Source: Halorhabdus salina (GTDB lineage: Archaea; Halobacteriota; Halobacteria; Halobacteriales; Haloarculaceae). From it: a stretch of 33,521 bases of DNA. The notes under the pieces were generated by a model. That model was not told where the DNA came from. It ran no database searches and was given only the letters and a program-made list of their open reading frames with translations. The DNA is taken from assembly GCF_013839425.1 (NCBI RefSeq), contig NZ_JACDNP010000016.1:11250-44770 (forward strand). The letters run 5' to 3'. Of this stretch, positions 1-33,521 are shown in pieces (positions within the stretch are counted from its first letter, which is position 1; each line of letters starts with the position of its first letter). Position numbers and translations under genes: made by a program.

Positions 1-42
1 CATTGCTGTGGCGAGCAGCGACAAAAAGCGCCCGGGTTCGAG

Positions 43-1140
43 TCAGGCACTCGGTCTGCCGTCGGCCCCGCCAAGGCGGGATTCGGCGACGGCAAAGGCG
101 AGCGTGCTAAAGAGTCCAAGCAACGTCCCTGCGGTCAGCATCATCGCCAGATACGATAGCGTCACCTCACCGAGGACGTAGAAACTGACAGCGTGGCCAA
201 TCCCGGCAATAGCGAGGATATAGAAGGGGGCGTTCAGGTATCGCCACCGGAACGCGCCAGCAAGATACTCGTCGGTGACTTGTCCGAGACTGGACGTGAT
301 CCCCGCAGCGGCCAGCCAGTGAATCGAGCCCCCGACGACGGCCGCGACGGTTTCACCGACCCCGAGTACGGTTGATTGCTGGCGGACCGAATCGAGCATC
401 TCCAGGCCACTGGCACCGCCGATACCCAGCAAGGCCAGTGCGACAACGTAGGTCACCAGTGTCACGCGACCGGCGTAGAGACTCGATCGGGCGCGCTCGA
501 CAGCAGCGTCGATTGCCCCACCCAATCCCAGGCCACGCGAGAGAAGATACAGGCCGAGCAAGCCCGAGCCGACGCCAAAGGCGTCGCCGGGCATCCCCAA
601 CGTGTTTGCGAGTACGGCCAGCGGGTAAATCAGCAGGAGAATCCCGAGTGGGACGAGGATCGTGCCTCGCGTCTCGGGGTCGTTCAACACCTGCTTGATG
701 GTGTAGTACATCGATTCTAAGTCCTCGGCCTGGCGGACGACCACGCGACGGACGCCATCAATATCGATCCGTGATCGAATTGCGGGCAGGACACTCTCGT
801 CCTGGGCACCGTCCGTAACGACGATCGCCCGGACGTCCTCGCCAGTGGTCAATCGCGCGAGGACGGTATCGATCTCCGCACCGACCGCCCGATTGGCCTC
901 GACGTCGGCCCCTTCACGGCCAGTCACTGCAGCGACCTCGACTGACTCGCTGCCCTCGGCCGTCAGTTCGTCGTAGAGGTGAACCCCCTCGAAGAGGACG
1001 TTCGAGTCGCTGTCCTCGGGATCGACCGTCGCCAGCGCGACCGCCGCAGCCTCGACTTCGTCCCGGCCGACCACGGGCGTTTCGACGCCCGTCTTGCGCC
1101 CGATGTCGTCGTCGAGGTCCACACAGAGGACCAGCAGCAT
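43..1140 (-). CDS. DUF373 family multi-TM membrane protein
   Basis: A 365-aa protein of the archaeal DUF373 family, whose function is unknown. The N-terminal half (about residues 1-190) is soluble and opens with the family-typical start MLLVLCVDLDDDIGRKTG. The C-terminal half has about six hydrophobic segments, starting near GTILVPLGILLLIYPLAVL and ending just before the C-terminus. The open frame extends upstream to 1398, but I chose the ATG at 1140: a TATA-like element (1163-1169) lies 26 nt upstream, which fits a leaderless transcript, and the extension reads as non-protein-like sequence. It stands alone; the 250 bp to the next gene hold nothing else I recognise. Family assignment is from recall of the conserved N-terminus. 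Confidence 0.85.
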   Translation of the reverse strand: MLLVLCVDLDDDIGRKTGVETPVVGRDEVEAAAVALATVDPEDSDSNVLFEGVHLYDELTAEGSESVEVAAVTGREGADVEANRAVGAEIDTVLARLTTGEDVRAIVVTDGAQDESVLPAIRSRIDIDGVRRVVVRQAEDLESMYYTIKQVLNDPETRGTILVPLGILLLIYPLAVLANTLGMPGDAFGVGSGLLGLYLLSRGLGLGGAIDAAVERARSSLYAGRVTLVTYVVALALLGIGGASGLEMLDSVRQQSTVLGVGETVAAVVGGSIHWLAAAGITSSLGQVTDEYLAGAFRWRYLNAPFYILAIAGIGHAVSFYVLGEVTLSYLAMMLTAGTLLGLFSTLAFAVAESRLGGADGRPSA

Positions 1141-1162
1141 CACTCGGCGATACGCGACGGAC

Positions 1163-1169
1163 GTATAAC
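1163..1169 (-). promoter_or_regulatory. TATA-like box for the DUF373 gene
   Basis: The minus strand reads GTTATAC, centred about 26 nt upstream of the ATG at 1140. This is the spacing expected for a leaderless haloarchaeal transcript and supports that start over the upstream extension. Confidence 0.5.
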
Positions 1170-1390
1170 ACTTTTCCGGGCCGTCACTGGGACCGGTCTC
1201 CCCGCCACTGTGTGCGAAGCCGATCGAGGGCGACACCGGGCAGACGCGATCGACTGGTTGGACGCCGACCAAGTGACAGGACTCACCCGTGTCGGCCTGT
1301 CGATGGGATACGGACCGCGACGAATGGACGACGACTCGAAAGAATGGCTGAACGGCGCACAGCAGAGCGACCGGCCATGAGTGGCTGATT

Positions 1391-2302
1391 TTACCCATCC
1401 AGCGACCAGACAGTAACGTCGTCCATGGTCGCTTGCGGGTCGAGTTCGTGGACGCTCGGACCGGTCACGCTGACGAGATGGGCGGAGGCAGCCACGCCGG
1501 CACGGAGTGCCCGCTCGTCGTCCCAGCCCTGTTCGTATGCCCACAGCACGGCTGCGAGCATGGAATCGCCCGCTCCGAGCGTATCGACCACGTCGACCTC
1601 GAGTGCCGGCGCGTACAGCGTCGCCGTCGGTGTCACCATCACCGCACCGTCGCCCCCCATCGAGGCTATCACGTGCGCGAAGCCCTCGTCATGGAGTTCC
1701 CTGGCGGCCGCGGCGCAGTCGTCGACCGACTCGATCGCCATCCCGGTCGCAGCTATCAACTCCTCGCGATTTGGCTTGCAGTACTCGTAGTCGCGATCGA
1801 GTACTCGCAGCGTCTCTCCCGGGACCTCGACCGCCGTGTCCCAGTCGCCCGCGCCCGCGATCCGGTCGACATCTCCGGCATCCATCCCCGGCGGCAGACT
1901 GCCACCGATGTTGATCGTCGTTGGGTCGTACTCTCGGACAGTCTCGACGAGGTCGTCAACGGCCTCGGTGTCGACCGCCGGCCCGGACTGGTTGACGTGG
2001 TACTCCCCGTCAGGAGTGAGCAACGTGGTATTAATGCGAGTCTCGTCGTCCACCGAGACGAAGTCGGTCGGCACGTCGTAGCCCTGGAGATCCTGCTCGA
2101 TGAAGTAGCCCGTAAACCCGCCGACAATCCCCGTCGCGACGGTCTCAGATCCCAACGCCCGCAGGAACTGCGAGACGTTGATCCCATTTCCTCCCGAGTT
2201 GAACTCCGCGTGGGTGCTCCGCTGGACGACGTCCGCTCGCAACGCCTCATCCAGCTCGATCGTCTGATCCACAGCCGGATTCGGCGTGACAGTCAGTATC
2301 AT
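1391..2302 (-). CDS. pfkB: 1-phosphofructokinase (PfkB/ribokinase family)
   Basis: A 303-aa sugar kinase of the PfkB family. It starts MILTVTPNPAVDQTIEL, the usual opening of bacterial and haloarchaeal 1-phosphofructokinases. Signature 1 is seen as GGNGINVSQFLRALG near residue 38 and signature 2 as DTLGAGDSMLAA near residue 245, with the catalytic Asp in GAGD. In haloarchaea the enzyme phosphorylates fructose 1-phosphate to fructose 1,6-bisphosphate in fructose catabolism. The length is normal. The start at 2302 is set by the family N-terminus; the upstream extension to 2488 is non-homologous. An inverted repeat immediately upstream (2309-2336) may be an operator. A tagatose-6-phosphate kinase activity cannot be excluded from sequence. 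Confidence 0.88.
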   Translation of the reverse strand: MILTVTPNPAVDQTIELDEALRADVVQRSTHAEFNSGGNGINVSQFLRALGSETVATGIVGGFTGYFIEQDLQGYDVPTDFVSVDDETRINTTLLTPDGEYHVNQSGPAVDTEAVDDLVETVREYDPTTINIGGSLPPGMDAGDVDRIAGAGDWDTAVEVPGETLRVLDRDYEYCKPNREELIAATGMAIESVDDCAAAARELHDEGFAHVIASMGGDGAVMVTPTATLYAPALEVDVVDTLGAGDSMLAAVLWAYEQGWDDERALRAGVAASAHLVSVTGPSVHELDPQATMDDVTVWSLDG

Positions 2303-2308
2303 TGTTGT

Positions 2309-2336
2309 TTTGCAGGCCGGCAGGTGGCCTGGCAAA
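2309..2336. promoter_or_regulatory. Inverted repeat upstream of pfkB, candidate operator
   Basis: TTTGCAGGCC (2309-2318) and GGCCTGGCAAA (2326-2336) form an inverted repeat with one unpaired base. It sits 7-34 nt upstream of the pfkB start codon, where a repressor would block transcription. The regulator is unknown; sugar-gene control by a GlpR-type repressor is known in haloarchaea, but I cannot match this site to a known motif. Confidence 0.35.
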
Positions 2337-2396
2337 CCCCCGTTACTCGATAACACGTATCGTGCCGACGTAATAGTTGTGCAACGGGTGACCCGA

Positions 2397-4094
2397 TCAC
2401 GCTGCTTCGAGGATTGTCGCGAGCGTCTCGACCTCGCGATCGAGTCCCTCGTCACCGATCGCTTCGGCCTCCTGTTCGAGATACGCACGGAACGTTTCCA
2501 TTCGGCTGACGTAGGGTTTCGAGACGCTCAGTGATTGAGACTGTTGTTCCCACTCGCCAAGCGGCAGGTCCTCGGGCGGGGCCGTCACTGCATCGTCGGC
2601 CGTCACGTCGATCCGGTCGGGGTCGCGCTCGTAGACCATCCAGTTCTTCAGAAGATCGGCGTACCGGGCCAGGAGGATGGCTTTCCGGATCCCGGTATTC
2701 CCAAAGGACTCCGGGTTCTCGTCGGGGAATTCGATGGACGCCGTCGTCTGATCCGTCGATCCCGAGCGGTCCTCCCAGGAGGCCCGCAGCGTCAGGTCCG
2801 CACCACGAGTCTGGCCGGCGAGTTTGACCAGCACGACGCCGCCGCGGGTTTCCCCGTCCGCCGTCGGCGACGGAAACAGCGTGTTGACTTCCAGAAGTTC
2901 CTCAGTCGCGTCCTCGGCGGCTGTCGAGCCATAGACAGTGTCGATCTCAGCGTCGGGAGCGTCCAGTTCCACTGTGAGGTCGTACACCAGCGGGGTTACC
3001 ATGTACTCGAACTCCTCGCCGAGGTAGGATTCGAAGGCGTCCGCAGAATGGACCGATCGGTAGTTCGCGCCGCGGACGGCCGTGATCTGATCGACGAGTT
3101 CGGGGTTGAAGTCGACCCCGACACCGACGAAACTCGTGTGGATGCCATCCTCTGCGTAGCCGGCGAGACGGTCCTGCAGGGCCTGGTCGCCAGTCTGGCC
3201 GCGGTTGGGCATCGCGTCGGTGATGACGATCTGTCTGGTTTCGACCTCGGTCGGGTCGCTATCGCTGTACTCGCCGAGCATGTCCGCAGCCTCGCTCATC
3301 CCGTCGGCGATGTTCGTTCCGCCACCGGCCTGGATGTCCTCGCGGATGTGCCCGCGGATCGCATCCATGTCCGTCGACTCGACATCCCGGAGCGGTTTGG
3401 CGACGCTGGCCTCGTTGTTGAACAGGACGATGCCCAGCCGATCGTCGGGCTGGAGGTGCTCGGTCAGCGCGACGAGGGCGTCCTTTGCGACGGCCATCTT
3501 CGAGCGAGTGCCACCCTCCTCGACGGTGTGCTTGTTGCCAAACCGGTCGTAGTAGTACTGGTCGAACTGCGCGCCCATCGAGCCGGAGATGTCCAGGACG
3601 ATCACGACGTTGAGCTGTTTGCGCTCGAAGGAATCCGTGTCAAGCGTCGAATTCAACCCGACGGTGACATAGCGGTCCGTGGTCTCGGCGATCGGATCCT
3701 CGGTGATCGCCGTCGCGTAGGACGGACAGAACAGCGACGTGCACTCGCCCGACCCACCGGTGTCGAAGTAGTAGTTGTAGAACAGGCCCTCGTAGGGGAG
3801 ACTCTCGGGAACCGGAAGATACCCCTCCTCGACATTACGTCGAAAGTCGGCAACGTTTTTCGCGCCGCCGGCAGCAAAACCGAGATCGGCGCTGTCCGCG
3901 CTCGACTGGAGACTGCCGCCGCTCGCGCCGCTCTCGGTCATCAGTTGGGGGTCGTGCTGCCAGTCGTCGATCTGCAGTGGCTCGTCGTCGTCCGTTGAGG
4001 CGTCCTCATCCGCCGAAAGGCTCGCACAGCCAGCGAGGAGCGAGCCGGCCCCGATCGCGCTCAGTCGGAGGAAACGCCGTCTCTCCGGATCCAT
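2397..4094 (-). CDS. YfbK-like von Willebrand factor A domain Tat lipoprotein
   Basis: A 565-aa exported protein. The N-terminus DPERRRFLRLSAIGAGSLLAGC carries a twin-arginine motif followed by a lipobox with Cys23, so it is probably exported folded by Tat and lipid-anchored outside the cell. Residues about 90-125 match the YfbK N-terminal region (NVEEGYLPVPESLPYEGL... then an aromatic YNYYFD). A VWA domain follows with an intact MIDAS motif DISGSMG near residue 165, then AVALTEHL-type and DRLGIVLFNNEA strands. The C-terminal half resembles the YfbK C-terminal domain. VWA domains bind ligands through a metal ion; the partner is unknown. An in-frame ATG at 4121 is a possible alternative start. 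The gene is divergent from the radical SAM gene. Confidence 0.82.
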   Translation of the reverse strand: MDPERRRFLRLSAIGAGSLLAGCASLSADEDASTDDDEPLQIDDWQHDPQLMTESGASGGSLQSSADSADLGFAAGGAKNVADFRRNVEEGYLPVPESLPYEGLFYNYYFDTGGSGECTSLFCPSYATAITEDPIAETTDRYVTVGLNSTLDTDSFERKQLNVVIVLDISGSMGAQFDQYYYDRFGNKHTVEEGGTRSKMAVAKDALVALTEHLQPDDRLGIVLFNNEASVAKPLRDVESTDMDAIRGHIREDIQAGGGTNIADGMSEAADMLGEYSDSDPTEVETRQIVITDAMPNRGQTGDQALQDRLAGYAEDGIHTSFVGVGVDFNPELVDQITAVRGANYRSVHSADAFESYLGEEFEYMVTPLVYDLTVELDAPDAEIDTVYGSTAAEDATEELLEVNTLFPSPTADGETRGGVVLVKLAGQTRGADLTLRASWEDRSGSTDQTTASIEFPDENPESFGNTGIRKAILLARYADLLKNWMVYERDPDRIDVTADDAVTAPPEDLPLGEWEQQSQSLSVSKPYVSRMETFRAYLEQEAEAIGDEGLDREVETLATILEAA

Positions 4095-4214
4095 GTACGT
4101 CGATACCACTGGCAGTTTCATAAGCCAACTGAAGGGACAAGTGGGCGTTTGAGTTACGACCCGTCCCCCGTGTGACCAGACCGCAAGCGGTCGATCTTGT
4201 GGAAGTCGCACGGC

Positions 4215-4220
4215 TTATAC
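4215..4220 (+). promoter_or_regulatory. TATA-like box for the radical SAM gene
   Basis: TTATAC lies about 32 nt upstream of the ATG at 4249, consistent with a very short leader. Confidence 0.4.
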
Positions 4221-4248
4221 CCGCTGCGGGCGTTCTGCCGGTACGCGA

Positions 4249-5274
4249 ATGATCTCCGAAGGCTGCGAACAGTGTGCCAAGGGCGGCAAGATGGTCATCT
4301 TCGTCTATGGCTACTGTGACCAGCGCGATTGCTTCTACTGTCCGCTCGGCGAGAACCGCAAGAACGTCACCGACGTCTACGCCAACGAGCGGAAAGTCGA
4401 GGACGATCAGGATCTCATCGAGGAAGCCAAGCGCATGGACGCCCTGGGGTCGTCGCTGACCGGTGGCGAACCCCAGGAAGTGATGGATCGCACGACGCGG
4501 TACATCTCCCTCCTGAAAGACGAGTTCGGCGAGGACCATCACATCCACCTCTACACCGGCATCACTGGTGGCCGGGAGAACATGCGCCGGCTGGCCGAAG
4601 CAGGACTGGACGAAATCCGCTTCCACCCGCCCCTGGACATGTGGGGCGACCTCCATGGCACCGAGTGGGAAGACATCCTCTACATCGCTCGCGAGGAAGG
4701 GCTGACCCCGGCCTTCGAGATTCCGGGCATCCGGCCGGAAGACGAGTTCGTCTCGTTCGTCGAGGAGGGCGCCGCAGAGTTCGTCAACGTCAACGAGTTC
4801 GAGATGAGCCAGGGTAACTTCCGGCGAATGCAAGATCAAGGCTACGATCTCAAAGAGGACCACATGAGCGCCGTGGAGGGCAGCCACGACGTCCTGGACT
4901 CGATGGCGAAACACCCGAAGGTCTACTTCTGTACGTCGGTGTTCAAAGACGCCGCCCAGCACCGCAATCGCCTGAAACGCATGGCCAAGAACGTCCGTCG
5001 GCCCTTCGACGAGATCACCGACGACGGGACACTCGTCTACGGGAAGACGTGGGCCGATCCGGGCCGCTTCGAGGAACTTGGCGTCCCCAAAGACTTCTAC
5101 GTCGTCAAATCCGAGCACATCGAGGTCGCCTGGTGGCTCTTAGAGGAGATGATCGACGAGGGCGATATCGAGGAGGGCGAGGTCGTCGAGCAGTACCCGA
5201 CCGTGGACGGGAGAGTGGTCGAGCGAACCCCGATATCCGAGATGGCCGCCGAACTGGACGAGATCGCACAGTGA
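4249..5274 (+). CDS. Radical SAM protein, archaeal PflA-like (COG2108-type)
   Basis: A 341-aa radical SAM enzyme of the archaeal group related to pyruvate formate-lyase activating enzyme; substrate unknown. The putative [4Fe-4S] cysteines are Cys23, Cys28 and Cys31 in GYCDQRDCFYCP. The spacing is CX4CX2C rather than the canonical CX3CX2C. An additional pair, Cys6 and Cys9 (GCEQCAKGGK), precedes it. The SAM-binding GGE motif is at residues 72-74 (LTGGEPQ), and a TIM-barrel-like pattern follows with HLYTGITGG and EIRFHPPLDMWG. The ATG at 4249 is preceded by a TATA-like element. It is transcribed alone, divergent from the VWA gene. The superfamily is certain; the exact family name is from memory. 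Confidence 0.85.
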   Translation: MISEGCEQCAKGGKMVIFVYGYCDQRDCFYCPLGENRKNVTDVYANERKVEDDQDLIEEAKRMDALGSSLTGGEPQEVMDRTTRYISLLKDEFGEDHHIHLYTGITGGRENMRRLAEAGLDEIRFHPPLDMWGDLHGTEWEDILYIAREEGLTPAFEIPGIRPEDEFVSFVEEGAAEFVNVNEFEMSQGNFRRMQDQGYDLKEDHMSAVEGSHDVLDSMAKHPKVYFCTSVFKDAAQHRNRLKRMAKNVRRPFDEITDDGTLVYGKTWADPGRFEELGVPKDFYVVKSEHIEVAWWLLEEMIDEGDIEEGEVVEQYPTVDGRVVERTPISEMAAELDEIAQ

Positions 5275-5343
5275 CAACCCTCGGGTCGTGAGCGGGATAC
5301 CTTCTTAACAGTTCGACACTGATTTGAATGTGGATAGATCGGG

Positions 5344-6987
5344 ATGGACGGATCGATAGCCCAGACATTCCTGGCGAGCGACGTCCAGGTGTGGTACATG
5401 GCGGTGTTCGGTCTAGCCGCCGTCGCCAGCCTGGTGAGTCTGCTCCGGGTTCGCAACATCGAGCACACTGGGACTCGGCATGGATTGTCGGCGCTCCTGG
5501 CGATGAGTGCCGTCTGGGCGCTGTCACACGTCGGCTATCTGTCGACGACCGACTACTGGATTGCAGTAGCCTTCCACGAGATCGGTCTGTTGATGGGCAT
5601 CGCAACGGTCGGCGCCTGGCTGTACTTCTGTTCGGCCTACACGGGACGGTCATTGCACTACAATCCGCGCATCCGCTGGGGAGCGATTAGTGTCTTCTTG
5701 GCGATCGCGACAGTGAAACTTACCAACTCGTGGCATGGCTTGTACTTCACCGCATCACTCGTCGCCGAACCGTTTCCCCACGTCGAAATAACGAACGGAA
5801 TCCTCCACTGGACCGTCATGGGCGGGGCCTACTCGCTGGCGTCGGTCGGGTACTTCATGCTGTTCGAACGCTTCAAACAGGTCAGCCACAACGCGGTACC
5901 ACTGGCGATCCTGGTCGCGTTGACGGGGCTCCCGATCGGCCTGGACATTCTCGGACTGATTTTGCCAGCGTTGCTCGATATCACCTACGAACCGCTCGGG
6001 GTCGCCATCTTCGCAGTCGGGGTCATGTTCGTCTACGTCGCCCGATTCGAGACGATTCGACTGGCCGGCGAGGGCGACGATCCGGTCATCGTCCTCGACG
6101 AACGCGATCGGGTCCAGGACTTCAACCGCGCGGCAGCCCGGCTACTGCCGGCACTGACTGCGGCCGAGACCAGCGGTGGGGACGTTTCATTCGACGAGAT
6201 TGTGCCCGGAATCGCCGCGCTACTCGACGACGATTCACCGATTATCGAGCTGCGGAAAGACAGTGAGACGCGGTATTACCGTCTGACCGAACATCCCTTC
6301 TCGGCCGGTCGAACGACGCTCAGCCGCGCGATTGTGTTCAGCGACGTGAGCCAGCGAGAGCGCTACCGCAAAGAACTGGAACGCCAGAACGACCGCCTCG
6401 AAGAGTTCGCCAGCATGCTCTCTCACGACCTGCGAAATCCGCTCAACGTCGCGCAAGGCCGTCTCGAACTCGCCCGCGAGGGGGACGACGAACAGTTCGA
6501 GGCCGTCGAGGACGCGCTCGATCGCATGGAGACACTCATCGAAGACGTCCTCCAGGTTGCCAGGCAGGGCCAGCCTGTCGACGACACCGAGCCCGTCGAC
6601 CTAGAAACGACGGCCCGGCAAGCCTGGGAGATGGTCGACACCCGCGAGGCCGACCTACGAATCAGCGAGGACGTCACCGTCGAGGCCGATCCCGATCGCG
6701 TACAGCAGTTGTTGGAGAACCTCGTCCGCAACGCGATCGAACACGGTGGCGAAGACGTAACAGTCACTGTCGGCCCACTGACAGAGGAGGGCGGCTTTTT
6801 CGTCGCGGACGACGGCGTCGGCATCCCGGAATCGGACCGTGAGCAGGTGTTCGAATCCGGCTACACGACTGCCGAGGGCGGGACAGGGTTCGGACTGGCG
6901 ATCGTCGAACAGATCGTTGACGCCCACGGCTGGACGAGCGAACTTGCAGACGTCGAGACAGGGACGCGCTTCGAAATTCGGACGTGA
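5344..6987 (+). CDS. Sensor histidine kinase with N-terminal 7TM domain
   Basis: A 547-aa membrane histidine kinase. About seven hydrophobic segments occupy residues 12-235, matching the 7TM histidine-kinase sensor domain. A PAS-like region follows at about 240-340 (VIVLDERDRVQDFNRAAARLL). The dimerisation/phosphoacceptor H-box is SMLSHDLRNPLNVAQGR with His361. The HATPase domain shows the N-box LVRNAIEHGG with Asn463, then DDGVGIPES and GGTGFGLAIVEQI. It would autophosphorylate His361 and pass the phosphate to a response regulator, but none is encoded nearby, as is common for haloarchaeal kinases. The signal sensed is unknown. A small RHH gene follows 64 bp downstream on the same strand. A decayed fragment of a similar kinase lies at 11,246. 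Confidence 0.92.
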   Translation: MDGSIAQTFLASDVQVWYMAVFGLAAVASLVSLLRVRNIEHTGTRHGLSALLAMSAVWALSHVGYLSTTDYWIAVAFHEIGLLMGIATVGAWLYFCSAYTGRSLHYNPRIRWGAISVFLAIATVKLTNSWHGLYFTASLVAEPFPHVEITNGILHWTVMGGAYSLASVGYFMLFERFKQVSHNAVPLAILVALTGLPIGLDILGLILPALLDITYEPLGVAIFAVGVMFVYVARFETIRLAGEGDDPVIVLDERDRVQDFNRAAARLLPALTAAETSGGDVSFDEIVPGIAALLDDDSPIIELRKDSETRYYRLTEHPFSAGRTTLSRAIVFSDVSQRERYRKELERQNDRLEEFASMLSHDLRNPLNVAQGRLELAREGDDEQFEAVEDALDRMETLIEDVLQVARQGQPVDDTEPVDLETTARQAWEMVDTREADLRISEDVTVEADPDRVQQLLENLVRNAIEHGGEDVTVTVGPLTEEGGFFVADDGVGIPESDREQVFESGYTTAEGGTGFGLAIVEQIVDAHGWTSELADVETGTRFEIRT

Positions 6988-7051
6988 GCCGCGACCGTCA
7001 GACGGGTAGCTGACGAACCTATTAGTCGGTGCCGTCCCCCGGTTGACGGTA

Positions 7052-7210
7052 ATGGAAGATATCTTCGCGGACATGGCGGAAGTGACCGTCGAGTTCGACG
7101 AGGAGACTATCGAGGCCATCGAGGAGAAAGCCTTCCGTGACCACCGGGACAACCGCGAGGCCGCGATCCGGGAGTGTCTCGACCAGTGGCTGAAAGAACG
7201 TGAGGAGTGA
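7052..7210 (+). CDS. Small ribbon-helix-helix (CopG-like) protein
   Basis: A 52-aa protein. After a short N-terminal extension it follows the RHH pattern: a beta strand (EVTVEFDEETIEAI), helix 1 (EEKAFRDH) and helix 2 (NREAAIRECLDQWLKE). Such proteins bind DNA operators as dimers, with the strand entering the major groove. It has an ATG start at 7052 and a TGA stop, and lies directly downstream of the histidine kinase on the same strand. Its target is unknown. The fold call is from pattern only, though the reading frame is clean and codon use matches the neighbours. Confidence 0.75.
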   Translation: MEDIFADMAEVTVEFDEETIEAIEEKAFRDHRDNREAAIRECLDQWLKEREE

Positions 7211-7334
7211 GTGCAACCGATGCACCGTCCGTTTCAATCACGCATCGCCAGGGCCCGACAGTATCAGTAAAGGTGCTGACAGATTGGGCGTGGCCAGTCG
7301 TCACCGTCTTGTCGAGCGCGCTTGAATGATGGGC

Positions 7335-8624
7335 ATGAGCGAACTCCTCGTCACGGGCGGGCAGGTACTCCGTCCGGACATGACAGTCGAACGCGCGGAC
7401 GTGCTCCTCGACCAGAACACTGGCCGGATCGACGCGATCGGTGACGTCGGACCCGCTGACTACGAACTCGACGCCTCGGGAGGGCTGGTGATCCCCGGCC
7501 TCGTCAACGTCCACACGCACGTTGCGATGACGTTGCTGCGGGGACTGGCAGACGACAAACCGTTAGATGCCTGGCTCCGTGAGGACGTCTGGCCGGTCGA
7601 GGCCGAACTCACCGCCAAGGATGTCCGCGTCGGTGCGGAACTCGGGCTGATCGAGATGATCAAATCCGGGACGACGGCACTGTCGGACATGTACTTCGAA
7701 GTCGCGGAGATCGCCCAGGCCGTCGAACAGGCCGGCGTCCGCGCACGCCTCGGCTATACGGCCGTAACTGTTGGCAAGGACGACGAGGCGTCACGGGCAG
7801 AGGTCGAACGGAGCCTCGAAATCGCCCGGGAATTCGACGGCGCGGCCGAGGGTCGGATTCAAACGACTTTCCAGCCCCACTCGCTGACGACCGTCGACGA
7901 GGCGTCTCTCCGGGAATTTGTCCCGCAAGCCGCCGATGCGGGTCTGGCGACGCACCTCCACGCCAACGAAACCCCCGACGAGGTCGGGCCGATCGTCGAG
8001 GAACACGGGATGCGACCGCTGGCCTACGCCGAGGACGTCGGGTTACTCGCGGGAGACACGTACGTGGCCCACGGCGTCCACGTCGACGACAGCGAAATCG
8101 AGTTGCTAGTCGAGACGGACACCGGCGTGGCCCACTGCCCCGCCTCAAATATGAAACTCGCCAGCGGGATGGCCCCCGTCCAGGACATGCTCGACGCTGG
8201 CGTCACCGTCGGCATCGGCACCGACGGCGCGGCCTCGAACAACGATCTGGACATGTTCGACGAAATGCGCGACGCAGCCATGCTCGGGAAGCTGGCCGCC
8301 GATGACGCCAGTGCGGTCGACGCCGCGAGCGTCGTCGAGATGGCGACCGCGAACGGGGCCGAGTTGCTCGGGTTCGACTCCGGCCGCCTGCAAGCGGGCG
8401 CAAACGCCGATCTCGCCGTGATCGACCTCGAAGCACCCCACCTCACGCCCGCCCACGACCTCCTCAGCCACCTCGCCTATGCGGTTCGGGGCAGCGACGT
8501 CCGCCACACGGTCTGTGACGGGGATGTCCTCATGCGCGACCGCGAAGTGACGGTCTTCGACGAGGGACGGGTCCGACAGAACGCCGCTGATCGGGCCGAA
8601 AAACTGGTAGATCGAGCCACATAA
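7335..8624 (+). CDS. mtaD: 5-methylthioadenosine/S-adenosylhomocysteine deaminase
   Basis: An amidohydrolase of 429 aa in the MTA/SAH deaminase family. It deaminates the adenine ring of 5'-methylthioadenosine, SAH or related adenosines to the inosine form, clearing by-products of SAM use. Zinc-ligand motifs are in order: VNVHTHVAM (HxH), HLHANE, VAHGVH and GTDGAASNN with the catalytic Asp. Overall length is normal. Three closely spaced in-frame ATGs exist (7326, 7329, 7335); I chose 7335 because MSELLVTGG gives the usual family N-terminus. SAH hydrolase lies one gene downstream (9739), so both routes for SAH disposal are encoded close together. Close relatives act on cytosine or atrazine-like substrates, but the context favours MTA/SAH. 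Confidence 0.9.
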   Translation: MSELLVTGGQVLRPDMTVERADVLLDQNTGRIDAIGDVGPADYELDASGGLVIPGLVNVHTHVAMTLLRGLADDKPLDAWLREDVWPVEAELTAKDVRVGAELGLIEMIKSGTTALSDMYFEVAEIAQAVEQAGVRARLGYTAVTVGKDDEASRAEVERSLEIAREFDGAAEGRIQTTFQPHSLTTVDEASLREFVPQAADAGLATHLHANETPDEVGPIVEEHGMRPLAYAEDVGLLAGDTYVAHGVHVDDSEIELLVETDTGVAHCPASNMKLASGMAPVQDMLDAGVTVGIGTDGAASNNDLDMFDEMRDAAMLGKLAADDASAVDAASVVEMATANGAELLGFDSGRLQAGANADLAVIDLEAPHLTPAHDLLSHLAYAVRGSDVRHTVCDGDVLMRDREVTVFDEGRVRQNAADRAEKLVDRAT

Positions 8625-8758
8625 TGCCGAACGACTACATTTATACTCTGTAATATATCCCGAAACAATCGACAGAAACACGCCGTAAACGTTTTTGGAC
8701 TGTTTCGGCCCGTATGAACACTTGTGAAAGCAAATCGAACGATCTGAACGGCGTTCGG

Positions 8759-8767
8759 GGTATATGG
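8759..8767 (+). promoter_or_regulatory. TATA-like box for the secreted sequon-rich protein
   Basis: GGTATATGG lies about 31 nt upstream of the ATG at 8794. It overlaps an in-frame upstream ATG at 8764, which argues against that earlier start. Confidence 0.45.
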
Positions 8768-8793
8768 CCCCGGAGCGTCCAGTCCAGTCTGTA

Positions 8794-9666
8794 ATGCGAA
8801 CACAAACATTTGCCATCGCCGCGGCTGCGCTGGTCGTGCTCTCGATGGCTGCCCCCGCTCTGGCCGCCACCGAGGACGACCTCGCAGTCGAGGTGACACA
8901 AGACGAACGGACAGTCACGATCGGCGTGACCGACAACGCGACAGCCGCGAACGCGACTGTCGACGTGACTGTGCTCGACGTGCTCGAGGACAGCGAGACT
9001 GACGGAACCGAAACGACAAACGAGACCGACACGGGTGATAACGAGACAGTCGACGGGACGAACGACACAGACGCCGATGACACTGCAACGAACGTGAGTA
9101 TCAGTGGCACCTACGAGACAGACGCAAACGGGACGGTCTCGTTCGATGCGCCATCGAGTGACGTCCGCATCAGCGTGACCGCGACGGTCGACAACCGGAC
9201 GGTTTCGACGACGACCACGCTCTACGCGCCCGGTGAGGACGATGAGGCCGATGCGTTCGGGCAACGCGTCCAGGCGTTCGTCCACGAGCTGCTAGCCAAC
9301 GGCCAGACCGGCCCCAGTATGGGCCAGGCAGTGTCGGACTTCGTCACCCAGAACAACCCCGGCGCGGACAATCGGCCCGATCACGCTGGCCCGCCAGCCC
9401 ACGCCGGCCCTGACAACGACACGGCTGACAACGCGACTGATGACGATGATCGTCGCGGCCCGCCTGAACACGCCGGCCCTGACAACAAAACGAGCGACGA
9501 CGCTGCCGACGATAAAGTGGACGAAGAAGAAATAGCGAAAGAAGAGGAAGCAGACGAAGCCGGTGAAAACGTCGAAGACGAAGCCGACGAACAGGAAAAC
9601 GAGGAAGACGAAACCGGAGGAGACGACCAGCGTGGCCCGCCCGAACACGCCGGGCCCCCGAACTGA
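8794..9666 (+). CDS. Secreted acidic, sequon-rich protein with PPEHAGP repeats
   Basis: A 290-aa exported protein of unknown function. The N-terminus MRTQTFAIAAAALVVLSMAAPALA is a classical signal peptide ending in an ALA cleavage site. The mature part contains eleven Asn-X-Ser/Thr sequons (for example NAT, NET, NDT, NVS, NGT, NRT, NKT), so heavy N-glycosylation is likely. A beta-rich region (about 25-150) is followed by a disordered acidic tail in which the unit GPP(A/E)HAGP(D/P)N appears three times, separated by Asp/Glu-rich linkers; the last copy ends the protein. There is no C-terminal membrane anchor. It lies between two methyl-cycle genes on the same strand but shows no functional link to them. 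Confidence 0.8.
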   Translation: MRTQTFAIAAAALVVLSMAAPALAATEDDLAVEVTQDERTVTIGVTDNATAANATVDVTVLDVLEDSETDGTETTNETDTGDNETVDGTNDTDADDTATNVSISGTYETDANGTVSFDAPSSDVRISVTATVDNRTVSTTTTLYAPGEDDEADAFGQRVQAFVHELLANGQTGPSMGQAVSDFVTQNNPGADNRPDHAGPPAHAGPDNDTADNATDDDDRRGPPEHAGPDNKTSDDAADDKVDEEEIAKEEEADEAGENVEDEADEQENEEDETGGDDQRGPPEHAGPPN

Positions 9667-9738
9667 CGCGAGCTGTTTGTAGCCGATTCCCGGCCCTGCT
9701 TCGGTAGCGTTTTCCCGGTTTGGACCGATCGATACGGT

Positions 9739-11016
9739 ATGAGTCAACCGATCAGCGAGCGAGTCGAAGATCCCGAGGCCAAGCGTGAATCCGGCCGCCA
9801 GAAGATCGAGTGGGCCCGCGAACACATGCCGATCTGTGCGGCCCTCCGCGAGGAATTCGAGGCCGAACAGCCGCTTGCCGGCGAGACAGTCGGGATGGCG
9901 ATGCACGTCGAAGCGACGACCGCAGTCCTAGCCGAGACGATGGCCGCCGGTGGGGCCGAGGTCGCCATCACCGGGTGTAACCCGCTTTCGACCCACGACG
10001 ACGTCAGCGTCGCCCTGGACGCCCAGGATTCGATTACGTCCTACGCCGAGCGCGGCGTCGAGGACGACGCCTATTACGGCGCGATCGACGCCGTCCTCGA
10101 GCACGAACCGACGATCACGGTCGACGACGGCGCGGACCTGGTCTTTCGCGTCCACGAGGAGTACCCCGAACTCATCGACTCCATCGTCGGCGGCTGTGAA
10201 GAAACGACCACGGGCGTCCACCGCCTGCGGTCGATGGACGCCGATGGGGCCCTGGAGTACCCGATGTTCGCTGTCAACGACACGCCGATGAAGCGGCTGT
10301 TCGACAACGTCCACGGTACCGGCGAGGCCAGCCTCGTCTCGATCGAGCTCACGACGAACCTCGCCATCGCCGGCAAGACGATCGTCGTCGGTGGGTTCGG
10401 CCAGTGTGGGAAGGGCGTCGCGAAGAAAGCCCGCGGGATGAACGCCGACGTGATCGTGACCGAGATCGAGCCCCGGCAGGCCCTGGAGGCCCACATGGAG
10501 GGCTTTCGCGTCATGCCGATGGCCGAGGCCGCCAAAGAGGGCGACCTCTTCGTGACGACGACGGGCAATCGAGACGTGATCACGCGCGAGCACTTCGAGG
10601 AGATGGACGACGGCGTCGTCCTCGCCAACGCCGGCCACTTCGACGTCGAGATCAACCTCGAGCACCTCGATGACATGGCCGAGGAAGTCCTCGACGCACG
10701 TGAGGGCGTCCGCGGGTACGTCATGCCCGACGGCCGGCAGTTGAACGTCATCGCCGAGGGACGCCTCGTAAATCTCGCGTCGCCAGTCGCCGAGGGCCAT
10801 CCCGTCGAAGTCATGGACCAGAGCTTCGCGATCCAGGCCGTCAGCGCCCGCGAAATGGTCCAGAACGGCGACGAATACAGTGCCGGCGTCTACAACGTCC
10901 CCGATCGCCTCGACCGGGAAGTTGCGGAGATCAAACTCGACGCTGAGGGTGTCCGGTTCGACGAGGTGACTGACGCCCAGCGTGAGTACATGGAGTCCTG
11001 GCAGCACGGTACCTGA
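9739..11016 (+). CDS. ahcY: S-adenosylhomocysteine hydrolase (adenosylhomocysteinase)
   Basis: A 425-aa NAD-dependent enzyme that reversibly splits S-adenosylhomocysteine into adenosine and homocysteine, relieving product inhibition of methyltransferases. The N-terminal substrate domain contains HVEATTAVLAETMAAGGAEV and CNPLSTHDDV, and the catalytic region contains ESIVGGCEETTTGVHRL-like and FAVNDTPMKRLFDN motifs. The Rossmann NAD site is VVGGFGQCGKGVAKKARG near residue 215. Length matches archaeal family members. The ATG at 9739 gives the usual haloarchaeal start. With the deaminase at 7335 it forms a local SAM-recycling neighbourhood. Confident. Confidence 0.95.
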   Translation: MSQPISERVEDPEAKRESGRQKIEWAREHMPICAALREEFEAEQPLAGETVGMAMHVEATTAVLAETMAAGGAEVAITGCNPLSTHDDVSVALDAQDSITSYAERGVEDDAYYGAIDAVLEHEPTITVDDGADLVFRVHEEYPELIDSIVGGCEETTTGVHRLRSMDADGALEYPMFAVNDTPMKRLFDNVHGTGEASLVSIELTTNLAIAGKTIVVGGFGQCGKGVAKKARGMNADVIVTEIEPRQALEAHMEGFRVMPMAEAAKEGDLFVTTTGNRDVITREHFEEMDDGVVLANAGHFDVEINLEHLDDMAEEVLDAREGVRGYVMPDGRQLNVIAEGRLVNLASPVAEGHPVEVMDQSFAIQAVSAREMVQNGDEYSAGVYNVPDRLDREVAEIKLDAEGVRFDEVTDAQREYMESWQHGT

Positions 11017-11245
11017 GAAAACGAACCGGACAGCGCTCCAACGGTCATCTCTTGGGGCGTCCGCTGCTCTGTGGACATACGAACCAGGGGCAGGGAGAAT
11101 CGACGTGGCACCGTTAGGTCGAAGCTGGCATCGAGGTTGCCAACCAACTGGCGGCATTCCTGGTGATCGAACGAAAAAAACGAACGCGTAGCGGCGTTTA
11201 CAGATGGGCAAGGAGAATGCCTGGAGCTTGACCCCGAGGCAGTTC

Positions 11246-11383
11246 GTGACCGCCGAAGAGGGTCTCGGATGAGGCCTGTCGATCGTCGAGGAGATCACGG
11301 ACGGACACGATTGGGCCGTCCGGGTGACTGTCGGCGAGGCCGGCGGTGCCCGCTTCGAAATCATGGGTGTGGAAACCGGGTGA
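11246..11383 (+). pseudogene. Histidine-kinase HATPase C-terminal remnant
   Basis: In one frame this stretch reads EEGLG, a TGA stop (11,270-11,272), then GLSIVEEITDGHDWAVRVTV and a tail ending GGARFEIMG. That is the G2 box and final strands of a histidine-kinase ATPase domain. It aligns with the tail of the intact kinase at 5344 (FGLAIVEQIVDAHGWTSE... TRFEI). An in-frame stop and no upstream kinase body show it is a dead fragment. The rest of 11,017-11,412 holds nothing else I recognise. Confidence 0.7.
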
Positions 11384-11412
11384 GCGAGCCAAGTCAGTGA
11401 CTGTGGCCCAGG

Positions 11413-11976
11413 CTATGGTTCGTACCAGGCCGCGAACGCGTCGAGCGCTCGACCGCGATGAGACAGTTCGTTCTTTTCGGCCGCGGTCATCTCGGCGAAC
11501 GTTCGGCCATCGACCTCGAAGATCGGATCGTAGCCGAACCCACCCTCGCCCCGGGGCGGGACGATCGCTCCCTCGACGCGCCCCTCGAAGATTGCCACCG
11601 GCGGAGTTCCCTCGTGGACGGTCGGGGCATTCAGGTCGGTCCCGTCACAGTACGCAATCAGCGAACGGAACCGGCCGGTGTGGTCGTCCTCGGGTTCGAC
11701 CGCGTTCCAGACGCGTTCGATACCGAGTGTATCCTCGACGTATGCCGAGTACGGCCCTGGAAACCCATCGAGCGCGTCGACGAACAGGCCAGAATCCTCG
11801 ACGACGACCGGTGCGTCGACCTCGCGATACGCCTCGCGGGCACCGTGTGCGGCGATCGCCCCGAGGTCGGTACTCTGGATCTCCGGGTAATCGTACTCGA
11901 ATTGCTGGACCGCTTCGTCGAGAAAGTCCTGTGCCTCCCGAACCTTGCCCTCGTTGCCCGTCACGAACCGAAGCAT
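11413..11976 (-). CDS. rdgB: Non-canonical purine NTP pyrophosphatase (RdgB/HAM1)
   Basis: A 187-aa ITPase-family enzyme that hydrolyses ITP, dITP and XTP to monophosphates, keeping deaminated purines out of nucleic acids. It starts MLRFVTGNEGKVREA, the family's N-terminal phosphate-binding motif. It then shows VEDSGLFVDALDGFPGPYSA, the conserved GEGGFGYDPIF and the C-terminal SHRGRAL. The start at 11,976 is set by this N-terminus; an upstream ATG would add eight non-homologous residues. Length is normal. The gene is cytoplasmic, single, and on the same strand as the two small genes and kae1-bud32 upstream, so it may be co-transcribed with them. Confidence 0.93.
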   Translation of the reverse strand: MLRFVTGNEGKVREAQDFLDEAVQQFEYDYPEIQSTDLGAIAAHGAREAYREVDAPVVVEDSGLFVDALDGFPGPYSAYVEDTLGIERVWNAVEPEDDHTGRFRSLIAYCDGTDLNAPTVHEGTPPVAIFEGRVEGAIVPPRGEGGFGYDPIFEVDGRTFAEMTAAEKNELSHRGRALDAFAAWYEP

Positions 11977-12017
11977 GGCTGTTCGATCGCGGCCGACCAC
12001 AAAAGGCGCATCGGTCC

Positions 12018-12302
12018 CTATTCGACCATCACTTCGACGGGTTCGTCGTCTTCACTGGCCTCCTCGTCCGTCACGTCGCCGTCCTCGTCGCCCGACTGCT
12101 GGTAGAACAACAAGCCGGCGACGCCGAGGACGAGCCAGGACCGCCAGTTCGCCAGATTGAGCGTGTAGCCGATGCCGAAGGGCTTCTTGACGAGCATACT
12201 TTCGCCGGGCTGCCAATAGGATGACAGCAACCGCTTCATGCTCGGTCGCTCGAAGTTGTACGGAATGCCGAACAGTTCCCCGGACTGTGGTCTATCTGCC
12301 AT
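12018..12302 (-). CDS. Small haloarchaeal membrane-anchored protein (DUF5808-like)
   Basis: A 94-aa protein. The soluble N-terminal part has GELFGIPYNFERPSMKRLLS and KKPFGIGYTLNLANWRSW, which I recall as the DUF5808 pattern of haloarchaea. One hydrophobic segment (WLVLGVAGLLFY) follows, then an Asp/Glu-rich tail with EDGDVTDEEASEDDEP. Function is unknown. The start at 12,302 gives MADRPQSGELFG; the frame extends upstream but without protein-like sequence. It lies 41 bp upstream of rdgB and 58 bp downstream of another small gene on the same strand. Confidence 0.75.
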   Translation of the reverse strand: MADRPQSGELFGIPYNFERPSMKRLLSSYWQPGESMLVKKPFGIGYTLNLANWRSWLVLGVAGLLFYQQSGDEDGDVTDEEASEDDEPVEVMVE

Positions 12303-12360
12303 AGACGTCGCTACGATTGGCGGCGTTAAGTCGTTTATCCCCCAGCGACGCCAGCAGGAT

Positions 12361-12609
12361 TTACGAGCGATCCCGGAACGTGACGACAGTCCGGACGTCC
12401 TCACCGCCTTCGACGGACTCCGTGGTTACGTTCACTCCCATAACGGCATCCTCACCGGCTACCTCGGCCGGAATCGGCCGGATCTCCGTCGCCTGAGCGT
12501 CGTCCTCGCGGAGTGCGATCCGTACCTGCTTTCGGTTCGTACTCACGTCCTCGACGGTGTAGCCTTGCGCCTCGAAGGCCGTCCGCAAATTTGTCAATAA
12601 CTCCTCCAT
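12361..12609 (-). CDS. Conserved small haloarchaeal protein, function unknown
   Basis: An 82-aa protein I do not recognise. It starts MEELLTNLRTAFEAQGY and alternates predicted strands (KQVRIALRED, VMGVNVTTES, VRTVVTFRDRS) with one N-terminal helix, giving a compact alpha/beta protein without cysteines or membrane segments. The start at 12,609 is the first ATG of the protein-like region. It lies 64 bp after the stop of kae1-bud32 on the same strand and could be the last or middle gene of that transcript. Confidence 0.65.
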   Translation of the reverse strand: MEELLTNLRTAFEAQGYTVEDVSTNRKQVRIALREDDAQATEIRPIPAEVAGEDAVMGVNVTTESVEGGEDVRTVVTFRDRS

Positions 12610-12673
12610 ATCCCGGGTTCTCCCGGCAGGAGTAAAAACGTGCGGGCAGGCGACGTGGTTGCGATCACCCAGA

Positions 12674-14398
12674 TCACTGATACCGGCCACGGCCCTCGAT
12701 CTCCCGTAGGCGATCCAGCACCGCATCGGCATTGGCACCTGTTTCGCGGTAGGCCCCCTCAACCGCCTGGCGGAGTGGGTCGGGATTGTCGGCCGTCCCA
12801 TCGATCGATTGCTCGAAGACGTGCAGGTCCATCGCGTGATCCTCGGCGTGATCGCTGTAGTAGCCCAGGCCGAAGTCGATCAGGTAGGTTCGATCGCCCT
12901 TCTCGGGGCTCCATTCGTCGCCGATCGCCCTTTCGGCGACGCTCTCTTCGATCGCGTCGCCCACCCGAACGTTCCGGGTTGTCGGATCACCGTGGACGAA
13001 CCCCGCATCGTGGATCGTCGCCAGGTGTCGACCGACGTCCCGGACGCGCTCTTCGGTCAGGGCAGCCCGGAGGTCTCGGTCGCCGACACGTTCGAAGACG
13101 ATCGTTCCCTCGCGGGGATCGATGTCGTAGACGACCGGCGTCGGAACGCCCACGTGCCGGGCTTCGCTGGTGAGACGCGCTTCCTCGCGAGTGCGCTCGG
13201 TTCGCAACCGCTCGTCGAGGGTGGGATGGCGGTACGTCCGTGGGTTGCGTTGCTTCCTGACGCGGCCGTCGGTGACGGTGACAGTGGCCTCGGCACCCTG
13301 CACACCGCCCGCTTCCGCGGTGGGGTCGGCCCCGCCGGCCCAGGAACCGACGGCTTCGTCTGCCCGCCAGGTCACGGGCACCTCGTCGGGGCGGAAATCC
13401 GGCCGGACCGTCGAGTCCTCGATCGCGATTGTGTCGCCCGCGGCGTACATCTTTGCGCCGAGAACGGCGATCATGCCTGCATTATCCCGGAGGAATCGTG
13501 GTTCGGGCGCATAGAAGTCCGCCCCGCGCTGGTCACACATCGCTTCGAGCATCTCCCGGAGGCGGTCGTTCTGGCCGACGCCCCCGCCCAAGACGAGTTC
13601 GTCAGCGTCTGTCAGCGACAGGGCGCGCTCGCTGACTTCTGTCAGCATCGCGAAAATATTCTCCTGGAGCGAGTAACAGACGTCCGGGACGGCCTCGTCA
13701 TCGTCGACAGCCTGCTTGCCGGCACTCATGATGCCCGAAAACGAGAAGTCCATCCCTTTGACGACGTAGGGCATGTCGATATAGTCCCCATCCGTTGCGT
13801 GCTCCTCGACTTTTGGTCCTCCGGGGTGTGACCAGCCCAGGTGACGGGTGAACTTGTCGATGGCGTTGCCGACGCCCGTGTCCATCGTCTCGCCCAGCAC
13901 GCGATACCGGCCCTTGCGGTAGCCAAGAACGTGGGCGTTTGCCCCGGAGGCGTTCAGACAGACCGGCGATTCGAAGCCAGACTGGTGGCGACCGATCTCG
14001 AGGTGGGCGACCATATGATTAACACCGACCAGCGGCACGTCGAGTCGCTGGGCGAGTGCCCGCCCAGCGGTCGCGACGATCCGGAGACAGGGGCCAAGTC
14101 CAGGACCACGGGAGAAGGCGACGGCGTCGATGGGGGTCGCGGGATCGTCACCGGCGGCCGCGGCCTGTTTTCGGGCCTGCTCTAAGGCCCGCTCGACGAC
14201 GTCCGGGATGGCCGACTGCATATGCTCGGCAGCCTCACGCGGATGAATTCCCCCGCTATCCGGCTCGTAGGCGTCGGTTTCGATGGTGACGTCGTCACTG
14301 GTGACGTCGTAGACGGCTGCGCTCGCGGCCCAGGCCGTTCCCTCGATGCCGAGTATTCGCTTCGGGGCGGCCTCGCCGTAACCTTCGGTCGGGACCAT
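12674..14398 (-). CDS. kae1: Kae1-Bud32 fusion, KEOPS complex (tRNA t6A37 synthesis)
   Basis: A 574-aa bifunctional protein. The N-terminal Kae1 part (about 1-335) is the threonylcarbamoyl transferase that modifies A37 of ANN-decoding tRNAs. It shows GIEGTAWAAS, SRGPGLGPCLRI and the metal ligands His128 and His132 in NHMVAHLEIGR, then FSGIMSAGK and ELVLGGGVGQN. The C-terminal Bud32 part (about 380-574) is a small atypical kinase/ATPase with HGDPTTRN (Asp471, Asn476) and IDFGLGYYS (Asp508). The fusion is usual in haloarchaea and some methanogens. A linker of about 50 residues rich in Ala/Gly joins the domains. The ATG at 14,398 fits the family start. It follows S24e and S27ae on the same strand. 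Confidence 0.96.
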   Translation of the reverse strand: MVPTEGYGEAAPKRILGIEGTAWAASAAVYDVTSDDVTIETDAYEPDSGGIHPREAAEHMQSAIPDVVERALEQARKQAAAAGDDPATPIDAVAFSRGPGLGPCLRIVATAGRALAQRLDVPLVGVNHMVAHLEIGRHQSGFESPVCLNASGANAHVLGYRKGRYRVLGETMDTGVGNAIDKFTRHLGWSHPGGPKVEEHATDGDYIDMPYVVKGMDFSFSGIMSAGKQAVDDDEAVPDVCYSLQENIFAMLTEVSERALSLTDADELVLGGGVGQNDRLREMLEAMCDQRGADFYAPEPRFLRDNAGMIAVLGAKMYAAGDTIAIEDSTVRPDFRPDEVPVTWRADEAVGSWAGGADPTAEAGGVQGAEATVTVTDGRVRKQRNPRTYRHPTLDERLRTERTREEARLTSEARHVGVPTPVVYDIDPREGTIVFERVGDRDLRAALTEERVRDVGRHLATIHDAGFVHGDPTTRNVRVGDAIEESVAERAIGDEWSPEKGDRTYLIDFGLGYYSDHAEDHAMDLHVFEQSIDGTADNPDPLRQAVEGAYRETGANADAVLDRLREIEGRGRYQ

Positions 14399-14520
14399 TC
14401 GATCTGTCTGCGTTCCGTGACCGACGGAAAAGACGACTTCGATCCGCGGCGAGTGCTGTCACTGTGGATAGCGATCCCACTACGGGATCTGAAAACCGGA
14501 GTGTCCGAACGACAACGGCG

Positions 14521-14655
14521 TTAGTTCCACTCGGTGTAGCCACACCGACCGCAGTGCGTACGGTCGCCGTGTTCGGCAAGGAACGCGTCACCACACCGCG
14601 GACAGCTCTCCTGATCGGTCGTGCCGTCCTCGCTGTAGAGATCGTACCGGGCCAT
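14521..14655 (-). CDS. rps27ae: 30S ribosomal protein S27ae
   Basis: A 44-aa zinc-binding ribosomal protein. The sequence starts [11 protein letters not shown] and contains [22 protein letters not shown], two CX2C pairs that bind one zinc ion. The length is typical for archaeal S27ae. It begins 2 nt after the S24e stop codon, so translation is probably coupled. The kae1-bud32 gene follows after 122 bp. This order (S24e, S27ae, Kae1) is a known archaeal arrangement. Confidence 0.95.
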
Positions 14656-14657
14656 CG

Positions 14658-14969
14658 TCAGGCCTCCTCCGCCTCGGCGTCAGCGTCGTCGGTGAGGATC
14701 TTGTTGCGTTCGAGCATGTGCTCCTGTTCGACCTCACGGGCGAACTCCGGGTCGTCGTAGACTTTCGCGTACCCGACGGTCTTGCGCATGCCGTATTTCG
14801 TGTTCAACTCGTGGACGACGACTTCTTCGGCGTCCTTGTTCAACATTGCCGCCAGGGAGTCCCGCACGGAAAGCCGCGACGGCGTCGCCTCCTCGTGAAC
14901 AACCTCGAAGCGGACGTCGGTCCGATGCAGCATCGGATTGTCTACTTCTTCGATGATCTCGATATCCAT
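14658..14969 (-). CDS. rps24e: 30S ribosomal protein S24e
   Basis: A 103-aa ribosomal protein. It starts [19 protein letters not shown] and contains [13 protein letters not shown] and the conserved [15 protein letters not shown], all typical of S24e. The C-terminus ends in an acidic Asp/Ala/Glu tail common in haloarchaea. The ATG at 14,969 is preceded by a TATA-like element (15,001-15,010), suggesting that it heads the S24e-S27ae-kae1 transcript. Confidence 0.96.
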
Positions 14970-15000
14970 GGTTCGTTACTCATTATTCCCCCACAAGCGT

Positions 15001-15010
15001 GTATAAGGAT
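15001..15010 (-). promoter_or_regulatory. TATA-like box for the S24e-S27ae-kae1 transcript
   Basis: The minus strand reads ATCCTTATAC, centred about 36 nt upstream of the S24e ATG, giving a leader of roughly 9 nt. Confidence 0.5.
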
Positions 15011-15107
15011 TTCGAAGCGTTCGGTTTCCGCCCGGCGAATGGGCACCTCACAGCCGGTCCCCGTGCAGTCACTCGATCGGAACGTCAAGATCGAGGACCA
15101 ATCACCG

Positions 15108-16118
15108 TCACACTGTCGTTCCGAACTCGGCCAGTAATCGCGATAAGTGGATCCGGTCATCTGTCCCTTCTGCGAGGGCTAGATCGACGTCGCCGGCGAG
15201 TTTGTGCAGTTCAGCGAGTCGCTCGCCCGTGTATCGCGAGCGCCCGACCCGGAGTATCGCCGCCAAGACCTCGACACCGCTGTGGCCCTCGTCGATCAGC
15301 AACTCGTCGAGTTCTGAGCGACCGTCCCGGAACTCCCCCTCGTCGGCAGCACACAGCATGCGCTCGACCCGATCGTCGGCCTGGACGTCGCCGAGGGCCT
15401 CGTAAGCAGCCGCCATCGTAATTTCGCCTTCGCCTTCGTACGTCGTCTGTGCCCCCAGGATCGCCTGCCGGAGGTCACCGTTGGCGTAGCCCGCGACGTA
15501 TTCGAGCCCCTCGTCGTCGTAGGCAGCGCCCTCGCTGTTGGCGATCCGCCGGAGGGCGTCCTCGATTTCGTCGTGGGTCGGCGCCCGGACCGTGACGGGG
15601 AAACACCGCGAGCGGATCGGCGGGATCAGTGTCGAGGATTGGCGGGTCGCGATGACAAACTGCGTCGCCTCGTAATACTGTTCCATCACCCGTCGGAGGG
15701 CCTGCTGGAAGTCCTCGCGCATCCGTTCTGCATTGTCAAGCAAGATCGTCTTGTAGGATCCCGAAACCGGTGCGTAACTCGCCGATTCCTTGAGGACGTG
15801 ATTTATCAGGTCCGCCTTCGAGGACTCACGCCGGCGTTTTGGCGTGATAAAGCGCTCAAAGCGTGGGTCCTCGGACAGTTCACGCTTGGTCAGAGCGAAG
15901 AAGTCCGCAACGTTGATCTCGACGAGGTCGGCATCGTGATCCTCGTGGGCTTCTCTGGCGAACGCCCGGACAGCCGCGGTCTTGCCCGCGCCGGCCGGCC
16001 CGTGGACCAGCAGGTTCATCGGCTCTGTAAGTGCCCCGCGCAACTGCTCGCGCACTTCGGGCTGGGGAAGTTCGTCGATCGTCGGCGCGTGTCGCTCGGT
16101 CCACAACGGCCCGTCCAT
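15108..16118 (-). CDS. rfcC: Replication factor C small subunit-like (clamp loader, RfcC type)
   Basis: A 336-aa AAA+ protein of the clamp-loader family, which opens the PCNA ring and loads it on primed DNA. Walker A is HGPAGAGKT (39-47). The Walker B position reads LLDNAE (126-131), with Asn129 in place of the usual catalytic Glu. The family SRC motif is present as RSRCFPV (169-175), followed by the lid domain (GDLRQAILG) and a C-terminal collar-like helical domain. Haloarchaea carry a main small subunit plus divergent copies; this one looks like the second small subunit, probably working as one position in a mixed ring. The ATG at 16,118 gives the family start LWTERHAPTIDELP. Single gene. 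Confidence 0.85.
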   Translation of the reverse strand: MDGPLWTERHAPTIDELPQPEVREQLRGALTEPMNLLVHGPAGAGKTAAVRAFAREAHEDHDADLVEINVADFFALTKRELSEDPRFERFITPKRRRESSKADLINHVLKESASYAPVSGSYKTILLDNAERMREDFQQALRRVMEQYYEATQFVIATRQSSTLIPPIRSRCFPVTVRAPTHDEIEDALRRIANSEGAAYDDEGLEYVAGYANGDLRQAILGAQTTYEGEGEITMAAAYEALGDVQADDRVERMLCAADEGEFRDGRSELDELLIDEGHSGVEVLAAILRVGRSRYTGERLAELHKLAGDVDLALAEGTDDRIHLSRLLAEFGTTV

Positions 16119-16194
16119 CGCCTATCGGTAGGTGACCCCCGGACAAGTATTCCGCGATCCGCTCAGGGTGAACTGCCCCGGGGGCAAGTGATTC

Positions 16195-16293
16195 GAGAGA
16201 CTTCGTCTCTCGTCATCTGCTCACGGCGCTTGCGCCGTTCGCAGGTTCGTGGGACTTCGTCACACGCTCATCACGGAAACCTCCGATTTCCGT
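16195..16293. repeat. Cluster of three short perfect hairpins
   Basis: Three perfect stem-loops lie in tandem: GAGAGAC/GTCTCTC with loop TTC (16,195-16,211), CGGCGC/GCGCCG with loop TT (16,224-16,237), and ACGGAAA/TTTCCGT with a 7-nt loop (16,273-16,293). They sit between the clamp-loader gene and a decayed permease, in sequence without a credible gene. Similar hairpins occur near 19.3 kb. They may be remnants of coding sequence or small repeats; function is unknown. Confidence 0.5.
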
Positions 16294-16337
16294 ACGACCT
16301 CGAGGCACTCGCCCTGCTCCGCCTGTAGAGTGGGCTG

Positions 16338-16835
16338 TCACTCGTATCGCAGTGCTTCGATCGGATCAACGCGTGCCGCCTGCCAGGCTGGGTACAGGCC
16401 GACGACGATCCCAATAGCGAGCCCCATCACAATGGCAACACGATCCAGTCGAACCGGATCGTGAACTCGACCTCGGCGTAGTTGGCACCCACGTCTCCAA
16501 CGCAGAGTCCGAGCGGGATGCCGATCGCGGCTCCGTCCGACCCGAGCAGCACGGATTCGGCAAGGAACAGCCGATGAGATCCCGGTTGGTCGCTCCCATG
16601 GACTGTATGATCCCGATCTCGGTAGTACGTTCGGTCACGCTAACGAGCCTGATATTGGCGATACCGAACGCGCCGAAACGAGGGCAAGCACCCCGATCCC
16701 GGTGATCAGCCGGGTGATATCCTGAAGCACTGTCTCGATGCCACCGACGACTGCTTCCGTAACAGGCGCCCAACCTGCGTATCGGCCGAAACGTTGCCGC
16801 GGACTTTCCCGATACCCCCATTGTGGCCTCAGCAC
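16338..16835 (-). pseudogene. Decayed ABC transporter permease (MacB/FtsX-like)
   Basis: The minus strand encodes pieces of the C-terminal permease domain in different frames. They are, in order, [40 protein letters not shown] followed by [33 protein letters not shown]; and [20 protein letters not shown] with a tail ending IEALRYE and a stop at 16,338. These are hallmark stretches of MacB/FtsX-type permeases. At least two or three frameshifts interrupt them and the N-terminal half is missing, so the gene is dead. No partner ATPase is nearby. Confidence 0.8.
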
Positions 16836-16898
16836 TACCGTCTCGGTATGTTAGCGCCGAAAATTGTTCGCCGCCATCGCCGCCGGCTGTCCTTCGAT

Positions 16899-16906
16899 TT
16901 TATAAG
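16899..16906 (+). promoter_or_regulatory. TATA box for the universal stress protein gene
   Basis: TTTATAAG is centred 26-27 nt upstream of the ATG at 16,929, so the mRNA is predicted to be leaderless. A second A/T-rich run (TATATATAAA, 16,914-16,923) is too close to the start to serve as the TATA box. Confidence 0.6.
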
Positions 16907-16928
16907 GATAGAGTATATATAAACCGGC

Positions 16929-17384
16929 ATGGAGCAAGGGTTATTCGTCGTTATCGAGAAAACCGATGCGGAACAAGAGTTGTTGCAAGAGGCCGCCGCC
17001 TTCAGCGAGTCCGAGGGCTCGCCACTCGTCGTACTACGGCTGTTGACCCCTGAAGACGTTCAGGCGGTCGAGTCCGCGGAACTGACGAGCGACATCGACC
17101 GGGCCCAATTCGAGGACCCGGTCGACCACCAGTTCGAGGAGGAGACGGAGGCCTTCATCCAGGATGCGCTGGACGGAGCCGAGCCAAACCACGAGGTAGA
17201 CATTCGGATCGAATCCGAAGGCGATCGGGCAACGGCCATCCTCGATGCGGCCGCGGACCACGACTGCGATCACGTGTTCCTCGTGGGCAAGCGGCGGTCT
17301 CCAACCGGGAAGGCGCTCTTTGGCGACCTCACCCAGGAAATCATCCTGGACTTCGATGGCACAATCACTCTCTCGATGGACTGA
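16929..17384 (+). CDS. Universal stress protein (UspA family)
   Basis: A 151-aa cytoplasmic protein with the UspA alpha/beta fold. The N-terminal strand LFVVIEKTD, a central acidic helix pair, and the C-terminal nucleotide-binding-type loop GKRRSPTGKALFGDLTQEII match the GX2GX9G(S/T) pattern approximately. The pattern's final Ser/Thr is represented by the T/Q after the second Gly, so ATP binding is uncertain. The start at 16,929 is supported by the TATA box upstream. It is monocistronic. The physiological role is not predictable from sequence. Confidence 0.85.
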   Translation: MEQGLFVVIEKTDAEQELLQEAAAFSESEGSPLVVLRLLTPEDVQAVESAELTSDIDRAQFEDPVDHQFEEETEAFIQDALDGAEPNHEVDIRIESEGDRATAILDAAADHDCDHVFLVGKRRSPTGKALFGDLTQEIILDFDGTITLSMD

Positions 17385-17486
17385 TCGATTCGACTACCGG
17401 ACGAATCAATCGAGCTGTCGCGATCGGAAGACTCGTCGATTCGTGAGCCGGTACTGGTTTTATGCGATCAGGCCCAATGGCTGGGT

Positions 17487-18254
17487 ATGCAGCGGATCGT
17501 CTCACTGGCCCCGAGCGCCACGGCAATCATCCGTGCCCTGCGTGGCAGCGAGCAACTGGTCGGCGTCACAGCACATTGCGAGGTCGAAGACATTCCCCGG
17601 ATCGGTGGGTGGCTGAATCCAGACGTTGGGGCCATCGCTGATCTGGATCCGGATCTGCTCCTCACAAACGATCCATTACAGGCGGACCTGCGGGACAATC
17701 TGCGTGACCGCGGGTTCGATGTTGCCCACGAAGCGCCAGCAACACTGGAGGCCGTCCTGGCCTCGTTCCGGACGGTCGGCGAGGCGATTGGTCGGCCGGA
17801 TCGGGGCGCTCGACTCGAACAGCGCGCCAGGGAATACGTCGAGGCAGTCCGCGCGGCGACACCCGACGGCGACGAGCGGCCGGTGGTCTACTGTGAAGAG
17901 TGGGGCGACCCGCCGATGGCAGCCGGCAACTGGGTTCCTGAAGCCGTCGCCGTCGCTGGCGGTCGCTATCCCTTCCTCGAGCCGGGCGAACGCTCCTGCG
18001 AGGTCGACAGAACGGCAGTCGAAGATGCCGATCCCGACCACGCGATCGTCCATCACTGTGGTGTGAGCGAGCCCGATCCGACAGAACTAGCGAAGCGTGA
18101 CTGGGCACTGGATACGCAGGTCCACGCGATCGACGACTCGCTTTTGAACCAGCCCAGCCCGCACCTCCTGGCGGGGATCAAGCGACTGGCGAGACTGGTC
18201 GGTGGGGTTGATCCCAATGACCTGCCGGGCAAGCCCCGTGCAGTCGACACCTGA
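17487..18254 (+). CDS. BtuF-like helical-backbone metal/cobalamin receptor without signal peptide
   Basis: A 255-aa protein of the TroA/BtuF periplasmic-binding superfamily. It starts directly with the first domain, MQRIVSLAPSATAIIRAL, and continues VGVTAHCEV, IGGWLNPDVGAIADLDPDLL, then a long connecting helix and a second domain (WGDPPMAAGNWVPEAVAVAGG). These motifs match cobalamin-binding BtuF relatives. No signal peptide or lipobox precedes the first strand, so it is probably cytoplasmic rather than an exported receptor. No permease or ATPase gene is adjacent. It could bind a corrinoid or another metal chelate inside the cell; that role is inference. Confidence 0.82.
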   Translation: MQRIVSLAPSATAIIRALRGSEQLVGVTAHCEVEDIPRIGGWLNPDVGAIADLDPDLLLTNDPLQADLRDNLRDRGFDVAHEAPATLEAVLASFRTVGEAIGRPDRGARLEQRAREYVEAVRAATPDGDERPVVYCEEWGDPPMAAGNWVPEAVAVAGGRYPFLEPGERSCEVDRTAVEDADPDHAIVHHCGVSEPDPTELAKRDWALDTQVHAIDDSLLNQPSPHLLAGIKRLARLVGGVDPNDLPGKPRAVDT

Positions 18255-18256
18255 GG

Positions 18257-18406
18257 TCAGTCCTCGGCCCCGTCGCCAGCGAGTTCCTCCCGGAGGTCCC
18301 GGAGCGTGTTGATCCCGTACAGACCCAGCAGGAGCCAGGCGATCGAAAACACGACGCCAAGGACTGCAAACCCCATCGCGAGCGTTGTCTCGGTCAGTGC
18401 AACCAT
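18257..18406 (-). CDS. Small single-TM protein
   Basis: A 49-aa protein starting MVALTETTLAMGFAVLGVVF. It has one long hydrophobic segment (about residues 9-32, ending LLLGLYGI) and a charged C-terminal tail LRDLREELAGDGAED. The stop lies 3 bp from the stop of the BtuF-like gene, so the genes converge. Not recognised; probably a membrane mini-protein. Codon use matches the chromosome. Confidence 0.6.
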   Translation of the reverse strand: MVALTETTLAMGFAVLGVVFSIAWLLLGLYGINTLRDLREELAGDGAED

Positions 18407-18505
18407 GACAGATAGATATAATGGGCAGGCATAAGTAAAGGATCGAGCACAGTCTCAGCGACTGCGACTGTCGCCAGGGGTTGACGGACCGAGAGACGTG
18501 ATACG

Positions 18506-18859
18506 ATGGATGTGGATGACGAACGGGATGTGGCAACGGTCACGGCGCTGCTCGCCGACAACGTGGTGCGGGCGATCCTCGAAGCCTGCCTCGAGGAGCC
18601 ACACGCGGCCGAACGGCTCAGTGAGCGGTGTGACGTCTCGGAGTCGACCGTCTACCGGCGCCTGGAGGAATTGGAAGCGCTCGATCTTGTGGCCGCCAGG
18701 ATGGAACCCGACGACGACGGCCATCACTACAAGGTCTACGTCGCGACGCTCGATCGCATCGTGGTGGATCTCACTGACGACGGGTTCACAGTGCGAATTA
18801 CCCGCCGCCAGCGCATGGCCGACCGCTTTACCGAATTCGTCGAGGGAGTGGGTCGATGA
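18506..18859 (+). CDS. Winged-helix (ArsR-like) transcriptional regulator
   Basis: A 117-aa DNA-binding protein. The winged helix spans about residues 10-85: LADNVVRAILEACLEEP, then the helix-turn-helix ERLSERCDVSESTVYRRLEEL, then the wing VAARMEPDDDGHHYKVYVA. The C-terminal helix may dimerise. It overlaps the next gene by 4 nt (ATGA), so the two are translationally coupled. The pair of HTH regulator and small membrane protein is widespread in haloarchaea; the signal and target are unknown. Start at the ATG giving MDVDDERDVATV. Confidence 0.85.
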   Translation: MDVDDERDVATVTALLADNVVRAILEACLEEPHAAERLSERCDVSESTVYRRLEELEALDLVAARMEPDDDGHHYKVYVATLDRIVVDLTDDGFTVRITRRQRMADRFTEFVEGVGR

Positions 18860-19182
18860 CTGACCCGACCCTGGGTGGGACGCTCCCGCTGGCGCTTGAT
18901 ATCACCGCGGGCGCACTCGGGCTGGCCGTCGGCTACGTCGCCTACCACGGGTACCGCCGCAACGAGAGCCTGCCCATGCTGTGTATCGCCGCCGGTTTCC
19001 TGTTGACCTTCTGGGCACCGGTCGCCCTCGATGGCGGACTAGTCGTTCTGGAAGCCAGCCTCACCTTCGGGACGACCGTCCGCGCGGCGCTCCCAGCTGG
19101 CGTCGAGCTCGCCGCCCGTACCGTCGAAGTAGTCGGATTACTGGTAATCCTCTACGGGCTCGCAATGCCGATCCGGCGATAA
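18856..19182 (+). CDS. Small multi-TM protein coupled to the HTH regulator (DUF7521-like)
   Basis: A 108-aa membrane protein with about four hydrophobic segments (LALDITAGALGLAVGYVAY, LPMLCIAAGFLLTFWAPVAL, a middle stretch around GLVVLEASLTFGTTV, and VEVVGLLVILYGLAM). Its ATG overlaps the stop of the HTH gene, so expression is coupled and the two proteins probably act together, for example as a membrane sensor and its regulator; that is inference. The family name DUF7521 is from memory. Confidence 0.75.
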   Translation: MTDPTLGGTLPLALDITAGALGLAVGYVAYHGYRRNESLPMLCIAAGFLLTFWAPVALDGGLVVLEASLTFGTTVRAALPAGVELAARTVEVVGLLVILYGLAMPIRR

Positions 19183-19588
19183 CCGATCGACGAATACGCG
19201 TAATCCAGCCACGTACCGTTGCATTTGCGGCTCACAGGTCTTCGCGGTACAACGAGCCGGCCGGGAGTTCACCGAGTGCAACGAAGGGGACATCGATACA
19301 CGAACGAAGTGAGTCTATCGGGAGTGAGCAAACGCGAAGCGTTTGCGATCTGCGGGCGGCGCATCGAATGACGACCGCAGAGGGCAAAGAGATGCGCCGG
19401 AAGAGCTTGCTCTTCCGTGCCCTCGCTCACTCGCTTACACTCGTTCACGAGGACGCCGGCCGGGAATTGAACCGAAGGAAGACGTTCCGGGCGTGTGGCC
19501 TCACTCCGTTCGGCCAGTCCGGGACTGCGACTCCCAGGGTTCAATGACAGTTGGCGATTTTGCTCCTCACGTCCGTTCGTCGCAGAAA
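19183..19588. other. Non-coding, hairpin-rich stretch left of the element
   Basis: I see no credible gene here. It contains perfect hairpins GCAAACGC/GCGTTTGC (19,328-19,346) and CGGAAGAGC/GCTCTTCCG (19,398-19,417). A copy of the tRNA T-arm sequence GGCCGGGAATTGAACC (19,458-19,473) repeats the one in the tRNA fragment at 19,595-19,610. ATTGAACC (19,466-19,473) and GGTTCAAT (19,538-19,545) form an inverted pair. It may be debris of earlier integration at the same tRNA. Confidence 0.5.
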
Positions 19589-19631
19589 TGCGCTGGCCGG
19601 GAATTGAACCCGGGCTATGAGCTTGGGAAGC
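19589..19631 (-). other. 3' half of tRNA-Gly(CCC): attachment-site copy
   Basis: Read on the minus strand this is the anticodon loop TTCCCAA (anticodon CCC), the 3' strand of the anticodon stem GCTCA, a short variable loop, the T arm CCGGG-TTCAATT-CCCGG, and the acceptor strand CCAGCGC with discriminator A. The matching 5' half (acceptor GCGCTGG, D arm and 5' anticodon stem) is absent: the sequence departs from a tRNA inside the anticodon stem at 19,632. This is the structure left at one end when an element integrates into a tRNA 3' half. Confidence 0.8.
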
Positions 19632-19855
19632 GTACCCCGTAATCCAGGCGATTTCACCGGTAATCCGCTAGATATTTCGTCGTTTTCTCCAGCGAATTCA
19701 ACACCGATTTCCTGCGTTAGAGCCTTTCAAGCCGGTATTTTCGCCCGTTAGCGTTCCGGATTTCTTCGGCTGGTAATACTGGCGGATACATTATAAATCC
19801 CCGGTTTGTAAGCTCCCAGCTTAAATCGGTAATACCAGCTATAGAGGTGTTTCTG

Positions 19856-20656
19856 CTACTGTTCTATCTGTTTGATTGTGACTTTGGAGCGTCCTTCCCG
19901 GTCGGCTTGCCTTCCTGCTCGTAGAAGTACTTCGAGTGCTTCCCGGCAGTCGCCGCTGTTCTCCGCTACTGTTTCGGCGATCTCTTCGATGACTTCGTCG
20001 GGAACGGTTCCAGGGCGGAAAGCCTGTTCGACCCGTGTTTCGAGGATGTTCCGGAGCTGGTCGGCGGTGTAGGGTTTGAACTGGAGTGTCTGGCAGTTTA
20101 GCCGTGACCGGCTTCGGGGGTCGAGCTGGAGCTTGGAGGGGTGCTGGTTGGAGACCATGACGAGGCCGATCTTGTTGTCGGCTTTTTCGTTCAGCATTTG
20201 GAGGTCGTAGATGACTTCGGTTCTCTGTTCGAGCTGGTCGAATTCGTCGAGTGCGACTGCTACGTTCCTCTTCTTGTCGAGCCATTCCCTGATCTTGGAA
20301 AGGAGTTCGTCAACCGGCTTCCCTTTCCGCGGGGCAGGATACCCGAGTTCGATCAGAAGTTGCGTCAGCAGCGAGGAACGGGTGTTGTACTGCCAGCAGT
20401 TGATGTAGACGGACCTGGCCGATGTCTCGCTCTCTAACCGGTCGAAAACGTGTTTGACGCAGGTTGTTTTCCCGACGCCGGCCGGCCCATGGACGAGAAG
20501 GTTTTCCGGCTGCTTTCTTCTCGTTAATGGACGGACTGCATTGGCAATCCTATCTATATCTGCGTCTCTTCCCACCGGCTGATCCGGATGGTAGCTGGTG
20601 TTGAGATAGGTTTCTGACCGCAGCACGCCCTTCGAACTCTTCGACTTGTCAAACAA
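19856..20656 (-). CDS. Orc1/Cdc6-type initiator ATPase lacking the winged-helix domain
   Basis: A 266-aa AAA+ protein of the archaeal Orc1/Cdc6 family. It has the family opening (FDKSKSSKGVLRSETYLNTS, then PVGRDADIDRIANA), Walker A HGPAGVGKTT (56-65), Walker B ALDEFD (135-140), sensor 1 MVSNQ (168-172) and sensor 2 GDCREALEVL (about 235-244). It ends shortly after the lid domain, so the C-terminal winged helix (about 100 residues) that normally binds origin DNA is missing. The start is a TTG at 20,656, supported by a GGTGAGG Shine-Dalgarno-like stretch a few nucleotides upstream. It is divergent from the second Orc gene across 169 bp. Confidence 0.85.
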   Translation of the reverse strand: MFDKSKSSKGVLRSETYLNTSYHPDQPVGRDADIDRIANAVRPLTRRKQPENLLVHGPAGVGKTTCVKHVFDRLESETSARSVYINCWQYNTRSSLLTQLLIELGYPAPRKGKPVDELLSKIREWLDKKRNVAVALDEFDQLEQRTEVIYDLQMLNEKADNKIGLVMVSNQHPSKLQLDPRSRSRLNCQTLQFKPYTADQLRNILETRVEQAFRPGTVPDEVIEEIAETVAENSGDCREALEVLLRAGRQADREGRSKVTIKQIEQ

Positions 20657-20825
20657 AGCTTTCCCTCACCCCCTGGGTAGATGTATTTGATACCGAGGGT
20701 TAATCCCCGGTTTCACTCACTACGTTTCACTTGACGGATATATTTCAGAATTCGTCTTCCAAACTTTTCAAATGAAACCCGGTGCACCTCAGCCGGTGTA
20801 ACCCTGTCTCTCTGAAGACAGTTCC
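20657..20825. promoter_or_regulatory. Candidate replication origin/divergent promoter between two Orc genes
   Basis: This 169-bp gap has ORB-like pieces (CCCC near GTTTC): AATCCCCGGTTTCAC (20,702-20,716), a second GTTTCAC (20,724-20,730), and the inverted TGAAACCCGGTG (20,773-20,784). Between the outer copies lies an A+T-rich stretch with GGATATATTTC. AATCCCCGGTTT also occurs at 19,796-19,807, so copies flank the upstream Orc gene. Inverted Orc-binding motifs around A+T-rich DNA next to orc genes is the archaeal origin layout; the match to the consensus is only partial. Confidence 0.5.
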
Positions 20826-21836
20826 ATGACCGTGATCCACGACGTGACTCCATTACAGCAGAACCATCTACCCGAAGAAACAGTCGACAGAGAACGCGAG
20901 AGCCGTCTACTGACTGAGAACCTGGAATCAAGGAACCTGCATATCCATGGCCCTCGCGGAACCGGGAAGACGCACCTGGTGAAGAAGGCGCTTGAAGAGG
21001 TAGAGGCCAGGACCTGCTATGTCTCTTGCCTGAAACACGACACACAGTATAAAGCGTTGAAGCGGATAGTCTCCCAGCTCACCCGGGAAGAAGTCGAGTC
21101 AGGGCACCACACCTCCGAACTTCAGCGACGGGTCGAAGAACAGCTCGAAGTGATGGACGCGGTGATCGTGCTGGACGAACTCGACTTCCTGCTCCTGAAC
21201 AACGAAGAAGACCTGCTCTACTTTCTCTCTCGACTTGAGAACGGGCCGCAGATCACCGTGATCACTGCGAACGTTGAGAAACTCGGGGAAAGGTTGGAAC
21301 CCAGGACCTACAGCTCCCTACAACCCCGCCGAATACAGTTCGAGCCCTACACTGGCGAACAGGTCTACAAAATACTGGCGAAACGAGCTAAGAAGAGTCT
21401 GGCGGAGCGGTCAGTACATCGCAACGCAGTGACCTACATCGCCTCCAAGACACAGAACACGGAACTCGCGTTGACCTGGCTCCGAGTTGCTGCCCGGAAC
21501 GCAGAAGAAACGGTGACAGAAGAACTCGTAGAAGAAGTTGAGGAAGAAGCGTTCGAAGTCTACACTGAGTGTGAGTTGGAGCATCTTTCCCGGCACCACA
21601 AATACCTCTACCAGGCCGTAGAAGAACTAAGCAGGGAGAAAGGGCCGGTCATCAACGCCGGCGATATCTACCAACGCTACAGATCAGTTGCGGAAGAACG
21701 AGGAGAGGAAACACTGTCGGATCGACGAATCAGCGACTTCCTGAAACAACTTGAGCAGCTAAACTTGGTCAAAGCAGAATACCACTATGGCGGTAGGAAA
21801 GGAAAGACACGGGAGGTCTCAATCGAGAGTCCGTAG
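20826..21836 (+). CDS. Orc1/Cdc6-type initiator ATPase with winged helix
   Basis: A 336-aa AAA+ protein, somewhat shorter than chromosomal Orc1/Cdc6. Walker A is HGPRGTGKTH (41-50), Walker B VIVLDELDFLL (113-123), sensor 1 ITANVEKLG (146-154), and the lid follows with LALTWLRVAARNA (about 214-226). A winged helix occupies about 255-335 (LYQAVEELSREKGPV, then RRISDFLKQLEQLNLV and a basic wing GGRKGKTREV). It probably initiates replication of the element or regulates it at the adjacent intergenic region. The sequence is far from chromosomal Orc proteins. It converges with the OLD-family gene, with 8 bp between the stops. Confidence 0.85.
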   Translation: MTVIHDVTPLQQNHLPEETVDRERESRLLTENLESRNLHIHGPRGTGKTHLVKKALEEVEARTCYVSCLKHDTQYKALKRIVSQLTREEVESGHHTSELQRRVEEQLEVMDAVIVLDELDFLLLNNEEDLLYFLSRLENGPQITVITANVEKLGERLEPRTYSSLQPRRIQFEPYTGEQVYKILAKRAKKSLAERSVHRNAVTYIASKTQNTELALTWLRVAARNAEETVTEELVEEVEEEAFEVYTECELEHLSRHHKYLYQAVEELSREKGPVINAGDIYQRYRSVAEERGEETLSDRRISDFLKQLEQLNLVKAEYHYGGRKGKTREVSIESP

Positions 21837-21844
21837 AGTAGTCT

Positions 21845-23755
21845 TCAACCCTCAAGGCTGACGAAGCACTCGTTGACCCATTCATCAATCTCCTCTAGAA
21901 CCTCTTCCCTACTGGAGTCAACAACTGTTTCTCCATTAGACGATTTTCTAACCAGTCGCTGACAAACATCTGTCTTCATCGGCTCGCCTAAATCGTTCTC
22001 CTCACACCATTCATCCACGGCTTCTACACGATTCATTTCAGGCAGATCATCGGATTGTAACTCTACATCTGCGTCTTGCCATGTCTGAAGCTCCTCGTTC
22101 ACCGCCTCAACGTATCTCTCGGCATCAATAAGATCCTCAAATACAATCTGTTCACCAGGAAAGTCCTGAAGAGTTCTCACCTTTTCCGAGTCAACTACAT
22201 CGACAAGCGCGTCTCTCCTTTCTTCACCGGAGTTGTCCCCATCAAGTAGGATCATTGACCTCCCGGTTTCGGAGAGGAGTTCTGATACCTTTTCTTCCCC
22301 TACGTTCGCTGCACCGGGGGCCACCTGATATCCTAATTCGTCTTGGTCCGTGGCCTGTCGGATCAACGTCGGCAGTAGAATAGTCTCACTGGGACCTTCC
22401 GCAATCAAAGCATTTCTAGCTACTGTGAAAGCTACAGGATTCAATCCCATCGCAACCATGATTGGCTTGAATCCAGGCTCTTCCACCCAGAACCCGTTTT
22501 TGATATCACTTCGCTCACCCTCCAGCTGCACGACAGGGCGGATACCCCTCCCAAGGTCGGACGGAAGACAGCCCGCGGAATGAGTCGTATAGATAACTTT
22601 CTGAGCGACAGTCTGCGTCTCTAAAACCTCGATCAGCTCTGCCTGGGCATCATAACTGAGGTGGCTTTCCGCCTCGTCAACCAGGAGTATCGGGCTTTTA
22701 CCTGCGTTTTTCTGATTCAGGAACGCAAGCAACGCCACGAACCAACGGAGGCCATCGCTTCTTTGATCGATCGGTGCTCGGTTCCTTTCATCCGGAGTTC
22801 TTACATTGATATGCAGAACGTTACCATCTACACTCAAAACAGGAACTACGTCTTCCCGCACCCAAGCCTTCGAAAACTCTTCCTTCAGGTTATCATTAGC
22901 ATCTTCACGCAGGTCATCCCTGAAAGCGATATTTCTCGAAGTCACCGCGTCCCGCAGCTGCCCCAGATCTAGATCAGCTAACTGCGCCAAGTTCTCAAGA
23001 GCTTGTGGAGGATTCGGAACCTCTTCTTTCAAATCGTAGGTCGGCTTAAGGTTCCGGTCTGCCTCGTCGAAGATCAGAAACTTTGGCCGGCGTTTCAATA
23101 AGATCTCCCTGGCTCTATGAGGGGGAGAATTACGCTCATGCTCAATGAAGTCACCCAACAATTTAACGACCTCATCCATCTTCGAAGTGTCGTCCTCTTT
23201 CTCCTCCAAGTTGTCAACTACGTTCTTTAGATCCTCTGCCAGTTCTTGTATTTGATTGAGATTCTCATCCCCCAGGTAATCATCCTCGGACTCCAACGTA
23301 CTCACTACGTTCTGAAGGGCATTTTGTACTCCTCGAGCTACTCTTTCCTGGTAGACCTCTGACTCTTGGAGTGATGTAAGGGCCGAATAGGCTTCTTTCC
23401 GGGGCTTCAGATCATGTTCCGGCTTAGGATCAAGACTGATCGAGAGAGTTCCGTCTTCCTTCTTAGTCAAGGTACATTGCTCAATTTCCTCTCCCCCGTC
23501 CACAGAGCGTAGATCCTTCCAATCCCCTTCTTCCAAATTGAACGTGGCCTGGATCTTCGTTGGAATATCTGCTCGACGGGTCTGATCACTCTCTTCAATC
23601 TGTCCCTCAGTATTGAACTCCTCTAACGCCTCTAAAAACGAGGTCTTCCCGGCCTCGTTCTGACCGACAAGAGCAACAAGATCCTCCAAGAAACGCACAC
23701 TGACACGATCAGCAAAACGCCGATAACCCTGGACTTCAACTCCAATTAGACGCAT
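21845..23755 (-). CDS. OLD-family ATP-dependent endonuclease (ABC ATPase + TOPRIM)
   Basis: A 636-aa protein. The N-terminal ABC-type ATPase starts MRLIGVEVQGYRRFADRVSV and has Walker A GQNEAGKT (31-38). A long insertion with coiled-coil-like segments spans about 110-215. A signature-like RSDGLRWF (332-339), Walker B LLVDEAESHLS (357-367) and H-loop TTHSAG (390-395) follow. The C-terminal TOPRIM nuclease domain shows IAEGPSE with Glu453 and LLDGDNSG with Asp505 and Asp507, the metal-binding residues. OLD proteins cut DNA and occur in defence systems such as Gabija and some retrons. The start at 23,755 lies one nucleotide after the stop of the GHKL gene (TGA-T-ATG), so translation is coupled. 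No UvrD-like helicase or reverse transcriptase is nearby. Confidence 0.88.
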   Translation of the reverse strand: MRLIGVEVQGYRRFADRVSVRFLEDLVALVGQNEAGKTSFLEALEEFNTEGQIEESDQTRRADIPTKIQATFNLEEGDWKDLRSVDGGEEIEQCTLTKKEDGTLSISLDPKPEHDLKPRKEAYSALTSLQESEVYQERVARGVQNALQNVVSTLESEDDYLGDENLNQIQELAEDLKNVVDNLEEKEDDTSKMDEVVKLLGDFIEHERNSPPHRAREILLKRRPKFLIFDEADRNLKPTYDLKEEVPNPPQALENLAQLADLDLGQLRDAVTSRNIAFRDDLREDANDNLKEEFSKAWVREDVVPVLSVDGNVLHINVRTPDERNRAPIDQRSDGLRWFVALLAFLNQKNAGKSPILLVDEAESHLSYDAQAELIEVLETQTVAQKVIYTTHSAGCLPSDLGRGIRPVVQLEGERSDIKNGFWVEEPGFKPIMVAMGLNPVAFTVARNALIAEGPSETILLPTLIRQATDQDELGYQVAPGAANVGEEKVSELLSETGRSMILLDGDNSGEERRDALVDVVDSEKVRTLQDFPGEQIVFEDLIDAERYVEAVNEELQTWQDADVELQSDDLPEMNRVEAVDEWCEENDLGEPMKTDVCQRLVRKSSNGETVVDSSREEVLEEIDEWVNECFVSLEG

Positions 23756-23756
23756 A

Positions 23757-24932
23757 TCAGATCTCGTTGATCCTATCATCTACTCCGACTAGGGAGAGAA
23801 CTTTGTCTTTCAGCTCCCAGATCTCCTTCTCATTAGGCGTGAGATCGTCTTCATGCACCCAATCGAACTCGAAACTTTCCTCCCACTCATCTTTGAAGAC
23901 ATCCACATCCCGAATCTCTCCTCCTTCTATATCAGATTCGGAGCTGAGTTCTCTTCTAGTGCTATCCGGTACTGTCACGACTCTTTTCCCGTCTCCTTTA
24001 GCCCGGTCGACAAGGTCTTTCATCTGTCCCTGCTCTTCCGCGGTTACGAACATCGCTTCGCTTCGAGCGTTCAGCACACGAGCGGCATGAACCTGTACAG
24101 GTTTCCAAGACAACTCATCATGGTTCGTGCCCTCTTGGACTCGCTCAAGATCGTCTACAAGACGTTCAGCAACCTCTCCCGACTCGCAGGCCTGAAGAAT
24201 CTTCTTCACTCGCGACGTGTAGGCAGTTCTCCCAACGTTGGAACGTTCACGGTTCAACGCGTCCCGAATTGTTTTCGTAGTATTCGTAATGTTATAGCTG
24301 AACAGGAAGTCTGCTTCAGTGGCGACCTTTAATCCAGTTACGTAGATGCTTGCAGGGCCATCAGCAGACGGTTCGTAAACGTCTCCGAACCGAGTCTCCT
24401 CCAGTAAAGTCGCATCAGTGTAAGTCAAGAAATTCTGCTTCGCTTCTTCGATATCTTCCTCTGTACAGCCATCGAGAACCACCTCTGTCCCATCCAAGTC
24501 TGGGTACTCCGTCTTTCGGATAACGGCGTGCAGTGTTTCGATGTCATCGAATCCTGCCTTGGAGGCTTGTTCCACAGTAAAAGAGACATATGGTGAATGG
24601 ACAGTGACGTCTACTCCTTGTCGATAAAGGACGGCAAGAGCGTCTTTCAATCCAACACCGAACTTTCCAATTACCTTGTCAGGATTATTCAACTTCTCCT
24701 CGTCTTCCCCTTGAGTCAGGTCCTGATGGGTAAGGCCACGGCCATAGTCCCGAATATGCCACCTGCCTTCATCGTCTTCAAAGATATCCGGTTCCTGGGT
24801 CTCGGAGAGAGCTGCCTCATCCAACGCGTTAGCAATCAATTCACGGATTCCATCACTGGCCTCCCAAGCCTCCAGCAGCTCCTCTTCCATATTCAGGTCA
24901 AACTCTCTCGGCCACTCACTGCTCATATTCAC
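23757..24932 (-). CDS. GHKL (Hsp90/MORC-like) ATPase
   Basis: A 391-aa protein with a Bergerat-fold ATPase domain at the N-terminus. The N-box is RELIANALDEA (30-40; Glu31, Asn35), the ADP-contact box DYGRGL (62-67) and the glycine lid GKFGVGLKDAL (89-99). There is no phosphoacceptor histidine or membrane segment, so it is not a sensor kinase. It resembles the Hsp90/MutL/MORC side of the superfamily, whose members act as ATP-driven clamps. The C-terminal 200 residues match nothing I know. It is directly coupled to the OLD nuclease gene downstream. The two probably work as one system; that is inference from the operon. Confidence 0.83.
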   Translation of the reverse strand: MNMSSEWPREFDLNMEEELLEAWEASDGIRELIANALDEAALSETQEPDIFEDDEGRWHIRDYGRGLTHQDLTQGEDEEKLNNPDKVIGKFGVGLKDALAVLYRQGVDVTVHSPYVSFTVEQASKAGFDDIETLHAVIRKTEYPDLDGTEVVLDGCTEEDIEEAKQNFLTYTDATLLEETRFGDVYEPSADGPASIYVTGLKVATEADFLFSYNITNTTKTIRDALNRERSNVGRTAYTSRVKKILQACESGEVAERLVDDLERVQEGTNHDELSWKPVQVHAARVLNARSEAMFVTAEEQGQMKDLVDRAKGDGKRVVTVPDSTRRELSSESDIEGGEIRDVDVFKDEWEESFEFDWVHEDDLTPNEKEIWELKDKVLSLVGVDDRINEI

Positions 24933-24977
24933 TTGTTTTTCTCCCGCAAAGTTATCATACTACTGCTGTCCTTTTCG

Positions 24978-25397
24978 TCAGCCGAGTAAGTCCTGCAAGT
25001 TCTGATCATCCAACTCATTCAGCTCTCGTAATAACTTCCTTCTCTCTTTCTCAAGTTCTTGCTTGTCTCGCCATGCCCTCCGGCGTTCCTGCCGTAGCTC
25101 GGAATAGAATTCTTCGATCTTTGCCTTCAGGTGCTCTTTCTTCTCTTTGTCGTTGAAGAACTTCCTCTGGTACAGCTCTTTGAGTCGGTCGACGTACCAG
25201 TCCAGCTTTGACTCTAGCTCCACCACTACGTCATCACGTATCTCTTCCCGCTCTTCTAACTGCTGGTCGATCCGTTCAAGTTCTTCCTCCAATCGCTGCT
25301 GCTCCCGCTCCTGCGATTCCTCGAGGAACCGTTCGATGTCAAAACCGAAGGATTCGTCAGCCCTGAGGAGGTCGCGGGAGTAGTCGAGGTAATCCAC
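24978..25397 (-). CDS. Charged coiled-coil protein
   Basis: A 139-aa, almost entirely helical, highly charged protein. From about residue 25 to the end it is a heptad-like coiled coil (EREQQRLEEELERIDQQL, then QELEKERRKLLRELNEL). It has no cysteines or membrane segments. The start is a GTG at 25,397, because the frame has no internal Met. It lies 45 bp upstream of the GHKL gene and 33 bp downstream of a 50-aa gene, all on one strand. It may be a structural or sensing partner of the GHKL-OLD pair. Not recognised as a family. Confidence 0.75.
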   Translation of the reverse strand: MDYLDYSRDLLRADESFGFDIERFLEESQEREQQRLEEELERIDQQLEEREEIRDDVVVELESKLDWYVDRLKELYQRKFFNDKEKKEHLKAKIEEFYSELRQERRRAWRDKQELEKERRKLLRELNELDDQNLQDLLG

Positions 25398-25430
25398 ACA
25401 CCGGTATTACCCGCGGAAGGTGGAACACGG

Positions 25431-25583
25431 TTATTCCTCGCCCTGTTGCAGAAGCCCCCTGTATTCCCTTGCCTTCTCCCTGTACAGCTTCGGCAACTCC
25501 TCAACCTCTTCCTCGGTCCAAGATTCGACCTCTTCCAAGAGTTCCTCGGCTTCAGCCATGACATTAGCCAGATACAGACTCAT
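25431..25583 (-). CDS. 50-aa acidic helical protein
   Basis: A 50-aa protein starting MSLYLANVMAEAEELLEEVE and ending YRGLLQQGEE. It is acidic and predicted to be two helices. The start ATG lies 24 nt downstream of an A/T-rich TATA-like box, making it the likely first gene of the four-gene operon that leads to the GHKL and OLD proteins. Size and operon position would suit a small regulator or antitoxin-like partner, but nothing in the sequence proves it. Confidence 0.6.
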   Translation of the reverse strand: MSLYLANVMAEAEELLEEVESWTEEEVEELPKLYREKAREYRGLLQQGEE

Positions 25584-25602
25584 CGATCACATGTAGCACT
25601 AC

Positions 25603-25611
25603 GATATTTTT
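25603..25611 (-). promoter_or_regulatory. TATA-like box for the GHKL-OLD operon
   Basis: The minus strand reads AAAAATATC, centred about 24 nt upstream of the ATG at 25,583. It is the only such element close to a start in this operon, suggesting one leaderless polycistronic transcript. Confidence 0.45.
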
Positions 25612-25680
25612 CGTGTCTTTATTAGTCCCAATTTCTTTAGAAAAGTCGTTGAGCATTAGAAGCTCTACATCGCCATCCCA

Positions 25681-25687
25681 AAATATA
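25681..25687 (+). promoter_or_regulatory. TATA-like box for the small protein at 25,716
   Basis: AAATATA is centred about 32 nt upstream of the ATG at 25,716. Confidence 0.4.
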
Positions 25688-25715
25688 GGTAAGAGCTGCT
25701 TGTTCTTTGGAATCT

Positions 25716-26039
25716 ATGCCAAACCGTGATCTCGACCTTCACCCACGATTTGAACGAGACAAACCCATCAACGCCGATGTCATTGATACAGAAATTGGTG
25801 TAGTGAGCAGTAATGGATATCTCAACATCGGAAGCGAAAACTACCATCATATGGTTGCTTGGGCTCCATTTGAGTCAGGGGCGACACTTAGAACTCGCAC
25901 AGTAAGCGGGAAAGGACGTGAGGACAAGCAGACTTTTGTTCAAGAAGGGGATGGAAATGTCAACATTGGTCCTGGTGAGGAATGGGAGGGGCGTCAAGTA
26001 GTAGCACATATATTGGACAAGACGATTTCAGACTCGTAA
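25716..26039 (+). CDS. Small beta-rich protein, function unknown
   Basis: A 107-aa protein starting MPNRDLDLHPRFERDKPINA. It is predicted to be mostly beta strands, with several Gly-Asn turns (SSNGYLNIGSENYHH, then GDGNVNIGPGEEWEG, which look like two loose copies of a turn unit). No cysteines or membrane segments. It is transcribed alone, divergent from the GHKL-OLD operon and convergent with the recombinase gene. An in-frame TTG nine bases upstream is less likely as start than this ATG, given the TATA-like box. Not recognised. Confidence 0.65.
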   Translation: MPNRDLDLHPRFERDKPINADVIDTEIGVVSSNGYLNIGSENYHHMVAWAPFESGATLRTRTVSGKGREDKQTFVQEGDGNVNIGPGEEWEGRQVVAHILDKTISDS

Positions 26040-26082
26040 TCCGCAAGTTCAACTCACTCAATATTATTGCCAAGAAGGGAAT

Positions 26083-27312
26083 TTACCCCTCTAAATTTTC
26101 TATCTTTTCTAACACCCCTTCCTTCTCCAGCTCCGCCAGACGTTCCAATACCTCCTGTTTCTCCTCTTTCTTCGTCTCCTGCTCCAGGCTGAGAGGTCTT
26201 CCGCAGTTCCGGCACTCGGAATGAGTTTGCTGATTTTCCGTCCCGCAGAACGGGCACTCGATAGACTGGTTTTCTTCTTCCTCACTGCTGAGACCGTACT
26301 CGTCCCTGATCGCCCTGTTGACGTCGTCGTTGTTCAGGTGGACGTAGACCTTGGCTCGATCACTTCCCGGCTTCCAGCCGGCAAACTTGTTCAACTGCTC
26401 GTACCCCATGAACGTCGCAACCTCAGTCAAACGCGTATGCCGCAGGTTGTACGGCTTCCGCTTGTTCTCCGGGATATCCGCGGCCTCGCACGCCTTCTTG
26501 AACCGGCGGTAGAACCCACCGTAGTTCACACGGTCCCGTAGATCCGATTCGTAGGGATGGCTGTCGCCGTGGTTCCGCGGTATCTCGCCGCATTGCTTGC
26601 ACTCCTGCTGCTCTGTCTTCACCCAAAGAGGCGCACTCTTGTCGTCGATACTCCCCAGTTCACCTCCCAAGGGATGCTGCATCAACCATTCACGAACCGC
26701 TCGACCGGAACGCACCAACTGGTTCGTCCTGTCCGGCGTCCCCTTCAGACCTTCCAGGTATATGAAGTCGCCCTTCCCGTTCGAAGTGAAGTCAGCGATG
26801 TTCCGAGACAAAAGTTCTCCAGGACGGGCAGCAGACTCGTAAAGCACCATCGTGAACGCTCGATCCCGAACGTTCGAGAAGCTGCGGAACAACCGCTTCA
26901 GTTCGTCCTCGGTAAACAGGTCCTCCCGGGAAACGGAGGAGCTCTCCTTTCCCACCTTGAAGAACCGTGTCTTCTCCGGCTGCTCATGGCCTCCGTTCTG
27001 GATTCGGTAGAACTTCTTGACCGCGGTCTTGAACTTGACCTTCGTGGACTCGGCGTAGTCACTCCGGTTCACGTTGGCCAGTAACTCCTTCAACTCTGAC
27101 TGGGAAGCGCCCTTCATCTCGAAGCTGTCCGGGGCAAACTTGTTGAGAAGCGTTTTCCATGACCAGACAAGCCGGGCTTGCTGCACCTCACTGATCCCTT
27201 CTGCGGCGCAGTGATCCACAAACTCTCTGACGGCTTCCGTGTTCTCGGGATCGGCCTCGTCTTCCAGATTTTGAAGCGTTCGCTGTACGTCGACGTATTG
27301 AGTGGTAGACAT
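26083..27312 (-). CDS. Tyrosine recombinase/integrase with zinc-binding additions
   Basis: A 409-aa site-specific recombinase. The N-terminal core-binding domain spans about 10-105. The catalytic domain shows Arg163 (YESAARPGELL), the YxxR form of box II (Tyr288-Asn-Leu-Arg291 in PYNLRHTRLT), Trp313 (FAGWKPGSD) and the nucleophile Tyr323 (VYVHLN). Two unusual additions: a CKQC pair at 238-241 followed by His248 and His252 inside the catalytic domain, and a C-terminal zinc ribbon (CPFC...CRNC, 353-370) followed by a charged helix. It probably integrates and excises the element at the tRNA-Gly site. The start is the ATG at 27,312. Archaeal family members with YxxR are common. Confidence 0.9.
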   Translation of the reverse strand: MSTTQYVDVQRTLQNLEDEADPENTEAVREFVDHCAAEGISEVQQARLVWSWKTLLNKFAPDSFEMKGASQSELKELLANVNRSDYAESTKVKFKTAVKKFYRIQNGGHEQPEKTRFFKVGKESSSVSREDLFTEDELKRLFRSFSNVRDRAFTMVLYESAARPGELLSRNIADFTSNGKGDFIYLEGLKGTPDRTNQLVRSGRAVREWLMQHPLGGELGSIDDKSAPLWVKTEQQECKQCGEIPRNHGDSHPYESDLRDRVNYGGFYRRFKKACEAADIPENKRKPYNLRHTRLTEVATFMGYEQLNKFAGWKPGSDRAKVYVHLNNDDVNRAIRDEYGLSSEEEENQSIECPFCGTENQQTHSECRNCGRPLSLEQETKKEEKQEVLERLAELEKEGVLEKIENLEG

Positions 27313-27383
27313 AGATTCGATTCACGTTCAAAGAGAGAAGGAGACATGGGAAAGACACGGCTTCAATTGACCTCTACCACACC

Positions 27384-27408
27384 GGTTCGAATGGATAGCC
27401 ATTGAACC
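27384..27408. promoter_or_regulatory. Imperfect palindrome upstream of the integrase, candidate operator
   Basis: GGTTCGAATGG (27,384-27,394) pairs with CCATTGAACC (27,399-27,408) with one bulged base. It lies 72-96 nt upstream of the integrase start codon. Its left arm resembles a tRNA T-loop. It could be an operator, an arm site for the recombinase, or chance. Confidence 0.35.
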
Positions 27409-27635
27409 GTCTATCAAATGGCAGGACCCGCCTGAATATTAGCGGTCGATATCTGTCCTTTGCCGTGATTTGCCAGTCTCCTCTCTTCGTTTGGGGTTTC
27501 AACTGATGTATGGTGTTGAGTTTTTATATATTCTGTTTTATCTGCTTTTCTGGTTTGTTCTTGACTAGCCAGATTATCGAGGTAAAGGGTTACATTCGTC
27601 TGGTCTAATGGATTAGCCGTAGGGCAGGCTGCGGA

Positions 27636-27643
27636 TTTAAATA
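27636..27643 (+). promoter_or_regulatory. TATA-like box for the two-TM mini-protein
   Basis: TTTAAATA is centred about 32 nt upstream of the ATG at 27,672, consistent with a very short leader. Confidence 0.45.
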
Positions 27644-27671
27644 TGTCTGAGGAATATGCATATGTTAGAAG

Positions 27672-27845
27672 ATGGCTGGCGACGCAAATACACTTCTTTC
27701 CGGAACGGCGATGGCCGTCTTGATCGGCGCAGGGTCAATAGCTGTCTCTTTCTTCACTCCGGACGTTGACTTCGGAAGTAGACTGATACTGTTCTTCCTA
27801 GGTCTTTTCTTTGTCTGGGCAGGGCTGAGATTCTCTAAAGCATAA
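27672..27845 (+). CDS. Two-TM mini-protein
   Basis: A 57-aa protein starting MAGDANTLLSGTAMAVLIGA. It has two hydrophobic segments (about 8-28 and 37-53, the second LILFFLGLFFVWAGL) joined by the short loop TPDVDFGSR, and ends RFSKA. It has its own TATA-like box. It is transcribed toward, and convergent with, the nuclease gene at 28,024. The role is unknown; membrane mini-proteins of this kind occur in mobile elements and in defence loci, but nothing here identifies one. Confidence 0.6.
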   Translation: MAGDANTLLSGTAMAVLIGAGSIAVSFFTPDVDFGSRLILFFLGLFFVWAGLRFSKA

Positions 27846-28023
27846 CACCTGAAATATTCCGACCTCCCGAACACCTCTAAACATGTTACTAGAGTCTATA
27901 TCTATTTCATTGAAATCCCGAAGCAGTCGAAACACGGTTCAAATCGTCTAGGGCGATAGATTCTACCGTCTTATGAAGTAAGAATCGCGTTTTCAAAGCC
28001 AAGGCATCAGTTACATCTCTTTT

Positions 28024-29886
28024 TCATAACTCTCCGAGAGGAATATCTTCATCCAGATCTCTGTGTTCGTCCTGTTCGATCTTTTCCATCACGAACATCA
28101 GATGCTCTAGGTCCTTGTCCCTGAACTCTGGTGCGTCCCTTACGACCTCAGAAACCACTTTGTATCGATAACCTTCCTCCTCCAAACGTCTGACTGTCTC
28201 TTGTGGCGGCGAACTCCAAAACCAGAACTCTCCCTGCCTACTTTTCTCCGATTCAGGCTCTCTTACCTTGTCTTCTAACTTATTGAACTCGTATTCCCAG
28301 TCTTGGTTTGAAGGGTCATACTTGCATTCGATAAAACGGATCTCATCCGGTGTCTCAACCTGTACATCCAATTCACCGGCATCAAACGAAATATTCCAAT
28401 CCACATTATCGGAACTGTGGTCTTTCCGAGTTAGATAGTAGTAGGAAATCAACTCCACAAGGAGGCCCCTTGCCTTCCCCAGTTTAGTTTGACGTCGATT
28501 CGTCTCCGACTTCTGATCCAGTTCCTCAGACAGCTGCGATCCTCTCTCACCCACAGTCATATCAGAAACCATCTCCTTGAACTCATCTTTCTCAAGCTCC
28601 ATCTCTCGAAGTATGATCTCATCCCTCTCTAAATGGTTTTCAATAAGTGTCTCGGCCTGTATATGCTCTGAACCGGAGAACCCTGAGTAGTCTCCACAGC
28701 AATCGTAGAACATCACCCAGCCAGAATAGTCAGCAAGACCTGAACTTCCAGAAGCCTCAACTAAAACGCCGTAAGTGTAGTCGTTGCCAGGTTCAACGGG
28801 GTGAGTGAACTTACAAACGTAAGCCTTCTCTCCATCAGCAAATCTCTTTTTCTGATTCACGGTTCCTCCCATCAGAGAAATGAATGCAGGAACCCCGTTG
28901 AAAATCTTCGTTGAACGGAGGAACTCCACCTGATACCACAACAGTTGGTAGTCGAACTCCTCTTGGGTATCCAACCCTGTTTCCTGCGTTCGACTGGTTA
29001 ACTCCGTGAAGAAGTCTTCCAGTACTTCCCTATCAAGAAATAGGACATCATCCATTATTTCGACACCATTCTCAGCCTCAAGCGGCCGGACTACACCTTC
29101 CTCCACTTCTCCAAAGAAACGGTCCAGGTCTGCTCTTTCATCCGGAATGCCTCCGGACTCATCGAAGACGTTGATCGAATAGGACCACCTCTCAGACTTG
29201 TGTAGTTCACTGAGGCAGGTCTCTTTGAAAACCTCGTCCCCCACAAGCTGAGACCAGACGAACTGCAACGTCCGGCTGTATCCTTCTAAAGCTGATTCCA
29301 GCCGCTCCTCCCGAAGATCTGTATCTAGTACCGTGATATAGTATCCGTTCGGATACCCATCTCCGACGTCATTAAACCGGGTAAAGACTTGGAAAATCGC
29401 CTTTTGACGCAGAAGCTTTGCTTTCTCTATCTCGTAGTCAGAATTTGCAAAAGTATGATTCTCGAACAAATTCTGAAATGGTTGCACAACTTCCTCTTTA
29501 AAATCATCGAGAACAGTCTGAACTTCTTCCCAAGAATCTGCTTTCCTTAGGCTTCGTCGGTGGTCATTAATGTTCTTGATGAAAGCGGTTTTCTCACAGG
29601 TATTTGGCACAGAAGTTAGCCTCACGCCTTCAAAACGAGCTCTGAAGAACACGAAGTCTTCTTGGATCAACGGGAACTTGCTGTAGATAGTTTGATGTAA
29701 GAAAACTCTGAAAGCAGTCTCAGTGAAGAACTTGTAGCCGTCAAGAAGTTTATCAGATCTCTTAGTTCCGAACTCGTTTTGTAGCCATTCGCCAAACTCA
29801 TCTACATCTCCCACTCGGTCAATAATCTCTACAGAGCCTAAAATACCGCCAATTGAAGGCTTCTGGCGTTTTCCTTTATTGCCCAT
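28024..29886 (-). CDS. Large protein with C-terminal PD-(D/E)XK nuclease-like domain
   Basis: A 620-aa protein I do not recognise as a whole. The first 460 residues are mixed alpha/beta with no familiar motif. The C-terminal part fits the PD-(D/E)XK fold: a helix with Glu478 (GKARGLLVELISYYYL), a strand with Asp507 (SFDAGELDVQVE), then Glu520-x-Lys522 (IRFIECKYD), followed by a helix and strand (GEFWFWSS). That is an intact E...D...ExK set, so it is probably an active DNA or RNA nuclease. It follows the HerA-like ATPase gene by 46 bp on the same strand, suggesting a two-gene system. The ATG at 29,886 gives MGNKGKRQKPSIGGIL. Confidence 0.72.
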   Translation of the reverse strand: MGNKGKRQKPSIGGILGSVEIIDRVGDVDEFGEWLQNEFGTKRSDKLLDGYKFFTETAFRVFLHQTIYSKFPLIQEDFVFFRARFEGVRLTSVPNTCEKTAFIKNINDHRRSLRKADSWEEVQTVLDDFKEEVVQPFQNLFENHTFANSDYEIEKAKLLRQKAIFQVFTRFNDVGDGYPNGYYITVLDTDLREERLESALEGYSRTLQFVWSQLVGDEVFKETCLSELHKSERWSYSINVFDESGGIPDERADLDRFFGEVEEGVVRPLEAENGVEIMDDVLFLDREVLEDFFTELTSRTQETGLDTQEEFDYQLLWYQVEFLRSTKIFNGVPAFISLMGGTVNQKKRFADGEKAYVCKFTHPVEPGNDYTYGVLVEASGSSGLADYSGWVMFYDCCGDYSGFSGSEHIQAETLIENHLERDEIILREMELEKDEFKEMVSDMTVGERGSQLSEELDQKSETNRRQTKLGKARGLLVELISYYYLTRKDHSSDNVDWNISFDAGELDVQVETPDEIRFIECKYDPSNQDWEYEFNKLEDKVREPESEKSRQGEFWFWSSPPQETVRRLEEEGYRYKVVSEVVRDAPEFRDKDLEHLMFVMEKIEQDEHRDLDEDIPLGEL

Positions 29887-29932
29887 AGCTTCACTAAGTG
29901 CCGGCGAATCTTAAGTCGATTTGTGAAAAACC

Positions 29933-31897
29933 TCAGTCGAAGTCTTGGAAAAGACGGAACACCACCCGATCCGGATCTAGTCCTCGTTCCTCTATTCGCT
30001 GCTTCAGTCCTTCCTGAATCTCTTTGTTTCTACAGGCGATCCAGACAGTGAATCCCTTCTCCAGGTGCTTCTCTACGTGTTTGATTTCTCTTGGGTTGTC
30101 GCCCATCGCGACTTCGACTGCGAGCTCGTTGTTTCCCATGTTGACGTAGACGTCGGCGTCGAACTTTTCGAGGAAGGCGTCCCAGCCCGCTTCTTCGAAT
30201 GCGTCTCTAATGAAGTGCTGCCAGTACCTGTGGACTATACCGCCTCTCCCCCTGTGTTTCGGTTCGAGATCTAGCTGGTCTTCGACGTAGTCCCGTCCTT
30301 TCTCAGTGAGCTGGAGCAGCTTTCTGTTCTCTCCGTTCTTGACTTTCCGCTCTACGACGACTCCTTGATCGACGAGCTGGTTCTTCGCCTTGTTCCCTTT
30401 GTAGCTGCTGGAGAACTGCTGGTAGCGCTCGGTCAACGGCCTGAACGGGTTTTCGACAACGTCTTCGAGGAGCCGCTCTGCTTCGCTTGAGAGCTTGATT
30501 TCTGTCGGGTCTTCCGGTATCTCTTTCTCCGGAACTTCTTCGGTTCTGCCGGGAGCGATCCTGTCGTTGAATCTCTTTGTGGTCTTCCGCTGCTCATAGG
30601 ACAGGCCTTCCCACCTGCTTCTCTGCTCTTTTTCGAGCTCTCTGTCAGAGACGGTTTTCTCGACCTGGTAGTTCCGGAGTCTGACCGGGACGGGGCTATC
30701 GCTTCCCACCTGGACCACCGCTTCCCCGGTATCGAGTTCCTCGGCGAACTCTGCCTGTCTCTCAGACAGGTTCATCGCCTCCGTCATCGCCTGGAACTCC
30801 TTCCTTCCCGCCGTGGGCAGCAACGCCTTGGTATACGTATTGGCCTTGATCGAATCCGTCAGCTTTGACGCTTCTTGGTCAGCGACGACGAGGCCTTCCC
30901 CAAACTCTCTCATCTTCGCCGTGAGTTCATCAATCTCCGGGATGCCTGAAGCGTCCTGACGCTCTTTGTATACGGAGAAAACCCGCTTCCCCTCGTCGAG
31001 GAAGAAGACGTGGTTGAGGCCTTGGTTGCGGTGGTTCTGCGCCAGTCTGTACTCGTAGACGTACGCGAATAGGATCTCCATCAGGAAGTTCTGGACGTCC
31101 CGGATGAGACCGTCAAACTCGAAGACCACGTCCTCCTGTAAGAGCTTCTGGATGGAGTAGCCCTGGCTGCACTCGAAGACCGTCCCCGCAACAAGATTCA
31201 TCGCCTCCAAACGGTTGAGAAGAGTGTCGCGATAATCCGCCTGCTTCCTGACGTAATTGATCCCCTCCGACTTGACCAAGAGTTCTAACTCATGAAAAGA
31301 CGGGTACGGCCCGGAAACCCTGTTAAACAGGTTATAGAGCCTGTATACTTCGATAATCTTCTTCAGAAGATGGTTTTTCGAACCGCTGAGGAGGGACGTA
31401 GCATGGCTGAATACCTCGGAGAAAACCTGGGCCCAACGCCCCGGTGAAACACCTTCCGGCGGCTTCAGAGGATTGAACCGGAGCTCCGTCCACGGCAGCA
31501 CCAGGACGTCATCGACGTGCCGGTAATCCTGCTTCAGGTCGAAAGCCCAGAACGGCTTCTCGATTTCGTCCATCAAACTGTAGAAGAGAGTCGTCTTCCC
31601 CGAACCTGACTGGCCGACAGTCAGGAAATGCTTGGTGAGATCGTCTTGTGAGAGGTACAGTGGGTAGTTACGGAAGGTTACTCCCAACCTCACGTTTCCT
31701 GAATGCGAGGGTCTATCAAACGGGTATTGCCTGTGCTGAAGGGACTTCCAGAATACGGCCTTACCAGCGGATTTCCGGAGATGATTGGTACTGGAGAGCC
31801 CAGAAGCTAAAATCAGCTTCCGAATCTCCGGATCATCAAGAATACCCTCTTTTCGTGCCAATCGAAATAGCCTGTTGTCGACTCCCTGTCTATCCAC
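29933..31897 (-). CDS. HerA/VirD4-like pumping ATPase with winged helix and REase-like tail
   Basis: A 654-aa P-loop ATPase of the FtsK-HerA superfamily. A strand-rich entry (VRLGVTFRNYPLYLSQDDL) leads into Walker A GQSGSGKTT (95-103) and FWAFDLKQDYRHV. Walker B is HVFFLDEGKRVF (Asp301, Glu302). A Gln/Asp motif follows in VVADQEASKL and the superfamily closing region ends near residue 410. A winged helix is predicted at about 468-540. The C-terminal 100 residues (HRYWQHFIRDAFEEAGW, DADVYV, ELAVEVAMGD, FTVWIAC) look like a restriction-endonuclease fold with a degenerate ExA in place of ExK. HerA proteins pump DNA and pair with nucleases; VirD4 relatives act in conjugation. Start GTG at 31,897. 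Confidence 0.82.
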   Translation of the reverse strand: MDRQGVDNRLFRLARKEGILDDPEIRKLILASGLSSTNHLRKSAGKAVFWKSLQHRQYPFDRPSHSGNVRLGVTFRNYPLYLSQDDLTKHFLTVGQSGSGKTTLFYSLMDEIEKPFWAFDLKQDYRHVDDVLVLPWTELRFNPLKPPEGVSPGRWAQVFSEVFSHATSLLSGSKNHLLKKIIEVYRLYNLFNRVSGPYPSFHELELLVKSEGINYVRKQADYRDTLLNRLEAMNLVAGTVFECSQGYSIQKLLQEDVVFEFDGLIRDVQNFLMEILFAYVYEYRLAQNHRNQGLNHVFFLDEGKRVFSVYKERQDASGIPEIDELTAKMREFGEGLVVADQEASKLTDSIKANTYTKALLPTAGRKEFQAMTEAMNLSERQAEFAEELDTGEAVVQVGSDSPVPVRLRNYQVEKTVSDRELEKEQRSRWEGLSYEQRKTTKRFNDRIAPGRTEEVPEKEIPEDPTEIKLSSEAERLLEDVVENPFRPLTERYQQFSSSYKGNKAKNQLVDQGVVVERKVKNGENRKLLQLTEKGRDYVEDQLDLEPKHRGRGGIVHRYWQHFIRDAFEEAGWDAFLEKFDADVYVNMGNNELAVEVAMGDNPREIKHVEKHLEKGFTVWIACRNKEIQEGLKQRIEERGLDPDRVVFRLFQDFD

Positions 31898-31946
31898 ATC
31901 TTAATGCTGTGGACTAATCCGTATCAGATATTCTTCACACCCTACT

Positions 31947-32564
31947 TCATTTACTTTGAATCTGGCTCTGCATCTCCTCTAACTGCCCTGTTTCATTAAG
32001 GTGAAGAACAAGACCGAATCCGATACTCAGGAAGATTAGAAGGAAGAACCCTCTCCCACTGTCAAAATTCACGAGTTCAAGTCCAATCCATCTCTGAAAA
32101 ACCGGAAGAAAAAATGCGAATGCGCAAGGAGGGATAACAAGTCTTCGATCAAATGGGTCTCTATATCTAAGAACTGTCCTGAGCGAAATCTTATCTGCCT
32201 TTCTGGCATTGACGTACCACCTACTGAGAAGAACTCCCAGCGCAAGAAACTGAATGGGAAGAATCTCCCCGGTAAAATAACTCACTGCTCCACGAAATGT
32301 GTCACCAATAACCACAGCACCGATAGCCGTCAAAATGAACATAAGAAACCCTCCATCACGGCCTAATAGAGTAAAATCATCCGGTCCTAATTCAGTCCAC
32401 ATCTGAACCAAGATCGCGTAAAAGAACAGAGTGGCAGCTGCCTCTATCCTCCAGTAACTGAAATCAGACAGCACGACTGCTACAATAATAATCAAAAGAG
32501 AGATAGCAGGAACCAATTTCTCCCGCTCAACTTTCGTGTATGGAGCCGTGGAGTCGTCTGGCAT
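31947..32564 (-). CDS. Six-TM membrane protein, function unknown
   Basis: A 205-aa protein with about six hydrophobic segments: LVPAISLLIIIVAVVLSDF, AATLFFYAILVQMW, FLMFILTAIGAVVIGD, LPIQFLALGVLLSRWYV, LVIPPCAFAFFLPVF and FFLLIFLSIGFGLVLHL. It has a short hydrophilic loop (NARKADKISLRTVLRYRDP) and a Gln-rich C-terminal tail. The ATG at 32,564 starts MPDDSTAPYTKVE. It lies 49 bp upstream of the HerA-like gene on the same strand and may belong to the same transcript. No known family recognised. Confidence 0.7.
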   Translation of the reverse strand: MPDDSTAPYTKVEREKLVPAISLLIIIVAVVLSDFSYWRIEAAATLFFYAILVQMWTELGPDDFTLLGRDGGFLMFILTAIGAVVIGDTFRGAVSYFTGEILPIQFLALGVLLSRWYVNARKADKISLRTVLRYRDPFDRRLVIPPCAFAFFLPVFQRWIGLELVNFDSGRGFFLLIFLSIGFGLVLHLNETGQLEEMQSQIQSK

Positions 32565-32608
32565 ATCCTGGTGTCAAAGTACGAAACGTAACACCGTTCC
32601 GATTTATA

Positions 32609-33010
32609 TCATCCAAAATCACCGAGTCCAGACTGGCTGGTAAGTACAGCAGTTGCTTCCTTGACTTTCCGGTTGCCGGATTTTCGCAGTACTAGGCTGT
32701 CGTACTGTTCTTTGCCGTGGATATCGGCCAGGTTCTCAAGGTATCGTTCTGCCTCTTCTACGGAATCAAAGAACGGGTTGACCAGCTCATCGCCTGACTC
32801 GGTGTGGTAGACGACTCCGTCTTCTCCGCTCCAGTAGTACTGTGTCCTGCTACCGCCGCCAGGGATTGCTTCCTCTGCTTGCTGCTCCAGTTGTTCGATC
32901 GCCTTCCTGTAATGTGCTTCCGGGAAGTAGTTTTCCAGCTCAAACCGGAGTTCGCCGGAGGTGTTGGAACCTCCGGTGAGATTCATCCAGTACGGCTTCT
33001 CCTCTTCCAC
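32609..33010 (-). CDS. Small acidic protein, function unknown
   Basis: A 133-aa acidic protein. It reads EEEKPYWMNLTGGSNTSGEL, a helical middle (YRKAIEQLEQQAEEAI), a strand pair YYWSGEDGVVYH, then DSVEEAERYLENL and YDSLVLRKSGNRKVKEA. The start is a GTG at 33,010 with a GAGGAG Shine-Dalgarno-like stretch upstream; the protein-like frame continues upstream to a stop without ATG, so the true start could be earlier and non-standard. It lies 26 bp downstream of the gene at 33,037. Not recognised. Confidence 0.65.
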   Translation of the reverse strand: MEEEKPYWMNLTGGSNTSGELRFELENYFPEAHYRKAIEQLEQQAEEAIPGGGSRTQYYWSGEDGVVYHTESGDELVNPFFDSVEEAERYLENLADIHGKEQYDSLVLRKSGNRKVKEATAVLTSQSGLGDFG

Positions 33011-33036
33011 ATACCGTTTCTCCTCGAGAAGCTCGT

Positions 33037-33363
33037 CTACTCGTCGTATTCTGGATTACCTTCTTCTGGCTCAAGCATGGCCTCTAACTCGGTTTCGTAC
33101 ACTCGAACGATGTCCTCGACCGTACCGCCGTCCGGGAACAAGGGAGCTTCGTCGTCCGGATCTAGATCGGTTCTGTAGGCTCCAGCCTTCTCCAGTTGTT
33201 CCTGACTGAAATAGCCGTACTCCCAATTATCGTAGGTATTCGGAGATTTTACCCGACCAAAGTACAGGCCGTCGTCCTCCTTGTCGTAAGCCTCCCACTC
33301 CCAATTCGGAAGGAACGCAGCCTCCCAGGACGCAAGCGGCTCTTCCTCATCGTAGTCAGTAAT
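33037..33363 (-). CDS. Small acidic Trp-rich protein with non-standard AUU start (or frameshift)
   Basis: A clear 108-codon protein-like frame with no ATG, GTG or TTG near its beginning. It reads ITDYDEEEPLASWEAAFLPN, then WEWEAYDKEDDGLYFGRVKS, FSQEQLEKAGAYRTDLDPDD, and ends EGNPEYDE before TAG at 33,037. An in-frame TGA lies three codons above the ATT at 33,363. A GGTGA Shine-Dalgarno-like motif precedes that ATT by 6 nt. Either ATT is the start codon, or a single-base frameshift joins it to the short frame MLNVGNILLSKVNHYY beginning at 33,406. Acidic, Trp/Tyr-rich; not recognised. It heads the small acidic gene pair. Confidence 0.6.
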   Translation of the reverse strand: MTDYDEEEPLASWEAAFLPNWEWEAYDKEDDGLYFGRVKSPNTYDNWEYGYFSQEQLEKAGAYRTDLDPDDEAPLFPDGGTVEDIVRVYETELEAMLEPEEGNPEYDE

Positions 33364-33508
33364 AGTGATTCACCTTGCTGAGTAGTATGTTCCCAACATT
33401 CAGCATCTTGAAGTCAGACCGTAGTTCGTATGGCTTCAGACAGAGTCTACATCCAATTACAGAACAAGACAGGTTGATGTACGGTAGTTTTCAGATGGCG
33501 GTGATACT

Positions 33509-33521
33509 ATGCAAACCGAAT
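33509..33521 (+). CDS. Possible start of a gene running off the window
   Basis: ATGCAAACCGAA at the very end follows GGCGGTGAT, a good Shine-Dalgarno-like stretch, with a short spacer. Only four codons are visible, so nothing can be said about the product. Confidence 0.25.

Follow-up and report, generated by a model that had tools for sequence, protein, structure and literature searches.

A shortened GHKL ATPase gene and an adjoining OLD nuclease gene in the cargo slot of a haloarchaeal integrative element: a probable effector replacement

Results

Gene content of the locus

The window, i.e. the whole stretch of 33,521 nucleotides of Halorhabdus salina DNA that was analysed, contains four neighbouring genes on one strand:

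25431..25583, minus strand: P4, a 50-amino-acid acidic protein; element backbone, adjoining P3 in the relatives compared
24978..25397, minus strand: P3, a 139-amino-acid coiled-coil protein with a GTG start; element backbone
23757..24926, minus strand: GHKL ATPase of 389 amino acids, a shortened member of a GHKL-zincin family; first cargo gene
21845..23755, minus strand: OLD-family ATPase-nuclease of 636 amino acids with AAA_15 and the TOPRIM residues E453, D505 and D507; second cargo gene
23753..23759, minus strand: junction TGA-T-ATG, comprising the GHKL stop and the OLD start with 1 nt between them; the TATA-like box found in standalone OLD relatives is absent upstream

In line with a previous sequence-only reading of this DNA, the genes are separated by 33 nt (P4-P3), 45 nt (P3-GHKL) and 1 nt (GHKL-OLD). 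The second gap amounts to 51 nt if the GHKL protein starts at the in-frame GTG at 24932; the start that agrees better with the family alignment is the ATG at 24926. Strong conservation among relatives shows that the ORFs are real genes. The key residues of both large proteins, which the same reading had described as intact, are present. They comprise E29/N33 (N box), D60-x-G62-x-G64 (G1) and G87-K-F-G-V-G92 (G2) in the GHKL protein, and Walker A (GQNEAGKT, 31-38), Walker B (LLVDEAE, 357-363) and the three TOPRIM residues in the OLD protein, where the catalytic residues are invariant among five aligned relatives. Pfam yielded weak HATPase_c matches for GHKL, and for OLD a match to AAA_15 (3.7e-21) together with a weak, below cut-off match to OLD-like_TOPRIM (0.004). 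The OLD protein has the organization of its family, an AAA_15-type ABC ATPase followed by a TOPRIM domain with the Glu and the DxD motif.

The locus is part of an integrative element

A low-GC island (46-57%) begins near 19.5 kb and continues as far as the end of the contig, as opposed to 60-66% GC in the adjoining DNA. This region is a haloarchaeal integrative element (window 19590-33521) with the backbone order HerA, tyrosine integrase, P4, P3, cargo slot, Orc1a, Orc1b and tRNA-Gly attachment site. Besides P4 and P3, the backbone features are:

29933..31897, minus strand: HerA/FtsK-like ATPase
26083..27312, minus strand: tyrosine integrase with a zinc ribbon
20826..21836, plus strand: Orc1/Cdc6 'a' (Orc1a), convergent to the cargo and closing the cargo slot
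19856..20656, minus strand: Orc1/Cdc6 'b' (Orc1b), AAA and lid
19590..19630, minus strand: 3' fragment of a tRNA-Gly (read as CCC), serving as the left-end attachment site

A 620-amino-acid element protein (window 28024-29886) was not matched by any entry of Pfam, PADLOC, NCBIfam or PHROGs. The tRNA 3' part at the left end is common to the window element and a related element in genome G383, and a complete copy, read as tRNA-Gly(CCC), is located on another contig of the own genome, near nadE and a second integrase. This site (L120, C12:1-8000), which contains the full tRNA-Gly, nadE and a tyrosine integrase unrelated to that of the window, is possibly the other end of the window element, beyond the contig break. 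At a further locus (L084), a complete related element of 6.7 kb lies between a full tRNA copy and a partial one.

Relatives of P3 are found in 29 of 391 haloarchaeal genomes, own genome included. A P4 relative lies close to P3 in all nine loci first compared, where integrase and/or Orc1 genes are usually nearby, and the order HerA, integrase, P4, P3, slot, convergent Orc1a and Orc1b holds in most of 20 larger stretches (L082-L101). About 20 elements have P4 and P3 near integrase and Orc1 genes, with neither GHKL nor OLD alongside. The idea that the four genes form one operon or system, with the small coiled-coil proteins as accessory subunits, fails in this comparison, since P4 and P3 belong to the backbone of the mobile element.

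The slot is empty in nine elements (L082, L083, L084, L085, L090, L097, L099, L100 and L101), P3 and Orc1a either overlapping or lying within about 235 nt of each other. In others it holds a KAP NTPase with QatA/PifA-type PADLOC matches (L086), a PbeC-like C-terminal ATPase region and GIY-YIG (L087), a PLD/PDC-S05-like protein (L094) or Mre11/Rad50-like genes (L096), and in L089 and L093 genes without clear tie to defence. The content of these slots is partly defence-like. To judge by their position between P3 and Orc1a, GHKL and OLD are the cargo of the window element; their third-position GC (0.526 and 0.510, respectively) contrasts with that of the backbone genes (0.64-0.73).

The window GHKL protein is a shortened member of an unnamed family

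GHKL relatives were detected in 13 of the 391 haloarchaeal genomes, own genome included, on six genome contigs, on plasmids of Salinibacter, Euzebya, Priestia and Croceicoccus, and in a Bacillus-like prophage contig. Among 146 genomes of the taxonomic family to which the window belongs, the gene is present in no more than three besides the own genome, each time in full length. After removal of duplicates by the author, 23 other full-length members were counted, and all of them end in a C-terminal zincin domain of about 95 amino acids with an HExxH motif or a degenerate version of it. The window copy shares the GHKL and the middle region with this family and lacks precisely the zincin domain, the protein stopping at the domain's first strand.

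Most members have an HExxH variant such as HEVAH, HELAH or HELVH (loci L015, L016, L021, L023-L027, L029, L032-L035, L037, L038 and L102). In one haloarchaeal clade (L014, L017-L020, L022 and L036) the C-terminal domain is retained and HExxH is lost (LLDIVAF), which suggests a non-catalytic version. Pfam gave only sub-threshold matches for the domain (metallopeptidase DUF6782, Peptidase_M91 and SprT-like). A short ORF in another genome (L117, G134:C1:37808-37993) matches the zincin part alone of the family profile. A search for the zincin domain elsewhere in the own genome, performed without a positive control, did not locate a copy.

The AlphaFold model of a full-length relative is good in its C-terminal half (pLDDT about 80-95) and poor in the GHKL half, so that the Hsp90/Topo VI-B-like GHKL folds retrieved by Foldseek with the low-confidence GHKL model are tentative matches. 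None of the full-length proteins scanned matched a PADLOC model, and we found no description of the family in the literature searched, the coverage of which was incomplete. As far as these comparisons reach, the GHKL-zincin proteins appear to constitute an undescribed, unnamed family whose members occur in archaea, in bacteria and in a prophage-like contig.

The closest relative of the window protein is encoded in G383 (86% amino acid identity, as compared to 45-62% for the others), and the nucleotide similarity between the two spans from the GHKL start codon through the window GHKL stop. A decaying pseudogene is not supported: the window copy retains all 80 residues that are otherwise invariant in the family, and its terminal branch is short (0.02, versus 0.16 for the full-length sister, a figure which includes the zincin columns). 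Among 55 positions at which the window and G383 proteins differ, the outgroup-like state is found in the window copy at 33, versus 14 in that of G383. Their dN is 0.096; since the synonymous rate is saturated, a dN/dS ratio cannot be given. A recent truncation alone could also account for the lack of decay.

The window OLD gene lacks the promoter box of its relatives

Four close relatives of the OLD protein (46-62% identity) were found among 391 genomes, all of them standalone genes in the stretches compared; the peptide patterns used did not retrieve any relative from viral contigs. All four have a TTTAW (TATA-like) box at position -29 or -31 from the start. The window gene has no such box, because the coding sequence of GHKL fills this position. 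The window OLD gene therefore seems, as far as a consensus can show, to rely now on GHKL expression.

Neighbours of the GHKL relatives

Many GHKL relatives adjoin restriction or other defence genes. In G095, G187 and G033, a gene for a DEDD-motif exonuclease starts 1 nt after the full-length GHKL-zincin gene (TAA-C/T-ATG). An Mrr-type endonuclease follows the full-length gene at L015 and L016, and a type I restriction subunit R follows the relative in Salinibacter. Given the 1-nt-coupled exonuclease in three cases and the Mrr endonuclease in two, the arrangement of GHKL followed by a nuclease recurs. The 245-amino-acid exonuclease occurs in three genera (L033:8394-9131, L034:10601-11338 and L035:10384-11121), and the L034 copy had no Pfam match. 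In G187, a different OLD-family protein (AAA_15 and TOPRIM) is encoded immediately upstream of the GHKL-zincin gene (L034:7202-9118).

As to the proposed pairing of two ATPases, the 1-nt spacing and the intact motifs stand; a conserved adjacency was not found. An OLD of the window type was found beside none of the 23 other full-length GHKL relatives, and the pairing was seen in one genome only.

Comparison with known systems

The PADLOC, NCBIfam and Pfam scans yielded no named system with a GHKL-OLD pairing, and none is described in the literature searched (coverage incomplete), which agrees with the earlier statement that no named system of this kind is known. Among known systems, VcSduA (GHKL-Shedu, paraMORC3) provides an experimental precedent for the control of a nuclease by GHKL: its N-terminal GHKL ATPase is proposed to have this role, and the GHKL domain and the fused nuclease are both needed for anti-phage activity (PMC12137116). 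In contrast to the window pair, VcSduA is a single polypeptide with a DUF4263 PD-(D/E)xK nuclease and without OLD/TOPRIM (PMC12137116); neither the window GHKL nor the window OLD has a DUF4263 Pfam match, and Shedu was rejected on this ground. In MORC/paraMORC systems, the GHKL module likewise lies near restriction or defence genes and is combined with interchangeable nuclease or TIR effectors, whereas their description mentions neither a C-terminal zincin nor an OLD partner (PMC2292703).

Class 1 OLD proteins (P2 Old, TsOLD) share the ABC ATPase and TOPRIM architecture and are encoded by single genes (PMC10568477), as are the close relatives of the window OLD; the window copy differs in that it directly follows a GHKL gene at a distance of 1 nt and is devoid of its relatives' TATA-like box. 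Gabija (GajA-GajB), PARIS and retron OLD systems combine an OLD-type or AAA_15 ATPase with a second protein, which is a UvrD helicase, the TOPRIM protein AriB or a reverse transcriptase, respectively, in contrast to the GHKL ATPase of the window. Gabija (class 2 OLD) does not apply, as the window OLD is flanked by GHKL and Orc1 without an adjacent UvrD-like GajB. The best PADLOC match of the window OLD is AriA, limited to the ATPase part; PARIS was rejected, as TOPRIM and ATPase reside in the same protein and an AriB neighbour is missing. Likewise, the neighbouring proteins scanned do not include the reverse transcriptase of a retron (class 3 OLD).

Discussion

Taken together, these results leave a two-gene cargo of a mobile element that probably arose by effector replacement, of which we see one occurrence. 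The sequence-only reading is thereby supported in part: the genes are real, and the grouping of all four does not hold. In the reading we prefer, a GHKL-zincin protein would have lost its C-terminal zincin domain, a protease-like effector, exactly at the domain border, and a separate OLD nuclease gene would have taken the place of that effector; OLD would now be translated immediately downstream of GHKL, presumably from one transcript. The GHKL dimer may work as a clamp driven by ATP: it would sense a state related to an invader and, as a physical partner, license the OLD ATPase-nuclease, which would then cleave nucleic acid. Most family members would have the zincin domain as their licensed effector; the window locus would have OLD. 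The licensing step is proposed by analogy with VcSduA (PMC12137116) and with the exchangeable effectors of MORC/paraMORC (PMC2292703). We give an even chance to the view that GHKL and OLD form a cargo unit that originated by zincin replacement and in which GHKL licenses the nuclease. That the GHKL switch has exchanged its built-in protease for a translationally coupled nuclease, so as to constitute a GHKL-OLD defence system with an antiviral effect, falls somewhat short of that.

Several features speak for a link between the two proteins, namely a truncation that falls on the domain boundary, the 1-nt spacing of the genes, the absent OLD promoter box, the undecayed GHKL, the shared third-position GC and the nucleases that follow other family members. 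They have to be weighed against the occurrence of the pairing in a single genome, the partnerless close relatives of OLD and a slot that also carries cargo without obvious tie to defence.

Chance juxtaposition is somewhat less likely, yet a serious alternative. A class-1-like standalone OLD gene would have entered the slot by a recombination that removed the final part of the GHKL-zincin gene already present there; OLD would act alone, and the shortened GHKL would be a remnant or act independently. The standalone OLD relatives, the changing neighbours of full-length GHKL genes elsewhere and the uniqueness of the pairing are in keeping with such an event. A random insertion accords less well with a junction that coincides with a domain boundary and leaves the genes just 1 nt apart, with an OLD gene deprived of the TATA-like box of its relatives, with the lack of decay in GHKL and with the base composition common to both genes.

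Phage rIIA proteins act in counter-defence, and GHKL could in a similar way serve the element itself, or function in its replication or partition, with OLD travelling along as a superinfection-exclusion gene. The match of the GHKL domain to the phage family phrog_6077 and the relatives in the Bacillus prophage-like contig would fit this role, which we nevertheless consider unlikely, as many relatives reside next to restriction or other defence genes and as GHKL is absent from most elements of the family to which the window element belongs. A complex of all four proteins with coiled-coil accessory subunits, for which the common strand and the short gaps might speak, is highly improbable because P3 and P4 are backbone genes that dispense with GHKL and OLD in their other elements.

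If effector replacement is correct, a GHKL sensor would be able to drive unrelated effectors, a protease in cis and an OLD nuclease or an exonuclease in trans, and signal transfer within GHKL immunity would become testable through partner swapping. The pair aside, the analysis brings to light an unnamed GHKL-zincin family with members in archaea, in bacteria and in a prophage-like contig, and it points to the cargo slot of a haloarchaeal integrative element as a place to seek further defence genes.
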